Shown here in pieces: positions 1-64,000 of a DNA stretch of 64,000 nt (the stretch's first letter is position 1; each line of letters opens with the position of its first letter). Below the pieces are notes generated by a model that saw only the letters and a program-made list of their open reading frames with translations, made no database searches and was not told the origin of the DNA. The position numbers and the translations under genes are program-made. This stretch comes from Nibricoccus aquaticus (GTDB lineage Bacteria; Verrucomicrobiota; Verrucomicrobiia; Opitutales; Opitutaceae), in contig NZ_CP023344.1 of the NCBI RefSeq assembly GCF_002310495.1, forward strand, positions 992,001-1,056,000. The letters run 5' to 3'.

Positions 1-2
1 AG

Positions 3-1862
3 TTTCAAACGTCCGCCAGCTACGCCTTCTCCGGCCTCGCCTTGGTCAACGTCAACAACGGCCTCGACGCCTCCGCCACCAGCGGCGTCCGCTTTTCCTC
101 CGGCATCGTCGTCACCCTCTCCGGCGAAACCCAAAACGTCCGCGTTGCCTCCGGCTCCGTCGAGATCGCCGGCGCAGTCCTCGGCGGCGCCAGCCTCACC
201 AAAACCGGCTCCGGCAATCTCGTCCTATCCGGCCTCAATCTCTACAGCGGCGGCACTCAGGTAAACAGCGGCAGTCTCACCTTCACCTCGCTCGCCTCCG
301 TCCCCAACGCCGGCCGCATCGCCTCGTCCACCGGCGCCTACGTCGGCATCACCTTCAACCAGTCCGTCCAATCCGGCTTCCTCAACCAGATCGACGCCTC
401 CGCCTTCCGCGGCTCCATCGGCCTCGACACCGCCGCCGGACAATCCTCCCCCACACTCTATAACGAGCAGCTCGACCTCACCGGCTTCAACAACCTCGCC
501 GGCCTCGGCTCCCAGACCTCCGCCATCGTCTCCGGCAAAATCCTCATCGACGCCGGCACCGACTACCGCTTCAGCGGCGGCAACGGCACACTCTACGTCG
601 CCAGCGAACTCTCCTCCACCCACAGCGGCATCGATCTCCGCTCCGACTACGGCTCCCCGCTCACCGTCGTCCTCCGCGGCAGCAATAGCTTCAACGGGCA
701 GGTCAACATCCTCCACTCCGTCCTCGTCCTCGATAATATCAAATCCCTCTACGGCACCCAGCGGCTTAACCTCAACGGCCCCGCCTACGCCGGCTACACC
801 GAGAATTTCAACGTCTCCGCCTCCAGCTTCCTCAGCCGCATCAACACCATCGGCAGCTCCCAAGCCATCGTCGGCATCGACTCCGCGAATACCGCCGCCC
901 CCCGCACCGTCTCCGACGCCATCGACCTCTCGATGGGCGGCACCCGCACCGATTCCTATTACTTGGGCACGAGCAGCCGCGTCACCCTCACCGGCGACAT
1001 CACGCCCACCACGGGCGACGACCTTTACCTCACCGCCGTCAAAGGCGGCCACCTCACCGTCGCCTCCACCCTCGGCAATAAAATCCCCGGCGTCGTCATC
1101 GGCCAGACCAACTCTTTCGACCCCCAAGGCGGCACCGTCGAACTCAAGGGCAACAACACTTACGCCAACGGCACCCAGGTGCTCGGCGGCACCCTCCTCG
1201 CCGGCAGTAACAACGCCCTCGGCCTCGGCGGCGTCTCCGTCAACGACCGTGCCACCCTCAGCATCGCGCAGCCCGTCCTCATCTCCAACCAGCTCACCCT
1301 CTCCAGCGGCTCCACCCTCTCCGGCTACGGCACCCTCGGCGCAGTCGGCGGCACGTACATCGGCAGCGGCGTCCGCCTCTCTCCCGGCAGCGCCACCCAC
1401 ATCGGCACGCTTTCTTTCAACAACGGCCTCACCCTCGGCCCCGGTTCCAGCCTCACCTTCAATCTCCTCAGCCCCACCGGCTCCGCAGGCACCGGCTGGG
1501 ATCTCATCAACGTCATCGGCAGCCCGCTCAACCTCACAGCCACCACCAGCAGCCCTTTCACGATCGACCTCGTGACCCTCAGCGCCAACGGCACCGCCGG
1601 ACAACTAGCCACTTTCGATCCCACGCAAGGCTACAGCTGGACCTTCGCCACCTCCGACAAAATCAACGGCTCCTCGTCCGACACCTTTGCGATCAACGCG
1701 TCAGGCTTCCTCAACAACACCGCCGGCGGTTCGTTCTTCGTGACCCAGACCAACACCGGCCTCGCGATCAATTTCACCCCCGTCCCCGAGCCCTCGACTT
1801 ACGTCCTGATGGCCCTCGGCCTCGGCCTCGTCGCGATCTTCGAATACCGCCGCCGCAAGTAA
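3..1862 (+). CDS. PEP-CTERM autotransporter-repeat surface protein (5' end outside window)
   Basis: The frame is open from the left edge, so the true start lies upstream; a TTG at 42 is unlikely to be the start. About 619 residues are visible. They are low-complexity, rich in Gly, Ser, Thr and Asn, with repeated motifs such as GGTQVNSGSL and GGTLLAG typical of autotransporter-associated beta-strand repeats, which form a right-handed beta-helix. The C-terminus is a canonical PEP-CTERM sorting signal: VPEPST, then a hydrophobic stretch, then the basic tail EYRRRK. Family knowledge says such proteins are exported by Sec and processed by an exosortase; one is encoded at 36024-37640 in this window. 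The exact role (surface, matrix or adhesion) is unknown. Confidence 0.9.
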   Translation, partial: FQTSASYAFSGLALVNVNNGLDASATSGVRFSSGIVVTLSGETQNVRVASGSVEIAGAVLGGASLTKTGSGNLVLSGLNLYSGGTQVNSGSLTFTSLASVPNAGRIASSTGAYVGITFNQSVQSGFLNQIDASAFRGSIGLDTAAGQSSPTLYNEQLDLTGFNNLAGLGSQTSAIVSGKILIDAGTDYRFSGGNGTLYVASELSSTHSGIDLRSDYGSPLTVVLRGSNSFNGQVNILHSVLVLDNIKSLYGTQRLNLNGPAYAGYTENFNVSASSFLSRINTIGSSQAIVGIDSANTAAPRTVSDAIDLSMGGTRTDSYYLGTSSRVTLTGDITPTTGDDLYLTAVKGGHLTVASTLGNKIPGVVIGQTNSFDPQGGTVELKGNNTYANGTQVLGGTLLAGSNNALGLGGVSVNDRATLSIAQPVLISNQLTLSSGSTLSGYGTLGAVGGTYIGSGVRLSPGSATHIGTLSFNNGLTLGPGSSLTFNLLSPTGSAGTGWDLINVIGSPLNLTATTSSPFTIDLVTLSANGTAGQLATFDPTQGYSWTFATSDKINGSSSDTFAINASGFLNNTAGGSFFVTQTNTGLAINFTPVPEPSTYVLMALGLGLVAIFEYRRRK

Positions 1863-1871
1863 ATCGGTCCT

Positions 1872-2312
1872 ATGCAAATCTCGTCCGAATCCAATTCGCG
1901 CCTGCCTGCCGTCTCATCGTCTTATCCAGCGACAAACAAAACCGCCTCCTCATCGGGTGCCCAACCCTCAGGCAATTCTCTTGAAGCAGCCGGCGTAAAA
2001 TCGGCGGACTTCACCCAGATGACGCGCAAGGAGCTTTTCGACTGGATGAATACCCAGATCACCAGCGGTAAAATGTCGCTGGATGAAAGTACGCCTTTCC
2101 TGGGCATGACCCTCAAGATGTCGGTGTCCACCGGACAACCTGTCGATATGGAGACCGATACCGATCCGATTAACTTCATCGCAAAAACGCGTGAAGGCAT
2201 CGAGGGCGCTCTAGTTCGCGGCGACGGCGCTGAAGTCAATCGCTTGAAAAGCGCGATCGAACTCATGCAGCGCTTTCAAGGCACTGCCTTCGGAATCGAC
2301 GCCCGTGCCTGA
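1872..2312 (+). CDS. Hypothetical protein, 146 aa
   Basis: Starts 9 bases after the PEP-CTERM gene, so it is probably co-transcribed. The first 45 residues are Ser/Thr/Ala/Asn-rich and look disordered. The rest is a mixed-charge, probably helical region (TRKELFDWMNTQ, then a stretch with KMSLDESTPF). There is no signal peptide or membrane segment. Pro/Asp/Met-containing motifs resemble small flagellar or secretion-associated proteins only vaguely, so no function is assigned. Its codon use is less C-biased than that of the upstream gene. A hairpin follows the stop codon. Confidence 0.7.
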   Translation: MQISSESNSRLPAVSSSYPATNKTASSSGAQPSGNSLEAAGVKSADFTQMTRKELFDWMNTQITSGKMSLDESTPFLGMTLKMSVSTGQPVDMETDTDPINFIAKTREGIEGALVRGDGAEVNRLKSAIELMQRFQGTAFGIDARA

Positions 2313-2316
2313 CAAA

Positions 2317-2340
2317 ATCTCTGCCACGCCTGGCAGAGAT
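2317..2340. terminator. Hairpin between convergent genes
   Basis: A perfect 10-bp stem (2317-2326 with 2331-2340) and a CGCC loop lie 5 bases after the stop of the plus-strand gene and about 45 bases from the convergent minus-strand stop. There is no U-tract, so it may be a weak or bidirectional terminator. Confidence 0.5.
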
Positions 2341-2386
2341 CGTTCGGCACTCACCTTCAAAGCTGCGCGTCAGCTGTCGCGCCCGC

Positions 2387-3805
2387 TCACTCCGCCGACA
2401 ACGTCCGCGCCTTCTTCACCAGTTCGATAAACTCCCCGCGCTTCCCATCCGCATCCTCGCCCTTGCCCGCCTCCGCCCAGCTGATCACGCGATCGTAATC
2501 CGACGCCACCGTGTGCGATGACTCGCGCAGCATCATCCCCAGGCTCGCGACCGCCGCCGCGAACTTGAAATCTTTGCTCGCCGCCTCAAACGCCGCGCCC
2601 GTGTCGATCACCGGAATCTCCATCTTCCGGCTCACATCGACCAGCGGCTCCGTGAACCGGATCTTCAACGTCAACAACTCCTCCTGCGGCTCACGCAGCG
2701 ACGACGCTTCCTTCGGCGCCGCCTCCACTCCGCCGCCCGCCACATCCACCGGCACGATCTCGTAAAGCGCCGTCACCGTATGTCCGGCGCCGATCTCGCC
2801 CGCATCGCCCCTGTCGTTGCCGGCAGCTTCCGTGCTCTCCGGCCGGTTCTCGTACCCAATAAGCCGGTACGCCTGCGCCACCGCCGGGTTGAACTCCACT
2901 TCCAGCGCCATGTCTTTCGCGATCGTCACCGCCGCGCCGCCCGGCTGGCCCTCGCCCGCAGCCTCACGCCCCTTCACCCCGATGCGCACCAGCCGGTGCG
3001 CCGGATTCCACGGCGCCGTCGCGATCTCCATCGAAGCCGCAAAAGGCTCCCCCTCGCCCTTCGCCGGTGCCGCATAGCGATAGTTGAAATAGTTCACCAT
3101 CTCCTCCACCCGCACCGCATCGCGCGGCGGCAGCCGCCCATCGTCGAGATAACGCCGCACCTTCGCGTAGCCTTCCGTGTCCACATCCGCCGCGAAGCTC
3201 GACAGCGGCGCGCTCTGCACCCGCGCGAAATCCCCCGCCACCGCCCCGCCCGCGTTCTCGCCGCCCGCCGACGCCCCGTCGCTCGCGCCCATCTCACGCG
3301 CGCCGGCCGACGGCAGCCGTGCCGCCTCCTCCGCATCCTTCACCAAAAAAAAGCCCGCCCCCGACTCCACCGGCACCCCGTCGCCGCCCTCGCTCGCCAG
3401 CGTTTCCGCCATCACCCGCTTCGCACGCTCTTCCGCCACGTCATGCACCGCCACATTCGTCCGCGAACTCTCGCGCAGCGCCAGCACCACCGCGAAACAC
3501 GCCGCAGCCAGAGTCCCCACCCACACATAAGGAAACCGCACGATTTTCCTCCGATAAGGATCATCGTTCTTCCCCTCCTTCTTCTGCACCGCTCCAACCG
3601 GCTCCGCCAACGCCTCCGCCTCCAGCGCGCCTTCGAGCTGAGCCGCCAGCGCACGGATCTCCTCAACCGCTGCCCGCGCCGCTGCATCATGTTTCAACAA
3701 CGCCTCCACCTCGGCGCGCTCCGCCCCGCTCAACTCGCCCAGCGCATACGCGGTGAGCCGGTGATCGTCGGGTGAAAAAATCGTCGTCTGCTGATGCTCG
3801 TTCAT
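2387..3805 (-). CDS. YfbK-type membrane protein with anti-sigma-like N-terminus, VWA domain missing
   Basis: 472 residues from the ATG at 3805; an in-frame TTG at 3853 overlaps the sigma-factor stop and is less likely. Order: a helical N-terminus (about 1-65) with DDHRLTAYALGEL and EVEALL, resembling the cysteine-free anti-sigma region of Verrucomicrobia and Planctomycetes proteins; one membrane segment (about 94-110); a linker; the VWF_N-type motif SSFAADVDTEGYAKVRRYL at about 203-221; then TAPWNPAHRLVRIGVKG. The C-terminal DUF3520-type domain begins at about residue 291 (VTIAKDMALEVEFNPA, YRLIGYENR, DAGEIGAGHTVTALYE). The roughly 180-residue VWA domain with a DxSxS MIDAS motif that normally lies between them is absent. 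With the adjacent sigma gene this suggests an anti-sigma or signalling role; that is inference. Confidence 0.8.
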   Translation of the reverse strand: MNEHQQTTIFSPDDHRLTAYALGELSGAERAEVEALLKHDAAARAAVEEIRALAAQLEGALEAEALAEPVGAVQKKEGKNDDPYRRKIVRFPYVWVGTLAAACFAVVLALRESSRTNVAVHDVAEERAKRVMAETLASEGGDGVPVESGAGFFLVKDAEEAARLPSAGAREMGASDGASAGGENAGGAVAGDFARVQSAPLSSFAADVDTEGYAKVRRYLDDGRLPPRDAVRVEEMVNYFNYRYAAPAKGEGEPFAASMEIATAPWNPAHRLVRIGVKGREAAGEGQPGGAAVTIAKDMALEVEFNPAVAQAYRLIGYENRPESTEAAGNDRGDAGEIGAGHTVTALYEIVPVDVAGGGVEAAPKEASSLREPQEELLTLKIRFTEPLVDVSRKMEIPVIDTGAAFEAASKDFKFAAAVASLGMMLRESSHTVASDYDRVISWAEAGKGEDADGKRGEFIELVKKARTLSAE

Positions 3806-3849
3806 AGCTGTGTCCTCGTGTTTGTCCCGTGTCGTTCGTCTCTCGTCCC

Positions 3850-4374
3850 TCAAGGCCGTTGCGCTGCGAACTCCGCGCGCAACCGCAGCACCGCGTTGTG
3901 AATCAGCACACCCACATGGCTCACCGAGAGTGCCGTGATGCCGCTGATTTCTTTATAGCTGAATCCATTTTGAAACTTCAGCCGGATCACCTCCTGCTGA
4001 TTCGCCGGCAGCCGCCCGATCAAATTGAGCAACGCCTCCTGCGTCTCCGCCCTCTCCAGCGTCCGCCCCGGCCGTGGATCGTTCGCCGTCACGCGCTCCG
4101 CCTGCCCTTCCTCGAAGCGTTTCATCCGCCCCTCCTTCCGCAACACATCGAGCGCGCGATGCCTGCAAACCGTGAACAGCCACTCCGCCACATGCCCGTC
4201 CACTTCCTCCGGCGTTTGCGCCATGAGTTTGACGAACGTGTCCTGCACGATGTCGCGCGCCCGGTCGTGATCGCCGACGAGGCGCGTGGCGTAGCGCGTG
4301 AGCGGAGCCTGAAACTCCGCGACCGCCGTCTGCACAAAATCTCCAGCGTGTTCATGAGAAGATTCCCGGTTCAT
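3850..4374 (-). CDS. ECF-type RNA polymerase sigma factor (sigma-70 family)
   Basis: 174 residues. Region 2 is visible as LTRYATRLVGDHDRARDIVQDTFVKL with the core-binding and -10 helix features, followed by VAEWLFTVCRHRALDVLRKEGR (2.4). Region 4 near the C-terminus contains IGRLPANQQEVIRLKF and the helix-turn-helix SYKEISGITALSVSHVGVLI. Size and two-domain layout fit ECF sigma factors. It directly precedes the membrane anti-sigma-like gene at 2387-3805 (44 bases between stop and ATG), the usual order for a sigma/anti-sigma pair. It probably directs a small envelope or stress regulon; the target promoters cannot be read here. Confidence 0.92.
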   Translation of the reverse strand: MNRESSHEHAGDFVQTAVAEFQAPLTRYATRLVGDHDRARDIVQDTFVKLMAQTPEEVDGHVAEWLFTVCRHRALDVLRKEGRMKRFEEGQAERVTANDPRPGRTLERAETQEALLNLIGRLPANQQEVIRLKFQNGFSYKEISGITALSVSHVGVLIHNAVLRLRAEFAAQRP

Positions 4375-4728
4375 GGGGTCGTGAATGGAAGGGACCTAGG
4401 CTGAAAACGCATCGCGCGGAGATTTCTTAAAACAATCTGGAAAAAACGCCCCCAAGCCCCCGAACGCGAGCCCGCAGGTGCCCCCATCTTTCTCCCTCCT
4501 CCCCTCGTTCCCGCCCGCCAAAAATCCCCTCCCCATTCGCGTCCATTGGCGTCCATTCGCGGTTAAAAACTCTCACCACTCCTCTGTATTCTCCGGCTAT
4601 CAGTGTTCATCAATGCCCATCAGTGGTTAAAAAACTCCGTCATCCTCATCGTCCTCACCCTCATCGCCGTCATAGTCCGCTCACCCATCCGTCTTCTCCC
4701 CAACCCGCTACTCACTACTCCCTGCCCG
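4375..4728. other. Intergenic region with repeats, no gene seen
   Basis: This stretch of about 350 bases separates the end of the RDD gene from the sigma-factor start. It holds one composite A-B repeat (4535-4641) and polypyrimidine-rich filler. No open frame here has convincing coding character. Confidence 0.6.
4535..4641. repeat. Composite interspersed repeat, A then B
   Basis: Unit A (4535-4569) reads ATTCGCGTCCATTGG, CGTCCATTCGC, GGTTAAAAA. After a pyrimidine-rich spacer of about 29 bases, unit B (4599-4634) reads ATCAGTGTTCATCAATG, CCCATCAGTGG, TTAAAAAA. Both units end in GGTTAAAAA and contain a roughly 12-base internal periodicity. The whole arrangement recurs at 9696-9797. Confidence 0.85.
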
Positions 4729-5547
4729 CTACTTCCGCTCCAGATAAAGCACCTCGACCACATTTCGCACAAACTGCTCATCCGACACTCCCTCCGCCGC
4801 CTCCGGCGGCATCGGCGTGATCCCACGGAAATGCTCCGCCAGCTCTGCGAATAACTTTACCCGCGCCGCATCCTCGAATGTGTCCCGACGCGCCAGCGCC
4901 TGCCACGCCGCCCTCGCCTCGCCGGGCGTCACTGACTGCCGCAACCGCGCCACTACGGGTAGATGCCCCCGCAACGAATTATACTTCCCCGTCTGCAACG
5001 TGCTCAAATCTGGCGTCGCTTCCACCGGCTCCCACACCACGAGCGTCCCGGCCGCCAGATCCCCCAGCCGCTGCGCCTTCCGGCTGAACAACGCCGCCAG
5101 CCCGCCCACCAGATACGCGAACGGTAATCCGTCCACCGCCCTCAGCAGATTCCTCAGCGCGATCTGCGCAAACGTCAGCCGCAGTCCCCGCTCATCCACT
5201 ACACGCAGCCGCATCACTTTCTTCCCGATCGTCTGCCCGCGCCACAACCACTCCGCCGCGATCCGATACCCCTGCGACAACAAAAAATAACTGATCGCCA
5301 TCACCATCCCCGCGATGTCCCGGCTCACGATGCTCAGCAGCCCGATGATCGTCGCCAGGATCATCCACGCCGCTGTCACCGTCATCCAGTCCACCATCAG
5401 CGCCGCCAGCCGCAGCACCGGACTCGCCAGCCGGTACGAAAACGCCACGCCCTCCGGCGTCCTCACATGAAACCGATGCGTCCGCTCCGCGCCCTTGGCC
5501 GCAGCCATCGCGTTACCCATCCCTGCATTCTTCGCCATCGCACTCAT
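4729..5547 (-). CDS. RDD family membrane protein
   Basis: 272 residues from the ATG at 5547, which overlaps the upstream stop as ATGA, indicating translational coupling. The RDD domain is visible: hydrophobic helices follow RLAALMVDWMTV and MVMAISYFLLSQGYRIAAEW, then GQTIGKKVMRLRVVDERG, and a third hydrophobic segment around DGLPFAYLVGG. The sequence QRLGDLAAGTLVV is the usual RDD ending. A soluble C-terminal tail of about 95 residues follows. RDD proteins are small membrane proteins of uncertain, possibly transport-related role; here it is the last gene of the MoxR/DUF58/SpoIIM operon, the standard neighbourhood. Confidence 0.88.
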   Translation of the reverse strand: MSAMAKNAGMGNAMAAAKGAERTHRFHVRTPEGVAFSYRLASPVLRLAALMVDWMTVTAAWMILATIIGLLSIVSRDIAGMVMAISYFLLSQGYRIAAEWLWRGQTIGKKVMRLRVVDERGLRLTFAQIALRNLLRAVDGLPFAYLVGGLAALFSRKAQRLGDLAAGTLVVWEPVEATPDLSTLQTGKYNSLRGHLPVVARLRQSVTPGEARAAWQALARRDTFEDAARVKLFAELAEHFRGITPMPPEAAEGVSDEQFVRNVVEVLYLERK

Positions 5548-6554
5548 GCGCGCGCCTCCGTCGTTTCCGTCTTCCGCCCCGCCCGCCTGAGATACCACAG
5601 CAACCCCGCGCCCTCGATCACGCCGAACGCGATCTTCACCCAGTAAGGAATCACCGGCTCGTGATACTGCGACAAAAACGCCTCCACGATCCCCGCCCAC
5701 ACCAGCATCACCGCCGCGCCGAAACAAAGCGTCACCACGTCCGGCATCACCGCGCGCAGCCGCCCCGCCATCCGCAGATTTTGCCCGCGCCCAAGCAACG
5801 CCCCCGCCAGCACAAACCCCGCCTGCCCGCCCACCAGGATCGCCGGGATCTCGATGATTCCATGCGGCAGCAACCACCCGAGGAGAAAAACGATTTCCCC
5901 CGCCAGCACATAGTCCACCGCCACCGCGCCGAGGATCACGCCATTGTAGAAAATAATCACGAGCGTCCCCACGCCCCAGCTCATCCCGAGCGACGCCGCC
6001 GTCAGCGTCACCTTCGTGTTATGCGTCATCAACTCACCCGAGAAACTCGCCTTGCGCCCATCGAGCTGCCCCGCATCCGCCGCCTCTTCTTTCGCGACGC
6101 GCTCGCTCGGATCGCCGAGCAAATGCCCGAACGGCATGATCACTTCCTTCGCCTCTTGATCGAACGCCACCGCCAGCCCGCCAAAAATCACGCCGATCAT
6201 CGTCACCATCAGCGAAAACGTAAACGCCTTCGCCCGCCGCCGAAAGGTCTGCGGCAACGTCTGCGCCAGCCACGTCCACGGCCGAAACCGCGTGCTCTCA
6301 CTCTTCCCGCCGTGAACTTCCGCGTACCCACGCGCCACCAATCCCTCCAGATAATGCCGTGCCTCCGGCTCCGCCGAAAACGTCGCCAGCCGCGCCAGAT
6401 CGGCCGACGCCCGCTGATAAAGCCGCTCCAGCTCCCGCGCCTCTTCGAGCGTGAGCGCGTACCAATGATCCGCCGCGAGCTTGTTGAGGATCGCTTCCAG
6501 CTTCTCCCACTGTACCCGCTCTTCCGTGACAAACTTTTCGAGATTAACGATCAT
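5544..6554 (-). CDS. SpoIIM-like (DUF95) integral membrane protein
   Basis: 336 residues. The soluble N-terminal helical half (EERVQWEKLEAILNKL, LTLEEARELERLYQRASADLA) is typical of the stage II sporulation M/DUF95 family. Several membrane helices follow: AFTFSLMVTMIGVIFGGLAV, GVGTLVIIFYNGVILGAVAV, LLGWLLPHGIIEIPAILVGG and a C-terminal pair. The segment LPHGIIEIPA with conserved Pro-His-Gly and Glu is the family hallmark. No sporulation is implied; in Gram-negative genomes these proteins sit with MoxR, DUF58 and RDD genes, as here. A GAGGAG motif lies about 12 bases upstream of the start, one of few clear ribosome sites in the window. Confidence 0.88.
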   Translation of the reverse strand: MIVNLEKFVTEERVQWEKLEAILNKLAADHWYALTLEEARELERLYQRASADLARLATFSAEPEARHYLEGLVARGYAEVHGGKSESTRFRPWTWLAQTLPQTFRRRAKAFTFSLMVTMIGVIFGGLAVAFDQEAKEVIMPFGHLLGDPSERVAKEEAADAGQLDGRKASFSGELMTHNTKVTLTAASLGMSWGVGTLVIIFYNGVILGAVAVDYVLAGEIVFLLGWLLPHGIIEIPAILVGGQAGFVLAGALLGRGQNLRMAGRLRAVMPDVVTLCFGAAVMLVWAGIVEAFLSQYHEPVIPYWVKIAFGVIEGAGLLWYLRRAGRKTETTEARA

Positions 6555-6570
6555 GATTTGTCCGTGCTCC

Positions 6571-7905
6571 TCACAACGACTGCCTTTGTTTCACCCGCAG
6601 ATACTGCGTCACCAGATTCGCCGCCATCGTTTCATCCTCGAGCAACGTCGCCGTCACCCCGAGCGGTTTCAATTTCTTCGCCAGCACCTGCGCCTCCGCC
6701 CAGCGCGCATGCCCCGCCAGCTTCGTCGGAATCTCACCCGTCTCCGCGATCTCGCCGCCCGAAAAAACCGGCGCCACCCCCGGCGCGCGCAGCTGATTCA
6801 CCATTACGAGATGCTGTCGCGCGAGCAGCTCAGCATGCTTCGCAAAATCCTCCGCCAGCACCGGATCGCTCAGATCCGTCAAGAAAAACATCAACACGCG
6901 CCGCCGCAGTTGCGACCGCAGATGCCGCACGATCTCCGCCATATCCGGTGTCGCCTCGCTCGGTTGCATCGCATGGATCGCCTCGCGACACGCCGCATAA
7001 TGACCATCGCCACTGCCCGCGCGCACCGACACACGCACCCGGTCATCATAGACGATCAGCCCGAACCGGTCGCCCTGCCGCTCCGCCGCGAGCAGCAACA
7101 CCAGCGCCGCAGTCAGATAACGCTCCAGCGCCGTCTGCGTGACGCCCTCATGCGTCACCGGCCGCGCGCTGAGCCGCGACGCATCGATCACCACATAAAT
7201 TTCCTGCGTCCGCTCCGCCTGAAAAATCTTCGTGATCGGCCGCCCGCGCTTCGCCGTCGCCTTCCAGTGAATCTCATCGAACCCATCGCCCGGCAGATAA
7301 TCGCGCAGCTTCTCAAAATCCCGCCCGCGCCCCACCGTCCGCTGCAACTTCGAGCCCAGCGCCCCGCGCGACAGAAACAACGCCGCCAGCTGCTTCCGCT
7401 CCGTGAACAAATTCGGATACACCCGCAGCTCGCAGCTCAACGCCTTGCGCACGCGAATCCGCCAGAACCCAAAACGCGACCCACTCTCCGCACACGCCAG
7501 CACTTCGGTAAACCGCCCACGACGCTTCGGCGTGCAGACCCAATCCACACGCGCATGCTTCACCCCCGCCGGCAGATCGATCCACGTCTCCTCGCGTTCG
7601 CTCGAAAAAATCGCCGGCAACCCCAGCGCAAACCGCAACCGCCGCGCCTCGCCCGTCGGATTCTGAAACACGAGCGAGATCACCCCCGCCCGATCCTTCG
7701 CAAACCGCGACACCGCCGGGACCGATACCTCCGGCGGCAGCGCCCGCTTCACGCTCAACCCAAGATCCGTCAGCGCAAACAACGCCACACCCAGCAACGC
7801 CAGCACCCACAACGGCGTCAGCTCCGGCAACGGCCCCGCGATCGCCGCGAGTACCGCGACGCCCGCCACCGCCCAAAGAAGTCGAGTCGCCGGAACGGGA
7901 ATCAT
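6571..7905 (-). CDS. DUF58 domain protein
   Basis: 444 residues. Two hydrophobic N-terminal segments (about 8-25 and 30-48) are followed by a long beta-rich region. The DUF58 signature is present as RDFEKLRDYLPGDGFDEIHW, then KATAKRG. A VWA-like fold follows (EIYVVIDASR, then GDRFGLIVYDDRV, and MFFLTDLSDP). DUF58 proteins are the usual partners of MoxR ATPases, thought to act in assembly or activation of envelope or metal-dependent complexes. The start ATG overlaps the stop of the preceding lipoprotein frame (ATGA), although normally moxR itself is the immediate neighbour. Confidence 0.9.
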   Translation of the reverse strand: MIPVPATRLLWAVAGVAVLAAIAGPLPELTPLWVLALLGVALFALTDLGLSVKRALPPEVSVPAVSRFAKDRAGVISLVFQNPTGEARRLRFALGLPAIFSSEREETWIDLPAGVKHARVDWVCTPKRRGRFTEVLACAESGSRFGFWRIRVRKALSCELRVYPNLFTERKQLAALFLSRGALGSKLQRTVGRGRDFEKLRDYLPGDGFDEIHWKATAKRGRPITKIFQAERTQEIYVVIDASRLSARPVTHEGVTQTALERYLTAALVLLLAAERQGDRFGLIVYDDRVRVSVRAGSGDGHYAACREAIHAMQPSEATPDMAEIVRHLRSQLRRRVLMFFLTDLSDPVLAEDFAKHAELLARQHLVMVNQLRAPGVAPVFSGGEIAETGEIPTKLAGHARWAEAQVLAKKLKPLGVTATLLEDETMAANLVTQYLRVKQRQSL

Positions 7906-8564
7906 GGAAATACCTCCGAGGTCGAACGCGCACTCCGAGCGCGTTTCCGATTTCCGTGTAGGGCCTCAGCTCGCCTGAGGCCTCCGAGGTAGGACGCGTT
8001 ATCCTCAACGCGCCGAAGCGACGTCGCTCGCCCACTCCCCACATTTTGCGAACCATCGCCTGCGCGAATTTTCTCACAAAGCGCCAAGTATCTCAGATAC
8101 CAGTCCTCCGGAACCTCATAGCTACCGCGAATGGCTTCATCCTGCGCCTCAATGAGCTGGAATTTTGTCTTATGCTTCCAATGCAAAACGAACAAACGGG
8201 TGTCGCCTCGATAGGCGATTAACCAAGGCGGTCCCACTGCCAGCATGGCGGGCGTGTACGAAGAAGTAACTTCGCGCTCCTGCATGAGCGCTTTGAACTT
8301 ATCAATCGTTTCGCGACGCCTTACCTCGATTCGGAAATGGGAAGTTACATCGGGATCAACTTGATTTCGCTTTACGTAAAACACGTCGACTCGATCAACC
8401 AAATCCACTGCTCGACGAAACGCCCGCAAATCAGGTTTCGGCTCCTCATAATCTGAAAAATCAGGAGGGGGTGGCGGCGGAAGAATCCTTGATTCACAGC
8501 CGTGCAGAAAGACCACAAGAACGCCGATTCCACAGAGTTTCGTCATTCCCCCGAATGTTTTCAT
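7902..8564 (-). CDS. Putative lipoprotein, C-terminus made of repeat sequence
   Basis: 220 residues from the ATG at 8564 (an in-frame ATG at 8546 is also possible). The N-terminus has a short hydrophobic stretch and lipobox (FLHGCES), then a proline run (PPPPPPDFSDY), so an outer-membrane or periplasmic lipoprotein is likely. The middle (FRIEVRRRETIDKF, PPWLIAYRGDTRLFVLHW) is a small folded domain I do not recognise. The last 40 or so residues (RRVEDNASYLGGLRRAEALH and onward) are translated from a cluster of hairpin repeats at 7914-8014. Composition is less GC-rich than the neighbours. It is inserted between moxR and DUF58 and flanked by repeats on both sides. Confidence 0.7.
   Translation of the reverse strand: MKTFGGMTKLCGIGVLVVFLHGCESRILPPPPPPDFSDYEEPKPDLRAFRRAVDLVDRVDVFYVKRNQVDPDVTSHFRIEVRRRETIDKFKALMQEREVTSSYTPAMLAVGPPWLIAYRGDTRLFVLHWKHKTKFQLIEAQDEAIRGSYEVPEDWYLRYLALCEKIRAGDGSQNVGSGRATSLRRVEDNASYLGGLRRAEALHGNRKRARSARSTSEVFP
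7914..8014. repeat. Cluster of three hairpin (E-family) repeats
   Basis: Three successive hairpins. Stem 7925-7931/7939-7945 pairs AACGCGC with GCGCGTT. Stem 7962-7969/7975-7982 pairs GGCCTCAG with CTGAGGCC. Stem 7995-8000/8007-8012 pairs CGCGTT with AACGCG. The last two follow GTAGG or GAGGTAGG leaders. Stem sequences differ but each is self-complementary. The cluster lies inside the 3' end of the lipoprotein gene. Confidence 0.8.
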
Positions 8565-8577
8565 CACTGATTCTCTA

Positions 8578-8613
8578 TTCGCGTTCATTGGCGTCCATTC
8601 GCGGTTAAAAAAA
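8578..8613. repeat. Interspersed repeat, unit A
   Basis: Single A unit: TTCGCGTTCATTGGC, GTCCATTCGC, GGTTAAAAAAA. It sits between the start of the lipoprotein gene and the end of moxR, so the lipoprotein gene is bracketed by an A unit on one side and E hairpins on the other. Confidence 0.85.
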
Positions 8614-8625
8614 TCATCACGCCCC

Positions 8626-9591
8626 TCACCGCGGCACCGCCACCTGCTCCAGAATCTTCGCGAGCACTTCCTCCACCGTGAGACCTTCGATTTCAAATTC
8701 CGGACGCAGCACGAGACGATGCGACAGCACCGGACCCGCCAGGCTCTTCACATCATCCGGCGTCACGAAATCCCGTCCCGCCAGCGCCGCCTTCGCGCGG
8801 CTGCCCAGCAGCAACGCCTGCGTCGCACGCGGCCCCGCGCCGATCTGCACACTCTCGTGCGAACGCGTCGCCCGCACCAGATCGACGACGTACGCCACCA
8901 ATTCCTCGCGCAGCGTCACCTGATCGAGGATCGCACGCACCGCCGCGAGCTCGCCCGGCCCGAGCACTTGCTTCACCGCGCCCGCCGCCAGCACCGCTTC
9001 CGGCGCATCGATGCCCAGCACGCGCTTCGCGAGCGTCAGCTCTTCGTCGCGCGCGGGCACGTCCATCCTGATCTTCACCATGAACCGATCCTTCTGCGCC
9101 TCGGGCAGCGGATACGTCCCTTCCGAGTCCGCCGGATTCTGCGTGGCGAACACCGTGAAGTTCGCGTCCAGCACATGCGTGTCGCGGTCGATGCTCACCA
9201 CGCGCTCCTGCATCGCCTGCAGCAACGCCGCCTGCGTCTTCGCCGGCGCGCGGTTGATTTCATCCGCGAGGAGAAACGTCGTGAACACCGGCCCGCGGAT
9301 CAGCGTGAACGCATTCGTCTGCAGGTTAAAAACATTCGTGCCCGTGATGTCCGCCGGCATCAGGTCGGGCGTGAATTGCACGCGCCCCGTCGGTACGCCG
9401 AGCACATGTCCGAGCGTGCGCACGAGCAGCGTCTTCGCCACACCCGGGACGCCTTCAATCAACGCGTGATTGCGCGTCAGCAGCGTGACGAGCGCCAGCT
9501 CCACGACCGCATCCTGACCGATCACCACCTTCGCCACTTCCGCGCGAGCCGCAGAAATCGTGACAGCAAACTTTTCGAGCATTGGGTTCAT
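8626..9591 (-). CDS. MoxR-family AAA+ ATPase
   Basis: 321 residues, the usual length for MoxR. Walker A is EGVPGVAKT (about residues 39-47), Walker B is LLADEINRAPAKTQ with the downstream LLQAMQE, and sensor 1 is FATQNP followed by EGTYPLPEAQKDRF. The C-terminal lid carries GPRATQALLLGSRAKA and DFVTPDDV. MoxR ATPases act as chaperones that help mature partner complexes, typically with a DUF58 protein encoded next door. Here the DUF58 gene (6571-7905) is separated from it by the lipoprotein gene. Upstream are 217 bases with repeats and probably the promoter of this half of the operon. Confidence 0.94.
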   Translation of the reverse strand: MNPMLEKFAVTISAARAEVAKVVIGQDAVVELALVTLLTRNHALIEGVPGVAKTLLVRTLGHVLGVPTGRVQFTPDLMPADITGTNVFNLQTNAFTLIRGPVFTTFLLADEINRAPAKTQAALLQAMQERVVSIDRDTHVLDANFTVFATQNPADSEGTYPLPEAQKDRFMVKIRMDVPARDEELTLAKRVLGIDAPEAVLAAGAVKQVLGPGELAAVRAILDQVTLREELVAYVVDLVRATRSHESVQIGAGPRATQALLLGSRAKAALAGRDFVTPDDVKSLAGPVLSHRLVLRPEFEIEGLTVEEVLAKILEQVAVPR

Positions 9592-9640
9592 AAGATAAAA
9601 ATTCTATCGGACGACAACGGGGCAATAATCCGCAAAAAAT

Positions 9641-9668
9641 TTCGGCTCTTCGCTACCTTCTGTTCAAA
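9641..9668 (-). repeat. Interspersed repeat, family F (AACAGAAGG type)
   Basis: On the minus strand it reads TTTGAACAGAAGGTAGCGAA, then GAGCCGAA. This resembles a short repeat recurring between genes in several phyla (my recollection, unverified). It is a single copy here, 50 bases upstream of moxR, so it may overlap the promoter. Confidence 0.5.
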
Positions 9669-9695
9669 TCCGAACCGGATCGGGATTGATCGGTA

Positions 9696-9797
9696 ATTCG
9701 CGTCCATGGGCGTCCATTCGCGGTTAAAAAACCTCTCCCCACTCTTCGGTAATTTCCGGTCATCAGTGTTCATCAGTGCCCATCAGTGGTTAAAAAA
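9696..9797. repeat. Composite interspersed repeat, A then B (second copy)
   Basis: Unit A at 9696-9731, a pyrimidine spacer of about 30 bases, and unit B at 9762-9797, in the same order and orientation as 4535-4641. The spacer is also similar (CTCTCCCCACTCTTCGG against CTCACCACTCCTCTG). It is followed by TTCCGTC as the first copy is by CTCCGTC. It lies between the DUF4350 gene end and the moxR promoter region. Confidence 0.85.
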
Positions 9798-9808
9798 TTC
9801 CGTCGTCC

Positions 9809-11047
9809 TCAGCGCCGCTTCAGCGCGCGCACGATCGCATTATAGGTTTCCGCCGGCGATGCCTTCCCGCTTTGCGCCGCCACCGCCGCTCGCACTTTTT
9901 CCACATCGCCCGCACGCGACGTCCGCGTCCACTCCGCCACGCACGTCTCGACCAGCTTCCCCGGCGGCAGCGCCCGCCGCAGCAAGGCCTCCAATCCCGC
10001 CGAGGGATGATACGTCAGCGCCGTCTCCGCCGTCTCCGGCGCAGGCGGCACGAACAACGTCATCCGCTGCCACACGAAAAGCGCCGTCAGCAGCAGCAGT
10101 ACGAAGAACGCCCCCGCCAGCCCGTAACGCCGCGCCAGTTTCGCGATGCCCACATCCTCCTCCACGCCGAGATGGCTCTCGTTGAAAACCACCCGCGTAT
10201 TCCCGCCCACCAGCCACGCGAGCAGCGACGTCTCGCGCGACTTTTGCATCGCCTCATTACTCAGGAAAAACGTGTCCGTCGCCACCACGACTGTCCCGCG
10301 TCCGAGCGTCATCTCCATCAACACCGGCGAATTCCCGCGCGTGTACAGCACGCGCCAGTCGGAGCCCTGCGTGAGGTGAAAATACAGATCGCTCTTCCAC
10401 GGCACCTGCGCCGCCAGCGTCTCCGGCGCGCCCGCCTTCCGCAACGCCCCCGCCTCGCGATCCATGATCCAGCGCGTGCGCAGTTCGAGGCCCCACCGCT
10501 TCGACCAATCCACCAACTCCGTCCGGTGAACCGGCTTCTCCGCCTCGTCATTGCGCGGCGATTGGCGCTCCTCCTTCGACGACTTCTTCTCTTCCTGGTC
10601 TTTCTTTTCGTCGGCCTTTTTCTCACCCGTCTTCTTGTCCGTCTCTTTCCCTTTCACAAACGGCTCGACCACATCCGCCGTCGTCAGGCGCTCCGCCTTG
10701 AAAACGATCACCGCCCGCGAGCCCGCGCGCACCGCCGCATCGAGCACATTGGCCTCCTCCATAGAAAACGCCTCCCATGGATTCCGCTCCATGCCCGCAA
10801 ACACGAGTGTGCGCGCCGGCGTCTCCGCAATTTTTTTCATCGGCTGCACCGACCGCTCCACGCGCAACCCCGGCAGCTCTTGCAACGCTTCGAAAATCGC
10901 CCGCGTCCCCAGCGGATCCGCGCGCAACGTCGAGTACGCCGGAAACAGATCGCCCTGCCCCAGCCGCAGTTTGAACAGCCAGCCGAGCCCGCCCGCAAAA
11001 ACCACGGCGATCAGCAGCAGCGCGATCCATGAGTAGCGTCTGTTCAT
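9809..11047 (-). CDS. DUF4350 domain membrane protein
   Basis: 412 residues from the ATG at 11047, which overlaps the upstream stop (ATGA). An N-terminal membrane segment (WIALLLIAVVFAGGLGWLF) is followed by the DUF4350 core: SVQPMKKIAE, RTLVFAGMERNPWEAFS, AGSRAVIVFKAERLT. A strongly charged Lys/Glu linker (about 125-160) interrupts it. Conserved later pieces are GRGTVVVATDTFFLSNEAM, LLAWLVGGNTRVVFNESHLG, then a second membrane helix (AGAFFVLLLLTALFVW) and a soluble tail (ALLRRALPPGKLVETCVAEW). The family occurs with MoxR/DUF58/DUF4129 genes; the biochemical role is unknown. Topology suggests a periplasmic GATase-like domain between two helices. Confidence 0.82.
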   Translation of the reverse strand: MNRRYSWIALLLIAVVFAGGLGWLFKLRLGQGDLFPAYSTLRADPLGTRAIFEALQELPGLRVERSVQPMKKIAETPARTLVFAGMERNPWEAFSMEEANVLDAAVRAGSRAVIVFKAERLTTADVVEPFVKGKETDKKTGEKKADEKKDQEEKKSSKEERQSPRNDEAEKPVHRTELVDWSKRWGLELRTRWIMDREAGALRKAGAPETLAAQVPWKSDLYFHLTQGSDWRVLYTRGNSPVLMEMTLGRGTVVVATDTFFLSNEAMQKSRETSLLAWLVGGNTRVVFNESHLGVEEDVGIAKLARRYGLAGAFFVLLLLTALFVWQRMTLFVPPAPETAETALTYHPSAGLEALLRRALPPGKLVETCVAEWTRTSRAGDVEKVRAAVAAQSGKASPAETYNAIVRALKRR

Positions 11048-12804
11048 AGTCGCTCTCCCCGCGCGCCCGCCAGCGTTGCTTCTTCTGCCACACGTTCCAG
11101 TTCTTCCAACCACGCACGCACGACCGCCTCGTTCGCAACGTCACGTCCGTACCACACCGATTCGAAATTCAACCGGTGCGCCAGAAACCGCACCGTCACT
11201 TCCGGCTGCAACACCGCGCGTCTCCGCAGCTCCCGTTCGTAATCCAGATTCGTCTTAAACTTCGCGAGCGTGATGAGCCCGTCCGCCGCGTGCTTCGCCA
11301 GTGTAGCCAGATACAAGGCACGCAACGCCAGCCGCCACTCGCCTTTCGCGATCTGCTCTTTCGCCAGCGCCAGCCAGCCATCCGACGGCATCTGCGCCGC
11401 ATGCGTCGCTTCATCGCGCAGATCCGGCTGCGCGAGCGTGATCGCCCGTCCGATGAGCGCCGGCGCCGTGTTCCGCCGCGCGCTCCGCACCATCATCACG
11501 ATCACCACGATGATGCCGATCACCAGCGCTCCGATCAGCAGATAGAGAAAAATCCGCAGCGTCCCCATATCGGCCCCGCCGCCGCCACGCTTCACCGGCG
11601 TCTCCGCCACATCCTTCTTATCCCCACCAAACAAATCCTTCAGCCACGCCTCGAAATCCTGCCATGTCCGCTGAAGCGAGCGCACCATCTCTTCGATCAT
11701 CTGCACACCTTCCTTGAGGAATTTCTTCACCGGCCCGGCTTCTTCCGTCCCCGCCTTCTTCTCTCCCGGCTGCGGCCTCAACTGCCACTGAAAATCCCGC
11801 CGCTTCAGCACATCGTCCAGCGCCCGGTCGAGCGCCACCGGATCGACCGCCGTCGCTTTCTCCCCACGCCCCGTTTGCTCCACTAACGTCGCCGTCGTCG
11901 TTCCCGCCTGCGCCCGCGCCGCATCCGGCGCACCCGTGAAAATCATCAGCGCAATCACCACGTTCACCACCCCAGTCACGCTCGTCCGCCCGCGAGCCTT
12001 CATCCCGCGCCCCGTTGCCCGCAACTCCGCCCGCAAATCCTCGCCCGATTTCTGCGCCCGCCCGTGGAAAACCCGCAGCACATAAAACGCTTTCACCAGC
12101 GGATCGACCGCCAGCCACGCCAGCGCCCCGATCGACGCCAGAAACGTCGTGTTCCAAAAAGCCCACCCGCTCAGCCCGAAAACGTTATCCAGCCCGAGCA
12201 ACGTGTTCGCCAGCCACGGCACGAGGTAAAACGCCGACGCGCAGTTGATCCACACCGCGAACGCCACCAGCGAAAGAAACAACAGCGCCAGGTGATTCTG
12301 CATCGGCCACCGCCGTGAGAGTTCCCGCGCCTCCTTCGCTAGCTCCGGCCCCGCCGCGATCACCGTCGCGTGCTGGAAATAGCCATACACCCAGGCAAAC
12401 GGGATCGTCACCACCGCCGCCACCGGCACCAGCAACGCTCCCCACGTCTGCACGTTGGTCTGCGCCACCGCGAGTTCCCACGCCCGCCGCCGCGTCCACA
12501 CCGGCGGCGCCTCGCCCATCCGCTGCGCCAGCAGCCGCGCGCAAAATTCCGCCTGAGCCACTTTCAGCACCACAAACAATCCCACCAACCCGAGCGACGA
12601 CCACGCGAGCTGCGCGCCGCTCGGCGCGAACCAGGTCGTGTGAGCCCAGAAAAACAAAAACCCCAGCGCCCACGCGCCCGCCCCGAAATAGTACACCGCC
12701 AGCGTCCCCGCCGGCGCGCACCTCAGCAGATGCACCGCCTCCTCGATGAGCTCCATCGCCGTGGGCTCCCCTGTCTTCGCGCGGTTGCTTCGTTTCGCAG
12801 TCAT
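11044..12804 (-). CDS. Multi-pass membrane protein with C-terminal DUF4129-type domain
   Basis: 586 residues. The N-terminal half has five to six membrane helices (for example AVYYFGAGAWALGFLFFW, LLVPVAAVVTIPFAWVYG, LALLFLSLVAFAVWI). A linker with VVNVVIALMIFTG follows, then an extracytoplasmic stretch with an amphipathic helix (FLKEGVQMIEEMVRSLQRTW), a further helix (RIFLYLLIGALVIGIIVVIV) and a cytosolic C-terminus. The tail (WLALAKEQIAKGEWRLALRA, LYLATLAKHA, DYERELRRR) matches DUF4129. Such proteins accompany MoxR and DUF4350. The start ATG is 4 bases after the stop of the zinc-finger gene. Confidence 0.8.
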   Translation of the reverse strand: MTAKRSNRAKTGEPTAMELIEEAVHLLRCAPAGTLAVYYFGAGAWALGFLFFWAHTTWFAPSGAQLAWSSLGLVGLFVVLKVAQAEFCARLLAQRMGEAPPVWTRRRAWELAVAQTNVQTWGALLVPVAAVVTIPFAWVYGYFQHATVIAAGPELAKEARELSRRWPMQNHLALLFLSLVAFAVWINCASAFYLVPWLANTLLGLDNVFGLSGWAFWNTTFLASIGALAWLAVDPLVKAFYVLRVFHGRAQKSGEDLRAELRATGRGMKARGRTSVTGVVNVVIALMIFTGAPDAARAQAGTTTATLVEQTGRGEKATAVDPVALDRALDDVLKRRDFQWQLRPQPGEKKAGTEEAGPVKKFLKEGVQMIEEMVRSLQRTWQDFEAWLKDLFGGDKKDVAETPVKRGGGGADMGTLRIFLYLLIGALVIGIIVVIVMMVRSARRNTAPALIGRAITLAQPDLRDEATHAAQMPSDGWLALAKEQIAKGEWRLALRALYLATLAKHAADGLITLAKFKTNLDYERELRRRAVLQPEVTVRFLAHRLNFESVWYGRDVANEAVVRAWLEELERVAEEATLAGARGERL

Positions 12805-12808
12805 CGGA

Positions 12809-13174
12809 TCAGTCCATCCCTATCCGTTTCCAGACCGTGCCTTCGTGTAACTCCGGCGGCATGCTCAACAGCAGCGAGCCCACCGCATAAAAAATCACCC
12901 ACAAGACCAGCACCGCCGCCACCAGCGTCACCCCGCGCCGCAGTCCTGCAAAGCTCCGCTTCGACTTCACCGGCTCCGCCGCCCGCGCCGCCTTCGTCAG
13001 ACAGCTCGCGCACACCAGCCGCCCCGCGTGATCGACCACACACTCGCGGCAATAAAATCCTCCACACGTCGAGCACCGCGCCACCGCCTCGCGCTCCGTA
13101 TGCCGCACGCAACGCCTCGCGCGCAACGGCGCCGCCGCGCCCGGTAGATGAGGAATGGGCGACGCCGGGTTCAC
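12809..13174 (-). CDS. Small B-box/zinc-ribbon membrane protein
   Basis: 121 residues with a GTG start that overlaps the upstream stop (GTGA). The N-terminal domain carries a zinc-binding pattern resembling a B-box: RCVRHTEREAVARCSTCGGF, YCRECVVDHAGRLVCASC, i.e. C-x2-H, C-x2-C, C-x2-C, D/H and C-x2-C spacings. One membrane helix follows (LVAAVLVLWVIFYAVGSLLL). The C-terminus is short. It may bind zinc or a protein partner at the cytoplasmic face. The same kind of domain recurs in the gene at 13741-14313. Confidence 0.75.
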   Translation of the reverse strand: MNPASPIPHLPGAAAPLRARRCVRHTEREAVARCSTCGGFYCRECVVDHAGRLVCASCLTKAARAAEPVKSKRSFAGLRRGVTLVAAVLVLWVIFYAVGSLLLSMPPELHEGTVWKRIGMD

Positions 13175-13737
13175 GACACAGTGGGCGGCGCTTCCGGCGC
13201 CGGCGTTGTCTGTTCAGGCACCGGTGCCTCCACCGCAGTCGTCGCTGCCTCCACAGCTTTCGCTACAGGCATCGTCAACGAACGCTGCGCGCTTTCGATC
13301 AGCGGCTGGATGCGCCCCAGCACACGGTTCGCTTTCCGCCTCCGCGCCAGTGCCCCGAGATGCAGCGTCTGCACTTTCGTCACCAAATAAACACGACACG
13401 AGGGACCGAGCGCGTTGTTCCAGATCAGAAAAACCGTCGCGATGAACAAAAACACCAGCGACACGCCCGGCATCTCTGCATCGACGACCGACGATAAAAC
13501 CGGAATCCCCGCGATCACCGCCCACAGAATCCAGATCAGATTCCAGTACGCGCGCCGGCTGGAGCTCATCACGAAAAACCCCTGGATATCCGAAAACTGA
13601 AACCGTTGATAACTCTCCGTGTACCCGCTCGAATCCACCTGCATCAGGTGATCCTCCGCGAGCCACAGGCTTTTATACGTCCCGAAATTCAGCGGCGAAC
13701 GCGTCAGCCGCGTGTAGAGTTTAGGTGTTTTCGCCAT
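13171..13737 (-). CDS. Membrane protein, possible split PH-like domain
   Basis: 188 residues. The first 60 contain beta-like strands (LWLAEDHLMQVDSSGYTESY, QRFQFSDIQGFFV), then a two-helix membrane hairpin (WNLIWILWAVIAGIPVLSS, LVFLFIATVFLIW), then more strand-like sequence (CRVYLVTKVQTLHLGAL) and a basic helix (RRRKANRVLGRIQPLIESA). This layout suggests a bacterial PH-like fold interrupted by a membrane hairpin, which is inference. The C-terminal 40 residues are Ala/Pro/Thr-rich. It lies between the two zinc-finger genes with 3-4 base spacing, so it is surely in the same operon. Confidence 0.6.
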   Translation of the reverse strand: MAKTPKLYTRLTRSPLNFGTYKSLWLAEDHLMQVDSSGYTESYQRFQFSDIQGFFVMSSSRRAYWNLIWILWAVIAGIPVLSSVVDAEMPGVSLVFLFIATVFLIWNNALGPSCRVYLVTKVQTLHLGALARRRKANRVLGRIQPLIESAQRSLTMPVAKAVEAATTAVEAPVPEQTTPAPEAPPTVS

Positions 13738-13740
13738 GCC

Positions 13741-14313
13741 TCATTTCTCCAGCAGCAACGTGACTCCCAGAAATACCCACCCGCCGATCTGCAGCAGCGC
13801 GACGACCCCCGCCACCACCAGCTTCCACCGCCCCGGCCGCACCAGACTCCGCGGTTTCCTCCAACCCGTGATCGCGAGATAGAGCGCGATCGGCGCCGTC
13901 ACCAGAGTGAAAAACCAGACCAGCATCGGCAGCAACGCCAGCGCCAGCGCCGCCCCGCCCGGCAGATACCGCGAAGCCACCAACCGCGCATCGTCCTTCT
14001 TCGAGTTCGCGATGCAGTTCGGGCAAAGCGTCTTCCCGGTAAAGGGCACCGCGCACACCGCGCACAAAAAGCGCCCGCACCCGTCGCACACTTTCTCCGC
14101 CTGATTATCTGCGTGAAAAAAACACGTCGAGTCCTCCGCGACCACCACGGCCTGCGGCTTCACCGTCTCCTTCGTCGCTACCAGCGCCGGAAACGGGAAG
14201 AACTCAAAATCCACCCGGCACTTCAGGCAGCGGCAGCTGTTGGCGTCGATCCAGTCGAGCGCTTCATACGATCGCTTGCACGAGGGACAGGGTAACGCCG
14301 GACCGCGCGTCAT
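13741..14313 (-). CDS. Zinc-ribbon/B-box membrane protein
   Basis: 190 residues. Two zinc modules are visible: an N-terminal ribbon (CPSCKRSYEALDWIDA, then CRCLKC) and a B-box-like module (CFFHADNQAEKVCDGCGRFL, then CAVCAVPFTGKTLCPNC). Two to three membrane helices follow (GGAALALALLPMLVWFFTLV, APIALYLAITGW, LVVAGVVALLQIGGWVFLGV). Its start overlaps the stop of the GYF-RDD gene (ATGA). Similar architecture to 12809-13174 suggests paralogous or cooperating zinc-finger membrane proteins. Function unknown. Confidence 0.72.
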   Translation of the reverse strand: MTRGPALPCPSCKRSYEALDWIDANSCRCLKCRVDFEFFPFPALVATKETVKPQAVVVAEDSTCFFHADNQAEKVCDGCGRFLCAVCAVPFTGKTLCPNCIANSKKDDARLVASRYLPGGAALALALLPMLVWFFTLVTAPIALYLAITGWRKPRSLVRPGRWKLVVAGVVALLQIGGWVFLGVTLLLEK

Positions 14314-15140
14314 TGGCGGGTTTTGATCACGCGCGTGTCGCAGATGATGTCATGCAGCGACTTCTTCTCCCGGTCGAACCCCGCCATGATGTAGCCGATC
14401 AACAGCGTCATGCTGCTGATCATCTCCGCGAAATAGCGCCCGATGATCCGCCCCGTCGTCAGGTCCGCCCCATCCGAGCGCACCAGCTTGAGCCCCAGCG
14501 CGATCTTCCCCGGCGTCGCCTGATACCGGCGGATGAAATACACGCAGTACGCGATCGCGATTCCGAAGCCCACCACCATGGAAACACCTTGAAAGAGAAA
14601 ATACCGCGCGAGTCCTCCCGAGGCCTGCATATCGAGCTGATAAGTGAAGTAATTCGGCGTCCCCAGAATCAGCGCCGACAAAAGCATCTGCGCCGGAATG
14701 CTCACCACACCGGTGATGATCCCATCCAGAAACTTCGCCCAAAACCGCCGCCAAAATCCGCCATAACCATAAGGCCCCGGCACCGGGCCATCGCCCGCCG
14801 GTGCCATACCTTGCTGGATACGCTGGAAAAACTCATCGCGATGCTGCGCGCTGACCCACCGGCCCTCGTATTGAATCATCTCGCGCTTTGGGAAGCTCTT
14901 CCCGCTCACCACGCAAACCGCCGTGTCATCATTCGACGCGCCGGTTCCCGGCACCGAGCCCGATACTCCACCCGCCGGTACAAGCACCGCCTTCACCTGA
15001 GAGTACGGCTTCCAATCACCCATGCCTTCCTTCCAGACCAAAGTCTGCTCATTGATAACGCCGGTGCTAACCAGCTTCTCAAATTCAATCTGCGCGATGG
15101 GCCCCTGCCGCTGCCCGTTGATGGCGTAATACCAGTTCAT
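14310..15140 (-). CDS. GYF-like (DUF4339) plus RDD membrane protein
   Basis: 276 residues from the ATG at 15140. The N-terminus is a GYF_2/DUF4339 module: MNWYYAINGQRQGPIAQIEF, then LVWKEGMGDWKPYSQV. A linker with DDTAVCVVSGKSFPKREMI follows. The RDD domain has GGFWRRFWAKFLDGIITGVV, a central helix around FLFQGVSMVVGFGIAIAYCV, QATPGKIALGLKLVRSDG, and ends KKSLHDIICDTRVIKTR. It is the first gene of the long minus-strand operon, which also ends in an RDD gene (4729-5547). The region between this start and the divergent OppA-like start (15268) probably contains both promoters. Confidence 0.85.
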   Translation of the reverse strand: MNWYYAINGQRQGPIAQIEFEKLVSTGVINEQTLVWKEGMGDWKPYSQVKAVLVPAGGVSGSVPGTGASNDDTAVCVVSGKSFPKREMIQYEGRWVSAQHRDEFFQRIQQGMAPAGDGPVPGPYGYGGFWRRFWAKFLDGIITGVVSIPAQMLLSALILGTPNYFTYQLDMQASGGLARYFLFQGVSMVVGFGIAIAYCVYFIRRYQATPGKIALGLKLVRSDGADLTTGRIIGRYFAEMISSMTLLIGYIMAGFDREKKSLHDIICDTRVIKTRQ

Positions 15141-15267
15141 GAGTGAGGTTGCTCGGCGCTTGGGAATGCCGCGCACCCGCTGAGAATCAATTTCATTCCT
15201 CGACGCGCTCACAGTTTTCCTCCCCACCCTTTACTCCACGCCCGCTCCGCGCATCTTCCCGCTCTAC

Positions 15268-16890
15268 ATGCGCCACCTCACCGCCGCCCTCGCCTGCGTC
15301 GTCGCAGCCCTTTCCGCTTCATTTTCCCCGGCCGCCTTCGCCCAACGCGAGACCGCCGTCGAAGCCGGTCTCCGCACACAGACACTCCACCTCGGCAACG
15401 GCGCCGAACCCGCGGATCTCGATCCCCAGATCTCCACCGTTTACACCGACTACAACATCCTCCTCTCCCTCTTCGAAGGTCTCACCGTCATCGACGAGGC
15501 CACCTCCCAAGCCCTCCCCGGCGCCGCCGAGCGCTGGGATATTTCCCCCGACGGCCTCACCTACACGTTTCATCTCCGCGCCAACGGCCGCTGGTCCAAC
15601 GGCGACCCCGTCACCGCCCAGGAGTTCGTCACCTCCTTCCAGCGCATCCTCTCTCCCGCGCTCGGTGCCGAGTACGCCTACATGCTCCACGCGGTGAAAA
15701 ACGCCGAGGCCTTCAGCACCGCGAAGATCACCGACTTCTCCCAAGTCGGCTTCCGGGCCATCGACGCACGCACGCTCGAAATCTCCCTCGAACGCCCCAC
15801 GCCCTACCTCCTCACCCTCGTCGCGCATCAGGCCTGGTTCCCCATCCACCCGCCCACCATTCTGAAATTCGGCAAACTCGACCAGCGCGGCACCCGCTGG
15901 ACCCAGCCCGGCAACCTCGTCGGCAACGGCGCCTACACGCTCAAGGTCTGGCAGCCTAACGCCCGCATCATCGTCGAGAAAAGCGACACGTATTGGGACG
16001 CCCCCGACACCAAACTCCGCTCCATCGTTTTCTACCCCAACGAAAACATCGCCACCGACGAGCGAAACTTCCGCTCCGGCCAGCTCCACATCACCTACGA
16101 CATCCTCCCCGAAAAAATCCCCGGCTACCGCAAACAATCCCCCAGCCCTCTCCGCGTAGATCCCCTCCTCGAAACCCTCTACATCCGCTTCAACACCACC
16201 AAGCCGCCCTTCGATAACAAAAAAGTCCGCCAGGCCCTCGCCCGCGCCCTCGACCGCGAGATCATCTGCCGCGTCCTCCTCAGCGGTAGCCGCGAGCCCG
16301 CCCATTTCTTCACGCCGCCCAACACCGCCGGCTACACCGCGACCGCCCGCGTCCCCTCCGACTTCGAGGCCGCCCGCAAACTCCTCGCCGAGGCCGGCTA
16401 CCCCGGCGGCAAAGGATTTCCCACCGTCGAACTCCAGATGAATACCGACGGCATCAACAAAAAGATCTTCGAAGCCGTGCAGGAAATGTGGCGCCGCGAA
16501 CTCGGCATCACCGTCCGCCTCACCAGCCAGGATTTCCGCGTGTACCTCGATGCCCAGCGCACCCTCTCGTATCAGATTTCCCGCTCCCGCTGGGTTGGCG
16601 ACTACAACGACCCCAATACCTACCTCGACATGTTCGTCACCGGAGGCGCCAACAACCAGACTGGCTGGAGCAACGCCGAGTACGACCGCCTCATCGCCGA
16701 AGCCGGCCGCACCCTCGATCAAGCCGCCCGCTTCGATCTGTTCCAAAAAGCCGAGGCCATCCTCCTCGACGAAGCCCCCATCGCGCCGCTCCTCTTCGGC
16801 ACCCGCACCTACCTGATCCACCCTTCCGTCAAAGGCTGGGTTCCCTCCCTACTCGGCATCCATCGCTACCAAAACATCTCCCTAGAATAA
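15268..16890 (+). CDS. OppA-type peptide-binding protein (SBP family 5)
   Basis: 540 residues. Signal peptide 1-26 ending AFAQ. The mature protein has the family-5 features: LHLGNGAEPADLDPQIS, YNILLSLFEGLTV, WDISPDGLTYTFHLR, WSNGDPVTAQEFVTSFQRIL, and late FDNKKVRQALARALDRE, AEAGYPGGKGFP. It delivers peptides or similar solutes to an ABC importer in the periplasm. No permease or ATPase gene is next to it, so it is an orphan binding protein. It is divergently transcribed from the GYF-RDD gene. Specificity cannot be read from the sequence. Confidence 0.93.
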   Translation: MRHLTAALACVVAALSASFSPAAFAQRETAVEAGLRTQTLHLGNGAEPADLDPQISTVYTDYNILLSLFEGLTVIDEATSQALPGAAERWDISPDGLTYTFHLRANGRWSNGDPVTAQEFVTSFQRILSPALGAEYAYMLHAVKNAEAFSTAKITDFSQVGFRAIDARTLEISLERPTPYLLTLVAHQAWFPIHPPTILKFGKLDQRGTRWTQPGNLVGNGAYTLKVWQPNARIIVEKSDTYWDAPDTKLRSIVFYPNENIATDERNFRSGQLHITYDILPEKIPGYRKQSPSPLRVDPLLETLYIRFNTTKPPFDNKKVRQALARALDREIICRVLLSGSREPAHFFTPPNTAGYTATARVPSDFEAARKLLAEAGYPGGKGFPTVELQMNTDGINKKIFEAVQEMWRRELGITVRLTSQDFRVYLDAQRTLSYQISRSRWVGDYNDPNTYLDMFVTGGANNQTGWSNAEYDRLIAEAGRTLDQAARFDLFQKAEAILLDEAPIAPLLFGTRTYLIHPSVKGWVPSLLGIHRYQNISLE

Positions 16891-16904
16891 CCAGCGACAT
16901 CCGC

Positions 16905-16924
16905 CACTGGTCACTGGTCATTGG
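16905..16924. repeat. Interspersed repeat, family C (CACTGGTCATTGG)
   Basis: Reads CACTGGTCACTGGTCATTGG, a 7-10 base tandem motif. It lies 14 bases after the OppA-like stop and about 90 bases before the next start codon. Confidence 0.75.
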
Positions 16925-17015
16925 CCCCATAAATCCCTTTCATCCCAGCCCCCCGCTGGCACACAACCTGCAAACTTCAACCCGCTCTCCGGTCCTCCGG
17001 CGATCAACCCTGTCC

Positions 17016-17492
17016 ATGCGCTTCGCCCTCTCCCTGCTGCTCCTTTTTTCCGCCGCCCGCCTCGCCGCCGCCGACCTCACCGCCGTCCGCGTCTGGCCCG
17101 GCTACCGCACCGCTGAATCCTTTGAACGCATCTCCGAGTTCTTCGACGGCAAGGAAAACACCAGCGGCCAGACCCACATCCGCTCCCAGCCTGCCACGCG
17201 CGAAGGCTTCTATTTTCTCACCCGTATCAAAAACCCGGGCACGCCCCTCGCCGATGTCCGCGTCGAGCTTTCCGTGATCACCTCGGCCTCCGCCGACCCG
17301 AAAACCTTCACCGCCTTCCCCGCCACGACTGTTCCCTCCGGCAGCCACGTCTTCCAGATCGGCCTCACCGGCGCCGACTGGTCCGACGCGACCGCCAATC
17401 CCGTCGCCTGGCAGCTCCGCCTCCTCACCGCCGAAGGCCAGGAACTCCTCCGCACTCAAAGCTTCCTCTGGTCCCAGCCCGCGAAGAACTAA
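17016..17492 (+). CDS. Small secreted protein, 158 aa
   Basis: The start is the ATG at 17016; sequence upstream in frame is repeat-containing and not coding. A signal peptide ([19 protein letters not shown]) precedes a beta-rich domain ([55 protein letters not shown]). It may be an immunoglobulin-like fold in the periplasm. No family recognised. It sits between the OppA-like gene and the ATP-grasp pair; relation to them is unclear. Confidence 0.72.
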
Positions 17493-17513
17493 TCGTTTTC
17501 GTCCGCCCCTCCA

Positions 17514-17545
17514 CTCTCTCAACTCTCAACCCTCAGCTCTCAACT
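17514..17545. repeat. Interspersed repeat, family D (CTCAACTCTCAACCCT)
   Basis: Reads CTCTCTCAACTCTCAACC, CTCAGCTCTCAACT. This intergenic copy lies just before the ATP-grasp gene. Copies of the same motif are inside the helicase gene at 32338, 33707 and 34011. Confidence 0.8.
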
Positions 17546-17563
17546 TTCCGCCGCCGCCGTCCC

Positions 17564-19072
17564 ATGCCCGATCTCTTCGCCAGCTACGAACACGCCCGCT
17601 TCTACGACGAGATGTTCGCCGCCCCCGGCAAACCGCATGCGCACTACCAGCGCCTCGCCGAACGCTTCGGCCGCATGGAAGGCATCGGCGAACTCCTCCA
17701 GCGCCAGCGCACCGCCGACCAGACGTTCCTCAGCCGCGGCGTCACCTTCACCGTTTACTCCGACAACGCCGGCACCGAAAAAATTTTTCCCTTCGATCTC
17801 CTCCCGCGCATCATCCCCGCCCACGAGTGGAAACACCTCGAAGCCGGCCTCACCCAGCGCATGCAGGCGCTGAATATGTTCCTGGCCGACATCTACGGCG
17901 AACAGCGCATCATCAGAGAAGGAATCCTCCCGCGCGGCATGGTGGATTCCTCGAAAAATTTCCGCCCCGAGCTCGTCGGTTTCAAAATTCCCCGCGGTCT
18001 CTTCGTCCACATCAACGGCACCGACCTCATCCGCGACGAAGCCGGTGAGTACCGCGTCCTCGAAGATAATCTCCGCACACCCTCCGGCGTCAGCTACGTC
18101 CTCGAAAACCGCCAGGTCATGAAGCGCGTTTTCCCCAACCTCATCCGCGACTACCGCGTCCGCCCGGTCGAGAATTACACCAACGATCTCCTCGCGCTCC
18201 TCACCTACCTCGCCCCCGAACACGTTCCCGAGCCCACCGTTGTCCTCCTCACGCCCGGCGTCTACAACTCCGCCTACTTCGAGCACAGCTTCCTCGCCCG
18301 CCAGATGGGCATCGAGATCGTCGAAGGCTCCGACCTCGTCGTCGAAGATGACAAGGTTTACATGCGCCGCACCGACGGCCTCGCCCCCGTCCACGTCATC
18401 TACCGCCGTATCGACGACGACTTCCTCGACCCCACCGTCTTCCGCAAAGACTCCATGCTCGGCGTCCCCGGCCTCATGGAAGCGTATCGAAAAGGCAACG
18501 TCGCCCTCTGCAACCCCGTCGGCACCGGCATCGCCGACGACAAAGCAGTCTATTACTACGTCCAGAAGATGATCAAATTCTACCTCGGCCAGGATCCGAT
18601 CCTCCCGAACGTCGAAACCTTCCTCTCCGCCGACCCCACCGACCTCAAATACATCCTCGCCAACCTCCCCAAGCTCGTCGTCAAAAGCGTCAACGAAGCC
18701 GGCGGCTACGGCATGTTGGTCGGCCCGCACAGCACCACCGCGCAGATCGAAGAATTTCGCGCCAAGATCATCGACAACCCGCGCAACTTCATCGCCCAAC
18801 CCACCATCGGCCTCTCCCGCTGCCCGAGTGTTTGCGGCAGCACCATCGAAGGCCGCCACATCGATTTGCGCCCTTACATCCTCAACGGCGAGACCATCAA
18901 AATCATGCCCGGCGGCCTCACCCGCGTAGCCCTCAAAAAAGGCAGCCTGGTCGTCAACAGCTCCCAAGGCGGCGGCTCCAAAGACACCTGGGTCCTCGCC
19001 GACGAAACCTCCGCCCCCTTCCAATCCCAATCTCAGTCCGCCTCACCGATCGTGGAAAAAGTCCTGGTCTAA
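17564..19072 (+). CDS. Circularly permuted type 2 ATP-grasp protein
   Basis: 502 residues, a typical length. Recognisable blocks are [116 protein letters not shown] and the C-terminal [10 protein letters not shown]. These are the conserved blocks of the DUF404/DUF407 ATP-grasp group, predicted to form peptide or amide bonds using ATP. It is followed 12 bases later by an alpha-E gene, the usual partner. The transglutaminase gene that often completes the set is not present here. Confidence 0.93.
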
Positions 19073-19084
19073 ACGCACATCACC

Positions 19085-20071
19085 ATGCTCTCCCGCGTCG
19101 CCAATCTCATCTTCTGGACCGCCCGCTACCTCGAGCGCGCCGAAAACGCCGCCCGTCTCCTCGACGTCAATGCCCAGCTCGTGCTCGATCTCCAGAGCCG
19201 CCAGGCCGCCGACGACCCGCGCTCCTGGGAGCCCTTGGTGTATGTCTGCGGCGGCGACGAACTCTTCCACAAACTCTACGGCCAGGAAGTCACCGAGCGC
19301 ACCGTCGTCGACTTCGTCCTCTTCAACCGCCAGAACCCCAGCTCCTTCCTCTCCTGCATCGCCTACGCCCGCGAAAACGCCCGCTGCATCCGCGACCAGC
19401 TCGCCGGCGAAGTCTGGGAAGAGCTCAACACCTTCTATCTAAAGCTCAAAGAGGACGACTACTCCCGCTACGCCCAGCTCGGCTCCTCCGAATACCTCTC
19501 CTTCCTCAAAGGCCGCATCCAGCTCTTCTACGGCGTCGCATCGTCGATGATCCCGCGCACCCAAATGTGGTGGTTCTTCGAACTCGGCCGCTTCATGGAA
19601 CGCGCCGACAACACCTCGCGCATCCTCGACGTGAAGTACTACATGCTTCTCCCCGATAACACCTCCGTCGGCTCCGCGCTCGACATGGTGCAATGGGCTT
19701 CCGTCCTCCGCTCCTGCTCCGCCTTCGAAGCCTTCCGCAAAAGCCGCCGCGGCCAGCTCACGCTTGAGCGCGTCGTCGATTACCTCGTCCGCGATCACTT
19801 CTTCCCCCGCAGCATTTTATTTTCCCTCAGCGAAGCCGGCTTCGCCCTCGCGCAAATCACCGCCGCCGCCCCGCACCTCGCCGACAACGCCGCCGCCCGC
19901 CTCATCGCCAGCCTCCGCGATCACTTGGAAAAAACCGTCATCAAAGAAGCCATCGCCGACGGCCTCCACGAATACCTCGACGACATCCAGCTCCGCCTCG
20001 GCGAAATTCACGCCGCCACGCAGGAGACCTTCATCAACTACTCCAGCGACACCGCCAAAGTCCTCGCCTGA
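19085..20071 (+). CDS. Alpha-E domain protein
   Basis: 328 residues, all-helical. The hallmark start is MLSRVANLIFWTARYLERAE, then NAARLLDVNAQLVLDL. Later come LSCIAYARENARCIRDQL, FELGRFMERADNTSRILDVK, YYMLLP and VVDYLVRDHFFPRSILFSL. The domain is found next to circularly permuted ATP-grasp proteins and is assumed to be part of the same peptide-modifying pathway. Only 12 bases separate the two genes, consistent with one transcript. Confidence 0.93.
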   Translation: MLSRVANLIFWTARYLERAENAARLLDVNAQLVLDLQSRQAADDPRSWEPLVYVCGGDELFHKLYGQEVTERTVVDFVLFNRQNPSSFLSCIAYARENARCIRDQLAGEVWEELNTFYLKLKEDDYSRYAQLGSSEYLSFLKGRIQLFYGVASSMIPRTQMWWFFELGRFMERADNTSRILDVKYYMLLPDNTSVGSALDMVQWASVLRSCSAFEAFRKSRRGQLTLERVVDYLVRDHFFPRSILFSLSEAGFALAQITAAAPHLADNAAARLIASLRDHLEKTVIKEAIADGLHEYLDDIQLRLGEIHAATQETFINYSSDTAKVLA

Positions 20072-20158
20072 TCCCGCACGTGTACCGGCACCCTGCTTTT
20101 TGCAGAGCCTGCAATCGTTTGGGAACAGTCCTGAATAGGCGGTGTTCTGTCGGCGTTC

Positions 20159-21379
20159 ATGGATCCGACACTCGCTCACTGGCTGGCCTCAAGTACACTG
20201 CCCCGCTTTCCCCGTCTTGGGACCGACCTCACCACCGATGTCATCATTGTAGGCGGTGGCATTGTAGGAATCACCACTGCGATTCTTTGCCAGCGAGCCG
20301 GCCTCACATTCGCCCTCATCGAACGCGACCGCCTCGCCCGCATGGATTCCGGGCTCACCTCCGCGCACCTCACCGCCGTGAGCGACCTTCGCTTCTCGGA
20401 GATCGTTAGCAATTTCGGACGTCGTCAGGCCCGCGCCATCTGGGACGCCGGCATCTCAGCCATCGATCAAATCGCCAGCCTCATCCGCACAGAAAACATC
20501 GCCTGTGATTTCAAATGGCTGTCCGGCTTTCTCCACGCTCCACGCGCGGACGATTTCGCAATGGATAACCTCATCCACGAAGCTGCGGCGAGCCGCGAAC
20601 TCGGGATCCCGTCTGACTACATTTCCTCCATACCCGTTTTTCACAGGCCGGGCGTGCGCTTCCCGCGTCAGGCCGTCTTTAATCCGCGCAAATTCCTCGC
20701 CGGTCTCGTTCGTAATTTCGGAGGCAAAGGCAGTCACGTTTTCGAGCAGACTTCCGTGGACGAAATTCAAAACCGTCCCATCGCGATCAAGGCCGGCAAC
20801 TTCACCGTCACTGGCCGCCACCTCGTCCTCGCTACGCACGCCGCCATCGCGACTTCCTCGCATGCGACCGAACTCAAAACGCCGCTCGCCATCGTCGAGA
20901 CTCACGCACTTTCCGCCAAGCTTCCGTCTCAAATAGCCGAAGGTTTGTTCTGGGACACCGATTCGCCCTATCACCACCTCCGTATCGAAAATCGCCGGAG
21001 TCACGATTTCGCTATCTTCGGCGGTGAGGATCACGCACCTGGTGATTCTGATGCTGTGCATGCGCCAACACGGCTGGCCAAACGCTTCATGGAAATTTTC
21101 CCCGACGCCACGATTGATCGCCAGTGGTCTGGGCATGTCGTCGAAACCAGCGACGGTCTTCCTCTGATCGGCAGCACCACTGTCGATCAATTCATCGCAA
21201 CTGGTTTCGGAGGAAACGGACTCACCTTCGGCACACTCGCCGCCTGCATGGCCATCGACTCCATTTTCGCGCGTCCCAATCCGTGGACCGTTCTCTTCAA
21301 TCCACACCGCGGCAAACCGGGCTCATATCCGCCCTTTGGTTTTGCGAACACTGCGCATCAGGATTTTTCATTTCGTTGA
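20159..21379 (+). CDS. FAD-dependent oxidoreductase (DAO family) lacking Rieske domain
   Basis: 406 residues. The FAD-binding dinucleotide motif is DVIIVGGGIVGITTAILCQR, then LIERDRLAR. Middle features include RFPRQAVFNPRKFLAGLV and LVLATHAAIATSSHATEL; the C-terminal FAD piece is GLPLIGSTTVDQFIATGFGG, NGLTFGTLAACM. Close relatives usually continue with a 2Fe-2S Rieske domain of about 100 residues; this protein ends at PPFGFANTAHQDFSFR with no CxH motifs. Composition and codon use are less C-biased than upstream genes. It converges with the SDR gene. Confidence 0.85.
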   Translation: MDPTLAHWLASSTLPRFPRLGTDLTTDVIIVGGGIVGITTAILCQRAGLTFALIERDRLARMDSGLTSAHLTAVSDLRFSEIVSNFGRRQARAIWDAGISAIDQIASLIRTENIACDFKWLSGFLHAPRADDFAMDNLIHEAAASRELGIPSDYISSIPVFHRPGVRFPRQAVFNPRKFLAGLVRNFGGKGSHVFEQTSVDEIQNRPIAIKAGNFTVTGRHLVLATHAAIATSSHATELKTPLAIVETHALSAKLPSQIAEGLFWDTDSPYHHLRIENRRSHDFAIFGGEDHAPGDSDAVHAPTRLAKRFMEIFPDATIDRQWSGHVVETSDGLPLIGSTTVDQFIATGFGGNGLTFGTLAACMAIDSIFARPNPWTVLFNPHRGKPGSYPPFGFANTAHQDFSFR

Positions 21380-21403
21380 AAGCTAGCGGGAATCGCGAAC
21401 ACA

Positions 21404-22366
21404 TCACCCGCCGCTCGTTTCTCCGCCCATCACCGGAAGTACAATGCCTGTTATGTACGAAGAGTCCGCATCCGACGCGAGAAACACATACGATGGTGCT
21501 AGTTCTTCTGGTTGAGCCGGACGGCCCATCGGCGAATCACCACCAAACACCGAGACCTTTTTCGGCGTCAGCCCCTTGTCGGATGGATTGAGCGGCGTCC
21601 ACACGGGGCCCGGTGCGATCGCATTCACGCGAATCCCGCGCTCGATGAGATCCATGGCGAGAGTCTTGGTAAACGCGTTGATCGCGCCTTTAGTCGAAGA
21701 GTAATCCGGCAACTTCGCTGAACCGAGAATCCCCGTTTCGGAACTCGTCGCGATAATCGCCGAGCCCGGCTTCAGGTGCGGCAGCGCGGTCTTCACTAAG
21801 TGAAAATAGGCATAAATGTTAGTCTTGAACGTGTGATCGAATTCCTCGGTCGTTACTTCCTCCAAACTGTCGTTTCGGCCCTGATACGCCGCATTTGAAA
21901 CAAGAATATCGAGCTTCCCAAAATGCTTCAGCGTTTTCTCGACGATCTCTTTGCACGCCGCCTCACGACTCAAATCCGCCGGTAGCAACAAACACGAGCG
22001 CCCCACCGCCTCGATGGATTGCTTCACGCGTTCAGCGTCAGACTGCTCCTGCGGCAGATAAGAAATCGCCACATCCGCGCCTTCACGCGCGTAAAGAAAA
22101 GCGACCGCCCGCCCAATGCCCGAATCCCCTCCCGTGATGAGCGCCACTTTATCCTCCAGCTTTCCCGCCGGCCGATAACGCGTCGCCTGCCAGCGCGGCA
22201 GCGGCTTCAGTTTACTCTCCAAACCAGGCGAACGCTGATGCTGCACCGCAAACGGCGTCTTCGGCTCCGCCTGCATGAGCGGCTTGCGACGTGAGCGTGC
22301 GCTCGCGGAGAGATTCGTGGCTGAAGAATTCGTCGAAGAACGACGTGTATGCGCGGTCTTTTTCAT
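21404..22366 (-). CDS. SDR-family oxidoreductase (YghA-like)
   Basis: 320 residues from the ATG at 22366, which has a GGAG 8-9 bases upstream. A Ser/Arg/Thr-rich N-terminal extension (about 1-60) precedes LEDKVALITGGDSGIGRAVA (cofactor-binding TGxxxGIG), DILVSNAAYQ (NNAG position), ATSSETG with the catalytic Ser, and YSSTKGAINAFTKTLAMDL with Tyr and Lys. C-terminal: RVNAIAPGPVWTPL and YITGIVLPVMGGETSGG. This is a classical NAD(P)-dependent short-chain dehydrogenase close to stress-linked YghA/GsiB-cluster enzymes. It lies beside DUF892 and DUF6766 genes of similar stress association. Confidence 0.92.
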   Translation of the reverse strand: MKKTAHTRRSSTNSSATNLSASARSRRKPLMQAEPKTPFAVQHQRSPGLESKLKPLPRWQATRYRPAGKLEDKVALITGGDSGIGRAVAFLYAREGADVAISYLPQEQSDAERVKQSIEAVGRSCLLLPADLSREAACKEIVEKTLKHFGKLDILVSNAAYQGRNDSLEEVTTEEFDHTFKTNIYAYFHLVKTALPHLKPGSAIIATSSETGILGSAKLPDYSSTKGAINAFTKTLAMDLIERGIRVNAIAPGPVWTPLNPSDKGLTPKKVSVFGGDSPMGRPAQPEELAPSYVFLASDADSSYITGIVLPVMGGETSGG

Positions 22367-22390
22367 AAGGTTGCTCCGGAAAAATGAAAA

Positions 22391-22420
22391 GACAGGCCGC
22401 ATGTTTAATGCGGCCCTGTC
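22391..22420 (-). terminator. Rho-independent terminator of the DUF892 gene
   Basis: Arms 22391-22402 and 22408-22420 form a 12-bp stem with one bulged C and a 5-base loop. On the minus strand it is followed by TTTTCATTTT. It lies 30 bases after the stop of the DUF892 gene and before the SDR start. Confidence 0.8.
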
Positions 22421-22449
22421 CGTGGAAAAATGAACGACTGAACGGGCGA

Positions 22450-22956
22450 TTATTCGTTCTCGGCCGAAGCCAGCGCTTCGGCATTCACGACTTCGGAAAG
22501 CGCGGTGAGTTTCTTATTCGTCTCACCTTCCTCGTCCAAAGTATCTTGGAGCAACTTGGCCACCTTGGTCTCACCGAGTGCTTCAGCAAACGCGCGCGCC
22601 GTTCCGTACGCAGCCATTTCATAATGCTCCACCCGTTGAGCTGCACCGATCAGCTGCGCATCGCGAATCGAATCAGGCGCATCGACTTCGATAGCCTCCG
22701 CACCTTCTTCGATAAGACCTTTCATGGCGTGACAGGTCTTACCTTTCACAGGCAGATCGAGGAGTTTGAACGCTTTTGCCAGCCGCTCGATGTGACCCTT
22801 GGTCTCTTCAAGATGATCGAGAAACCCCTGTTTCAAATCTTCGTTGGTGGCTGCCTTGGCCATTTTTGGCAGGGCCTTCGTGAGCTGGGTTTCAGCGTTG
22901 TAGAGATCCTTTAGTTCGTCAGCGAGGAGGTCTTGGAGTGAATGAAGAGAGGACAT
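22450..22956 (-). CDS. DUF892 ferritin-like protein (YciE/YciF family)
   Basis: 168 residues from the ATG at 22956. All-helical, with the family opening SSLHSLQDLLADELKDLYNA, then ETQLTKALPKMAKAA. Metal-ligand type positions are seen in FLDHLEETKGHIERLAKAF, RVEHYEMAAYGTARAFAEAL and LDEEGETNKKLTALSE. The fold is a ferritin-like four-helix bundle, found in stress-induced operons of many bacteria. It has its own terminator, so it is probably transcribed alone. There is no clear ribosome-binding site. Confidence 0.92.
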   Translation of the reverse strand: MSSLHSLQDLLADELKDLYNAETQLTKALPKMAKAATNEDLKQGFLDHLEETKGHIERLAKAFKLLDLPVKGKTCHAMKGLIEEGAEAIEVDAPDSIRDAQLIGAAQRVEHYEMAAYGTARAFAEALGETKVAKLLQDTLDEEGETNKKLTALSEVVNAEALASAENE

Positions 22957-23228
22957 GGTGATACAGTGATTAATGTGAGGTTTATCCCGCCGCATCGCCG
23001 CCACACGGCGTGAAACGGTTAGGGCGCTGCCTGCTATTCGCTCACCCCATGCCAACGTGCAGCCGCGCCCAACAACTCGCGGGTTAAGCCGCGCGTAACC
23101 AATGAGAAAACTATCCGCGCACCTGGTTCGCCTTGAGCACCCATCGCCCGGGCGAAGGCAATCTGCACAACACGTCGCGCCGTCTTCTTGGCAAACTGCA
23201 TCTTGGATCCCGCCTCTTTGCGAACGCT

Positions 23229-23900
23229 TCAGTCTTCCTCGTTTTCCCAATGCGGTGTCTCCACTTCCTTTGATTCTGGTGAGTTTTTCTCACGCAGAAA
23301 AATAGTCAGCACCACCATGCTTCCGATCGCGAGAAACTCGCTCTGCCAGTTCTGAAACGACTCGAACCAGAAGCGCGACGATCCGAGATACTGCCACACC
23401 GTCACTAGCGATTCACCATCCGCCAGTCGCTCCTGGTTATAGTGTCTTTGTCCGCCATGAGCATGCAGCGCGAACGCCACCAGAAACATCCCGAAAAACG
23501 CCAGTGACAACGAGTGCTCGTACACGAAGAGCACCCACCCGCCTCGCTTCACCGGCCACGGCGCATCCGCCGGTACCGGCCCTTTCTCGACGCAATGATG
23601 CGCATGTTTCTTCCGGGGATCTTTCGATTCCGCCGAGCCTTTTTGGTACAGAAACGCCGTCGCGAACACATAGACGAACATCTGGAAAAACTCGCTCTCC
23701 CAGTTCTCCGCCGTGACTTCCAAAAAATGCGCGCTCCGCACATACTCGCCAAGCGCGAGCGCCCGCTCTCCGCGTTTCCCAAGCTCGTCATTCAACTCGT
23801 GTCGCCCCGTCAGAATCTGCCCCGTCAAAAAAAACAGGAAGCAGCCAAACATCATGAGCGATAGCCCATGATTGCGAAAAAAAGACGGAGACTTGGACAT
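23229..23900 (-). CDS. DUF6766-type membrane protein with internal duplication
   Basis: 223 residues, four membrane helices in two pairs. Residues about 10-95 and 128-213 are copies of one unit: NHGLSLMMFGCFLFFLTGQI against EHSLSLAFFGMFLVAFALHA, and NWESEFFQMFVYVFATAFLY against NWQSEFLAIGSMVVLTIFL. Each copy ends in a charged segment (KGSAESKD and KNSPESKE). Function unknown; the family is common next to stress genes such as DUF892. It is divergent from the HIT gene. Confidence 0.82.
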   Translation of the reverse strand: MSKSPSFFRNHGLSLMMFGCFLFFLTGQILTGRHELNDELGKRGERALALGEYVRSAHFLEVTAENWESEFFQMFVYVFATAFLYQKGSAESKDPRKKHAHHCVEKGPVPADAPWPVKRGGWVLFVYEHSLSLAFFGMFLVAFALHAHGGQRHYNQERLADGESLVTVWQYLGSSRFWFESFQNWQSEFLAIGSMVVLTIFLREKNSPESKEVETPHWENEED

Positions 23901-24135
23901 AAGCGCTGCGTGGAAAAACGATGAACACCTATCGACACGTCACGTTACTCCACACGCCTCAAACGTGCCATCGGGCTCTCACCGGAATATAACTCCCGAA
24001 CAACCTCTCCCATCTGATCGCTCACAGTCCAATCTTGGTCATGCATCATCCGCGATACGCTCCGCACCCGCGCCACCTTTGACTTTCACTCCTGCGCGGC
24101 TTTCTCTCCGCGCACCTTTCCACCACCGCAAACAC

Positions 24136-24624
24136 ATGGAGCACCTTCACGCCTACTGGCGCATGGAATACATCGAAGCCCCGCGTTTCCCCGCCGTGAA
24201 ACGCCCCTTCACCGAACTCCCCGCCCTCGGCGACGACCGCTCCGCGCTCATCGTGTACCGCAGCCCGCTGTCGTACCTCATGCTCAACCGCTTTCCCTAC
24301 AACCCCGGCCACCTCCTCGCCATCCCTTTCCGCGAAGTCACCGACATCGAGGAACTCACCCCCGCCGAAAGCGCCGACCTCTTCGCCACCATCGTCACCG
24401 GCAAACGAATACTCCGCGCCGCGATGAAACCCGACGGCGTCAACGTCGGCTTCAACCTCGGCTCCGCCGCCGGCGGCAGCATCGCCCACCTCCACGGCCA
24501 CCTCGTCCCCCGCTGGAACGGCGACAACAACTTCATGCCCGTCCTCGGCCAGACCCGCATCCTCCCCCAATCCCTCGACGCCACGTGGGAACGCCTGAGC
24601 GCCGAAGCCTCAAAACTGCACTGA
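24136..24624 (+). CDS. HIT-family hydrolase
   Basis: 162 residues from the ATG at 24136. The substrate-handling N-terminal strand region includes VYRSPLSYLMLNRFPYNPGH and LLAIPFREVTDIEEL. The C-terminal active site HLHGHLVPRWNGD has the H-x-H-x-H histidine triad (third position His) followed by Arg-Trp. HIT proteins hydrolyse nucleotidyl phosphates such as Ap4A. The length fits the HIT/Ap4A phosphorylase-like group. The preceding 235 bases have no gene. The following hypothetical gene begins 4 bases after the stop. Confidence 0.93.
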   Translation: MEHLHAYWRMEYIEAPRFPAVKRPFTELPALGDDRSALIVYRSPLSYLMLNRFPYNPGHLLAIPFREVTDIEELTPAESADLFATIVTGKRILRAAMKPDGVNVGFNLGSAAGGSIAHLHGHLVPRWNGDNNFMPVLGQTRILPQSLDATWERLSAEASKLH

Positions 24625-24628
24625 TGTC

Positions 24629-25198
24629 ATGAGCATGAAAGTCCTCCGCACACTCCTGATCATCGTTTCGGTCGTCTCGCTCAATGCCAGCGACTCCAAA
24701 ATCAGGGATGATTTTCTCAAGCAAGCGACCGACCAAGCGAGGCTGTCGAATGAGGCAAAAACTCACACGTTTTTCCTGCATTTGTTTATCTCGGGAGGCT
24801 GGGGCCCGGAAACCGCTTCATACGAAGTTCGCTACGACGGTCCGCTCGAAATCCAAGAGCTGCTAAAAAACTCCCTGGATAAAGGCGTTATTATACGTCG
24901 CGATCTAAAGGGAGAAACGCGCACTCAGCTCGATAAATATCGTTTAGCGGAGTTTGTGGGGCAGTGCATCGATCAGGAGCTCTTCGAACTTGGTCCTAAA
25001 AAACACGTGCTAGAGCGTCCCCAGATTAAAACCGACGGCTGCGATTTCTGGGTCTTCATCAAATACGGAGAAGCCGAAAACTTCTTTCAACGAACCGATG
25101 AATCAGCCCCGGTAGGAGCAATTTATAGTACGCTTAAAAAACTGATTCAGGACTCCCAAGCTCCTCAGGAAAAAGGTACCGCCAAATCCCAGCCATAA
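24629..25198 (+). CDS. Hypothetical secreted protein, 189 aa
   Basis: A short hydrophobic leader (MKVLRTLLIIVSVVSLNASD, start at 24629 or the ATG at 24635) suggests export. The rest is a compact alpha/beta domain (HTFFLHLFISGGWGPETASY, EVRYDGPLEIQELLKNS, FVGQCIDQELFELGPKK) not recognised. The DNA is markedly less GC-rich and less C-biased than neighbouring genes, which suggests recent arrival or relaxed selection. A C-family repeat follows the stop. No function assigned. Confidence 0.65.
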   Translation: MSMKVLRTLLIIVSVVSLNASDSKIRDDFLKQATDQARLSNEAKTHTFFLHLFISGGWGPETASYEVRYDGPLEIQELLKNSLDKGVIIRRDLKGETRTQLDKYRLAEFVGQCIDQELFELGPKKHVLERPQIKTDGCDFWVFIKYGEAENFFQRTDESAPVGAIYSTLKKLIQDSQAPQEKGTAKSQP

Positions 25199-25217
25199 AC
25201 TAAGTCCCACGCCTGCG

Positions 25218-25249
25218 CACTGGTCATTGTTCATTGGTCACTGGTCATT
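25218..25249. repeat. Interspersed repeat, family C
   Basis: CACTGGTCATTGTTCATTGG, TCACTGGTCATT directly upstream of the phoH ATG at 25261. In frame it would extend phoH from a TTG at 25234, but the repeat origin argues for the ATG. Confidence 0.8.
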
Positions 25250-25260
25250 TTCCTTCCCTC

Positions 25261-26247
25261 ATGCCCGCTTCCGTCCCCTCCCAAACCCTCCGCTTCCCGT
25301 CTCCCCGCCATCTCCAGCAACTCATCGGCGGACGCGAAGAGAACCTCGCCTACGTCGAAAAACACCTCGGCGTCCGCCTCGTCACCCGCGAAGACTGGCT
25401 CAAGATCGACGGCCCCGCTGAAGCCATCGCCCGCGTCGAATCCCTCTTCGGCTTCCTCAACGATGCCCGCGCCCAGGGCGTCTCCATCCGCACGCCCGAC
25501 TTCCACCGCTTCGTGGACGCCATCACGCGCGGCGAAACCGACCAGCTCCGCGCCCTCTTCGGCCAGCCCCTCGTCATCGCCACCAACCGCAAAACCATCG
25601 TCCCCAAAACCCTCGGCCAGAAACTCTACCTCCAATCCATCCTCAAAAGCCCCGTCGTCTTCGGTATCGGCCCGGCGGGCACAGGCAAAACCTACCTCGC
25701 CATGGCCGCCGCCGTCTCGGCCCTCCTCAAAAACGAGGTCGAGCGCATCATCCTCACCCGCCCCGCCGTCGAAGCCGGCGAAGCCCTCGGTTTCCTCCCC
25801 GGCGACCTCCGCGAAAAAATCCTCCCCTACCTTCGCCCCCTCTACGATGCGCTCGGCGACATGCTCGACCCCGAGGATGTTTCCCGCCTCACCGAAAAAG
25901 GCATCATCGAAATCGCCCCCCTCGCCTACATGCGCGGCCGCACCCTCAGCCGCGCGTTCATCGTTTTGGACGAAGCCCAAAACACCACGCCAGAGCAGAT
26001 GATGATGTTCCTCACCCGCCTCGGCGAAGACTCCCGCATGGTCGTCACCGGCGACGTCACCCAGATCGACCTCCCCCGCGCCAAACAATCCGGCCTCCTC
26101 GAAGTAAACCGCATCCTCCAAAACATCCCCGGCATCGAGTTCCACCAATTCAGCGGCTCCGACGTCGTCCGCCACCCCCTCGTCCTGAAAATCATCGAAG
26201 CCTACGAACGCTACAAAAACCCCATGGGCGACTCCCCTCCGTCGTAG
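25261..26247 (+). CDS. PhoH-like ATPase
   Basis: 328 residues from the ATG at 25261. An N-terminal KH-like region (LIGGREENLAYVEKHLGVRL, ARVESLFGFLNDAR) precedes the ATPase core: Walker A GIGPAGTGKTYLAM, then LTRPAVEAGEALGFLPGDL, PYLRPLYDALGDML and Walker B FIVLDEAQNTTPEQMMMFL. TGDVTQIDLPRAKQSGL and HPLVLKIIEAYE complete it. PhoH proteins are ATPases linked to RNA metabolism; the order phoH, 7TM-HD hydrolase, ybeY is widely conserved and is kept here. The TAG stop lies in an E-family repeat (GTAGGGC). Confidence 0.93.
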   Translation: MPASVPSQTLRFPSPRHLQQLIGGREENLAYVEKHLGVRLVTREDWLKIDGPAEAIARVESLFGFLNDARAQGVSIRTPDFHRFVDAITRGETDQLRALFGQPLVIATNRKTIVPKTLGQKLYLQSILKSPVVFGIGPAGTGKTYLAMAAAVSALLKNEVERIILTRPAVEAGEALGFLPGDLREKILPYLRPLYDALGDMLDPEDVSRLTEKGIIEIAPLAYMRGRTLSRAFIVLDEAQNTTPEQMMMFLTRLGEDSRMVVTGDVTQIDLPRAKQSGLLEVNRILQNIPGIEFHQFSGSDVVRHPLVLKIIEAYERYKNPMGDSPPS

Positions 26248-26268
26248 GGCCTGCGCTCGCGCAGCGCC
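26246..26268. repeat. E-family hairpin repeat overlapping the phoH stop
   Basis: CTGCG (26251-26255) pairs with CGCAG (26260-26264) around a CTCG loop; with a bulged C, GC and GC extend the stem. It is preceded by the GTAGGGC leader, whose TAG is the phoH stop. Confidence 0.7.
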
Positions 26269-26290
26269 GCCGCGCGCCATCGTGCGAGTC

Positions 26291-26327
26291 TCCGATTCCC
26301 GATGTAGGCGGGGTGCCCTCACCCCGC
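26291..26327. repeat. E-family hairpin repeat
   Basis: Leader TCCGATTCCCGATGTAGG, then an 8-bp stem: GCGGGGTG (26308-26315), loop CCCT, CACCCCGC (26320-26327). Confidence 0.8.
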
Positions 26328-26354
26328 TTCCCCGCAGCATCCGCCCTCCGAACC

Positions 26355-26390
26355 ATTCGCATCCACTGGAGTCCTTTCGCGGTTAAAAAA
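26355..26390. repeat. Degenerate A unit
   Basis: ATTCGCATCCACTGGAG, TCCTTTCGC, GGTTAAAAAA: the A unit with several changes, keeping the GGTTAAAAAA end. Confidence 0.7.
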
Positions 26391-26408
26391 TCCCCCGCCG
26401 CCCTCCGC

Positions 26409-26440
26409 CAATCCTGCTCATCCTCTTAATCCTGTCCAAA
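26409..26440. repeat. Interspersed repeat, family G (AATCCT type)
   Basis: CAATCCTGCTCATCCTCTTA, ATCCTGTCCAAA. The same ending occurs at 31788-31819. It resembles an AATCCTGTTAATCCTGT-type repeat found between genes in several phyla (recollection, unverified). Confidence 0.7.
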
Positions 26441-26575
26441 ATTCCGCCCTCCGTCATCCGTCCCCCTCCCATCCGCTAGTCACCTTTTTCACCCCTAAAA
26501 TAAGCCCTCGCCCCCCCGCCGTCTCCTCTCCAGCGTCCGCCTTCCTGTTTTTGATTTTCGCGCTGCGCGTACGAT

Positions 26576-29002
26576 ATGTCTCTCATCGATAAACTCAAAG
26601 CCCTCCCCGGCGGCGCCAGTCGCCCCCTCCGGATGCGCAAAACGGCCGACGTCTCCGGCACCGTCGAGTTCCTCGAAACCAGCCACCTGGTCACGATCCT
26701 CATCTTCATCGCCACGGTCGCCGCCATCGTCCTCATCAGCTTCGTCGGCGTCAGCACGGTCAACCTCCCCGTCCTCCCCAATCAGCTCTCCGCCGTCCGC
26801 ATCACCGCCAGCGCCCCCTTCGAATACACCAGCCAGGAAAAAACCCGCTTCAACCGCGAACAGGCCCGCACCCGCGTACCCCGCGTTTACCAGCTCGAGC
26901 TCACCCACCTCCAGCGCTTCCAAGGCCACATCCGCGAACTCCTCGCCCAGCTCGAAACCTTCGAGAGCACCCACGCCCAGACCATCCAGGCCGACGCCCG
27001 CCGCGCCGCTCTCACTCCGATCGTTGAAGCCTTCGACGCCAAAGGCCCCTACCGCGCCTCCGTTGATGACGTCCTCACCCTCATCAACGCGACCGACGCC
27101 AAGACCCGCTTCAAACTCGTCGAAGAAGGCCTCCTCGCCCTCCGCGATCTCTACCAGGAAGGCATCCAGGATGGTCGCCTCGCCGGCGGCATCAACGCCC
27201 CCGGCTCCGTCACGATCTTTCAGATAACGCGTCCCAACGGCGACGTCGTCCAGCGCCCCGTCCAGTCCATGGAGGAAGCCCTCACCTTCCTCCGCATCAA
27301 CCTCACCGCCGAAGGCGTCGGTCGCGACGTCTCCCTCGCCCTCTTCCGCATCTTCCGCAACGGCCTCGTCCCCAACCTCACCTTCGACGCCGCCGCCAGC
27401 ACCCGCCTCCAGGAACAGGTACTCCAAGAACTCCAGCCCGTCGTCGTATCGGTCCAGCAAGGACAGACCATCATCGAGCCCGGCACCCGCGTCACCGACG
27501 AGCAGTACGAGATGCTCGAAGCCCACCGGAACTACCTCATGAAAAACGAGGAGACCCGCATCGAGGAAGGCCTCCAGCTCTTCGGCCGCGTTCTCCTCGT
27601 GCTCGCCATGCTCGCCGCCAGCGCCGTCTACATCCGCCTCGAAGACCGCGAAACCCTCCAGAGCAACGGCCGCCTCGGCCTCCTCGCCCTCGTCGTCATC
27701 AGCAACCTCGCCTTAGTCCGTCTCACCTTCTGGCTCGGTGAACTCCCCTACTTCGTCCAGAACGCCAACGCCGCCTCCGTCCTGCCCTACATCGCGCCCA
27801 CCGCGCTCGCGCCCCTGATCGTCGCCATCCTGATCGACGCCGGCTCAGCCATCTTCATGGCGCTCTTCATCTCGATCTTCACGAGCGTCATTTACGGTAA
27901 CCGCCTCGACGTCCTCGTCATCACCTTCCTCGCCTCGATGGTCGGCATCTTCTGCTGCCGCCAAGTCCGCCGCCGCGGCGATGTCGTCCGCGCCGCCGCC
28001 TACGGCGGATTCACCGTCGCGATCTTCGCCGGTCTCATCGGCTTCATCGACCAGCTCTCCTTCCTCACCCCGCCTCACCTGATCCCCAAACAAATGCTCG
28101 CCGGTCTCGGCACCGGCATCCTCACCGGCGTCATCGTCGCCGGCGTCCTCCCCGTCATCGAAGGCCTCTTCAAACGCACCACCGACATCACCCTGCTCGA
28201 GCTCACCGACTTTAATCACCCCCTCCTCCGCCTCATGCAGATTGAGGCTCCCGGCACCTACCACCACTCCCTCATCGTCGCCCAGCTCTCCGAAAACGCC
28301 GCCAACGCCATCGGCGCCAACCCCCTCCTCGCCCGCGTCTGCGCCCTCTTCCACGACATCGGCAAAACCAAAAAGCCCGAATACTTCACCGAAAACCAGC
28401 GCGACCGCGCCAACCCGCACGACGAAAACAACCCCTCCCTCTCCGCCTTGATCATCAAGGCCCACGTCAAAGACGGCATCGACCTCGCCGTGAAACACAA
28501 ACTCCCCCGCGCCGTCCTCGACGTCATCCAGCAGCACCACGGCACCTCGCTTATCCGCTACTTCTTCCAGCGCGCCCTCGGCGACAAACGCCCCGCCAGC
28601 AACGCCCCCGGCACCCGTCCCCCCGCCTCGGATACACGCCCCCCCTTTCAATCCCTCCCCGGCCTCGAACCCGCCCGCGTCTGCGAAACGACCTACCGCT
28701 ACGACGGCCCTCGCCCGCAGTTCAAAGAAAGCGCCATCATTCACCTCGCCGACGGCGTCGAAGCCGCCTCACGTTCCCTGCGCAAAGTCACCCCTCAGCA
28801 CCTCGGCGAATTGATCGACCAGATCTTCAAAGACCGCATCGAAGACGGCCAGCTCGACGAAGCCCCCGTGACCTTAGAGGAGCTCAATAAAATCAAGAGC
28901 AGCTTCACCTTCACCCTGCTCAACATGCTCCATTCCCGGGTGAGCTATAATCAACCCGGCGAAGACTCCGCCCCCGCTCCCAAAGCCCAGCCCGCCACCT
29001 GA
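26576..29002 (+). CDS. 7TM-HD hydrolase (PgpH/YqfF-like)
   Basis: 808 residues. Membrane helix near residue 40-62, then an extracytoplasmic 7TMR-HDED region (FEYTSQEKTRFNREQARTRV), a polytopic region of about seven helices (residues 340-530), and a cytoplasmic HD domain: EAPGTYHHSLIVAQLSENAA (HH at about 562-563), VCALFHDIGKTKKPEYF and later IQQHHGTSLIRYFFQ. Members hydrolyse cyclic di-AMP in Firmicutes; that activity here is inference. A Pro/Ala-rich insert sits after the HD core (APGTRPPASDTRPP). It is flanked by phoH and ybeY as in many bacteria. Confidence 0.93.
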   Translation: MSLIDKLKALPGGASRPLRMRKTADVSGTVEFLETSHLVTILIFIATVAAIVLISFVGVSTVNLPVLPNQLSAVRITASAPFEYTSQEKTRFNREQARTRVPRVYQLELTHLQRFQGHIRELLAQLETFESTHAQTIQADARRAALTPIVEAFDAKGPYRASVDDVLTLINATDAKTRFKLVEEGLLALRDLYQEGIQDGRLAGGINAPGSVTIFQITRPNGDVVQRPVQSMEEALTFLRINLTAEGVGRDVSLALFRIFRNGLVPNLTFDAAASTRLQEQVLQELQPVVVSVQQGQTIIEPGTRVTDEQYEMLEAHRNYLMKNEETRIEEGLQLFGRVLLVLAMLAASAVYIRLEDRETLQSNGRLGLLALVVISNLALVRLTFWLGELPYFVQNANAASVLPYIAPTALAPLIVAILIDAGSAIFMALFISIFTSVIYGNRLDVLVITFLASMVGIFCCRQVRRRGDVVRAAAYGGFTVAIFAGLIGFIDQLSFLTPPHLIPKQMLAGLGTGILTGVIVAGVLPVIEGLFKRTTDITLLELTDFNHPLLRLMQIEAPGTYHHSLIVAQLSENAANAIGANPLLARVCALFHDIGKTKKPEYFTENQRDRANPHDENNPSLSALIIKAHVKDGIDLAVKHKLPRAVLDVIQQHHGTSLIRYFFQRALGDKRPASNAPGTRPPASDTRPPFQSLPGLEPARVCETTYRYDGPRPQFKESAIIHLADGVEAASRSLRKVTPQHLGELIDQIFKDRIEDGQLDEAPVTLEELNKIKSSFTFTLLNMLHSRVSYNQPGEDSAPAPKAQPAT

Positions 29003-29031
29003 TCGCCCTTGTAGAGCTCGACCTCACGCGA

Positions 29032-29074
29032 CGCCTCCGATTCCGAGGTAGGGCGGGTTAGCCTTAACCCCGCC
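29032..29074. repeat. E-family hairpin repeat
   Basis: Leader CGCCTCCGATTCCGAGGTAG, then GGGTTA (29055-29060) pairing with TAACCC (29065-29070) around GCCT, extended by GGC and GCC past a bulged C. It lies 30 bases after the HD-hydrolase stop. Confidence 0.8.
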
Positions 29075-29112
29075 GTTTGGCCACGCCCACCTTCCTGCTA
29101 CTCGCGCCAGCG

Positions 29113-29130
29113 CATTGGTCATTGGTCATT
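29113..29130. repeat. Interspersed repeat, family C
   Basis: CATTGGTCATTGGTCATT, 80 bases upstream of the ybeY start. A second C copy is inside ybeY at 29501. Confidence 0.75.
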
Positions 29131-29208
29131 CGCCCGCCTGCGGCGCGCGATTTCACCATTGCCCCTTCGTCCTCCGCGCTTCGGATTTCGGATTTCCCAT
29201 CCGCCGCC

Positions 29209-29901
29209 ATGCCCGCCCGCGAAGTCCACATCCACAACGCCCACCCGCGCCTCAAGCTAGACCGCCGCGCCGTCGCCAAAATCGTCCACACCCTCGACGC
29301 CCGCTTCCGCTACACCGAGTCCGACCTCCCGCTCCTCACCCCCGCCGCCCGCAAAACCGCCGAAGCCCAACTCGCCGCCCAGGGAGCGCCGGCGTCCCCG
29401 TCGGCTCCGTCGTCCGCCAATCGAAAATCGAAAATCGTGCCGAGCGAAGCGACAGGATCTACAAATCGAAAATCCCAGTCCGACTCCTCCCCCACTGCGT
29501 CACTGGTCACTGGTCATTGGTCATTCTCACCAGCCGTCCCGCCCGGCGAACTCTCCCTCGCCTTCCTCACCGACGCCGCCCTCGCCCGCATTCACGACGA
29601 CTTCCTCGACGACCCCACCACGACCGACGTCATCACCTTCGAAGGCAACCCCACCCTCGAAAGCGCCGGCGAGATCTGCGTCTCGGCCGACACCGCCGCC
29701 ACCTTCGCCGCCACCCACGACCGCGATTTCTCCGACGAGCTCACCCTCTACGTTGTCCACGGCTGGCTCCACCTCGCCGGCTACGACGACCTCAAGCCCG
29801 CCAAAAAACGCCGCATGAGAGCCGCCGAATCCCGCGCCATGGACATCCTCCGCGCCGCCAAAGCCCTCCCGCGTTTCACCCTCGGCAAATCACGCGCCTG
29901 A
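29209..29901 (+). CDS. ybeY: YbeY-like endoribonuclease with a repeat-derived insertion
   Basis: 230 residues from the ATG at 29209; family members are usually 150-170. The N-terminal piece is REVHIHNAHPRLKLDRRAVA. The family core is GELSLAFLTDAALARIHDDF, then PTTTDVITFEG and GEICVSADTA. The metal motif is VVHGWLHLAGYDDLKPAKKR: His184 and His188 are present but the third ligand position (194) is Asp instead of His. Residues about 62-106 (rich in Ser, Arg, Lys; includes NRKSK twice and SLVTGHWSF) are encoded by interspersed repeats. YbeY acts in 16S rRNA maturation and quality control. Position after the HD gene matches the conserved block. Confidence 0.85.
   Translation: MPAREVHIHNAHPRLKLDRRAVAKIVHTLDARFRYTESDLPLLTPAARKTAEAQLAAQGAPASPSAPSSANRKSKIVPSEATGSTNRKSQSDSSPTASLVTGHWSFSPAVPPGELSLAFLTDAALARIHDDFLDDPTTTDVITFEGNPTLESAGEICVSADTAATFAATHDRDFSDELTLYVVHGWLHLAGYDDLKPAKKRRMRAAESRAMDILRAAKALPRFTLGKSRA
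29419..29525. repeat. Repeat insertion inside ybeY
   Basis: Two CAATCGAAAATCGAAAATC-like stretches (from 29419 and near 29463) and a C-family copy CACTGGTCACTGGTCATTGG (29501-29520, continuing TCATTC). All are in frame and keep the ybeY frame open. Confidence 0.8.
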
Positions 29902-29960
29902 CAACCGCTCCTCTGTGATCGAAACGGCACCTCGACGTTTTCCGCAGAACCTGTCCCCCA

Positions 29961-30009
29961 CTGCGGCCATTGGCCGTCTCCGCCCGCTCGCGAAGGCCAT
30001 TGGCCGCAG
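29961..30009. repeat. Long inverted repeat after ybeY
   Basis: Arms 29961-29975 (CTGCGGCCATTGGCC) and 29995-30009 (GGCCATTGGCCGCAG) can pair over 15 positions with one mismatch, leaving a 19-base loop. The motif GGCCATTGGC recurs nearby, so it may be a small palindromic element. Confidence 0.6.
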
Positions 30010-30021
30010 CCGCACTTCCTA

Positions 30022-30042
30022 AAAACGCCCCATTGGCGTTTT
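30022..30042 (+). terminator. Probable terminator after ybeY
   Basis: AAAACGCC (30022-30029) pairs with GGCGTTTT (30035-30042) around a CCATT loop, about 120 bases after the ybeY stop. The A/T ends give it an intrinsic-terminator form on either strand. Confidence 0.55.
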
Positions 30043-30216
30043 CTATTAGCGGTTTCCTCCCTCCGAAATCGCTTCTCCGTCAGGCCACAGCGTTTCTCCC
30101 CACCTGCCCTCCGCCTTCTGGCCTCTCATCCTCTGGCTTCTGCTTCTCTGCCCTGCCCGGCCATTCGCTTGCACGCGCCCTTACCGGGCGGCACAACATC
30201 CGCTCCTCATCCTCCG

Positions 30217-30915
30217 ATGTCCGACTCTTCACTCGCGCCCGCACCAGCACCAGGCCCCTCCCGGTTCGCCACCCTCCGCAACGCCTTCCTCTCCGGTCTT
30301 CTCCTGCTCACGCCGATCACGATCACCTGGATCGTTTTCTCCGCCCTCTTCGAGCGCGTCGGCGGCGGCTTCCGTGACTATTTCTTCTTCTTCGTCCCTG
30401 CCGACCTCCGCGACCACGAGAGCCTCCGCATCGTCTGGAACATCGTCGCCACGTTCATCATCATCGTCCTCATCACCCTGCTCGGCTGGGTCTCCCGCTA
30501 CGTCCTCGGCCAGTACTTCGGCAGCCTCGCCGAACGCTTCGTCCAAAACATCCCTGGCGTCAGCGCCGTGTACAACACCGTCAAACAAATCGTCGACACC
30601 TTCGGTACCCAAAACCGCAACCTCTTCAACAAAGTCGTCCTCGTAGAATTTCCCCGCCCCGGCGTCCGCACCATCGGCTTCCTCACGAACAAAACTCAGG
30701 GCGAACCCAGCGCCCGCACCGGCCTCGAACTCCTCACCGTCTTCGTCCCCACCACGCCCAATCCCACCGGCGGATACCTCCTCCTCTTCCCCAAAAACGA
30801 AGTCATCGAACTCGATATGCCCGTCGGCGAAGCCATGAAAATGATCATCTCCGGCGGCGCCGTCATTCCCCCCTGGCCCCCCGCCGCAAAAGTCACCCCG
30901 CCCACCCTCCCCTAA
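30217..30915 (+). CDS. DUF502 membrane protein
   Basis: 232 residues from the ATG at 30217; an upstream in-frame start at 30169 would add an unlikely leader. Membrane helices are LRNAFLSGLLLLTPITITWI and IVWNIVATFIIIVLITLLGW. The family signature is AERFVQNIPGVSAVYNTVKQ, then FNKVVLVEFPRPGVRTIGFL and FVPTTPNPTGGYLLLFPKNE. DUF502 proteins are conserved inner-membrane proteins of unknown role, often near DNA-repair or cell-division genes. Here recO follows by 131 bases. Confidence 0.9.
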   Translation: MSDSSLAPAPAPGPSRFATLRNAFLSGLLLLTPITITWIVFSALFERVGGGFRDYFFFFVPADLRDHESLRIVWNIVATFIIIVLITLLGWVSRYVLGQYFGSLAERFVQNIPGVSAVYNTVKQIVDTFGTQNRNLFNKVVLVEFPRPGVRTIGFLTNKTQGEPSARTGLELLTVFVPTTPNPTGGYLLLFPKNEVIELDMPVGEAMKMIISGGAVIPPWPPAAKVTPPTLP

Positions 30916-30978
30916 TCTTTCTCTTACTCTTTCTCCCTCCGAACCGCCCCCTCACGAAAGAGAGAGAAAAAGAAAACG
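30914..30978. repeat. Family J pyrimidine/purine repeat, copy 1
   Basis: TCTTTCTCTTACTCTTTCTC immediately after the DUF502 stop, then CCTCCGAACC and a purine arm (ACGAAAGAGAGAGAAAAAG). The arms are partly complementary and could act as a terminator. A second copy follows recO at 31671. Confidence 0.65.
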
Positions 30979-31046
30979 CCCCCCGCGCACTGCTCGCCAC
31001 CCTCCGGGCCTTTCCCTCTTCACCCTTCTCACTTCAATCTTCCTTC

Positions 31047-31664
31047 ATGCCCGGCCAGCCCCTCACGACCGACGCCATCGTCCTCCTCAAACGCCCGCCC
31101 GCCGACACGTTTCAATCCCTAACCATCTTCTCCCCCACGCACGGCACGCTCCTCGCCCTTCAGCGCCTCCCGAAAAAATCCGGCCCCGCCACCACCGTCG
31201 CCCTCGACCTCTTCGACGAAGTCGCCCTCTTCCTCGAAACCGCCAACCAAGGCCAGACCTGGTTCATCCGCGAACCCCGTCTCCTCACCCGCCACGCCGG
31301 ACTCGGCCGCGACTACGAAACCCTCCGCCACGCGTCGTCTCTCGCCACGTTCATAGCGCGCAACCCCGTCCCCGAAGAAAGCCGCGGGCGCATCTATCAA
31401 CTCCTCCGCGACGCCCTCGCCGCCTTCGCCACCAGCGCGCGTCCCGACATCGTGTATTTCAAATCCCTCTACAGGCTCGCCCGCGACGAAGGCCATCCAG
31501 TGAAACAACAATGGTTCCCCACGCTCCCCACCGCTGACCGCGAACTCGTCGCCACGCTCCTCAATCAACCCGTCGCCGCCCAGACCACCGACACCGCCAC
31601 CGTCGAACGCCTCCAAAAACGCCTCGCCGACTACCTCCGCGAACACACCGAAATCCTCCCCTGA
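31047..31664 (+). CDS. recO: RecO-type DNA repair protein
   Basis: 205 residues, somewhat short for RecO. The N-terminal OB-fold region reads TTDAIVLLKRPPADTFQSLT, IFSPTHGTLLALQRLPKK. The middle is SGPATTVALDLFDEVALFLE, RLLTRHAGLGRDYETLRHAS. The C-terminal helical part lacks the usual zinc cysteines. RecO loads RecA onto SSB-coated DNA in the RecFOR pathway. Identification rests on the OB-fold pattern and position after the phoH-ybeY block, where era/recO genes commonly occur. Confidence 0.72.
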   Translation: MPGQPLTTDAIVLLKRPPADTFQSLTIFSPTHGTLLALQRLPKKSGPATTVALDLFDEVALFLETANQGQTWFIREPRLLTRHAGLGRDYETLRHASSLATFIARNPVPEESRGRIYQLLRDALAAFATSARPDIVYFKSLYRLARDEGHPVKQQWFPTLPTADRELVATLLNQPVAAQTTDTATVERLQKRLADYLREHTEILP

Positions 31665-31670
31665 CACCCC

Positions 31671-31743
31671 AAATCTTTCTCTTTCCTCTTTCTCTTACTC
31701 TTTCTCCCTCCGCCCCCACGAACGAGTACGACTAAGAGAACGA
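31671..31743. repeat. Family J pyrimidine/purine repeat, copy 2
   Basis: AAATCTTTCTCTTTCCTCTT, TCTTACTCTTTCTCCCTCCG, then ACGAACGAGTACGACTAAGA, GAACGA. It is immediately after the recO stop, like copy 1 after DUF502. Confidence 0.65.
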
Positions 31744-31787
31744 TACCCAGAAGCCCAATCCCCTCATCCACGCCTTCCCCGTCCGAC

Positions 31788-31819
31788 CAATCCTCTTAAT
31801 CCCGTTAATCCTGTCCAAA
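31788..31819. repeat. Interspersed repeat, family G
   Basis: CAATCCTCTTAATCCCGTTA, ATCCTGTCCAAA; compare 26409-26440. Confidence 0.75.
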
Positions 31820-31856
31820 CTCCGTTCTCCGACTCTCCTCCACCGTCTTCTTCGCT

Positions 31857-31885
31857 CCGTCCTTTGCGCCTTCGCGTCTTTGCGA
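31857..31885. repeat. Interspersed repeat, family H (CTTTGCGCCTTCGCG)
   Basis: CCGTCCTTTGCGCCTTCGCG, TCTTTGCGA, 29 bases before the helicase start. It resembles an intergenic repeat seen in several phyla (recollection, unverified). Confidence 0.65.
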
Positions 31886-31913
31886 TTCCTCTTCCGCCTC
31901 CTTCACCCGCCTC

Positions 31914-34571
31914 ATGGACTTCGACCTCGATCAACGCACCGCCCGCCTGAGCGTCGGTGAGTTCTCCGAGTTCACCCTCGGCCCGCGCGATTCCACCGGC
32001 GGCCACTCCGGCATCTGGCGCGCCCAACTCGGCACCCACTGGCACAACCAGCTCCGCGCCCAGACCACTGCCGAGCGCAGCGACGCCCTCTTCGAAATCC
32101 CCATCACCGGCCGCGTCGTCCACCACGGTTGGACCCTCACGCTCACCGGCCGCATCGACCAGCTCATCCCGTCCGCCCAGGGCATCACGCTTCGCGAAAT
32201 CAAAACCGTCTCCCGCGAACTCCCCGCCGACGAATCCGAACTCCGCGCCGAGTACCCGTCCTACTTCATCCAGATCGCCACCTACTCCGCCCTCGCCCGC
32301 TTCGACCCCGCCGCCCTTCCGATCGCTCAAACCTCCGCTCTCAACTCTCAACCCACGGCCGCCCCGGCCGTGTCCGTCTCCGCCGAACTCCACTTCGTCG
32401 AAATCGCCTCCGGCCTCGCCCAAACCATCGGACTCACCTCCGCCGACGACGTCCTCTTCCACGCCCAACTCGCCCGCGTCTGCGAATTCCTCGACCTCCG
32501 CCACCGCGCCCGCGAACGCCTCCGCAACCTCCGCTTCCGCCCGCCCTTCACCGAACTCCGCGTCGGACAAGAAACCACCCAAGCCGACCTCGCCTCCGCC
32601 CTCGCGAAAAACCCCATCGTCCTCTTCGAAGCCCCCACCGGCTTCGGCAAAACCGGCGCCCTCCTCGAACTCGCCCTCACCCAACTCCGCTCCGGCCGCT
32701 GCGAACGCGTCCTCTACCTCACCAGCAAAGCCACCGGCCAGCTCCAGGTCATGCGCACCCTCGGCCTCATGACCGAGCCCACCGCAAACACGCAGGTGTC
32801 CGCCTCCGCCTTTCACCCTTCACACTTCACCCCTCACTCTTCCGGCGCGCAAAGCGCGCCCGTCACCGTCTGGCTGATACGCCCAAAACACGAACACTGC
32901 GTCAACACCGTCTTCCACTGCTCGCGCGACACCTGCGCCTACCTCAACGGTGCCGAATCCCGCTGGCCCAAAAGCGGCCTCGCCCGCTTCTACCTCCTGG
33001 AAAACGAACCCCGCGACATCGCCAGCCTCCGCGCCGCCGGCCGCGCCGCGCAAATCTGCCCCTACGAAATCACCCGCGCCGCCCTCCCCTTCAACGACGT
33101 CTGGATCGGCGACTACAACTACGTCTTTTCCCCCTCCACCCGCGGCCTCTTCTACGAACAACCCGGCTTCGACCCCGCCCGCACCCTCCTCGTCATCGAC
33201 GAAGCCCACAACCTCCCCTCCCGCGTCGCCGACGTCTACTCGCACACCTTTTCCGCCGCCGACGCCACCGCCCTCGCCGAGTCCCTGCACCAACTCCGCG
33301 CCCCGTCAAAACTCGTCCAGGCCGCCCAACACTGGGCCCACTTCCTCCACCAACTCCCCACCCGCGACACTCACACCCTCGCCGACGAAGACGACGCCCG
33401 CGAACTCCTCGCCACCCTAGCCGGCCTCATCACGACCACGCCGCTCGACACCCAAGAACTCCTTCAGCCAATCGCCGAGTTCCTCTGGCAGATCCCCGCC
33501 TGCCACGAAACTCTGAATACACACGACGTCCCCCGCCTCTGGTGGAGCCCCCGCCCCTCCGAACTCCACATCACCTGCCTCGACGCCGCCCCCGCCATCG
33601 CTCCCACCCTCCGCTGCTACAACGCCGTCCTCCTCGCCTCCGCCACCCTCTCCCCGACCGACACCTTCGCCACCGCCCTCGGCCTCGACACTCCACCCGC
33701 ATCCGTCCCTCAACCCTCAACTCTCAACTCTCAACAACCTCCGTCTCAGCTCGGCACCCTCAACAAACGCGCCACCAAAAAACTCTTCCAACAACTCACC
33801 TCCGCCGCCGACCTCCTGCGCGAAGAAGAAGCCCGCGAACAATCCCTCCCCGTCCTCGTCCACGCCCACGCCCCCTGGCGCGACCACGCCTTCGACGTCG
33901 CTATCGATACCCGCATCGACACCAGCTACCAACAACGCGCCCGCCACACCCCCACCACCGCCGCTACCCTCGCCACGCTCGTCTCCGCCTCACGCTCCCC
34001 ATCCGCCTCCGTCTCTCAACCCTCAACCCTCAACTCTCAACCCACTGCGCGCAGCGCCGTGTCTGCCTTCTTCCCGAGCTACGCCTACGCCGAAACCATC
34101 CAGCGCGAACTCACCACCACGTATCCGGAAATCCGAGTCGCTCTTCAGCCCCGCCTCCCCGACCTCGCCGCCCAAACCGCCTGGGTCGAGCAAGCCCTCG
34201 CCTCCTCCGACCTCCTCTTCCTCGTCCTCGGCAGCAGCTTCGCCGAAGGCATCGACCTCCTCGGCGGCCGCATCAGCCACGCCATGGTCGTCGGCCCCGC
34301 GCTCCCCGAAGTAAACGCCGTCCAACGCGCCCGCCTCGCCGTCTTTTCCTCTCTCGGTCGCGACGCCGCTGCCCAACGCGTCTACCAGATCCCCGGCATC
34401 CAAAAAGTGAACCAAGCCCTCGGCCGCCTGGTCCGCGCGCCCGGCCAACGCGCTAAAATCCTCCTCCACTGCCGCCGCTTCGCCGAAAAAACCTACCTCG
34501 ACCTCCTCGCCCCCGAGTACCGCTCGACCCATCTCATCGAGCACGACACCGACCTCACCGACTGGCTGTAA
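31914..34571 (+). CDS. RecB-nuclease-like plus DinG/XPD-type helicase fusion
   Basis: 885 residues. The N-terminal 180 contain PD-(D/E)XK nuclease features: LTLTGRIDQL, then LREIKTVS (E-x-K) and YFIQIATYSAL (QxxxY). The helicase has Walker A FEAPTGFGKTGAL (about 239-251), DEAH at VIDEAHNLPS (about 430), GRLVRAPGQR (motif VI, about 836) and four Cys consistent with a 4Fe-4S cluster (HEHCVNTVFHCSRDTCAYLN and QICPYEIT). This suits an XPD/DinG-like superfamily 2 helicase processing branched DNA. Four linkers (near residues 142, 299, 598 and 700) are encoded by short repeats. Confidence 0.87.
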   Translation: MDFDLDQRTARLSVGEFSEFTLGPRDSTGGHSGIWRAQLGTHWHNQLRAQTTAERSDALFEIPITGRVVHHGWTLTLTGRIDQLIPSAQGITLREIKTVSRELPADESELRAEYPSYFIQIATYSALARFDPAALPIAQTSALNSQPTAAPAVSVSAELHFVEIASGLAQTIGLTSADDVLFHAQLARVCEFLDLRHRARERLRNLRFRPPFTELRVGQETTQADLASALAKNPIVLFEAPTGFGKTGALLELALTQLRSGRCERVLYLTSKATGQLQVMRTLGLMTEPTANTQVSASAFHPSHFTPHSSGAQSAPVTVWLIRPKHEHCVNTVFHCSRDTCAYLNGAESRWPKSGLARFYLLENEPRDIASLRAAGRAAQICPYEITRAALPFNDVWIGDYNYVFSPSTRGLFYEQPGFDPARTLLVIDEAHNLPSRVADVYSHTFSAADATALAESLHQLRAPSKLVQAAQHWAHFLHQLPTRDTHTLADEDDARELLATLAGLITTTPLDTQELLQPIAEFLWQIPACHETLNTHDVPRLWWSPRPSELHITCLDAAPAIAPTLRCYNAVLLASATLSPTDTFATALGLDTPPASVPQPSTLNSQQPPSQLGTLNKRATKKLFQQLTSAADLLREEEAREQSLPVLVHAHAPWRDHAFDVAIDTRIDTSYQQRARHTPTTAATLATLVSASRSPSASVSQPSTLNSQPTARSAVSAFFPSYAYAETIQRELTTTYPEIRVALQPRLPDLAAQTAWVEQALASSDLLFLVLGSSFAEGIDLLGGRISHAMVVGPALPEVNAVQRARLAVFSSLGRDAAAQRVYQIPGIQKVNQALGRLVRAPGQRAKILLHCRRFAEKTYLDLLAPEYRSTHLIEHDTDLTDWL
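32338..32355. repeat. Family D repeat in helicase gene
   Basis: CTCTCAACTCTCAACCCA encodes the linker ALNSQPT at about residues 142-148. Confidence 0.75.
32810..32842. repeat. Family D-like repeat in helicase gene
   Basis: CTTTCACCCTTCACACTTCA, CCCCTCACTCTTC encodes FHPSHFTPHSS at about residues 300-310. A similar TTCACCCTTCTCACTTC occurs before recO near 31018. Confidence 0.65.
33707..33736. repeat. Family D repeat in helicase gene
   Basis: CCCTCAACCCTCAACTCTCA, ACTCTCAACA encodes PQPSTLNSQQ at about residues 598-608. Confidence 0.75.
34011..34044. repeat. Family D repeat in helicase gene
   Basis: GTCTCTCAACCCTCAACCCT, CAACTCTCAACCCA encodes SQPSTLNSQPT at about residues 700-711, almost the same peptide as the copy at 33707. 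Confidence 0.75.
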
Positions 34572-34580
34572 CTCACTGTA

Positions 34581-34622
34581 GCGCGTCACCCACCTAAGTG
34601 GGCACTCAACCACTCAACGCGC
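34581..34622. terminator. Nested hairpin between convergent genes
   Basis: Outer arms GCGCGT (34581-34586) and ACGCGC (34617-34622); inner CCCAC (34589-34593) and GTGGG (34598-34602) with a CTAA loop. It follows GTAG, so it looks like a variant of the E hairpins, and overlaps the 3' end of the glycosyltransferase gene. It may end both convergent transcripts. Confidence 0.5.
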
Positions 34623-35837
34623 CGCCACTTTCTCCAGCCGCGCCTCAAATTCTCCTAGCACGCGACTGCGCCGAAACTGATCCACCCACGCACGCCCGCG
34701 CCGCGCCCATTCTGCCTTCTGCTCGGCCGACGCGCCGATGATCTCCTGCGCCGCCGCTCGTAAACCAGCCGCATCGCCCGGCTCTACGACGATCCCAAAC
34801 CCGCCTTCGCGCGCCGCCCGCGCCAGCTCGCTCGCCTCATCAGCGACCGCCAGCACCGGCCGCCCGTACTGCAAAATCGACAGCAGCTTGCTCGGGAAGA
34901 AAAACTGCCCCGTCCCCTTCTGCTGTGTGATCAACGACACGTCCGCCTCGCGCAGCAAAGCCTTGTACCGGTCGTCCGGCTGAAGCGGATACAGCCGCGC
35001 GCCCGACTCCGGATCCGCCGCGATCGCCGCCTCCAGTGCCGGCTTCGCCGCGCCTTCACCACAAATCGCCCAATGCGCCGCACCACCCCGCGCCGCTTCC
35101 ACGACGACCTCCAGCCCCTGCTTCATCCCAACATTCCCCGAGTACGCGATCAGCGGCGTCTCCGCCCCGATCCCATACTCCCGCCGGAACGACGCCCCGC
35201 CCGCGTTCGCACTCACATCTGGAGCCACATCCGGAATCCAATTCGGAAACAAATAGATCTTCCCCTCCGGCACACCCTTGCGCCGGTACGCCTCGATCAT
35301 GCCGCCCGAGATCCCCGACACCAGCGCAGCTCGCCGATAACTCCACTTTTCCAGCGCGTAGAGCATCTTCACGGACAATCCCGGCTTGATCATTCCCAAG
35401 CCCAGCGCCGCATCCGGCTGCAAATCCTGCACGTGAAACACAAACGGCCGCCGCTTCAGCCGGCTCGCGATGAACGCTCCGATCCCGAGAAACAAAGACG
35501 GACTCACCACAAAATAAACATCCGGCTTCTCCGTCCAAAGCGCCCGCCACGTCGAGGTCGCCACGAAACTCAGCTCATGGATCAACCGCTTCACCGTGGA
35601 CGGCTTCTCCGGCACATAATGCCAGCAACGATGCAGCGTCACGCCGCTCACCACCGCCCGCTCATGCACTTTGCCCTTATCCTCCGCCCGCTTCTTCCAC
35701 CACGGATAGTACGGAAACGTCGAAAGCATCGTCACCACATGCCCGTGCGCTGCCAGCCACACGCACAAGTCCGTGTTGAAAGGGCCGATACCGGTCGGCT
35801 CAGGATCGTAGTTGATGCCCCAGACGGTGATTTTCAC
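34614..35837 (-). CDS. WcaI-like glycosyltransferase
   Basis: 407 residues. N-terminal: KITVWGINYDPEPTGIGPFN, LCVWLAAHGHVVTMLSTFPY, YPWWKK, then RCWHYVPEKPSTVKRLIHEL and DLQPDAALGLGMI, all typical of the WcaI subgroup of GT4-type transferases of colanic acid-like polysaccharide synthesis. C-terminal donor-binding features include GNVGMKQGLEVVVEA, FPSKLLSILQYGRPVLAVAD and GFGIVVEPGDAAGL. It faces away from the exosortase gene, sharing a 186-bp region, and is likely part of the same polysaccharide locus. Confidence 0.9.
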   Translation of the reverse strand: MKITVWGINYDPEPTGIGPFNTDLCVWLAAHGHVVTMLSTFPYYPWWKKRAEDKGKVHERAVVSGVTLHRCWHYVPEKPSTVKRLIHELSFVATSTWRALWTEKPDVYFVVSPSLFLGIGAFIASRLKRRPFVFHVQDLQPDAALGLGMIKPGLSVKMLYALEKWSYRRAALVSGISGGMIEAYRRKGVPEGKIYLFPNWIPDVAPDVSANAGGASFRREYGIGAETPLIAYSGNVGMKQGLEVVVEAARGGAAHWAICGEGAAKPALEAAIAADPESGARLYPLQPDDRYKALLREADVSLITQQKGTGQFFFPSKLLSILQYGRPVLAVADEASELARAAREGGFGIVVEPGDAAGLRAAAQEIIGASAEQKAEWARRGRAWVDQFRRSRVLGEFEARLEKVAAR

Positions 35838-35880
35838 GTGCAGCGTTGCTAAGTACCTGTGCCCATTTGGCTAGCCGAAA

Positions 35881-35942
35881 GGTGCACGCGATCCCTGCAC
35901 CCCGGCTTTGGTGTTGAAATCGCCCCATTCCGACGATTTCAA
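35881..35942. promoter_or_regulatory. Two inverted repeats in divergent promoter region
   Basis: GGTGCA (35881-35886) and TGCACC (35896-35901) form one palindrome with a 9-base centre. TTGAAATCG (35914-35922) and CGATTTCAA (35934-35942) form another with an 11-base centre. They lie between the WcaI-like gene and the exosortase gene and could be operators for one or both. No sigma-54 or clear -35/-10 pair was found. Confidence 0.45.
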
Positions 35943-36023
35943 ACTAGCCCCTTTCCGCCCGTAATTTTCATGTGCGGAAAAGGAATCAGTCCTGTCGTAC
36001 TACGTTCCCAGCCCAAGCACCGG

Positions 36024-37640
36024 ATGAAGTCTCTCCCGATTCGACCATTTCTTCTCGTTAACCTGAGTCTCATCGCCCTCTTCTGGCTGCTGCTTTTCAT
36101 CCGCATCCACACCGAGTGGATCGTGAACGACCTCTACGCCTACGGCTGGGCTGTCCCCTTCCTCGCCGCCTACCTCTTCGCCGAACGCTGGCGCGACCGC
36201 CCCGCACCGGCCACCGACCGCCCCCACCCGCTCTGGCTCGTCATCCCCGTTCTCCTCCTGCTCGCCTATCTACCCCTGCGTATCGTTAACGAAGCCAACC
36301 CCGATTGGGTCAAGGTGAACGTCTACCTCACCGCCCTCACCGCCAGCTTCTCCTTCGCCGCCCTCTTCGCCATGGGTCGCCACCGCTGGGTCTGGCACTT
36401 CGCCTTCCCCATCCTCTTCGTCTTCACCGCCCTCCCCTGGCCCGTCGCCGTCGAGGAGAACATCGTCCAGACCCTCACCCGCTGGAATACCCTCGTCTCT
36501 GCCGACACCCTCACCCTCTGCGGCATCCCCGCCATCAACCAGGGCAACCTCATCCAGATCGGCGAAACCTGGGTCAACGTCGCCGAAGCCTGCAGCGGTA
36601 TCCGATCCCTCCAGACATCCTTCATGATGTCCCTCTTCCTCGGCGAATTCTACCGCATGGGCCCTTTCCTGCGACTCCTCCTCGTCGGTTCCTCCTTCGT
36701 CGTCGCCTTCGTCCTCAACATCGGCCGCACCACCACCCTCACCTACCTCGCCGGCACCCGAGGCAACGACGTCATGGAAAAATGGCACGACCACATCGGC
36801 ACCGCCGTCATGGTCCTCTGCCTCGCCGGCCTCTGGTTCCTCGCCCTCGGCTTCGATAAACTCCGCGCCAAACTCGCCTCCCTCGACGCCGCCGAAGACG
36901 CCGCCACCGCCACCGCCGCGCCGAAAATCGCCCCCCCTCCATCGCCCCCCGCCTCCCCGCTCCCCCTCGCACCCATCCCCTTCCCCATCGCCCTTGTCGC
37001 CTTCGGCTTCATTGCCCTCGCCACCGCCGAAATCGCCACCGAAGCCTGGTACCGCCACCACGAAGCCCAGCTCCCGCCACCGAAGGAATGGGCCATCCAC
37101 TGGCCCAAAAACGCCGACTCCTTCAAAATGGGTGAATTCCCCGAACGCACCCGCGCCATCCTCAAATACAACGAAGGCGAAACCGCCTCCTGGACCACCC
37201 CCGAAGGCTACAGCTTCCAGATGTATTACGTCCGCTGGTACCCCGGCCGCGTCTCCAAATTCCTCTCCGGTGCCCACCACCCCACCGTCTGCCTCCCCGC
37301 CACCGGCCTGAAACTCAAAAGCGAAACCGGCCCCTTCAGCGCCCACACCCCCGCTCTCGACGTCCCCTTCTCCACCTACATCTTCGAAGCCGGCCCCCGC
37401 ACCGTCTACGTTTACCACGCCATCATGGAGGACATCCCCCTTTCCGCCAACGAAACCGTCGGCTACACCTTCGTGAAAACCGAAGAACGCATCGACTCCG
37501 TCCTCCGCGGTCAGCGCAACCTCGGCCAGCGTGTCATCGGCATCTCCCTCTCCGGCCCCTACGCCCGCGACGAAGCCGAAGCCATCATCCAAAAAACCCT
37601 CTCTCAACTAATCCGCCCCCTGAACGCCCCCCAGTCCTGA
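36024..37640 (+). CDS. Exosortase fused to EpsI-type domain
   Basis: 538 residues from the ATG at 36024; an ATG at 35970 is an alternative. The N-terminal half is polytopic and carries the exosortase active-site blocks: WVNVAEACSGIRSLQTSF (catalytic Cys), FVVAFVLNIGRTTTLTYLA (Arg) and EKWHDHIGTAVMVLCLAGLW (His). After a Pro/Ala linker the C-terminus is EpsI-like (YHHEAQLPPPKEWAIHWP, EGYSFQMYYVRWYPG, GAHHPTVCLPATGLKLKSE). It should process PEP-CTERM proteins at the inner membrane. First gene of the plus-strand exopolysaccharide cluster. Confidence 0.93.
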   Translation: MKSLPIRPFLLVNLSLIALFWLLLFIRIHTEWIVNDLYAYGWAVPFLAAYLFAERWRDRPAPATDRPHPLWLVIPVLLLLAYLPLRIVNEANPDWVKVNVYLTALTASFSFAALFAMGRHRWVWHFAFPILFVFTALPWPVAVEENIVQTLTRWNTLVSADTLTLCGIPAINQGNLIQIGETWVNVAEACSGIRSLQTSFMMSLFLGEFYRMGPFLRLLLVGSSFVVAFVLNIGRTTTLTYLAGTRGNDVMEKWHDHIGTAVMVLCLAGLWFLALGFDKLRAKLASLDAAEDAATATAAPKIAPPPSPPASPLPLAPIPFPIALVAFGFIALATAEIATEAWYRHHEAQLPPPKEWAIHWPKNADSFKMGEFPERTRAILKYNEGETASWTTPEGYSFQMYYVRWYPGRVSKFLSGAHHPTVCLPATGLKLKSETGPFSAHTPALDVPFSTYIFEAGPRTVYVYHAIMEDIPLSANETVGYTFVKTEERIDSVLRGQRNLGQRVIGISLSGPYARDEAEAIIQKTLSQLIRPLNAPQS

Positions 37641-37655
37641 CCCGACCCTACTCCG

Positions 37656-40241
37656 ATGCTTAAACTCCTCCCCAAAAAACGCAGCACCCGTGTCATCGTC
37701 TTCATCTGGGCCGCTGTCCTCATGGTCGTCATCGCCGGCGTCTCCTACAAATACTTCGCCAAACCCGCCTATAAAAACTGGCGCGAAAAACGCGCCAACA
37801 ACATCGCCCGCGAACACCTCGCCGCCGGCGATTACCCCGCCGCCCTCGCCGCCGCCCGCAAAGCCATCCAGTACAACCAGTCCAACGTCGACGCCTGGCG
37901 CCTCGCCGTTGAAATCACCGAAAAACAAGACTCCTCCCAAGTCTTCGTCTACCAGCAAGGCCTCGCCGGCGTCGAACCCACCCTCGAAAACAAACTCAAA
38001 TTCATCCGCGTAGCCGTTAAGTACAACGCCTACCCCCAGGCCCTCGACGCCATCAACAAAGTCGGCGCCGAAGCCGCCCAATCCGTCGAATTCTACGAAC
38101 TCGCCTCCCAAGTCAGCCAGGTCATGCGCAACCAGACCAAGGCCAAGTACTACCTCATGAGCCTGGTGAAGCTCCAGCCCGACAACAACAAAGCCCGCCT
38201 CGACCTCGCCCAAATCCGCCTCACCGACGGCTTCGACGATAACAAACCCTCCATCCGCGCCGAAATCCGCAGCCTTTCCAACGACCCCACCCTCCGCGTC
38301 CGCGCCCTCACCCTCCTCCTCGTCGACGCCATCCAGACTAAAAACGAAAACGGCGCCCTCGAAATCGCCAACCAGCTCAGCCTCACCCCCGACGTCCCCG
38401 TCGGCACCCAGCTCATGGTCGCCGAAGCCTACCGCCAGTCCTCCCCCAAACGCTTCACCCCCTATCTGGAAAGTCTCAAAACCAGCTACGCCACCAAACT
38501 CGAAAACATCCCCGTCCTCGTCAGCTACCTCGGCTCCCACGACATGAGCGCCGACGCCCTCCAATGGATCGCCTCCCTCGATCCCAAACTCCGCGACGAC
38601 GAAACCGTCCAGCTCTCCCGCGCCGCCGCCACCCTCGCCCTCAAAGACTACGCCGGCCTCGAAAGCTTCCTGCGCCCCGTCAAGTGGACCGAAAACGAAT
38701 TCGCCCGCCAGGCCCTCCTCGCCTACGCCGCCCGCCAGCGCGGCGACGAACGCAACTTCGCCGAAGCCTGGAAACTCGCCGTCATCGAAGTCGGCAACAA
38801 CCCCCGCCGCCTCCAAAGCCTTCTCGCCCGCACCATCACCTGGGGCTGGCCCGAACAACGCGTCGAACTCCTCTGGAAAAAATTCTCCCTCGAACCCTCC
38901 GATAAAACCACCCGCCAGCAAATCAGCACCTGGGAACGCTCCCACCAGAACACCGCCGCCCTCAACCGCCTCTACGGCCGCATCAACGAAAACGACCCCG
39001 GCGACCGCGAATCTAAAAACGACTACACCTACACCAGCCTCCTCCTCGGCACCTCCCTCGACCGTGCCCACACCGCCGCCCGCGAAAACTACGAGGCCGA
39101 CAGCAAAAACGCCTACTTCACCACCACCTACGCCCTCTCCCTCTACAAACAAAACAAACCCCAGGAGGCTCTCCAGACCCTTCAGACCCTCGGTATCGGC
39201 GCCCTCGCCTCCCCCGAACGCAGCCTCCTCAACGGCGTCTTCCTGATCGCCAACGGCAACATCGACGAAGGCGTCGAACAAACCGCCCACCTCAAACTCG
39301 ACCAATTCCTCCCCGAAGAACGCCGCCTCTACCAGGAAGCCACCCTCCTCGTCGAAAAAGCCCGCCGCGACCAAGCCACCTCCACCCGCCTCGCCAACCT
39401 CGCCACCTCCAACAACGCCTCCCGTACCGAGCGCAAAAGCTGGCTCCAAGCCCTCCCCGCCACCTACCGCAACTCCACCGTCCAACTAGAACTCGCCGAC
39501 TCCCTCTACGCCACCGACGACTACCGCGGCCTCGAATCCACCCTCCGCAACGAAAAGTGGGACACCAACGACTTCCTCCGCCTCACCCTCCTCGCCTACG
39601 CCCAGAAGAACCTCGGCAAAGACGCTGACTTCCACGCCACCTGGCGCCTTGTCACCACCACCACCCCACCCGCCCACCTCCCCGTCCTCGAAGAAATCGC
39701 CGAACGCTGGGGCTGGTCCGCCGAACGCCTCGATATCCTCAACCGCATCATCCAACGCGACCCCTCCGACACCTCCGCCCTCACCCAACTCGCCGACCAC
39801 TACCGCCAGAACGGCCAGACCGGCGAACTCGCCCGCCTCTACTCCCTGCGCGTAGAAGCCGACGCCCCCTCGGCCGATGACAAGAGCCACTTCGCCTACT
39901 ACAGCCTCCTCATTAACACCAACCTCACCAAAGCCCACGTCCTCGCCAAACAAGCCTACGACGCCGCCCCCGAGGTTCCCTTCAACGCCAAAGCCTACGC
40001 CCTCTCCCTCTACAAACAGTCCCGCCCCACCGACGCCTGGCGCACCCTCGAAAAACTCATCGCCATCGGCGAAACCGGTCCCGCCCAGATCACCCTCCTG
40101 CGCGCCGCCATCAGCCTCGAACAAGGCAAGCTCCCCGAAGCCCGCCAATACCTCGACAGCTTCGACCCCCGCACCGCCCTCCCCGAAGAATCCGCCCTCG
40201 CCGACACCCTCGCCAAAAACATCACCGCCAAAAACATCTGA
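37656..40241 (+). CDS. TPR-repeat membrane-anchored protein
   Basis: 861 residues. One membrane helix (TRVIVFIWAAVLMVVIAGVS) near the N-terminus, then a long periplasmic superhelix of tetratricopeptide-like helices such as AAGDYPAALAAARKAIQYNQ, LYKQNKPQEALQTLQTLGIG and LYKQSRPTDAWRTLEKLIAI. The middle and C-terminal thirds resemble each other (both with YALSLYKQ and ENYEADSKN/KQAYDAAPE units), suggesting an internal duplication. Such proteins commonly lie beside exosortase genes and are thought to scaffold polysaccharide assembly. 15 bases separate it from the exosortase stop. Confidence 0.85.
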   Translation: MLKLLPKKRSTRVIVFIWAAVLMVVIAGVSYKYFAKPAYKNWREKRANNIAREHLAAGDYPAALAAARKAIQYNQSNVDAWRLAVEITEKQDSSQVFVYQQGLAGVEPTLENKLKFIRVAVKYNAYPQALDAINKVGAEAAQSVEFYELASQVSQVMRNQTKAKYYLMSLVKLQPDNNKARLDLAQIRLTDGFDDNKPSIRAEIRSLSNDPTLRVRALTLLLVDAIQTKNENGALEIANQLSLTPDVPVGTQLMVAEAYRQSSPKRFTPYLESLKTSYATKLENIPVLVSYLGSHDMSADALQWIASLDPKLRDDETVQLSRAAATLALKDYAGLESFLRPVKWTENEFARQALLAYAARQRGDERNFAEAWKLAVIEVGNNPRRLQSLLARTITWGWPEQRVELLWKKFSLEPSDKTTRQQISTWERSHQNTAALNRLYGRINENDPGDRESKNDYTYTSLLLGTSLDRAHTAARENYEADSKNAYFTTTYALSLYKQNKPQEALQTLQTLGIGALASPERSLLNGVFLIANGNIDEGVEQTAHLKLDQFLPEERRLYQEATLLVEKARRDQATSTRLANLATSNNASRTERKSWLQALPATYRNSTVQLELADSLYATDDYRGLESTLRNEKWDTNDFLRLTLLAYAQKNLGKDADFHATWRLVTTTTPPAHLPVLEEIAERWGWSAERLDILNRIIQRDPSDTSALTQLADHYRQNGQTGELARLYSLRVEADAPSADDKSHFAYYSLLINTNLTKAHVLAKQAYDAAPEVPFNAKAYALSLYKQSRPTDAWRTLEKLIAIGETGPAQITLLRAAISLEQGKLPEARQYLDSFDPRTALPEESALADTLAKNITAKNI

Positions 40242-40477
40242 CCCCCTCACACCCGCCACCACCTCGCCCAAAACCTGCTAACCCACCGTAACACATCCAC
40301 CCCACTCCGGATTTGCTACCAGCCACCCGATCACCACGGCCGCCACCATCAGCCATTCCCCTACACGCCCTTCCGCCAATCGCTTTCAAAATGGAGATCG
40401 CGATTCCCTGCCCCGGCCGCCAATAAAACCCACGCCTGCCACCCTCGCCTAAAGAAAAAGAACTCAGCCGCCCTCCC

Positions 40478-41791
40478 GTGATCCACTCGCACCGCCAAGC
40501 GCTCCGCGCCCTCCTCCCCCTCCTGGTCGCCTCCGCCACCGCCACCACCAGCTACGGCTTCGCCGAAATCGCCCGCGGCTCCCTCCTCCTCCAGACCAAC
40601 GCCTCCGCCACCTACGACTCTTACTTCCTCGGCACCATCGATAACGCCCCCGACACCACCTACTCCCTCTACCCCTCCCTCCGCTACATCCGTAACGCCG
40701 GCCGCGGCACCATCACCGCCTCCACCGGCGTCGCCTTTAACCGCTACGAAAAAAATCAAGACCTCGATTCCGACGACCTCCGCGCCAGCCTCCAAGTCGA
40801 TCTCCCCACCGTCGAAGGTGCCCGCTTCAAAGGTAACGTCGGCCTCGATTACAACGAAGCCACCATCGTCGACGTCTACGTCAACGACCGCGTCGCTACC
40901 GAGACCTTCAGCGGCAACCTCGCCTTCGAATACCGCCTGAGCGACCGCACCAACCTCCGCGAATCATTCGGCTACTCCAGCACCACCCGCGACCTCTACA
41001 GCGACCAGGAGATGATCTCCAACCAGGTCGCCCTCACCTATAAAGGTTTCCTCCGCGGCACCTCCCTCACCGCCCTTCACGACATGAACTTCACCAACAC
41101 CACCGGTGATGTCTTCACCGGCGGCGTCGGCCTTGATCAACAATCCCACAACTTCAGCCTCGGCCTCTCCCGCCCCCTCTACGGCGAAGTCAACGGATCG
41201 CTCAACTACGGCTACTCCTTCCTCCGCCGCTCCGCCCAGGAAACCACCTCCGGCGAAACCAAAAGCACCAGCAGCTACATCAGCGTGTCGATAGATGGTC
41301 CTTTCCTCCCCCGCAAACGCTTCCCCAAACTCACCAGCTCCGCCTCCCTCTCCTACTCCCAACCCGCCACCGCAGGCCGCAACGACGAAGCCGGCAAATT
41401 CTTCAGCGGCAACCTCAGCCTCACCTGGTCCGCCCGCGAACGCACCAAACTGAGCATCCAGGCCAGCCGCTCCATGGATCTCTCCCTCACCGACCTCAGC
41501 ATCGAAAACAACCGCATCAGCGGCGGCTTCGACCAACAATTCGGCCGCTCCACCAACCTCACCGGCAACGCCGGCTACGCCTGGCAGACCACCCGCGGCA
41601 CCGACCGCGAAGACCGCATCATCGATGCCAGTCTCGAGCTCTCCCGCACCTTCAATAAGTACCTCACCATCGGCACCGGCTACACCTACCAAAACAACGA
41701 CACCTCCTCCTCCGGTGCCCAGCCAGGCCGCTTTGCCCCGCGCGACTACGAACGACACACCGTCAAGCTCACCGCCTCCGTCACCTTCTAA
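40478..41791 (+). CDS. Outer-membrane beta-barrel protein of the polysaccharide locus
   Basis: 437 residues with a GTG start. A signal-peptide-like N-terminus (LRALLPLLVASATATTSYGF) precedes alternating strands of an outer-membrane barrel: SLRYIRNAGRGTITASTGVA, LAFEYRLSDRTNLRESFGYS, LSLTWSARERTKLSIQASRS, ending KLTASVTF with a C-terminal Phe. Similar barrels are found in exosortase/polysaccharide loci and may form an export channel. It follows a 236-bp gap that may contain a promoter, and precedes the Wza-like gene by 23 bases. Confidence 0.82.
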   Translation: MIHSHRQALRALLPLLVASATATTSYGFAEIARGSLLLQTNASATYDSYFLGTIDNAPDTTYSLYPSLRYIRNAGRGTITASTGVAFNRYEKNQDLDSDDLRASLQVDLPTVEGARFKGNVGLDYNEATIVDVYVNDRVATETFSGNLAFEYRLSDRTNLRESFGYSSTTRDLYSDQEMISNQVALTYKGFLRGTSLTALHDMNFTNTTGDVFTGGVGLDQQSHNFSLGLSRPLYGEVNGSLNYGYSFLRRSAQETTSGETKSTSSYISVSIDGPFLPRKRFPKLTSSASLSYSQPATAGRNDEAGKFFSGNLSLTWSARERTKLSIQASRSMDLSLTDLSIENNRISGGFDQQFGRSTNLTGNAGYAWQTTRGTDREDRIIDASLELSRTFNKYLTIGTGYTYQNNDTSSSGAQPGRFAPRDYERHTVKLTASVTF

Positions 41792-41814
41792 GACCGCCCT
41801 CCACCGATAACACC

Positions 41815-42489
41815 ATGAGCTCCTCACGCCTCTCCCTCATCGCGCTCGCTTGCCTCCTCATCGGCGCCACCGCCCACGCGCAGGATAACTCCAAGACCGG
41901 CAAAAACACCACCGCCGCCTCCAAAAACACAGCCGCCAAAGACTCCTCGGCCCCCCTCATCATGGCGACCGACCCCGGCTACCGCCTCTCCCTCGGCGAC
42001 GAAATCTCCATCGGCGTCCACGGCGAAGACGACATGTCCACCGCCGAACGCATCGATAAAAAAGGCACCGTCCGCATCCCCTACGTCAACGAGATCACCC
42101 TCGCCGATAAAACCGTCCGCGAAGCCGAAAACTACATCGAGCAAGTCCTCATCGAACGGAAACTCTTCAAAAAACCCTTGGTCAGCATCACCGTCCGCGA
42201 CTACGCCACCAACGAAGTCACCCTCACCGGCCGCGGCGTCCGCCAAGGCGTCTTCCCTCTCCCGAAAGAAGTCGCCAGCATCGAAATCGTCGAGCTCATG
42301 ACCCGCTACGGCGGCTTCACCGCCAACGCCAAATCCAACGACGTGAAGGTCTACCACAAAGACGAAACTGGCCGCGAACAAGTCACCAGCGTCGACGTGG
42401 AAGCCATGATGGAAAACCGCAAAAACGCCCTCAAAAGTTTCCCTATCTACCCAGGTGACCGCATCTACGTCGACGAGCGCTTGTTCTAA
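41815..42489 (+). CDS. Wza-like polysaccharide export protein
   Basis: 224 residues. Signal peptide (LIALACLLIGATAHAQ), then the poly_export motif GYRLSLGDEISIGVHGEDDM, VRIPYVNEITLADKTV, and an SLBB-like part (EVTLTGRGVRQGVFPLPKE, IVELMTRYGGF, FPIYPGDRIYVDERLF). It lacks the long C-terminal helix of full Wza (about 360 aa) and the lipobox, so it is a short secretin-like export protein. It is 23 bases after the barrel gene and 27 bases before the Wzc-like gene. Confidence 0.9.
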   Translation: MSSSRLSLIALACLLIGATAHAQDNSKTGKNTTAASKNTAAKDSSAPLIMATDPGYRLSLGDEISIGVHGEDDMSTAERIDKKGTVRIPYVNEITLADKTVREAENYIEQVLIERKLFKKPLVSITVRDYATNEVTLTGRGVRQGVFPLPKEVASIEIVELMTRYGGFTANAKSNDVKVYHKDETGREQVTSVDVEAMMENRKNALKSFPIYPGDRIYVDERLF

Positions 42490-42516
42490 TTCCCGATCAC
42501 CTACCCAGGTCTGACC

Positions 42517-44712
42517 ATGTCCAAATCCACCAAATCCTCCTCCGGCAAACGCGGCTCGTCCGAACAGCCACAGACTAAGCCAGCCGGCGGCGGCTTCTCG
42601 CCCAAGAGCCTGCTCAACATGTTCCTTGAGCGCTGGTGGATCGGCCTGATCGTCGCCGCCGCCGTCGCCGCCGCCTTCGTCCTCTCCCAGCCCAAACCCG
42701 AGCCCATCTACAAAACCGAAGTCAAACTCCTCTTCGAAAACCAAAAGGATAACGTCATCGGCATGGCCGGTGTCGTCGAAACCACCACCAACTCCGGCAT
42801 GCAGCTCCAGCTCCACATCGAACAGATGCTGAGCCGCACCTTCTACGAATCCGTCCAAAGCTCCTTCACCCCCAAAGAAATCGAGCAAATCCAGAACGCC
42901 TACCGCAACCCGGACAGCCCCACCGCGCCCCCCCCCTCGCTCGCCGACATCATCCGCCCCAACGTCCGCATCGAACCCCAGCGCAGCACCACCATCCTGC
43001 GCATCATGGTCTGGAATAAAGACCCCGAAGCCGCCGCCCTCATCGCCAACCGCTTCGCCCGCCAGTACATCCAGTACACCATCGACCGCGCGATGACCAA
43101 GACCAGCTCCGCCATGCTCCTGCTCCGCGGCCAGGCCGAGGAAAAACGCACCGAGCTCCAGCTCATCGAGCGCCAGAAACAAGACTTCCGCGCCAAACAT
43201 AACATGGCCGCCCTCGGCGAAAACAAAGGCGTCGTTCAACAAAAAGTCACCATGCTCGGCAACTCCCTCGCCGAAGCCGAACTCCGCCAGACCAACCTGC
43301 GCACTCTCATCGAATCCGTCGAAGACTACCAAAAAAACAACAAGAACATCTTGGAGATCTCCGACATCGCCAGCTACGGCAACGTCTCCGAGATGAAAAC
43401 CCGCATCGACACCCTCCGTGCCGAACGCCGCCAGCTCGACGAACGCTACCTCTCCGAACACCCCCGCATGAAGCAAAACCAGCTCGCGATGGAAGACGCC
43501 GAAGCCGGCTTCAAATCCGCCGTCGATCTCGCCATCGCCGAACTCAAAAACCGCTTCAACTTCGCCAAACAACACGAACTGCGCCTCCGCACCGACTACG
43601 CCGAAACCGAAAAACAGGCCCAGGAACTCGATAAAATCACCAGCGAGTACAAATACATCGAAGACGAATCGAACATCAAAAGTAAGAACTACCAGGACAT
43701 CCTCTCCCGCCTCAGCGAGATCAGCATCATCTCCCAGCTCGATAACGTAAATATCACCATCCACGACAAAGCCCTCGTCCCCGGCTTCCCCGACACCGGC
43801 ACCCCCAAGGAAGTCATCAAACAAGCCGCCGCCCTCGCCTTCGTCCTCTTCTTCGGCATCCCCGTCGGCCTCGGCTTCCTCGATACCCGCGTCAAATCCA
43901 GCCACGACGTCGAATCCGGTCTCAACCAGACCCTCCTCGGCGGCATCAAAGCCATGAAAAAGCTGAGCGAGACCGAGCGCCCCAACGTCTTCCGCCTCGG
44001 CAAAGACGAAGCCCTCTCCGAAGCCTACCGCGGCGTCTTCAGCGAAGTCGAAATCCGCTCCATCGTCCCCTACCCGAAGCGCATCCTCTTCACCTCCAGC
44101 ATCCCCAGCGAAGGCAAGAGCCTCACCGCCTCCAACATGGCCGCCGTCTTCGCCGCCCACGGCAAAAAAACCCTCCTCGTGGACTGCGACTTCCGCCGCC
44201 CCACCCTCCGCCGCTACTTCGGCACCCAATCCGGCGTCGGCCTCCTCCCCTGGCTCCGCGAAAACGGCTCCAACGCCGCCGCCCAGGTCGAAACCCAAAA
44301 AATGGGCATCGTCACCATCGCCCCCGGCCTCGACCTCCTGCCCGCCGGCGACGCCATCAAGAACCCCACCGAAGTCATCGACCAGCTCGCCCACTGCGAC
44401 CTCTTCAACAAACTCTCCAAAATCTACGACCTCGTCATCATCGACACGCCTCCCGCCGCCGTCTTCCCCGACGCCCTCCTCCTCTCCCGCTTCTGCACCG
44501 AGATGATCTACGTCTGCCGCTTCAAGACCGTCCGCAAGGCCGTCATCCGCAAAGCCCTCGAAAAATTCCAGGAATCCGGCATCACCATCCTCGGCGTCGT
44601 CCTCAACTGCATGCCTCACGCCTCCGTCATGAACTACGGATACGACGGCTACGGCGCCTACAAGGCCGATTACTACAAGTCCTACCAGGGCGAAAAAGCG
44701 GAATCCAAATAA
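42517..44712 (+). CDS. Wzc-type tyrosine kinase (chain length and export)
   Basis: 731 residues. N-terminal membrane helix (WWIGLIVAAAVAAAFVLSQP), Wzz-like periplasmic helices, a second membrane helix near 440, then a BY-kinase domain: Walker A SSIPSEGKSLTASNMA, A' LLVDCDFRRPTLRRYF, Walker B YDLVIIDTPPAAVFPDALLL. The C-terminus has a Tyr cluster (MNYGYDGYGAYKADYYKSYQ), the usual autophosphorylation site. With the Wza-like gene it should control polysaccharide length and export. A hairpin follows its stop. Confidence 0.94.
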   Translation: MSKSTKSSSGKRGSSEQPQTKPAGGGFSPKSLLNMFLERWWIGLIVAAAVAAAFVLSQPKPEPIYKTEVKLLFENQKDNVIGMAGVVETTTNSGMQLQLHIEQMLSRTFYESVQSSFTPKEIEQIQNAYRNPDSPTAPPPSLADIIRPNVRIEPQRSTTILRIMVWNKDPEAAALIANRFARQYIQYTIDRAMTKTSSAMLLLRGQAEEKRTELQLIERQKQDFRAKHNMAALGENKGVVQQKVTMLGNSLAEAELRQTNLRTLIESVEDYQKNNKNILEISDIASYGNVSEMKTRIDTLRAERRQLDERYLSEHPRMKQNQLAMEDAEAGFKSAVDLAIAELKNRFNFAKQHELRLRTDYAETEKQAQELDKITSEYKYIEDESNIKSKNYQDILSRLSEISIISQLDNVNITIHDKALVPGFPDTGTPKEVIKQAAALAFVLFFGIPVGLGFLDTRVKSSHDVESGLNQTLLGGIKAMKKLSETERPNVFRLGKDEALSEAYRGVFSEVEIRSIVPYPKRILFTSSIPSEGKSLTASNMAAVFAAHGKKTLLVDCDFRRPTLRRYFGTQSGVGLLPWLRENGSNAAAQVETQKMGIVTIAPGLDLLPAGDAIKNPTEVIDQLAHCDLFNKLSKIYDLVIIDTPPAAVFPDALLLSRFCTEMIYVCRFKTVRKAVIRKALEKFQESGITILGVVLNCMPHASVMNYGYDGYGAYKADYYKSYQGEKAESK

Positions 44713-44742
44713 CCCAAGCCCGCCCGCCCGGGCTGACCGCGC

Positions 44743-44775
44743 CGCTGCCGGACATCTTTATGATTTCCGGCAGCG
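44743..44775 (+). terminator. Terminator after the Wzc-like gene
   Basis: CGCTGCCGGA (44743-44752) pairs with TCCGGCAGCG (44766-44775) around a 13-base loop, followed by CCGTTTTC. It divides the synthesis genes at 36-44.7 kb from the ABC-exporter genes. Confidence 0.65.
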
Positions 44776-44833
44776 CCGTTTTCAACAGGCTCGCTCCGCC
44801 CTCCTCCTTTCCTCTCTTAACCAGACGCACGCA

Positions 44834-45712
44834 GTGAATCCCTCCCAGCCTCCCTCCGAGATCGAAATCCGCATCCGTCCCAACACGAGTTGGTTTCACA
44901 TCGATCTGGAAGGACTCAAAAACTACCGCGACCTCCTCTGGCTCCTCGTCCAGCGCGACTTCACCTCGAAGTACAAGCAGACCATCCTCGGTCCCCTCTG
45001 GTTTCTCGTCAGTCCCATCATCAACTCCCTGGCCTTCACCCTCGTCTTCGGGAAAATCGTCGGCGTATCCACCGATAAACTCCCGCCGATGATCTTCTTC
45101 CTCAGCGGCCAGCTTGCCTGGACTTACTTCTCCACCGTCCTCGGCTCCACCGCCAACTCCCTCGCCGGAAACACCCACCTCTTCGCCAAGGTTTATTTCC
45201 CCCGCCTCATCCCCCCGCTCGCCGTCACCATCTCCAGCCTTCTCGCACTCGTTATCCAGCTCGTCACCTTCCTCGGCTTCTACGCCCACCACCAGCTGAC
45301 CCATTCCCCCGATCAGCTCCTTGCGCTGCCCTCCATCAACTGGCTCCTCTTCCCCCTGATCGTCGTCCACATGGCCGTCCTCGCCCTCGGCGTCGGCCTC
45401 ACCCTCTCCGCCCTCTCCGCCAAATACCGCGACATCCAGCAAGTCCAGGGCTTCTTCGTCACCCTCTGGATGTACGGCTCCCCCGTGATCTACCCGCTCT
45501 CCACCATCAGCGAAAAATTTCCCGGCTTCGTCTGGCTCGCTCACCTCAACCCCATGACGGCTATCGTCGAGACCACCCGCTTCCTCTTCCTCGGCGTCGG
45601 CACCGTCACCCTCTCCGGCTACGCCACCTCCGTCGCCATCACCCTCGCCGTTTTCGCGCTCGGACTCTTCTCGTACCAAAAATCCGCCCGCACCTTCGTC
45701 GACACCGTCTGA
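44834..45712 (+). CDS. Wzm-like ABC transporter permease
   Basis: 292 residues with a GTG start. N-terminal RDFTSKYKQTILGPLWFLVS is the family opening; about six membrane helices follow (FFLSGQLAWTYFSTVLGS, LAVTISSLLALVIQLVTFLG, LIVVHMAVLALGVGLTLSAL). Conserved AKYRDIQQVQGFFVTLWMYG, SPVIYPLST. This is an ABC2 membrane domain exporting lipid-linked polysaccharide such as O-antigen. The ATPase follows 10 bases later. Confidence 0.92.
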   Translation: MNPSQPPSEIEIRIRPNTSWFHIDLEGLKNYRDLLWLLVQRDFTSKYKQTILGPLWFLVSPIINSLAFTLVFGKIVGVSTDKLPPMIFFLSGQLAWTYFSTVLGSTANSLAGNTHLFAKVYFPRLIPPLAVTISSLLALVIQLVTFLGFYAHHQLTHSPDQLLALPSINWLLFPLIVVHMAVLALGVGLTLSALSAKYRDIQQVQGFFVTLWMYGSPVIYPLSTISEKFPGFVWLAHLNPMTAIVETTRFLFLGVGTVTLSGYATSVAITLAVFALGLFSYQKSARTFVDTV

Positions 45713-45722
45713 GTACCGACCC

Positions 45723-46955
45723 ATGAGCCAGCCCATCATCGAAGCCAGCAACATCTCCAAGAAATACCGCCTCGGTCAGATCGGTATGACCTCGCTGCGC
45801 GACGACGTGCAGCGCCTCGGCCGCCGCCTCCGCGGCATCAAGGACGAGGAAAACTCCGAACGCGACTTTTGGGCCCTGCGCGACGTCGGCTTCCAGATCC
45901 ATCCCGGCGAAGTCGTCGGCATCATCGGCCGCAACGGCGCCGGCAAATCCACCCTCCTCAAAGTCCTCTCCCGTATCACCGAACCCACCACCGGCGAAAT
46001 CGTCCTGCGCGGCCGCGTCGGCAGCCTTCTCGAGGTCGGCACCGGTTTCCACCCCGAGCTCAGCGGCCGCGAAAACGTCTTCCTCAACGGCGCCATCCTC
46101 GGCATGCGCCGCGAAGAAATCGCCCGCAAGTTCGACGAGATCGTCGCCTTCTCCGAGATCGGCAAATTCATCGACACCCCGGTGAAACGCTACTCCAGCG
46201 GCATGTACGTGCGTCTCGCCTTCGCCATCGCCGCCCATCTCGAACCCGAGATCCTCATCATCGACGAGGTGCTCGCCGTCGGCGACCAGGCCTTCCAGGA
46301 AAAGTGCATCGGCAAGATGCAGCAGGTCGCCAACAGCCACGGCCGCACCATCCTCTTCGTCAGCCACCACATGTCCGCCGTGCGCCGCCTCTGCCAGAAG
46401 TGCATCGTCCTCGATAAAGGCCGCGCCAGCCCTCTCCTCGGCGTCGAGGAAGCCGTGGACCGCTACAACGCCGCCTTCCGCAAAGGCGAATCCGGCCGCG
46501 CCGTCGACACCTCCGCTCTCCCGCGCGACCACGGCAAAGGTACCCTCTGCAAAATCACGCAGATAAATGCCCTCGGCGAAACCGGCCTCAGCTACGGCGA
46601 GCCCATGAACGTCGAGCTCACCATCGAGTGTACCCAGACCGTCAAAGACCTCATGGTAGGCCTCGCCTTCGAAACCCTCGAAGGCAGCCGCGTGCTCACC
46701 CTCGACTCCGACGCCGCCCAGGCCCCCGTCACTCTTCCCGCCGGCCGCCACGTCATCCGCCTCCACCTCGACCAGCTCCCGCTTCATCCAGCCCAGTACA
46801 TCATGAGCGCCAGCGCCGCCGCCGGCGCCCACTACTTCGACGTCGCCTCCCGCTTCGCCATCTGGGAAGTCACCACCAGCCGCAAAGATAAAGTCAGCGA
46901 CCGCGGCTTCGGTGCCTGCCGTATCCCGCCCACGGTTACGGTGCAAACCCTGTAA
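45723..46955 (+). CDS. Wzt-like ABC transporter ATPase with carbohydrate-binding tail
   Basis: 410 residues. Walker A IIGRNGAGKSTLLKVLSR, then EVGTGFHPELSGRENVFLNG, signature YSSGMYVRLAFAIAAHLEPE and Walker B ILIIDEVLAVGD, H-loop FVSHHMSAVRRLC. The C-terminal 150 residues are Wzt-like (GKGTLCKITQINALGETGLS, LMVGLAFETLEGSRVLTLDS, FDVASRFAIWEV), which in some O-antigen systems recognises the polysaccharide end. It forms a pair with 44834-45712. Confidence 0.93.
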   Translation: MSQPIIEASNISKKYRLGQIGMTSLRDDVQRLGRRLRGIKDEENSERDFWALRDVGFQIHPGEVVGIIGRNGAGKSTLLKVLSRITEPTTGEIVLRGRVGSLLEVGTGFHPELSGRENVFLNGAILGMRREEIARKFDEIVAFSEIGKFIDTPVKRYSSGMYVRLAFAIAAHLEPEILIIDEVLAVGDQAFQEKCIGKMQQVANSHGRTILFVSHHMSAVRRLCQKCIVLDKGRASPLLGVEEAVDRYNAAFRKGESGRAVDTSALPRDHGKGTLCKITQINALGETGLSYGEPMNVELTIECTQTVKDLMVGLAFETLEGSRVLTLDSDAAQAPVTLPAGRHVIRLHLDQLPLHPAQYIMSASAAAGAHYFDVASRFAIWEVTTSRKDKVSDRGFGACRIPPTVTVQTL

Positions 46956-46967
46956 CCGCGTCGCACC

Positions 46968-48263
46968 GTGGCCCGCCGCCCCACACGCCTGCTCGTCGCG
47001 ACCCGTCACAATCCCTTTCCGGAAAACGACGGCGCGGGCGCCTACCTCTTCGATCTGATCGAGTACCTCTCCACGCGCGGATTCGTCACCGAGGTCGCCT
47101 GGCTGCACGCCGACGGCGCGGTCAAAAACAACTCCCCCTGGCGCATCCCCGCCCACTTCCAGCGCGCCGCCCGCCTTCACATCATCGGCGGCCTCACCCT
47201 CGCCGGTAAAATCTGGTTCCCCGCCGAGCACGGCCACGGCGCCAAAGCCCGCGCGCTGAATACCATCAAGGTCTCTCTCAAATCCATCGGCCTCGGCTTC
47301 CTCTTCTCCGCCCGCGAAGCCCGCAAAAAACAACCCGCCTCCTCCTCCACGCCGACTCCCGCCCCCGCTTCAGGTTCTCTCACCAAAGCCAGCTGGAGCG
47401 CCCTGCCCAGCCCAGCTGAGCACGCCTTCTTCGAAAAACGTGTGCGCGCCTTCCGCCCCGACGCGATTCTCGTCAACTACTGCTGGCTCGCCCCCCTGCT
47501 CGCTGGCCACGACGCGCTCCCCACCGCCATTCTCTCGTGCGATGTCGTCTCTCAACGACTCGACCGCACACCCGGCCTCGACCCCGACCCCGCCACCCCC
47601 GAGGGCGAAGCCCGTCTCCTCGCCGCCGCCCGGCACATCCTCGCCATCAGCGAAGACGACGCCGCCATCTTCCGCACCTTCCTCCCCTCCCGCCCGATCA
47701 TCATCACCCCGAAGGCCGCCGAACCCCGTCCGCTCCCCGGCCCCACCGTCCCCGACCGCGTCCTCTTCGTCGGCGGCATCAACGACTTCAACCGCGAGGG
47801 CATCCTCTGGTTCCTGCGCGAAGCCTGGCCGCTCATTCGCGAAAAAAATCCCCGCGCCCTTCTCCACATCTGCGGCGGCATCGGCAGCATCGTGAACGAC
47901 GTTCCTCCCGGCGTCGTCATCCGCGGCCGCGTTCCCGATCTCACCGCCGAATACGCCGAAGCCTCCGCCGTCATCGTCCCCCTCCTCAACGGCAGCGGCG
48001 TGAAAATCAAACTCGTCGAGGCCGCCAGCTACGGCAAAGCCGTCGTCACCACTCCCATCGGTCTCCAGGGCCTCGGCTTCTTCCGCCCCGCCGTCATCGA
48101 AGCGTCCTCCGCCACCGCCTTCGCCGACGGCGTCAGCCGCATCCTCGCCGACGCCTCCACCCAGCGCACCCTCGGCGAAAACCTCCTCCAGCAAGTCATC
48201 CAGCATCTCTCGCGCGACATCGCCTACGGCCCCGTCCTCCGCGCACTGTCTCCCACCCCATGA
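46968..48263 (+). CDS. Glycosyltransferase, GT4-like
   Basis: 431 residues with a GTG start. N-terminal RLLVATRHNPFPENDGAGAY, then a linker with a Pro/Ala/Ser-rich patch (about 125-140). C-terminal sugar-nucleotide-binding half: DRVLFVGGINDFNREGILWF, HICGGIGSIVNDVPPGVVIR, GRVPDLTAEYAEASAVIVPL, GVKIKLVEAASYGKAVVTTP. Probably transfers one sugar in the repeat unit. Its stop overlaps the next start (ATGA). Confidence 0.88.
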   Translation: MARRPTRLLVATRHNPFPENDGAGAYLFDLIEYLSTRGFVTEVAWLHADGAVKNNSPWRIPAHFQRAARLHIIGGLTLAGKIWFPAEHGHGAKARALNTIKVSLKSIGLGFLFSAREARKKQPASSSTPTPAPASGSLTKASWSALPSPAEHAFFEKRVRAFRPDAILVNYCWLAPLLAGHDALPTAILSCDVVSQRLDRTPGLDPDPATPEGEARLLAAARHILAISEDDAAIFRTFLPSRPIIITPKAAEPRPLPGPTVPDRVLFVGGINDFNREGILWFLREAWPLIREKNPRALLHICGGIGSIVNDVPPGVVIRGRVPDLTAEYAEASAVIVPLLNGSGVKIKLVEAASYGKAVVTTPIGLQGLGFFRPAVIEASSATAFADGVSRILADASTQRTLGENLLQQVIQHLSRDIAYGPVLRALSPTP

Positions 48264-49219
48264 ACGCCTCCTCCGTCGAACGCGCAGTGTATTTCCTGGG
48301 CAACGACCGCGTGCTCAACTTCGGCATCGCCGCCTTCGAAAGCTTCCGCCGCACCAACCCCGACCTCCCCGCCTACCTCCTCCCGTTCAACGACGACCTC
48401 GCCCGCACCCGCGAGCTCTGCGCCCGCTACCGCATCCAGATCGTCGAAGACCCTTCCCTCAAAATTCTCCACGAAACCGCCGAGGAATTCTGGGACGAAA
48501 AGCACCGCGACCACGCGATGCTCAAAAAATTCTACGCCTTCTTCGGTCCCGCGAAGCTGTTTCTCTACACCGACTGCGACGTCCTCTTCCTCGAAGACCT
48601 CCACCCCCTCTTCGACAAGTTCGACCGCGCCGGCCTCCAGTTCCTCAGCTTCGATTCATGCCTTGAATACGTTTACAAGGCCGGCGCCTTCCGCGACGAA
48701 CTCGTCTCCTCCGGCGTCACCCGCGGCTTCAACGCCGGCGTCTTTCTCGCCCGCAACGCCTCCACCACGCTCCCCGAGGTCCAGGCATTCTTCAAAACCC
48801 ACAAGGCCATCCGCCGCGAATTCCACGACACCCGCGATCAGGCGATGCTCAACTACTTCGTCGATTTCCACCGCTGGAAACACCTCAACTTCGCTGAACT
48901 CGACCCCGCCTACTGCGAGACCAACAACGGCCGTTTCTGCCCCGTTGTCCACAAGGGCGATGCCTGGGTGCTCGACGACAAATTCTCCCGCTACCACGGC
49001 AAACGCTTCTGCATCCTCCACTGGAACGGCATCAAACTCCCCGGCGTCCTCCCCAACCACCTGCTCTACCGCCGCGATCGCCACCGCCCCGAGAGTTTCT
49101 CCACGCGCGTTTCTCTCGATTGGCAAAATCTCTGGAAGGGCCGCGCCGCTCTCAGTCAGCGCGTGAGCGACTACGTCGGCATTCAGTGGCAGCGAGTCGC
49201 CAAACGCTTCAAACGCTAG
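48260..49219 (+). CDS. Nucleotide-sugar transferase-like protein, paralogue 1
   Basis: 319 residues from the ATG at 48260 (ATGA overlap). N-terminal VYFLGNDRVLNFGIAAFESF, then LPFNDDLARTRELCARYRIQ. Putative metal/sugar-binding motif LYTDCDVLFLEDL (DxD-like) and RGFNAGVFLARN, RDQAMLNYFV, FCILHWNGIKLPG. It strongly resembles the protein at 50909-51883. The N-terminus also resembles the Npun_R2821/2823-type proteins of cyanobacteria (from memory). Confidence 0.8.
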   Translation: MNASSVERAVYFLGNDRVLNFGIAAFESFRRTNPDLPAYLLPFNDDLARTRELCARYRIQIVEDPSLKILHETAEEFWDEKHRDHAMLKKFYAFFGPAKLFLYTDCDVLFLEDLHPLFDKFDRAGLQFLSFDSCLEYVYKAGAFRDELVSSGVTRGFNAGVFLARNASTTLPEVQAFFKTHKAIRREFHDTRDQAMLNYFVDFHRWKHLNFAELDPAYCETNNGRFCPVVHKGDAWVLDDKFSRYHGKRFCILHWNGIKLPGVLPNHLLYRRDRHRPESFSTRVSLDWQNLWKGRAALSQRVSDYVGIQWQRVAKRFKR

Positions 49220-49252
49220 CACCCGCATCCGCGCGCCAAAAAATCTTTCCGC

Positions 49253-49999
49253 ATGAAAACACCCGCCCGCCGTGGAGCGCTCTACATCGTCTCCGGCCAC
49301 CCGCGCTACCTCGAGGAGGCCGAGTTCTCCGCCAGGATGCTGCGGAAGTTCAACCCCGGTCTCCCCATCGCCTTCGCCTCGCCCTCCCGGAAATTCAAAT
49401 CCCGTCACGCCGATATTTTCTGCCAGCTCGATCCACTCGATCACCCGCTCAAATACAAACCCCTCGGCCTCCTCAATTCCCCCTTCGAGGAAACGCTCTT
49501 TCTCGATTCAGACACCCAGGTCAAAGGAGACCTCACCTCGCTGCTCGCGCTCTTCGACCGCGCCGACCTCGCCGCCGCCCACGATCTCCTCGCCGACTGG
49601 TCCGTCACCCCTCCTCGCTTCCTTTCCTACACCGATCCCGACCACTTCAACACCGGCGTGCTCCTCGTGCGCCGCACGCCCGCCACCACCGCCTTGCTCA
49701 CCGAGTGGTACGACCGCACCCGCGCCCAGGACGCCGCCGTCATGCGCCCCGGTATTTTCTGCGATCAACACTGGTTCAACACGCTCGTCCTCGAAGAAAA
49801 AGCCGCGCAACGCCACGGCGTTCCCCTGACCACCTTCGATAACCGCCTCTACAATGTCCGCCCGCAGATGGTCGATCCCATGACCGCCGAAGGCATCTTC
49901 GACGCCGCCCGCATTCTCCACTTCCGCGGCAACTCCCAAAAACGCCCCCTCCTGCGCCGCATCCTCTCGTCCCTGAAAAAGACCCTCACCCGCAGCTGA
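49253..49999 (+). CDS. Glycosyltransferase-like protein
   Basis: 248 residues. ALYIVSGHPRYLEEAEFSAR, then PFEETLFLDSDTQVKGDLTS (DxD), DPDHFNTGVLLVRRTP, FCDQHWFNTLVLEEKAA, and HFRGNSQKRPLLRRI. It is a small nucleotide-diphospho-sugar transferase fold, related to but shorter than the neighbours at 48260 and 50909. Confidence 0.8.
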   Translation: MKTPARRGALYIVSGHPRYLEEAEFSARMLRKFNPGLPIAFASPSRKFKSRHADIFCQLDPLDHPLKYKPLGLLNSPFEETLFLDSDTQVKGDLTSLLALFDRADLAAAHDLLADWSVTPPRFLSYTDPDHFNTGVLLVRRTPATTALLTEWYDRTRAQDAAVMRPGIFCDQHWFNTLVLEEKAAQRHGVPLTTFDNRLYNVRPQMVDPMTAEGIFDAARILHFRGNSQKRPLLRRILSSLKKTLTRS

Positions 50000-50003
50000 C
50001 GCC

Positions 50004-50912
50004 ATGGCCCGCAGCCCGCTCATTTCCGTCATCATCCCCGCGTATAATGTAGCCCCCTACGTTCGCGACGCGCTCGCCAGCGTGCAGGCCCAGACGTTTC
50101 GCGACTTCGAGATCATCGTCGTCAACGATGGCTCCACCGACTCCACCCTCGCGATCCTCCAGGGAATCGCCGCCACCGAGCCGCGCCTAAAAATCATCTC
50201 GCGCCCCAACACCGGCATCGTCGGCGCCATGAATGACGCCATCGCCGCCAGCTCCGCGCCTTTCCTCGCCCGCATGGACGGCGACGATCTCTGCGCTCCG
50301 CAACGCTTCGAACGCCAGCTCGCCTTCCTCCAGGCCAACCCCGCTGTCCTGCTGGTCGGCTCCAACGTCGAGTTCATCGACTCCACCGCCGCCCGCCTCA
50401 AAACCTACGCGCCTCCGCACGACGCCTCCGCCATCCACACCGCCCTCCTCGCGGGCAACAGCGGCGCCCTCATCCATCCCGCAGTGATGGGCCCCCGCCG
50501 CGCCTGGACAGAAACCGGCGGCTACCGCGAAGCCTACAAATTCGTCGAGGATTACGATCTCTACCTCCGCGCCGCCCGCCTCGGCCCACTCGCCAATCTC
50601 GACGAGCCGCTCCTCCGCTACCGTATCCACGCCCAAAGCACGAACTACCTGCGCCGCGACAAACAGACCGTCCTCCTCAAAGAACTCTGCCGCGACGCCC
50701 GCGCCCACGCCGGCCTCACCGATTCCTTCGTCTTCAATCCCTCTCCCGCCCACCCCGATGCCGCCTCCGTGTACCGCGAGTGGGCCTGGTGGGCTGTCGA
50801 TGGCCGCGAAAAAGCCACCGCCCGCCGCTACGCCTGGCGCGCCTGGCGCAGTGCGCCCTGGCGCATCGAAAACACCCGCTGCCTGCTGCGCATCCTCAGA
50901 GCCACCCGATGA
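50004..50912 (+). CDS. GT2 family glycosyltransferase
   Basis: 302 residues. SVIIPAYNVAPYVRDALASV, FEIIVVNDGSTDSTLAILQ, NTGIVGAMNDAIAASSAPF, LARMDGDDLCAPQRFERQL (DxD), ETGGYREAYKFVEDYDLYLR. Classic GT-A fold. It probably adds a sugar to the growing repeat unit in the cytoplasm. Its stop overlaps the next start. Confidence 0.92.
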   Translation: MARSPLISVIIPAYNVAPYVRDALASVQAQTFRDFEIIVVNDGSTDSTLAILQGIAATEPRLKIISRPNTGIVGAMNDAIAASSAPFLARMDGDDLCAPQRFERQLAFLQANPAVLLVGSNVEFIDSTAARLKTYAPPHDASAIHTALLAGNSGALIHPAVMGPRRAWTETGGYREAYKFVEDYDLYLRAARLGPLANLDEPLLRYRIHAQSTNYLRRDKQTVLLKELCRDARAHAGLTDSFVFNPSPAHPDAASVYREWAWWAVDGREKATARRYAWRAWRSAPWRIENTRCLLRILRATR

Positions 50913-51883
50913 ATACTCCCGCACCTTCTCCAGCACCGCGCGGCGTGTACATGCTCGGCAACGATCGCGTCGCCGACTACCTCGAAGCGCTCTTCATCAG
51001 CCTCCGCCAGCACTCACCCGATCTCCCCGCGCGCCTCATTCCCTACAACGCCCAGCTCACCCGCACCCGCGAGCTCTGCGCCCGTTACCGCATCGAGATT
51101 CACAGCGATCCCGCCTTCCCCGCGCTCGAACAGGTCGGCCTCGATCTTTGGGCCAGCTCCCCCTACTCCCACCATCAATTCCTCTTCCGCCGCCTCGCCA
51201 TCTTCTGGGGCCCGTTTGAAAACTTCCTCTACCTCGACGCCGACATCTGCGTCCTCGCCCCTCTCGAACCTCTCTTCGAAACCTTCGAGAAATCTCCCGT
51301 TCCCTTCGCCTCGTTCGACGTCGATCACGAGCGCGTCTACCAGGCCGGCCCCCTCCGCGATCGCATGATCCGCGACCACGGTTCGCTCGGCTTCAACTCC
51401 GGCCACTTCTTCTCCCGCCTCGGCGTCTTTGATCTCGAAAAATTCCAGACCGCCGTCCGCGCCGCCCAGCCCCTGGCCCACCTGTTCCAGGATCGCGGCG
51501 ACCAGGGATTCCTCAACTTCGCCGTCGATCACCTCGGCATTCCCCAGACGCGCATGACTACGCTCATCCCGGATCTCGCCGATAAACAATGGTGCGAACA
51601 ACGCTTCAAAAAAATCCACAACCGCTGGTTCATCGACCGCCCCGGCGATCCCCAAGACGGCAAACAACTCTTCCTCATCCACTGGGCCGGCTTCAACATC
51701 CCGGGCTGGGAAATCCCTAACCGCCACCTCTACTATCATTACCGCGGTCTCGGCCTTTCTTGGTTCGGTAAACAAAAACTCCGCATCCGCGACTTCACCC
51801 GCCACCACTCTCGCCCGCTCCGCCCGTTGATGGATAAGCTCCGCATCCTCGGCGGAAAGGTACGCCGCAAAATCGGCCTCTAA
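50909..51883 (+). CDS. Nucleotide-sugar transferase-like protein, paralogue 2
   Basis: 324 residues from the ATG at 50909 (ATGA overlap). VYMLGNDRVADYLEALFISL, LIPYNAQLTRTRELCARYRI, FLYLDADICVLAPLEPLFET, LGFNSGHFFSRLGVFDL, RGDQGFLNFAVDHLG, FLIHWAGFNIPGWEIPN. Same blocks in the same order as 48260-49219, so the two genes are duplicates with two genes between them. Confidence 0.8.
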   Translation: MNTPAPSPAPRGVYMLGNDRVADYLEALFISLRQHSPDLPARLIPYNAQLTRTRELCARYRIEIHSDPAFPALEQVGLDLWASSPYSHHQFLFRRLAIFWGPFENFLYLDADICVLAPLEPLFETFEKSPVPFASFDVDHERVYQAGPLRDRMIRDHGSLGFNSGHFFSRLGVFDLEKFQTAVRAAQPLAHLFQDRGDQGFLNFAVDHLGIPQTRMTTLIPDLADKQWCEQRFKKIHNRWFIDRPGDPQDGKQLFLIHWAGFNIPGWEIPNRHLYYHYRGLGLSWFGKQKLRIRDFTRHHSRPLRPLMDKLRILGGKVRRKIGL

Positions 51884-51908
51884 GCACACGCCCGCCCGCC
51901 GCCTCGTC

Positions 51909-52823
51909 ATGATCTCCGTCATCCTTTGCACCCACAACCCCCGAGCCGATTTCCTCGCCCGCACGCTCGACTCGTTGCGCATGCAGGATCTCCCGGTCGC
52001 TCAATGGGAGTTCGTGCTCGTCGATAACCACTCCCGCGATCCTCTCTCCGCCCGGCTCGATCTCTCCTGGCATCCACGCGCCCGCGTCGTGCGCGAGGAC
52101 GAACTCGGCCTCACCCCCGCCCGCCTCCGCGGCATCGCGGAAACGTCGGGAGAGCTCCTCGTCTTTGTTGACGACGACAACATCCTCCAGCCCGACTACC
52201 TCCGCACCGCCGCCACCCTCGCAGTCGAAAACCCGCAGCTCGGCTGCTGGGGCGGTTCCTGTATCGGCGAATTTGAGACGCCGCCTCCTTCCTGGGCCGC
52301 GCCCTACCTCTGCTACCTCGCCATCCGCGAAACCACCCGTTTTACCTGGGCCAACGAGTACCGCTACGACATCGTCCCCACCGGCGCCGGCATGTGCATC
52401 CGCCGCCACATTGCCGAAACCTACGCGCGCGAAACCAAGGCCAGCCCCCTGCGCCGCGAGCTCGACCGCAAAGGCGCCTCCCTCGTCTCCGGCGGCGATT
52501 CCGACATGGCATTCACCGCCATCGACCAGGGGCTCGGTATCGGCCTCTCCCCGCGCCTGAGCCTCCGTCACCTCATGACCAAAGGCCGCCTCGAACTCGC
52601 CTACCTCGAACGCCTCATGGAAGGCATCGCCTCCTCCGCGCCGCTCGTCCTGCACGTGCGCGGAGCCTATCGCCCTGCCGTCACGCCCGGCCGCATCAAC
52701 CGCTGGCTCTCCGCCTATCGTCTCTCCCGCCAGCCCGCTCCCGTGCGCCGCATGGAAGCCGCCCGCCAACGCGGCGAACAAAGCGCCGCGCAAAAAATCG
52801 CCAGCCTCTCATGCCCCGCCTGA
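51909..52823 (+). CDS. GT2 family glycosyltransferase
   Basis: 304 residues. SVILCTHNPRADFLARTLDS, WEFVLVDNHSRDPLSARLDL, GLTPARLRGIAETSGELLVF, VDDDNILQPDYLRTAAT (DxD), SGGDSDMAFTAIDQGLGIGL. GT-A type. The 3' end overlaps the next gene by 13 bases. Confidence 0.9.
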   Translation: MISVILCTHNPRADFLARTLDSLRMQDLPVAQWEFVLVDNHSRDPLSARLDLSWHPRARVVREDELGLTPARLRGIAETSGELLVFVDDDNILQPDYLRTAATLAVENPQLGCWGGSCIGEFETPPPSWAAPYLCYLAIRETTRFTWANEYRYDIVPTGAGMCIRRHIAETYARETKASPLRRELDRKGASLVSGGDSDMAFTAIDQGLGIGLSPRLSLRHLMTKGRLELAYLERLMEGIASSAPLVLHVRGAYRPAVTPGRINRWLSAYRLSRQPAPVRRMEAARQRGEQSAAQKIASLSCPA

Positions 52824-53953
52824 CCTACATCGGCCAGGCCCCCGGCGAAGGCACGGGCAGTCCTATCATCGTCCTGCGCCACCTCCGCCGCCTTGCCGCC
52901 CACGGCTGGCAGATCACCGTCATCCCCGAGGGCGGTCAGGATACTTCTCTCTGCGAAAAAGCCGGCTGGACCATCCGCCATCTCCCGCTCCGCCGCCGCT
53001 GGTGGCCACCATTTCGTCCCGACAACGCCTTTTCTCGCCGCGTCCGCACCTGGCTGCTCGCCCGCGAATGCCGCCGCCTCACCGCCTCCGCCCCGCCGGA
53101 TGCGATCTTTGGATACCTCGCCGCTCACGCCGACTTCTCGACCGAGATCGCCGCCCACTTCGCCCGCCAGTCAGGAGCCCCGCTCTCGCTCCTCATCCAC
53201 GACGATGCCGCGGCCTTCTCCTCCTCGCCCGAGGAAAAGCAAATCCTCCGCTCCCGCCACGCCCGCATCCTCCGCGCCACCCATCGCTGCTGGTTCGTCT
53301 CCCCCGAACTCGCCCGCGAGTACGACGTCGCCGAATCCCAGCGCCACACGCTTCTCCCGCTTCCCGAGGGCTGGGATCAGCCCGCACACTGGACTCCAGC
53401 TCGCTCGCAAAATCCCCGCGTGTATTACGCCGGCGCTCTCTGGCCCGCCCAATTCCCCATCCTCGCCAAAATCGCCCGCGCCCTCCAAGCCACCGGCGCA
53501 CGCCTCGTCATCCTCTCGCGCGACACTCCCGAACTCCGCGCCTTCCTCGCCGCCGAGCCCGCCGACTGGGTCGCCCCGTTTCCCACCAATCGCGAAGCCC
53601 TCGCTCACCTCGCCCACGATGCCGCCGGTGTGCTCGTCGCCTATCCCGACACCATCGCCGAGATGCCCTGGGTCGCCACCAGCTTCCCCAGTAAATGGAT
53701 CGAGTACTCCCACCTCGGCCTTCCCTGCGCCGTGCTGGCCCCGGTCGAAAGCGCCACCGGTCAGTGGATACGCAAGAACGGCTACGTTCACTTCTTCGAT
53801 CCCAGCCGCTTCGACGGCTTCGCCCAATGGGCCCGAGCCCTCCGCACAGAAACCCACTGGCAGGAACTCGCTGCCGCCAGCAGCGCGCTCGCCCGCGGCC
53901 CCTTTAATCCCACGGTCATCCACGACCAGTTCGAGCGCGCTCTCCTGCGTTGA
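52811..53953 (+). CDS. GT4-like glycosyltransferase
   Basis: 380 residues from the ATG at 52811. RLTYIGQAPGEGTGSPIIVL, RHLRRLAAHGWQITVIPEGG; middle FGYLAAHADFSTEIAAHFAR, LIHDDAAAF; C-terminal VYYAGALWPAQFPILAKIAR, TSFPSKWIEYSHLGLPCAVL, with a donor-site Glu-like region. Identity to specific families is weak, but the two-domain layout and context support a glycosyltransferase. It overlaps the upstream gene in another frame. Confidence 0.78.
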   Translation: MPRLTYIGQAPGEGTGSPIIVLRHLRRLAAHGWQITVIPEGGQDTSLCEKAGWTIRHLPLRRRWWPPFRPDNAFSRRVRTWLLARECRRLTASAPPDAIFGYLAAHADFSTEIAAHFARQSGAPLSLLIHDDAAAFSSSPEEKQILRSRHARILRATHRCWFVSPELAREYDVAESQRHTLLPLPEGWDQPAHWTPARSQNPRVYYAGALWPAQFPILAKIARALQATGARLVILSRDTPELRAFLAAEPADWVAPFPTNREALAHLAHDAAGVLVAYPDTIAEMPWVATSFPSKWIEYSHLGLPCAVLAPVESATGQWIRKNGYVHFFDPSRFDGFAQWARALRTETHWQELAAASSALARGPFNPTVIHDQFERALLR

Positions 53954-53992
53954 CTCACCCTCCCGCCCTCGCCCTTTCTGCGCTACGCACCC

Positions 53993-55060
53993 GTGACCAC
54001 CTCCACCGCCAGCTCTCCGATTCCTGTCGTTCTCGTCGGCTGCGGCGCCGTCTCCCGCCTCTTCTACGTCCCCGCCCTCCGCGAACTCGCCCGCCACGGC
54101 ATCCTCCGCACCAACGCCGTCGTCGATCCCTCCGCCAACGCTCGCGAATCCCTCGGCACCGAACTTCAAGCAAAGCCCTGCGCAACTCTCGCCGAGGGCC
54201 TCGCCTCCGGTGCCCGCCTCGCGATCATCGCGACTCCGCCCAAGTTTCACCGCGAACAAACCGAGGCCGCCTTCGCCGCCGGCCTCGATGTCCTCTGCGA
54301 AAAACCCCTCGCGTCTAACTCCGCCGAAGGCGCCGCCATGGTCGCCGCCGGCGCCCGCAGCGGACAACGCCTCGCCGCTGGCCACTACAAGCGTTTCATG
54401 CCCGCGCACCGCGCGATCAAGCTGCTCATTGAGCGCCAGCCCTTCGGCCCTCTCCGCGAAGTCACGCTCACCGAGGGCGGTCGCTTCGGCTGGCCCGCCG
54501 CCACCGATTCCTTTTTCCGCAAAGAACAAACCCCCGGCGGCGTCCTTCTCGACATTGGCGTCCACGTCCTCGATCTCCTGCTCTGGTGGCTCGGCGAACC
54601 CGACCGCTTCACCTACGCCGACGACGCCGAGGGCGGCCTCGAGGCCAACTGCCAGTTCAACGCCGAATTCCCCAACAACGTCCAGGTCTCGCTACGCCTC
54701 AGCCGCGACTGGCCCACGCCCAACTGCTACGTCTTCCGTTTCGAGCGCGCCACGATTCACGCCCGCGTCAACGCCAGCAACCACCTCGAACTCACCCTCG
54801 ACGGTTTCCCCATGACCTTCGCCGCCGAGCTGCGCGATCCACTCCCGCCAGTTCCGACCGGCCCCACCGCCGCTCTGGAAACCAATCCCCAGGCCTTCAT
54901 CGCCCAACTCGCCGATGTCTGCGCCGCCATCCGGGAAAACCGCTCGCCCTTCATCACCGGAGCCGACGGCCTTCGCGCGATCACGCTCATCGAAAAATGC
55001 TACCAGGCCCGCCAGCCGCTCACCCAACCCTGGCTCGCCCCGCTTCCCAAGGCCCTATGA
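53993..55060 (+). CDS. Gfo/Idh/MocA family oxidoreductase
   Basis: 355 residues with a GTG start. Rossmann motif PVVLVGCGAVSRLFYVPAL, then ARLAIIATPPKFHREQTEAA, LDVLCEKPLASNSAEGAAMV (EKP), GHYKRFMPAHRAIKLLIER, GGVLLDIGVHVLDLLLWWLG. NAD(P)-dependent; likely makes or modifies a nucleotide sugar for the polysaccharide. Stop overlaps the next start (ATGA). Confidence 0.9.
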   Translation: MTTSTASSPIPVVLVGCGAVSRLFYVPALRELARHGILRTNAVVDPSANARESLGTELQAKPCATLAEGLASGARLAIIATPPKFHREQTEAAFAAGLDVLCEKPLASNSAEGAAMVAAGARSGQRLAAGHYKRFMPAHRAIKLLIERQPFGPLREVTLTEGGRFGWPAATDSFFRKEQTPGGVLLDIGVHVLDLLLWWLGEPDRFTYADDAEGGLEANCQFNAEFPNNVQVSLRLSRDWPTPNCYVFRFERATIHARVNASNHLELTLDGFPMTFAAELRDPLPPVPTGPTAALETNPQAFIAQLADVCAAIRENRSPFITGADGLRAITLIEKCYQARQPLTQPWLAPLPKAL

Positions 55061-56169
55061 GCACGCCCTCCTCTTCACCGAAAATCGCCCTCATCGGCGC
55101 CAGCGGATTCATCGGCCTGCGCACGACCGAAATCTTAACCCAGCGCGCCGACCTCACGCTCATCCCGCTGGTGCGCTCCCCCGCCAGCCTCGCCGTCCTC
55201 GCCCGCCAGGCCCTCGACTGGCGCATCGCCTCCTTCGTCGAAGTCGCCCCGCTCGCCGCCGCGCTCAAAGGCTGCGACATCTGTATCCACGCCGCGATTG
55301 GGGACGCCGCCCAGATCGTCCACATGGCGAAAGTCACCTACGACGCCTGCGCCGCCGCCGGCGTCCGCCGCCTCGTGTGGCTCAGCAGCGCCTCCGTCTT
55401 CGGACAAAACTGCCCGACCGGCACCGACGACTCTACCCCGCTGCACGACCGGCACCCGCTCATCTACAATAACGCGAAAGTGCATGCCGAACGCGCGCTG
55501 CAAAAATGCGCCCGCGACCGCCGCGTCGAACTCGTGATGCTCCGCCCCGGCGTCGTCTTCGGCCCCCGCTCCCGCTGGATCACCGACCCCGCCGCCGACC
55601 TCCGCGCCGACCGCGCCGGCTGGCTCAACCACGGTAAAGGCATCTGCAATACGATCTACGTGGACAACCTCGTCGAAGCCATGCGCCTCGCCGCCATCAC
55701 GCCCGGAGTCGCCGGCGAAACCTTCATCGTCGGCGACGCCGAGACTGTCACTTGGCGCGAATTCCTCCTGCCCATCGCGCAACACCTAGGCCTCGACGAA
55801 ACCGCCTTCACCGATCTGCCCGTCCCCGCATTCGCCCCCGAACGCGCCAGCCGCTTCACCGCATTCACGCTGACCCCCGCTTACGCGCGCGCCGGACAAG
55901 CCGTCCCTTACCGCCTCAAGCGAATCGTCAAAGGCGTGCTCAAAGCCTGGCCCACACCCTCGTCAGGCGCAGGTGCCTGGGTTCTGCGCTCGTCCGCAAA
56001 ACCCGCGAGCCTCACGCAAGAGCTCAGTCTCCTGCAGCAATGCCCGTGGAAACTCCCGCACGCGCATGCCACCGCCCGCCTCGGCTACCAGCCGCCTGTC
56101 ACCTTCGCTGAAGGCATGAAACGCAGCCTCGCCTGGCTCGATTTCGTCACCGACGCCCGCCCCGCCTGA
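55057..56169 (+). CDS. NAD-dependent epimerase/dehydratase
   Basis: 370 residues from the ATG at 55057. IALIGASGFIGLRTTEILTQ (NAD binding), CDICIHAAIGDAAQIVH, RLVWLSSASVFGQN (Ser), PLIYNNAKVHAERALQ (Tyr-x3-Lys) and VVFGPRSRWITDPAADL. Extended SDR of the nucleotide-sugar type. C-terminal 80 residues are less typical (LKRIVKGVLKAWPTPSSGAG). Translationally coupled to the oxidoreductase before it. Confidence 0.88.
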   Translation: MSTPSSSPKIALIGASGFIGLRTTEILTQRADLTLIPLVRSPASLAVLARQALDWRIASFVEVAPLAAALKGCDICIHAAIGDAAQIVHMAKVTYDACAAAGVRRLVWLSSASVFGQNCPTGTDDSTPLHDRHPLIYNNAKVHAERALQKCARDRRVELVMLRPGVVFGPRSRWITDPAADLRADRAGWLNHGKGICNTIYVDNLVEAMRLAAITPGVAGETFIVGDAETVTWREFLLPIAQHLGLDETAFTDLPVPAFAPERASRFTAFTLTPAYARAGQAVPYRLKRIVKGVLKAWPTPSSGAGAWVLRSSAKPASLTQELSLLQQCPWKLPHAHATARLGYQPPVTFAEGMKRSLAWLDFVTDARPA

Positions 56170-56179
56170 GCCTCCGTCG

Positions 56180-57043
56180 ATGAACCTGAGCATCCTCATT
56201 GCCGCGTATAAGGCCGACCCGTTTCTCCCAGCCGCTTTTGCCAGCATCGCCGCGCAAACCCATCTCGACTGGGAGCTCATCGTCGTCGAAGACGGCTCGC
56301 GCGACACCACCGAGGCCCTCGTCCAGCAATTCGCCGCCAGCCACCCCGGCCGCCGGATTGTGTATGATAATCTCGGCGTCAACCGCGGCGTCGCCGCCGC
56401 GCGTAACCGCTTGCTCGCGCTCGCCCAAGGAGACGGCGTCGCCTTCCTCGACGCCGACGACCAGTGGACGCCAACCCACCTCGCCGATCTGAGTCTCGCG
56501 CTGGAAGCAGGCGCCGCACTCGCCTTTTCCGGCATCGAGCTCTGGGACGGCGATCGTCACCAGACGATGGGTACGTATCTCCCGCCCGCTCCCTGGCTTG
56601 AAGAGCCACGCCGCTGGATCTTCGAACACTCCTTCGTCCAGACCTCATCCTGCGTCGCGCTCCCCAAAGCCACCATCTCCAGGATCGGACTCATCGATGA
56701 AACCCTCCGCATCGGCGAAGACCGCGACTACTGGTTCCGCGCACTAGCTGGCGGCGGCAAAATCGCCTGCACGGGGAAAGTGACCTGCCGCTACACCAAG
56801 CACGAAGGCAGCAGCATGACCAAGACCCTGCGCGTGGCATCCGACACCGTGGCCTTCTACCGCAAGCACCACGAAGACGCCTCGCTTCCGCTCGCCCTGC
56901 GCCGCCGCCTGCTCGCGCACGCGCTCTGGATTCAAGGCCGCCTCCTCCGCGCATCCGACCGCGCCACCGCTCGCCAAAACTTCCGCGAAGCCATCCGCCT
57001 CCAACCGCTCGCGCTCCGCTACTGGCCCTACTGCTTCGCCTGA
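56180..57043 (+). CDS. GT2 family glycosyltransferase
   Basis: 287 residues. LSILIAAYKADPFLPAAFAS, WELIVVEDGSRDTTEALVQQ, NRGVAAARNRLLALAQGDGV, AFLDADDQWTPTHLADL (DxD), FSGIELWDG, GEDRDYWFRALAGGG. Last plus-strand gene of the cluster. It starts 10 bases after the epimerase stop. Confidence 0.92.
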   Translation: MNLSILIAAYKADPFLPAAFASIAAQTHLDWELIVVEDGSRDTTEALVQQFAASHPGRRIVYDNLGVNRGVAAARNRLLALAQGDGVAFLDADDQWTPTHLADLSLALEAGAALAFSGIELWDGDRHQTMGTYLPPAPWLEEPRRWIFEHSFVQTSSCVALPKATISRIGLIDETLRIGEDRDYWFRALAGGGKIACTGKVTCRYTKHEGSSMTKTLRVASDTVAFYRKHHEDASLPLALRRRLLAHALWIQGRLLRASDRATARQNFREAIRLQPLALRYWPYCFA

Positions 57044-57102
57044 CCGGTCCCCTCCTCGCCGCTTCGCGATCACGCTCGATCACAGAAACCGGGCGCAAAA
57101 AA

Positions 57103-57124
57103 GCGCCGCAGTTTCCTGCGGCGC
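57103..57124 (-). terminator. Rho-independent terminator of the autotransporter gene
   Basis: GCGCCGCAG (57103-57111) pairs with CTGCGGCGC (57116-57124) around TTTC. On the minus strand it is followed by TTTTTT (57102-57097). It lies 33 bases past the autotransporter stop and may also serve the convergent polysaccharide operon. Confidence 0.88.
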
Positions 57125-57156
57125 TCGATGTAAACAACCGATAGCCTGAAGGCCTT

Positions 57157-59466
57157 TTAGAAGGCGATGGTCAGACCACCGCGCACACCCACGCTCTCAT
57201 CCGCAGCGCCACCTTGTTCGGTGATGTAGCGCGCCGTGAGGCTGATGGCCTGAGTGATATTCCAATCCACACCGGTATCCACGCGGAAGCCGTTGGCATC
57301 GATGCCGGTGGCTTTGATCGTGTAAGTGCCGCCAAAAAGTTCCGACGTCAGGTTACGTTCGCCGTCCTTGAACTCGTGCTGCCAGGCGACGTTGAAGAAT
57401 GGACGGAGAGTTCCGGCTTTGATTTCGAAACTGCGCGCGATCCGGAATCCTACACGTGAGGCCAGTGAAGCCTCGCTCTGATATTTCACGCGAAGATTCG
57501 CCCCATTCGAACCGGTTTCCCGGAATGCTTTGGCGTCCCAGCTCAGGTACTGCGCACCGACCGTCGGCGTGATATCGAACAGCGGCGTCTTGATCTCGTA
57601 AGCGGCCGTCACGCTGGAGCCGTAGCGGCTGCCCTTGGTCTCAGCCAGAGCCCAAGTGCCCAGGCGCGTGCGCACAATGCTGCGCTTGGACTCATACTCA
57701 TCGGTACCGGCGAAGGCCGTGCCGGTGACCTGAAGCTTGCCGCGCGTATGCCGGGCATAAGCGCCACCCGTGATGCTTTCGGCGGTGCTGAGACCACCGC
57801 TCACATCGAGATCGAAGTCGGTCGTCTCGTAGTTGAGGAAACCGCCTACGACCAGCTTCTCACCGAACGCATAATCGAAACCGCCCAGCGCGGCCATCGT
57901 GTCATAGTTCGAGTAAGCCGCGTTGGCATCGGGATCACGTGAGGATTCCTGACGGTACCCTTGGAAGAAGCTCTGCATGGAACCATCCCGACGTCCCATG
58001 CGAGCGTCTTGGAACAGCTGGTCGTCCACTGTCTGCACCATCGAGTTCGTCCGCACGACTGCGGAGGGGAACCAGGATTGATACGTGGTCGGCGAGAGCT
58101 CATCGAGCACCTGGCGGAACAGGATCACCGATGGCTGACGGTTCAGTGTGTCGAGCAGGCTGTTGGGAGCAGTCCCCGCAAGCACAGCTTGGTCGATACG
58201 CGCTGCGATCGACTGATGATTCCCAACCAGCAAAGGATTCGTGCCGAACGCCAGCTGGGTGAAGTTAATATCCAGATAGTTCGATCCGAGCACGTAAGAA
58301 GCCGCCAGGCCCTGGCTGGACGGGAGCGCAACCGAGGAGAACGTGCCCACAATAGGCTGGTTCGTCGTGAGCACCCGGAAGGTGCCGGGCTGGAGTGGGA
58401 ACGAGTCGGCCAGACCCACTGCAAGGTTACCGGTCGGCCCTAGAGTAAGAATACCGTTGAGCACCAAACGGTCGAACTCGGTGGGAGAAATCAGATCGAT
58501 ACTGAGCGAGCCGTTCAGCGTCACGTTGCCGTTGATGGTGAGCGTCCCCGCCGCCTGACGGCCGCCGGGAGCGAGGGCGCCGTTGAGGTTGGTGGTCACG
58601 TTGCCGTTGATGACACCCGTGCCGCCCACCGTCGTGGCTCCATTGATGGCGATGGGGCCATTATGAATACCGTCCACCAGGTAAGTGCCCGCACGCATAT
58701 TCCACAGTGTAGGCATATTCACCACACCCGTGCTGGTCACGCGAGTGATGCCGGGCCCCCACTTCTGGGTGTCGCCGGCCGCCGCGTTAGTCTGGGTGAT
58801 CGTGCCGGCCCAGAGCGCCGTCTGCCCGGCCTGGGTTGCACCGGCAATCGTGAGCGCCTTCGTGCCGACGTTCAGCGAGGTGCCTTGCTCCATGTTGATT
58901 CCGCCCAGCTCGATGCGCGTGCCGAGGATTCCGGAGGCATCGATGTTCGAATTCCCCATCAGATTGATTTCGGCGTAGATTAGTCCCGAGGTACCACCGC
59001 TGGCCAGCAGCGAAGCACCAGCAAGCGAGATGGTCGTGTACGGGCCGACGTTCATGTAGAACGAAAGGCGGTTCGCCGCGTTGCCCGTGCTGTTGGTCAA
59101 AGGCTCGGTGTTGAACGGATGCGTGCCGCGCCCGACGATGTTGTAGGTCAGCCAGCCATTCTGATTGCCGGAGAGGTTAAACGTGTAGCCGAGGCTGACG
59201 CCGGTACGGATGGCGTTCACCTGATAGGTGACAGCACCGGCCGCCGTATGATTCAGATTCATCACGCGATTAGTGGGCGTCGCCGTCAAACGCAGGCCGG
59301 ACGTGCCATTAGGCACGGCGTTATTGCTCCAGTTGGCGGGGTTTAAGTAGTTCGAATCAACGCCGATCCAATCGACGACGGTAACCTGGGCGGAAGCGGT
59401 GAGCGCGGCTGCCATGCCCAGCACTGCGGTGCCGGTCAGGCGCTTGTAACTCGTTAGAGAGATCAT
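57157..59466 (-). CDS. Autotransporter-type outer-membrane protein
   Basis: 769 residues from the ATG at 59466. Signal peptide (TGTAVLGMAAALTASAQ), a beta-rich passenger of about 440 residues (for example TINGNVTLNGSLSIDLIS, WAGTITQTNAAAGDTQKWGP), then a C-terminal barrel of about 270 residues: AALGGFDYAFGEKLVVGGFL, ITGGAYARHTRGKLQVTG, VGFRIARSFEIKAGTLRPFF, ending VGVRGGLTIAF with a terminal Phe. Autotransporter (type V) family. It follows the TonB receptor gene, 70 bases away, probably in one operon. Codon use differs from the polysaccharide genes. Confidence 0.9.
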   Translation of the reverse strand: MISLTSYKRLTGTAVLGMAAALTASAQVTVVDWIGVDSNYLNPANWSNNAVPNGTSGLRLTATPTNRVMNLNHTAAGAVTYQVNAIRTGVSLGYTFNLSGNQNGWLTYNIVGRGTHPFNTEPLTNSTGNAANRLSFYMNVGPYTTISLAGASLLASGGTSGLIYAEINLMGNSNIDASGILGTRIELGGINMEQGTSLNVGTKALTIAGATQAGQTALWAGTITQTNAAAGDTQKWGPGITRVTSTGVVNMPTLWNMRAGTYLVDGIHNGPIAINGATTVGGTGVINGNVTTNLNGALAPGGRQAAGTLTINGNVTLNGSLSIDLISPTEFDRLVLNGILTLGPTGNLAVGLADSFPLQPGTFRVLTTNQPIVGTFSSVALPSSQGLAASYVLGSNYLDINFTQLAFGTNPLLVGNHQSIAARIDQAVLAGTAPNSLLDTLNRQPSVILFRQVLDELSPTTYQSWFPSAVVRTNSMVQTVDDQLFQDARMGRRDGSMQSFFQGYRQESSRDPDANAAYSNYDTMAALGGFDYAFGEKLVVGGFLNYETTDFDLDVSGGLSTAESITGGAYARHTRGKLQVTGTAFAGTDEYESKRSIVRTRLGTWALAETKGSRYGSSVTAAYEIKTPLFDITPTVGAQYLSWDAKAFRETGSNGANLRVKYQSEASLASRVGFRIARSFEIKAGTLRPFFNVAWQHEFKDGERNLTSELFGGTYTIKATGIDANGFRVDTGVDWNITQAISLTARYITEQGGAADESVGVRGGLTIAF

Positions 59467-59536
59467 GATCAAAAAATGAAAATAAGGTGAGAGGTGCGCC
59501 CGATCGGCTTGCCGCCGGTCAGGCATGAAGAGGAGG

Positions 59537-62500
59537 TCAGAAGTTGGCTTTGATACCGACGTTCATGACCATGCCCGAGGTGTAGTAACCACCCGTGCGG
59601 CTGAAGATGCTGCGTTCGTCGGCTTCGTCGGTGACGTTGCGCCAGTCGAAGTAAGCGTTCCAGTGGCTGCTCATCTTGTAGGTGAGATTCAGGTCAACGC
59701 GCAGATCGGCGGCCTGATAAGTGTGTGCGAGCGTCCCGAGGTTGAGCGTGCGGGCAAACTCATCGCGCCAGAATGCAGCCACGGAACCGGAGAACCGGCG
59801 GCCGTTGTAGGTCAGGCGGACGTTGGCCGATTTCTCGACCACGTTGGCCAGCGGGATCTTCGTCCATTCCATCGGGCTGTTCATGTACGCATCCACTTCA
59901 GCCTGGGTGGGATTATCCTGGTAGATGGGCGTACCCGTGCGACGCAGGAACTGCGCTTCAGGATCAGCCGCGGAGAAGACCGCGCGGAACTCAAGATCGC
60001 GCAGGTAATGAGTGATGAATCCTAGCTTCTGGCGGTACTCGAACTCCACACCCTCGTTCTTGCCCTTGCCCGCATTCTCACGGGTTTCAATCGTCCACGG
60101 TTCATCGAGACCGCTGACGCTGTTCGGACGCGTTTCGGAGTAGATGACGCTGTAGATGTATTTCTCGATGTCCTGGCGGAAGAACGTGACAGAAAGCACG
60201 CCCGAGCGCGGCAGGTAGTATTCGAGGTTGAAGTCGTAGTTGGTGCCTTCCTGCGGCATCAGCTTGGTGTTGTTACGACGCACCAGATTGATGTGATCGT
60301 ACACGTTATCGCCAGGCATGACCGCGCCGAAGTCCGGCCGTCCCATGTTGGTCGTGTAAGCAGCGCGGGCCACCAGGTTCTTCAACGGCTCATAGCGGAC
60401 CTGCACGTTGGGAAACACTTTGTCGTAGGACTTACGGCCGGTGACGGGTTCAAAGAGCAGGTTCGCGAGATACTGCTGATCAGTGATTCCGTAGTAAGGA
60501 GAACCCACTGTGACCGTATCGAACCGGCGGCCTGTCTGGAAGATGTTGCTCGTGCTGTCATATCTGATGCCCGTCGCCGTCAACTTCGTGAACTCATAGC
60601 GAACACCCGCCATGAGGACGAGGTTCGGCCGCAGCTTGGCGGTCGCCATGCCGTAGGTGGCGTAGATCTGCTCTTTGCTATCGCGATCACCATAGCGTTC
60701 ACGCGAGTACGAACCCTGGATGAAGAGACTGCGGTCATTCGAGAGCACCCCTTCGATATAGTTGTTATAGAACATCCCAGGCTGCGTGGTGTAATAATCA
60801 TGCACCAAGTAAGGGCTGATCCAGTTGGGCACCGGAACGTCGAAGTTCCACTGATCGCCGAAATAGGGATCGGCGAATTGCTGGAGATTGGGCTCAGCTG
60901 CCGTGCCGAAGGCGCTGGAGCTGCTGTTACCCGTAAGATCCCATTTGCGGTAGAAGCGATGCAGATCGCGGGTCTGCTCGTTGTAACGAGCGCCCAGCTG
61001 AAGTTCGACTGGCACGCCCCAGAATGAAAACGGCTTTTTGCCATCGATCTTGGCTCCGCGCTGCTCATCGGTACCGTAGGTGTAATCCTGGTACATCGAC
61101 AGGGAACGATAGTTGGCGATATTCTTATAATCGACGCCTGAAGTCTGGGTCAGCACGCCCGTAGCATTGCCGGAAATGCCGTCGATCGTAAGACCGAGGC
61201 CGTTCAAGCCATAGCCGACCGAGTAATTGCGATCATGGTCCGGCTTGTACTCTGAGCGGGAGAGATAGGCATCATAGGTGATCTGCAAATCGCCGAACCT
61301 ATGTTTCACGCCAGGATTCACCGAGAAGCCCCGGGTGTTGTTATTGCTCACGCTCGTGCTCATCCCAAACGACGCTCCCGTCGGGGAGAGCATTTTGTCG
61401 AAGCTCGCTCCGACAGGCTGGATGCCTGAAGTCACGCGAACCGTATGCCCATAGTCGCCCAAGCCACGATCCTGCGTAAGCGAATTGTACAGGAACAACG
61501 AGGTGGAGTCAGACAGCTTGTAATCCAGATTGAGCGCTATGTAGCGCCGCTCATTAGCCTGGGCACGTTCGGTCCAGAGAACGCTGGGAATCGTCCCCTG
61601 CATCTCGGGTGTTGCGAGACCGCCATTGGCAGCCAGATCCGACGCGTTGTAAGCATAGCCGCCGGGCAACGAATAGGAGTTATTGAAGCGGAACCGCTGA
61701 CTGAAGCTTGCGACCAGAGAAACGCCGATCGGGCGCTCGCGACCAAATGCTTCCGTGTAGGAAAGCGTAAAGCCAGGCATCAGCTTGCGATCTGGCGTGC
61801 GCGCGCCACCGGGCGTCTTCTGGAATTCCAGCTCGGCACTGTTCAAGCTCAAGTTGGCGTCCAGGCGGATACGGCGCCCCTTCTGATTGAATGCACTCTT
61901 GGTCTTAAAGTTGATCGAGCCACCCATGCTGTTGGCCGGTTGCTCGGGCGTCGGCGCGAGATTTACCTCGATCGTCTCGATATTCTGGATGGCGAAATCC
62001 GTAAGAGAGAAGCTGCGAGAGTCACCGCCTGGAGACGTCGCGATGGAATTGCCGTCCATAGTGATACTCGCGAGAGACGGATCCATACCGCGGAAACGCA
62101 TGGCCGCAGCATCTTCACCGCCGGCGTAATCCACCGTGATGCCCGGCAGATTTTTCATCAGCTCGCCGATGTTACCATCGACCACGTTCCCGAAGGAGTC
62201 GGCGGCCACGATGTTTTTCATGCTCATCGATTCGCGCTTCTCCTGAATCGCGCGGGCCGAACCTTCACGCTCCGAAGAAACAATAAACTCACCCAGCATG
62301 TAGATTTCCGAGCTGAGATCGAAATCGACCATCTCATCCTTGCCCTCAGAAATGACCACCGTGCGCGTCTCCGCATTCAAACCGGTGTACGTAGCCGTCA
62401 CTTTGTAGGTGCCGGGCGTCAGACCCGAAATGCGAAAATAGCCATCCGTAGAGGTGCGCGCCTGGAGACCAGTGCCATCCACCACGATCACCGCATTTTG

Positions 62501-62704
62501 GAGATACTGGCCCGTACCACCGTTGGAGATTCGGCCAGTGATGACACCGCTGCCTTGGCGGGCTTCGGTGGATTGAGCGAGCGCCGACGAAGTCGGCAGA
62601 ATTCCGCCTAGCAACGCACAAGCGAGCGGCAGAACGGGGACGGCACTGCGCAACCGGCTGCGGTGCGCGACTGATAGGAGCGTGTCCTTAGGGGTGGTGT
62701 TCAT
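59537..62704 (-). CDS. TonB-dependent receptor with carboxypeptidase-regulatory-like domain
   Basis: 1055 residues from the ATG at 62704. Signal peptide (VPVLPLACALLGGILPTSSA), a CarboxypepD_reg-like domain (ITGRISNGGTGQYLQNAVIV, YFRISGLTPGTYKVTATYTG), then a plug (NIGELMKNLPGITVDYAGG, AAMRFRGMDPSLASITMDG) and a 22-strand barrel ending GMVMNVGIKANF. It imports a substrate across the outer membrane using TonB energy; the family is large in Opitutaceae and often handles carbohydrates. The substrate is unknown. Sugar ABC transporter genes diverge from it at 63101. Confidence 0.94.
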   Translation of the reverse strand: MNTTPKDTLLSVAHRSRLRSAVPVLPLACALLGGILPTSSALAQSTEARQGSGVITGRISNGGTGQYLQNAVIVVDGTGLQARTSTDGYFRISGLTPGTYKVTATYTGLNAETRTVVISEGKDEMVDFDLSSEIYMLGEFIVSSEREGSARAIQEKRESMSMKNIVAADSFGNVVDGNIGELMKNLPGITVDYAGGEDAAAMRFRGMDPSLASITMDGNSIATSPGGDSRSFSLTDFAIQNIETIEVNLAPTPEQPANSMGGSINFKTKSAFNQKGRRIRLDANLSLNSAELEFQKTPGGARTPDRKLMPGFTLSYTEAFGRERPIGVSLVASFSQRFRFNNSYSLPGGYAYNASDLAANGGLATPEMQGTIPSVLWTERAQANERRYIALNLDYKLSDSTSLFLYNSLTQDRGLGDYGHTVRVTSGIQPVGASFDKMLSPTGASFGMSTSVSNNNTRGFSVNPGVKHRFGDLQITYDAYLSRSEYKPDHDRNYSVGYGLNGLGLTIDGISGNATGVLTQTSGVDYKNIANYRSLSMYQDYTYGTDEQRGAKIDGKKPFSFWGVPVELQLGARYNEQTRDLHRFYRKWDLTGNSSSSAFGTAAEPNLQQFADPYFGDQWNFDVPVPNWISPYLVHDYYTTQPGMFYNNYIEGVLSNDRSLFIQGSYSRERYGDRDSKEQIYATYGMATAKLRPNLVLMAGVRYEFTKLTATGIRYDSTSNIFQTGRRFDTVTVGSPYYGITDQQYLANLLFEPVTGRKSYDKVFPNVQVRYEPLKNLVARAAYTTNMGRPDFGAVMPGDNVYDHINLVRRNNTKLMPQEGTNYDFNLEYYLPRSGVLSVTFFRQDIEKYIYSVIYSETRPNSVSGLDEPWTIETRENAGKGKNEGVEFEYRQKLGFITHYLRDLEFRAVFSAADPEAQFLRRTGTPIYQDNPTQAEVDAYMNSPMEWTKIPLANVVEKSANVRLTYNGRRFSGSVAAFWRDEFARTLNLGTLAHTYQAADLRVDLNLTYKMSSHWNAYFDWRNVTDEADERSIFSRTGGYYTSGMVMNVGIKANF

Positions 62705-63100
62705 TGGTGTGTAGGGAAAGGCGTAGCCACGACGACGAAACGGGAAGCCTACGAACGAACGCAGAAAATGCGTCACAAGCAGACAGGGGGACTAATGAGC
62801 GAAGCGGCGGACAGGGGTAGGCCGGATCTTGGGAAGACCACGACGCGTGGGGTGTACAAACCAGCCTAAATGACACGGGCGACAGCCCATAAAAATTACA
62901 GTAAGAATTCGGCGGAAATCCAGTCCGATAAATCATCCCGGCAGCCTCCGCCTCTCCCATGAAAATCAATCACCCATCTCGCTGCTCCGGGGACTAAAAT
63001 GCTCCCCTCTCCCCGCGAACCGTCCGAAATTTCCATCTTCGCGCGTGACGCCGCCTGCGCTACCCCGTTGGCTCCGTCCCCCGTTTACCCGCCTCGCCTG
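62705..63100. other. Divergent promoter region, 396 bp
   Basis: Between the TonB receptor and the sugar ABC gene. It contains an AT-richer patch (62898-62915, CATAAAAATTACAGTAAG) that could hold the receptor promoter. No gene is supported. An in-frame ATG at 62999 could extend the ABC protein by 34 residues but the added sequence is atypical. Confidence 0.5.
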
Positions 63101-64000
63101 ATGCCCGCCCCGCTCCTCGATCTCAAAAACATCGCCAAGACCTATCCGGGCGTCCGCGCCCTCCGTGGCGTCCAGTTCGAGCTCCGCCCCGGTGAAGTCC
63201 ACGCCCTCCTCGGCGAAAACGGCGCGGGCAAAAGCACGCTCATCAAGATCATCACCGGCCTCATCGCCGCCGACTCCGGCTCCGACATCCACGTCGCTGG
63301 CGAACTCATCGCCGACACCTCGCCTCGCCGGATGCAGCAGCTCGGCATCGCCTGCGTTTATCAAAACCCCACGCTCTTCAACGAACTCTCCGTCACCGAA
63401 AATCTCCGCATTGCCGAGGACGGCGCGATCATCTCCTGGCGCGACCGCCGCGCCAAAGCCCAGGAACTTCTCTCGCGCATCGGCGCATCGCTAGATCTCG
63501 ACGCGCCCGTGAAAGACCTGCGCATGGCCGAGAAACAACTCCTCGAAATCGCCCGCGCCCTCGGCCGCAACGCCCGCGTCCTCATTCTCGACGAGCCCAC
63601 CGCCTCGCTCTCGCAACAGGACGCCGACCGGCTTCTCGATCTCGTCGAAAAACTCCGCGCCGACGGCGTCGGCATCCTCTACATTTCCCACCGCCTCGAG
63701 GAAGTCCTCCGCATCGCAGACCGTGTCACCGTCTTCCGCGATGGCGGCTACATCGGCACCTACCTCCAGCGCGACGTCGATCGCTCCCGGCTCATCCAGC
63801 TCATGGCCGGCCGCGATCTCGCCGAGATGTTTCCAAAAACTCACGCCTCCATCGGCGACGTCGTTCTCGAAACGCGTAATCTCACCTGCGCTCGCGGCGG
63901 CGTATCCGACATCTCCCTCTCCGTCCGCCGCGGCGAAATCCTCGGCATTGCCGGCCTCGTCGGCGCCGGCCGCACCGAATTCGCCCGCACCCTCTTCGGC
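63101..64000 (+). CDS. Sugar ABC transporter ATPase (RbsA/MglA type), 3' end outside window
   Basis: 300 visible residues; the frame continues past the window edge. First nucleotide-binding domain: LDLKNIAKTYPGVRALRGVQ, Walker A LLGENGAGKSTLIKIITG, Q-loop VYQNPTLFNELSVTENL, signature region DLRMAEKQLLEIARAL, Walker B VLILDEPTASLSQQDADR, H-loop YISHRLEEVLRIADRV. A second domain begins at about residue 255 (LETRNLTCARGGVSDISLSV, GEILGIAGLVGAGRTEFART). Tandem-NBD form is typical of ribose/galactose/xylose importers. Divergent from the TonB receptor, which may serve the same substrate. Confidence 0.93.
   Translation, partial: MPAPLLDLKNIAKTYPGVRALRGVQFELRPGEVHALLGENGAGKSTLIKIITGLIAADSGSDIHVAGELIADTSPRRMQQLGIACVYQNPTLFNELSVTENLRIAEDGAIISWRDRRAKAQELLSRIGASLDLDAPVKDLRMAEKQLLEIARALGRNARVLILDEPTASLSQQDADRLLDLVEKLRADGVGILYISHRLEEVLRIADRVTVFRDGGYIGTYLQRDVDRSRLIQLMAGRDLAEMFPKTHASIGDVVLETRNLTCARGGVSDISLSVRRGEILGIAGLVGAGRTEFARTLFG

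Follow-up and report, generated by a model that had tools for sequence, protein, structure and literature searches.

Dispersed heptamer arrays, mostly of four units, in the genes of an Opitutaceae chromosome, with four of them in the linkers of a helicase

Four linkers of a helicase of Nibricoccus aquaticus are encoded by tandem heptamers, and this raises the question of whether the linker peptides are selected or the repeat DNA itself spreads. The gene lies in the window, that is, the whole stretch of 64 kb that was analysed (C1:992001-1056000), on a chromosome that is one contig of 4,730,447 bases. A sequence-only reading of the window had proposed that repeats colonise tolerant sites in coding DNA and make disordered linkers there. 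The present analysis largely supports that proposal and extends it to the whole chromosome and to related genomes.

The helicase gene (31914..34571; this and all features in this paragraph are on the plus strand) encodes an XPD/DinG-type protein of 885 aa, as judged by domain matches to Helicase_C_2 (4.3e-20) and DEAD_2 (1e-14); a PD-(D/E)XK match at aa 39-135 is weak and under its cut-off. Linker 1 (aa 143-147) is encoded by two CTCAACY units, CTCAACTCTCAAC, at 32340..32352, and a stem-loop with 8-bp arms and a 3-nt loop follows right after it (32354..32372, stem score 9.3). Linker 2 (aa 300-309) is encoded by TTCACCC TTCACAC TTCACCC CTCACTC (32812..32839), with the leader TCCGCCT on its 5' side (32805..32811) and the palindrome GGCGCGC-AAA-GCGCGCC, read from the sequence, on its 3' side (32844..32860). 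Linkers 3 (aa 599-607; 33709..33735) and 4 (aa 701-710; 34015..34041) are each encoded by four CTCAACY units. Linker 4 is preceded by the leader TCCGTCT (34008..34014) and linker 3 by TCCGTCC (33702..33708), which was read from the sequence as the leader with one mismatch. A further four-unit array, CTCAACT CTCAACC CTCAGCT CTCAACT, lies at 17518..17545 between co-directional called genes, and is the intergenic copy that had been noted at 17514. The motif had been counted three times in the helicase gene. An exact 20-mer is indeed present at 33709 and 34022, but the third site is only the two-unit piece at 32340-32352; similarly, the related motif reported near 32810 is a heptamer array, but one of different, TTCACCC-type units. 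The peptide PSTLNSQ occurs twice in the protein, as had been stated. When up to three mismatches were allowed, CTCAACCCTCAACTCTCAAC gave 8 overlapping matches in the window, at 17518-17544, 32326-32352, 33709-33735 and 34015-34041, whereas shuffled windows gave a mean of 0.01 (n=100) and never reached 8. Other repeats in the window are CAYTGGT heptamer arrays at 16905, 25232, 29113 and 29501, a ten-base tandem repeat of the ATTCGCGTCC type with GGTTAAAAA at its end (4535, 8577, 9696 and 26355), and a TTTGCG/TTCGCG repeat near 31862.

On the whole chromosome, CTCAACYCTCAAC has 84 matches (45 forward and 39 reverse), which merge into 46 arrays. With one mismatch allowed per unit, 43 of the 46 arrays have four units, and of the remaining three, one has three units and two have two. 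CTCAACC is found once among the first n-1 units of 32 arrays, twice in 8 and not at all in 6. The 7 bases on the 5' side of the 46 arrays have the consensus TCCGTCT, with C at -2 in all 46, C at -6 in 39, C at -5 in 36, T at -1 in 35, T at -3 in 33 and G at -4 in 28. The leader TCCGYCT precedes 17 arrays exactly and 10 with one mismatch (27/46 within one), and 19 have at least two mismatches; over all positions of the array strand the background is 0.07% for exact matches and 0.85% for one mismatch. In the converse search, sequence on the 3' side of TCCGYCT is strongly 7-periodic (at least 14 of 21 matches, cases that stand apart from the bulk of the distribution) in 34 of 627 instances on the C-rich strand vs 0 of 44 on the other strand. 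These followers include CTCAACY, TTCACCC-type and CTACTCG-type arrays, some of them double-counted in a shifted register. Nine control leaders had 0 to 9 periodic followers each, the maximum being 9 of 356 for CTCC[GA]CT. The unit order CTCAACT CTCAACC CTCAGCT CTCAACT was found four times at unrelated loci, and such recurring orders suggest copying of blocks more than slippage in place. We therefore lean towards the view that the arrays are a family of very small dispersed elements, 28-35 nt long, which consist of four heptamers mostly preceded by a leader and are copied as a block at the level of DNA.

Strong stem-loops were seen 1-2 bases 3' of the array at chromosome positions 2046036, 4465963, 43365 and 4652540 and at 32354 of the window. 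Stems of score at least 9 adjoin the right end in 5 of 46 arrays only (control, 1.1% at that score); a hairpin as the general right end was rejected, since the whole distribution was not above the control (p 0.94). The leader plus array is without terminal inverted repeats, and no target duplication, donor copy or enzyme for the copying was identified in this analysis.

The first alternative is that these are ordinary simple sequence repeats, which arose from chance seeds by polymerase slippage in place with 7 nt as the favoured step, and which share their sequence through skewed composition. Dominance of period 7 is in line with it. When 864 kb were scanned for tandem repeats with periods of 4-15, 40 arrays were found to have period 7 (20 of them CTCAACY), and besides these there were only three with period 9 and two with period 14. 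The sample is biased, because 25 of the 40 fetched stretches were picked for their CTCAACY content; the 15 stretches not so picked contain two period-7 arrays and otherwise only period 14, a multiple of 7. Slippage would also yield the range of the CAYTGGT arrays, which have from 2 to about 20 units (about 20 at 716875), and would suit the 19 arrays whose leader is missing or poor. In addition, the helicase genes of two relatives, L103 and L106, are 96% identical elsewhere and differ in the length of linker 2 by exactly 21 nt, that is, three units. On the other hand, slippage does not readily explain why CTCAACY arrays have four units nearly always or why their unit orders recur at unrelated loci, and an order-3 Markov control of the scan produced zero arrays. 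Thus, we consider slippage in place rather unlikely as the main origin of the CTCAACY arrays.

The arrays are strongly polar. All 46 CTCAACY arrays, including 10 of 10 intergenic ones, lie on the locally C-rich strand; 44 agree with their chromosome half and the other two are within a stretch of reversed skew. The skew is reversed over 1588-1608 kb, as a local inversion would produce. GC skew is otherwise very strong on this chromosome, with absolute values of 0.20-0.38 in 35 of 41 stretches (L112-L151 and the window), and its presence at third codon positions shows it to be a property of the strand rather than of genes alone. One intergenic CTCAACG-type array on the opposite strand is an exception. 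The CAYTGGT arrays, in which G outnumbers C, follow the same rule: 23 of 24 in the stretches are on the same strand, as are all of those among the matches listed (100 places, forming 27 arrays, to 1.92 Mb, the other 87 places being outside this listing). Base composition was rejected as the cause of the strand rule for CAYTGGT, because on a strand that is C-rich and mostly A-rich this unit is richer in G than in C and richer in T than in A. One parS-like site was found, at 2,155,199, and rplB is on the minus strand at 1.28 Mb; together these suggest an origin near 2.15 Mb, so that the C-rich strand is probably the lagging strand. However, dnaA (C1:31-1380) is at a distance of about 200 kb from the other skew switch, opposite to that with the only parS-like site, and so seems to be far from the origin; the lagging-strand assignment is therefore one that we only infer. 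A search of the chromosome for 16S rRNA gave no match.

A second genome, G003 (5,957,605 bases), was sampled in 20 stretches chosen for arrays. Its 44 CTCAACY arrays comprise 34 intergenic ones, 9 in genes in sense orientation and one antisense to a called gene (score 49). On the locally C-rich strand are 38 of the 44, in a local skew much weaker than that of the first genome. Four units are present in 27 of 44 and the leader is weaker. These counts indicate that the strand rule holds in a second genus and that the coding preference does not. More widely, of 100 genomes of the family 46 contain CTCAACYCTCAAC, a few of them in high numbers. Of 288 genomes of the phylum, 25 contain the three-unit pattern: 10 of 25 in the family (the present genome included), 0 of 18 in the order's other families, 12 of 51 elsewhere in the class and 3 of 194 in the others. 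Among the matches listed, 8 of the 12 class genomes have several overlapping matches at one place, and genome G111 has dispersed copies.

A strand rule common to two unrelated families, which extends to every intergenic CTCAACY array, would be expected if the arrays were polar chromosome signals comparable to Chi or FtsK-orienting sequences, kept on their strand by selection and forming protein linkers only as a by-product. We regard this as improbable, because there are only 46 CTCAACY arrays, several different sequences follow the same rule, and the rule is weaker in the second genome. Moreover, the polar signals that we know of are single short words, not blocks of four units.

Within the first genome, 36 of the 46 arrays are inside called genes and 10 are intergenic, which bears out the proposal that the repeats colonise coding DNA. 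Genes were called with our own script (666 genes, 84% coding), in which G and C are pooled at third positions; a first, codon-based caller was dropped because of its bias to C-ending genes. The C-rich strand holds more called coding bases, its genes accounting for 56 to 68% of them in stretches not chosen for arrays, a share that varies with the score cut-off. All 36 gene-borne arrays are in sense orientation and no array of the 46 overlaps a called gene of the opposite strand. The sense strand of the array is open in all frames, whereas the opposite strand has TGA in every frame; sense orientation within open frames is therefore forced and is not evidence by itself. As the arrays are both sense and on the C-rich strand, all 36 are in C-rich-strand genes. 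A called gene of L114 has a TTCACCC-type array in antisense orientation (901211). The cyclic peptide is the same in every sense frame, LNSQLST or LNPQPST depending on the type of unit, with mixtures in real arrays, and may be summarised as LNSQ[P/L]ST; the three frames are used 20, 11 and 5 times. The 30 host genes include those for MutS, MoeA, an asparagine-synthase-like enzyme, a PilB/GspE-type ATPase, a P-type ATPase, an ABC transporter and an alpha-rhamnosidase. Leaving out the helicase, 26 of 29 have a Pfam match, the others being L123:7222-8460, L124:7705-8811 and L136:11572-13965. Among the intergenic arrays, 8 of 10 are between co-directional genes and 7 of 10 precede a called start of the same direction by 13-69 nt. 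A role as regulatory arrays of RNA- or DNA-binding sites, as has been proposed for TAACTGA repeats upstream of start codons, would fit this last position and a cold-shock protein that is reported to bind heptamer repeats (PMC4679880), but is most improbable for a repeat of which 36 of 46 copies are within genes.

The helicase linkers allow DNA and peptide to be compared at the same site. The best 80 of 103 relatives, whose titles name Opitutaceae, Opitutia and other Verrucomicrobia, were aligned with the window protein (81 sequences). At the four places the linker of the relatives is either short or variable. CTCAACY-family DNA is also found at linker 4 of L033, L036, L038, L054, L068, L089 and L107. 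Unrelated heptamers occur at these linkers too, of the CATCACC type in L058 and L070, of the CAGAACC and GGGACCA types in L037 and of the TTTCAAC type in L065. In linkers of at least 30 nt, self-match is 0.385 at lag 7 vs 0.266 elsewhere and 0.363 at lag 14 vs 0.271 elsewhere; these are the only clear peaks, as the excess of 0.02-0.03 at lags 21 and 28 is not above that at several other lags. Arrays of lag 7 are present in the linkers of 21 of 81 sequences (16.8 kb of linker), with none at lags 4-6, 8-13, 15 and 18; outside the linkers (186 kb), arrays occur at lag 7 in 7 of 81 sequences, at lag 6 in 7 and at lag 12 in 11. In the LNSQ-type linkers of the orthologues and the window, Ser is encoded by TCA in 0.76 of 45 cases vs 0.06 over whole genes. 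In the present genome TCA (2.6 per thousand), TCT (2.9) and ACT (3.7) are all rare codons. Nine LNSQ-type hexapeptides in called genes gave 65 overlapping matches, all of which contain CTCAAC or CTCAGC, a mild criterion because CTC and AAC are also the commonest Leu and Asn codons. The refutation that the sequence-only reading had named, orthologues with the same linkers but different DNA, was not what we found, since LNSQ-type linkers of orthologues contain the same heptamer DNA and its rare codons. A 7-nt period built from several unrelated heptamers, together with the rare codons, argues that DNA spreads and not the peptide. Two other features of the linkers were observed. In linker 2, L058, L070 and L108 have inverted pairs of heptamer arrays that could form a hairpin in the coding sequence. 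L104 in linker 2, and also L038, L040, L041 and L074 in these linkers, have another recurring peptide (CHVLSDT, NVIRDE, CHLIGDT and similar), perhaps from another DNA repeat.

Arrays are accompanied by longer linkers. The median length with and without an array is 31 (4 sequences) vs 12 residues (76) in linker 1, 29 (13) vs 19 (67) in linker 2, 24 (3) vs 11 (66) in linker 3 and 25 (7) vs 7 (73) in linker 4. A comparison with orthologues for clean insertion sites had been suggested. The indication of clean insertion is indirect, in that array-bearing linkers are longer by a median of 10-19 aa and that L103 and L106 differ by the 21-nt step; this step is the nearest case to an empty site, of which no example at the nucleotide level was found among the relatives compared, none of which is close enough. 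In a predicted model of the helicase, made from 32 sequences (mean pLDDT 80.3), five segments have pLDDT <50. Three of them coincide with linkers 2, 3 and 4 (292-312, 599-613 and 700-710) and two are without an array (26-35 and 325-340); the linker 1 array is within a block, 141-150, with a mean pLDDT of 56. Thus, the four helicase sites combine low model confidence with variability among the 81 orthologues, in agreement with the tolerance that had been assumed for them, and the array-coded linkers are predicted to be disordered.

Six other host proteins were compared with solved structures, by one alignment each. The array falls in an unaligned or gapped place in the asparagine-synthase-like protein, MoeA and an HI0933-like flavoprotein, and the PilB-type ATPase has a 4-residue gap at its array. 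The P-type ATPase has two array sites, one with a 5-residue gap and one that is almost collinear. In MutS (L135:13375-15912) the array, in domain III, aligns collinearly with E. coli MutS apart from a one-residue gap, and there is no insert of array size. Among 17 MutS relatives recovered of 29 fetched, L154, L155 and L166 have CTCAACY-like DNA, partly degenerate, at this site, which in L173 and L176 is occupied by other heptamers, while the rest are mostly of about equal length and without heptamers. For the HI0933-like protein, 15 relatives were recovered of 29 fetched, and the array is in the present genome only. The hypothesis that LNSQPST linkers or heptads are selected as useful spacers, the likeness of DNA coming from codon use, could appeal to this MutS repeat, which fits a segment of unchanged length, and to the orthologues, several of which share the peptide at one and the same site of the helicase, but it is highly unlikely in view of the rare codons, the unrelated peptides that other heptamers encode at the same linkers in other relatives, and the existence of intergenic copies.

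Block copying of a small element, which we favour, may proceed as follows. The body would be mostly CTCAACT and CTCAACC, less often of the TTCACCC or CTACTCG type, with a leader near TCCGYCT in most copies. Copies of the whole block would arise at new sites through a process that acts on DNA and is coupled to the replication fork, the candidate routes being ectopic template switching and the action in trans of an unknown enzyme. Purifying selection would then eliminate copies that cause frameshifts, introduce stop codons or land in folded parts, and the surviving copies would be neutral linkers. Several observations count against this mechanism. The 21-nt step, which is the closest to an empty site, is also compatible with local expansion, and the MutS array and one P-type ATPase site hardly lengthen their proteins. 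In 19 of 46 arrays the leader is lacking or has two or more mismatches, and 9 periodic followers were also counted for CTCC[GA]CT, one of the control leaders. The missing enzyme, donor copy and target duplication weigh in the same direction, as do the strand exceptions (one CTCAACG-type array, one CAYTGGT array and 6 of 44 in G003), the antisense TTCACCC-type array, and the intergenic majority (34/44) and lower share of four-unit arrays (27/44) in G003.

Lying mostly in genes and on one strand, the arrays provide a natural experiment on the insertion tolerance of proteins. They also supply new linkers and offer a testable way to learn how heptamer repeats get copied. It is conceivable, but for the present doubtful, that they represent an undescribed class of tiny copy-and-paste DNA elements, in which several heptamers are repeated four times, often behind a common leader, oriented by the fork, open in frame and mainly genic, conserved genes included. 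A sense strand that is open in every frame would enable such an element to live mainly inside genes.

Heptamer arrays are known in cyanobacteria as STRR, and small dispersed repeats there are very small and apparently mobile. To our knowledge, a coding preference, a strand rule and a leader have not been described for either. Like the heptameric STRR and other simple sequence repeats of bacteria, the present arrays have a 7-nt tandem unit at many dispersed loci. The mainly intergenic location of such repeats is absent here (36/46 genic) and present in G003, while the variable unit number of slippage-prone repeats is absent in CTCAACY and present in CAYTGGT. The top-ranked literature matches contain no account of these repeats in Opitutaceae; the main text of PMC4060949 has neither 'Opitutus' nor 'heptamer' nor 'heptanucle', and PMC2996958 concerns a different, 25-residue repeat. 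Heptamer repeats are described as over-represented in bacteria and of no known origin or purpose in PMC4692102, which deals with the GGGNATC repeats of Xanthomonas and Nostoc. In Xanthomonas these are 89% (Xcc) or 93% (Xac) intergenic, their units form G-quadruplexes, and no leading- or lagging-strand preference is reported. The CTCAACY arrays resemble GGGNATC of Xanthomonas and Nostoc in the 7-nt unit, the dispersal and the clear preference for four units, and differ from the Xanthomonas repeats in being mostly genic, on one strand and with a leader in 27 of 46 (PMC4692102); none of the 46 arrays examined has four GGG runs. The TAACTGA repeats of Beggiatoaceae and cyanobacteria (PMC4679880) also have a 7-nt unit with stops one way and an open 7-residue peptide the other way. 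They are mostly intergenic, just upstream of start codons, and their open-orientation copies are in 11 genes, mostly at protein ends, whereas many CTCAACY copies are within conserved enzymes. The palindromic elements of Rickettsia (PMC2229807) are likewise small in-frame repeats tolerated in genes for conserved proteins, but they measure 105-146 bp and have terminal inverted repeats, unlike the present 28-35 nt without inverted ends. Thus, heptamer repeats in bacteria are already known, and what differs here is that they are mostly genic, lie on one strand and have a leader.
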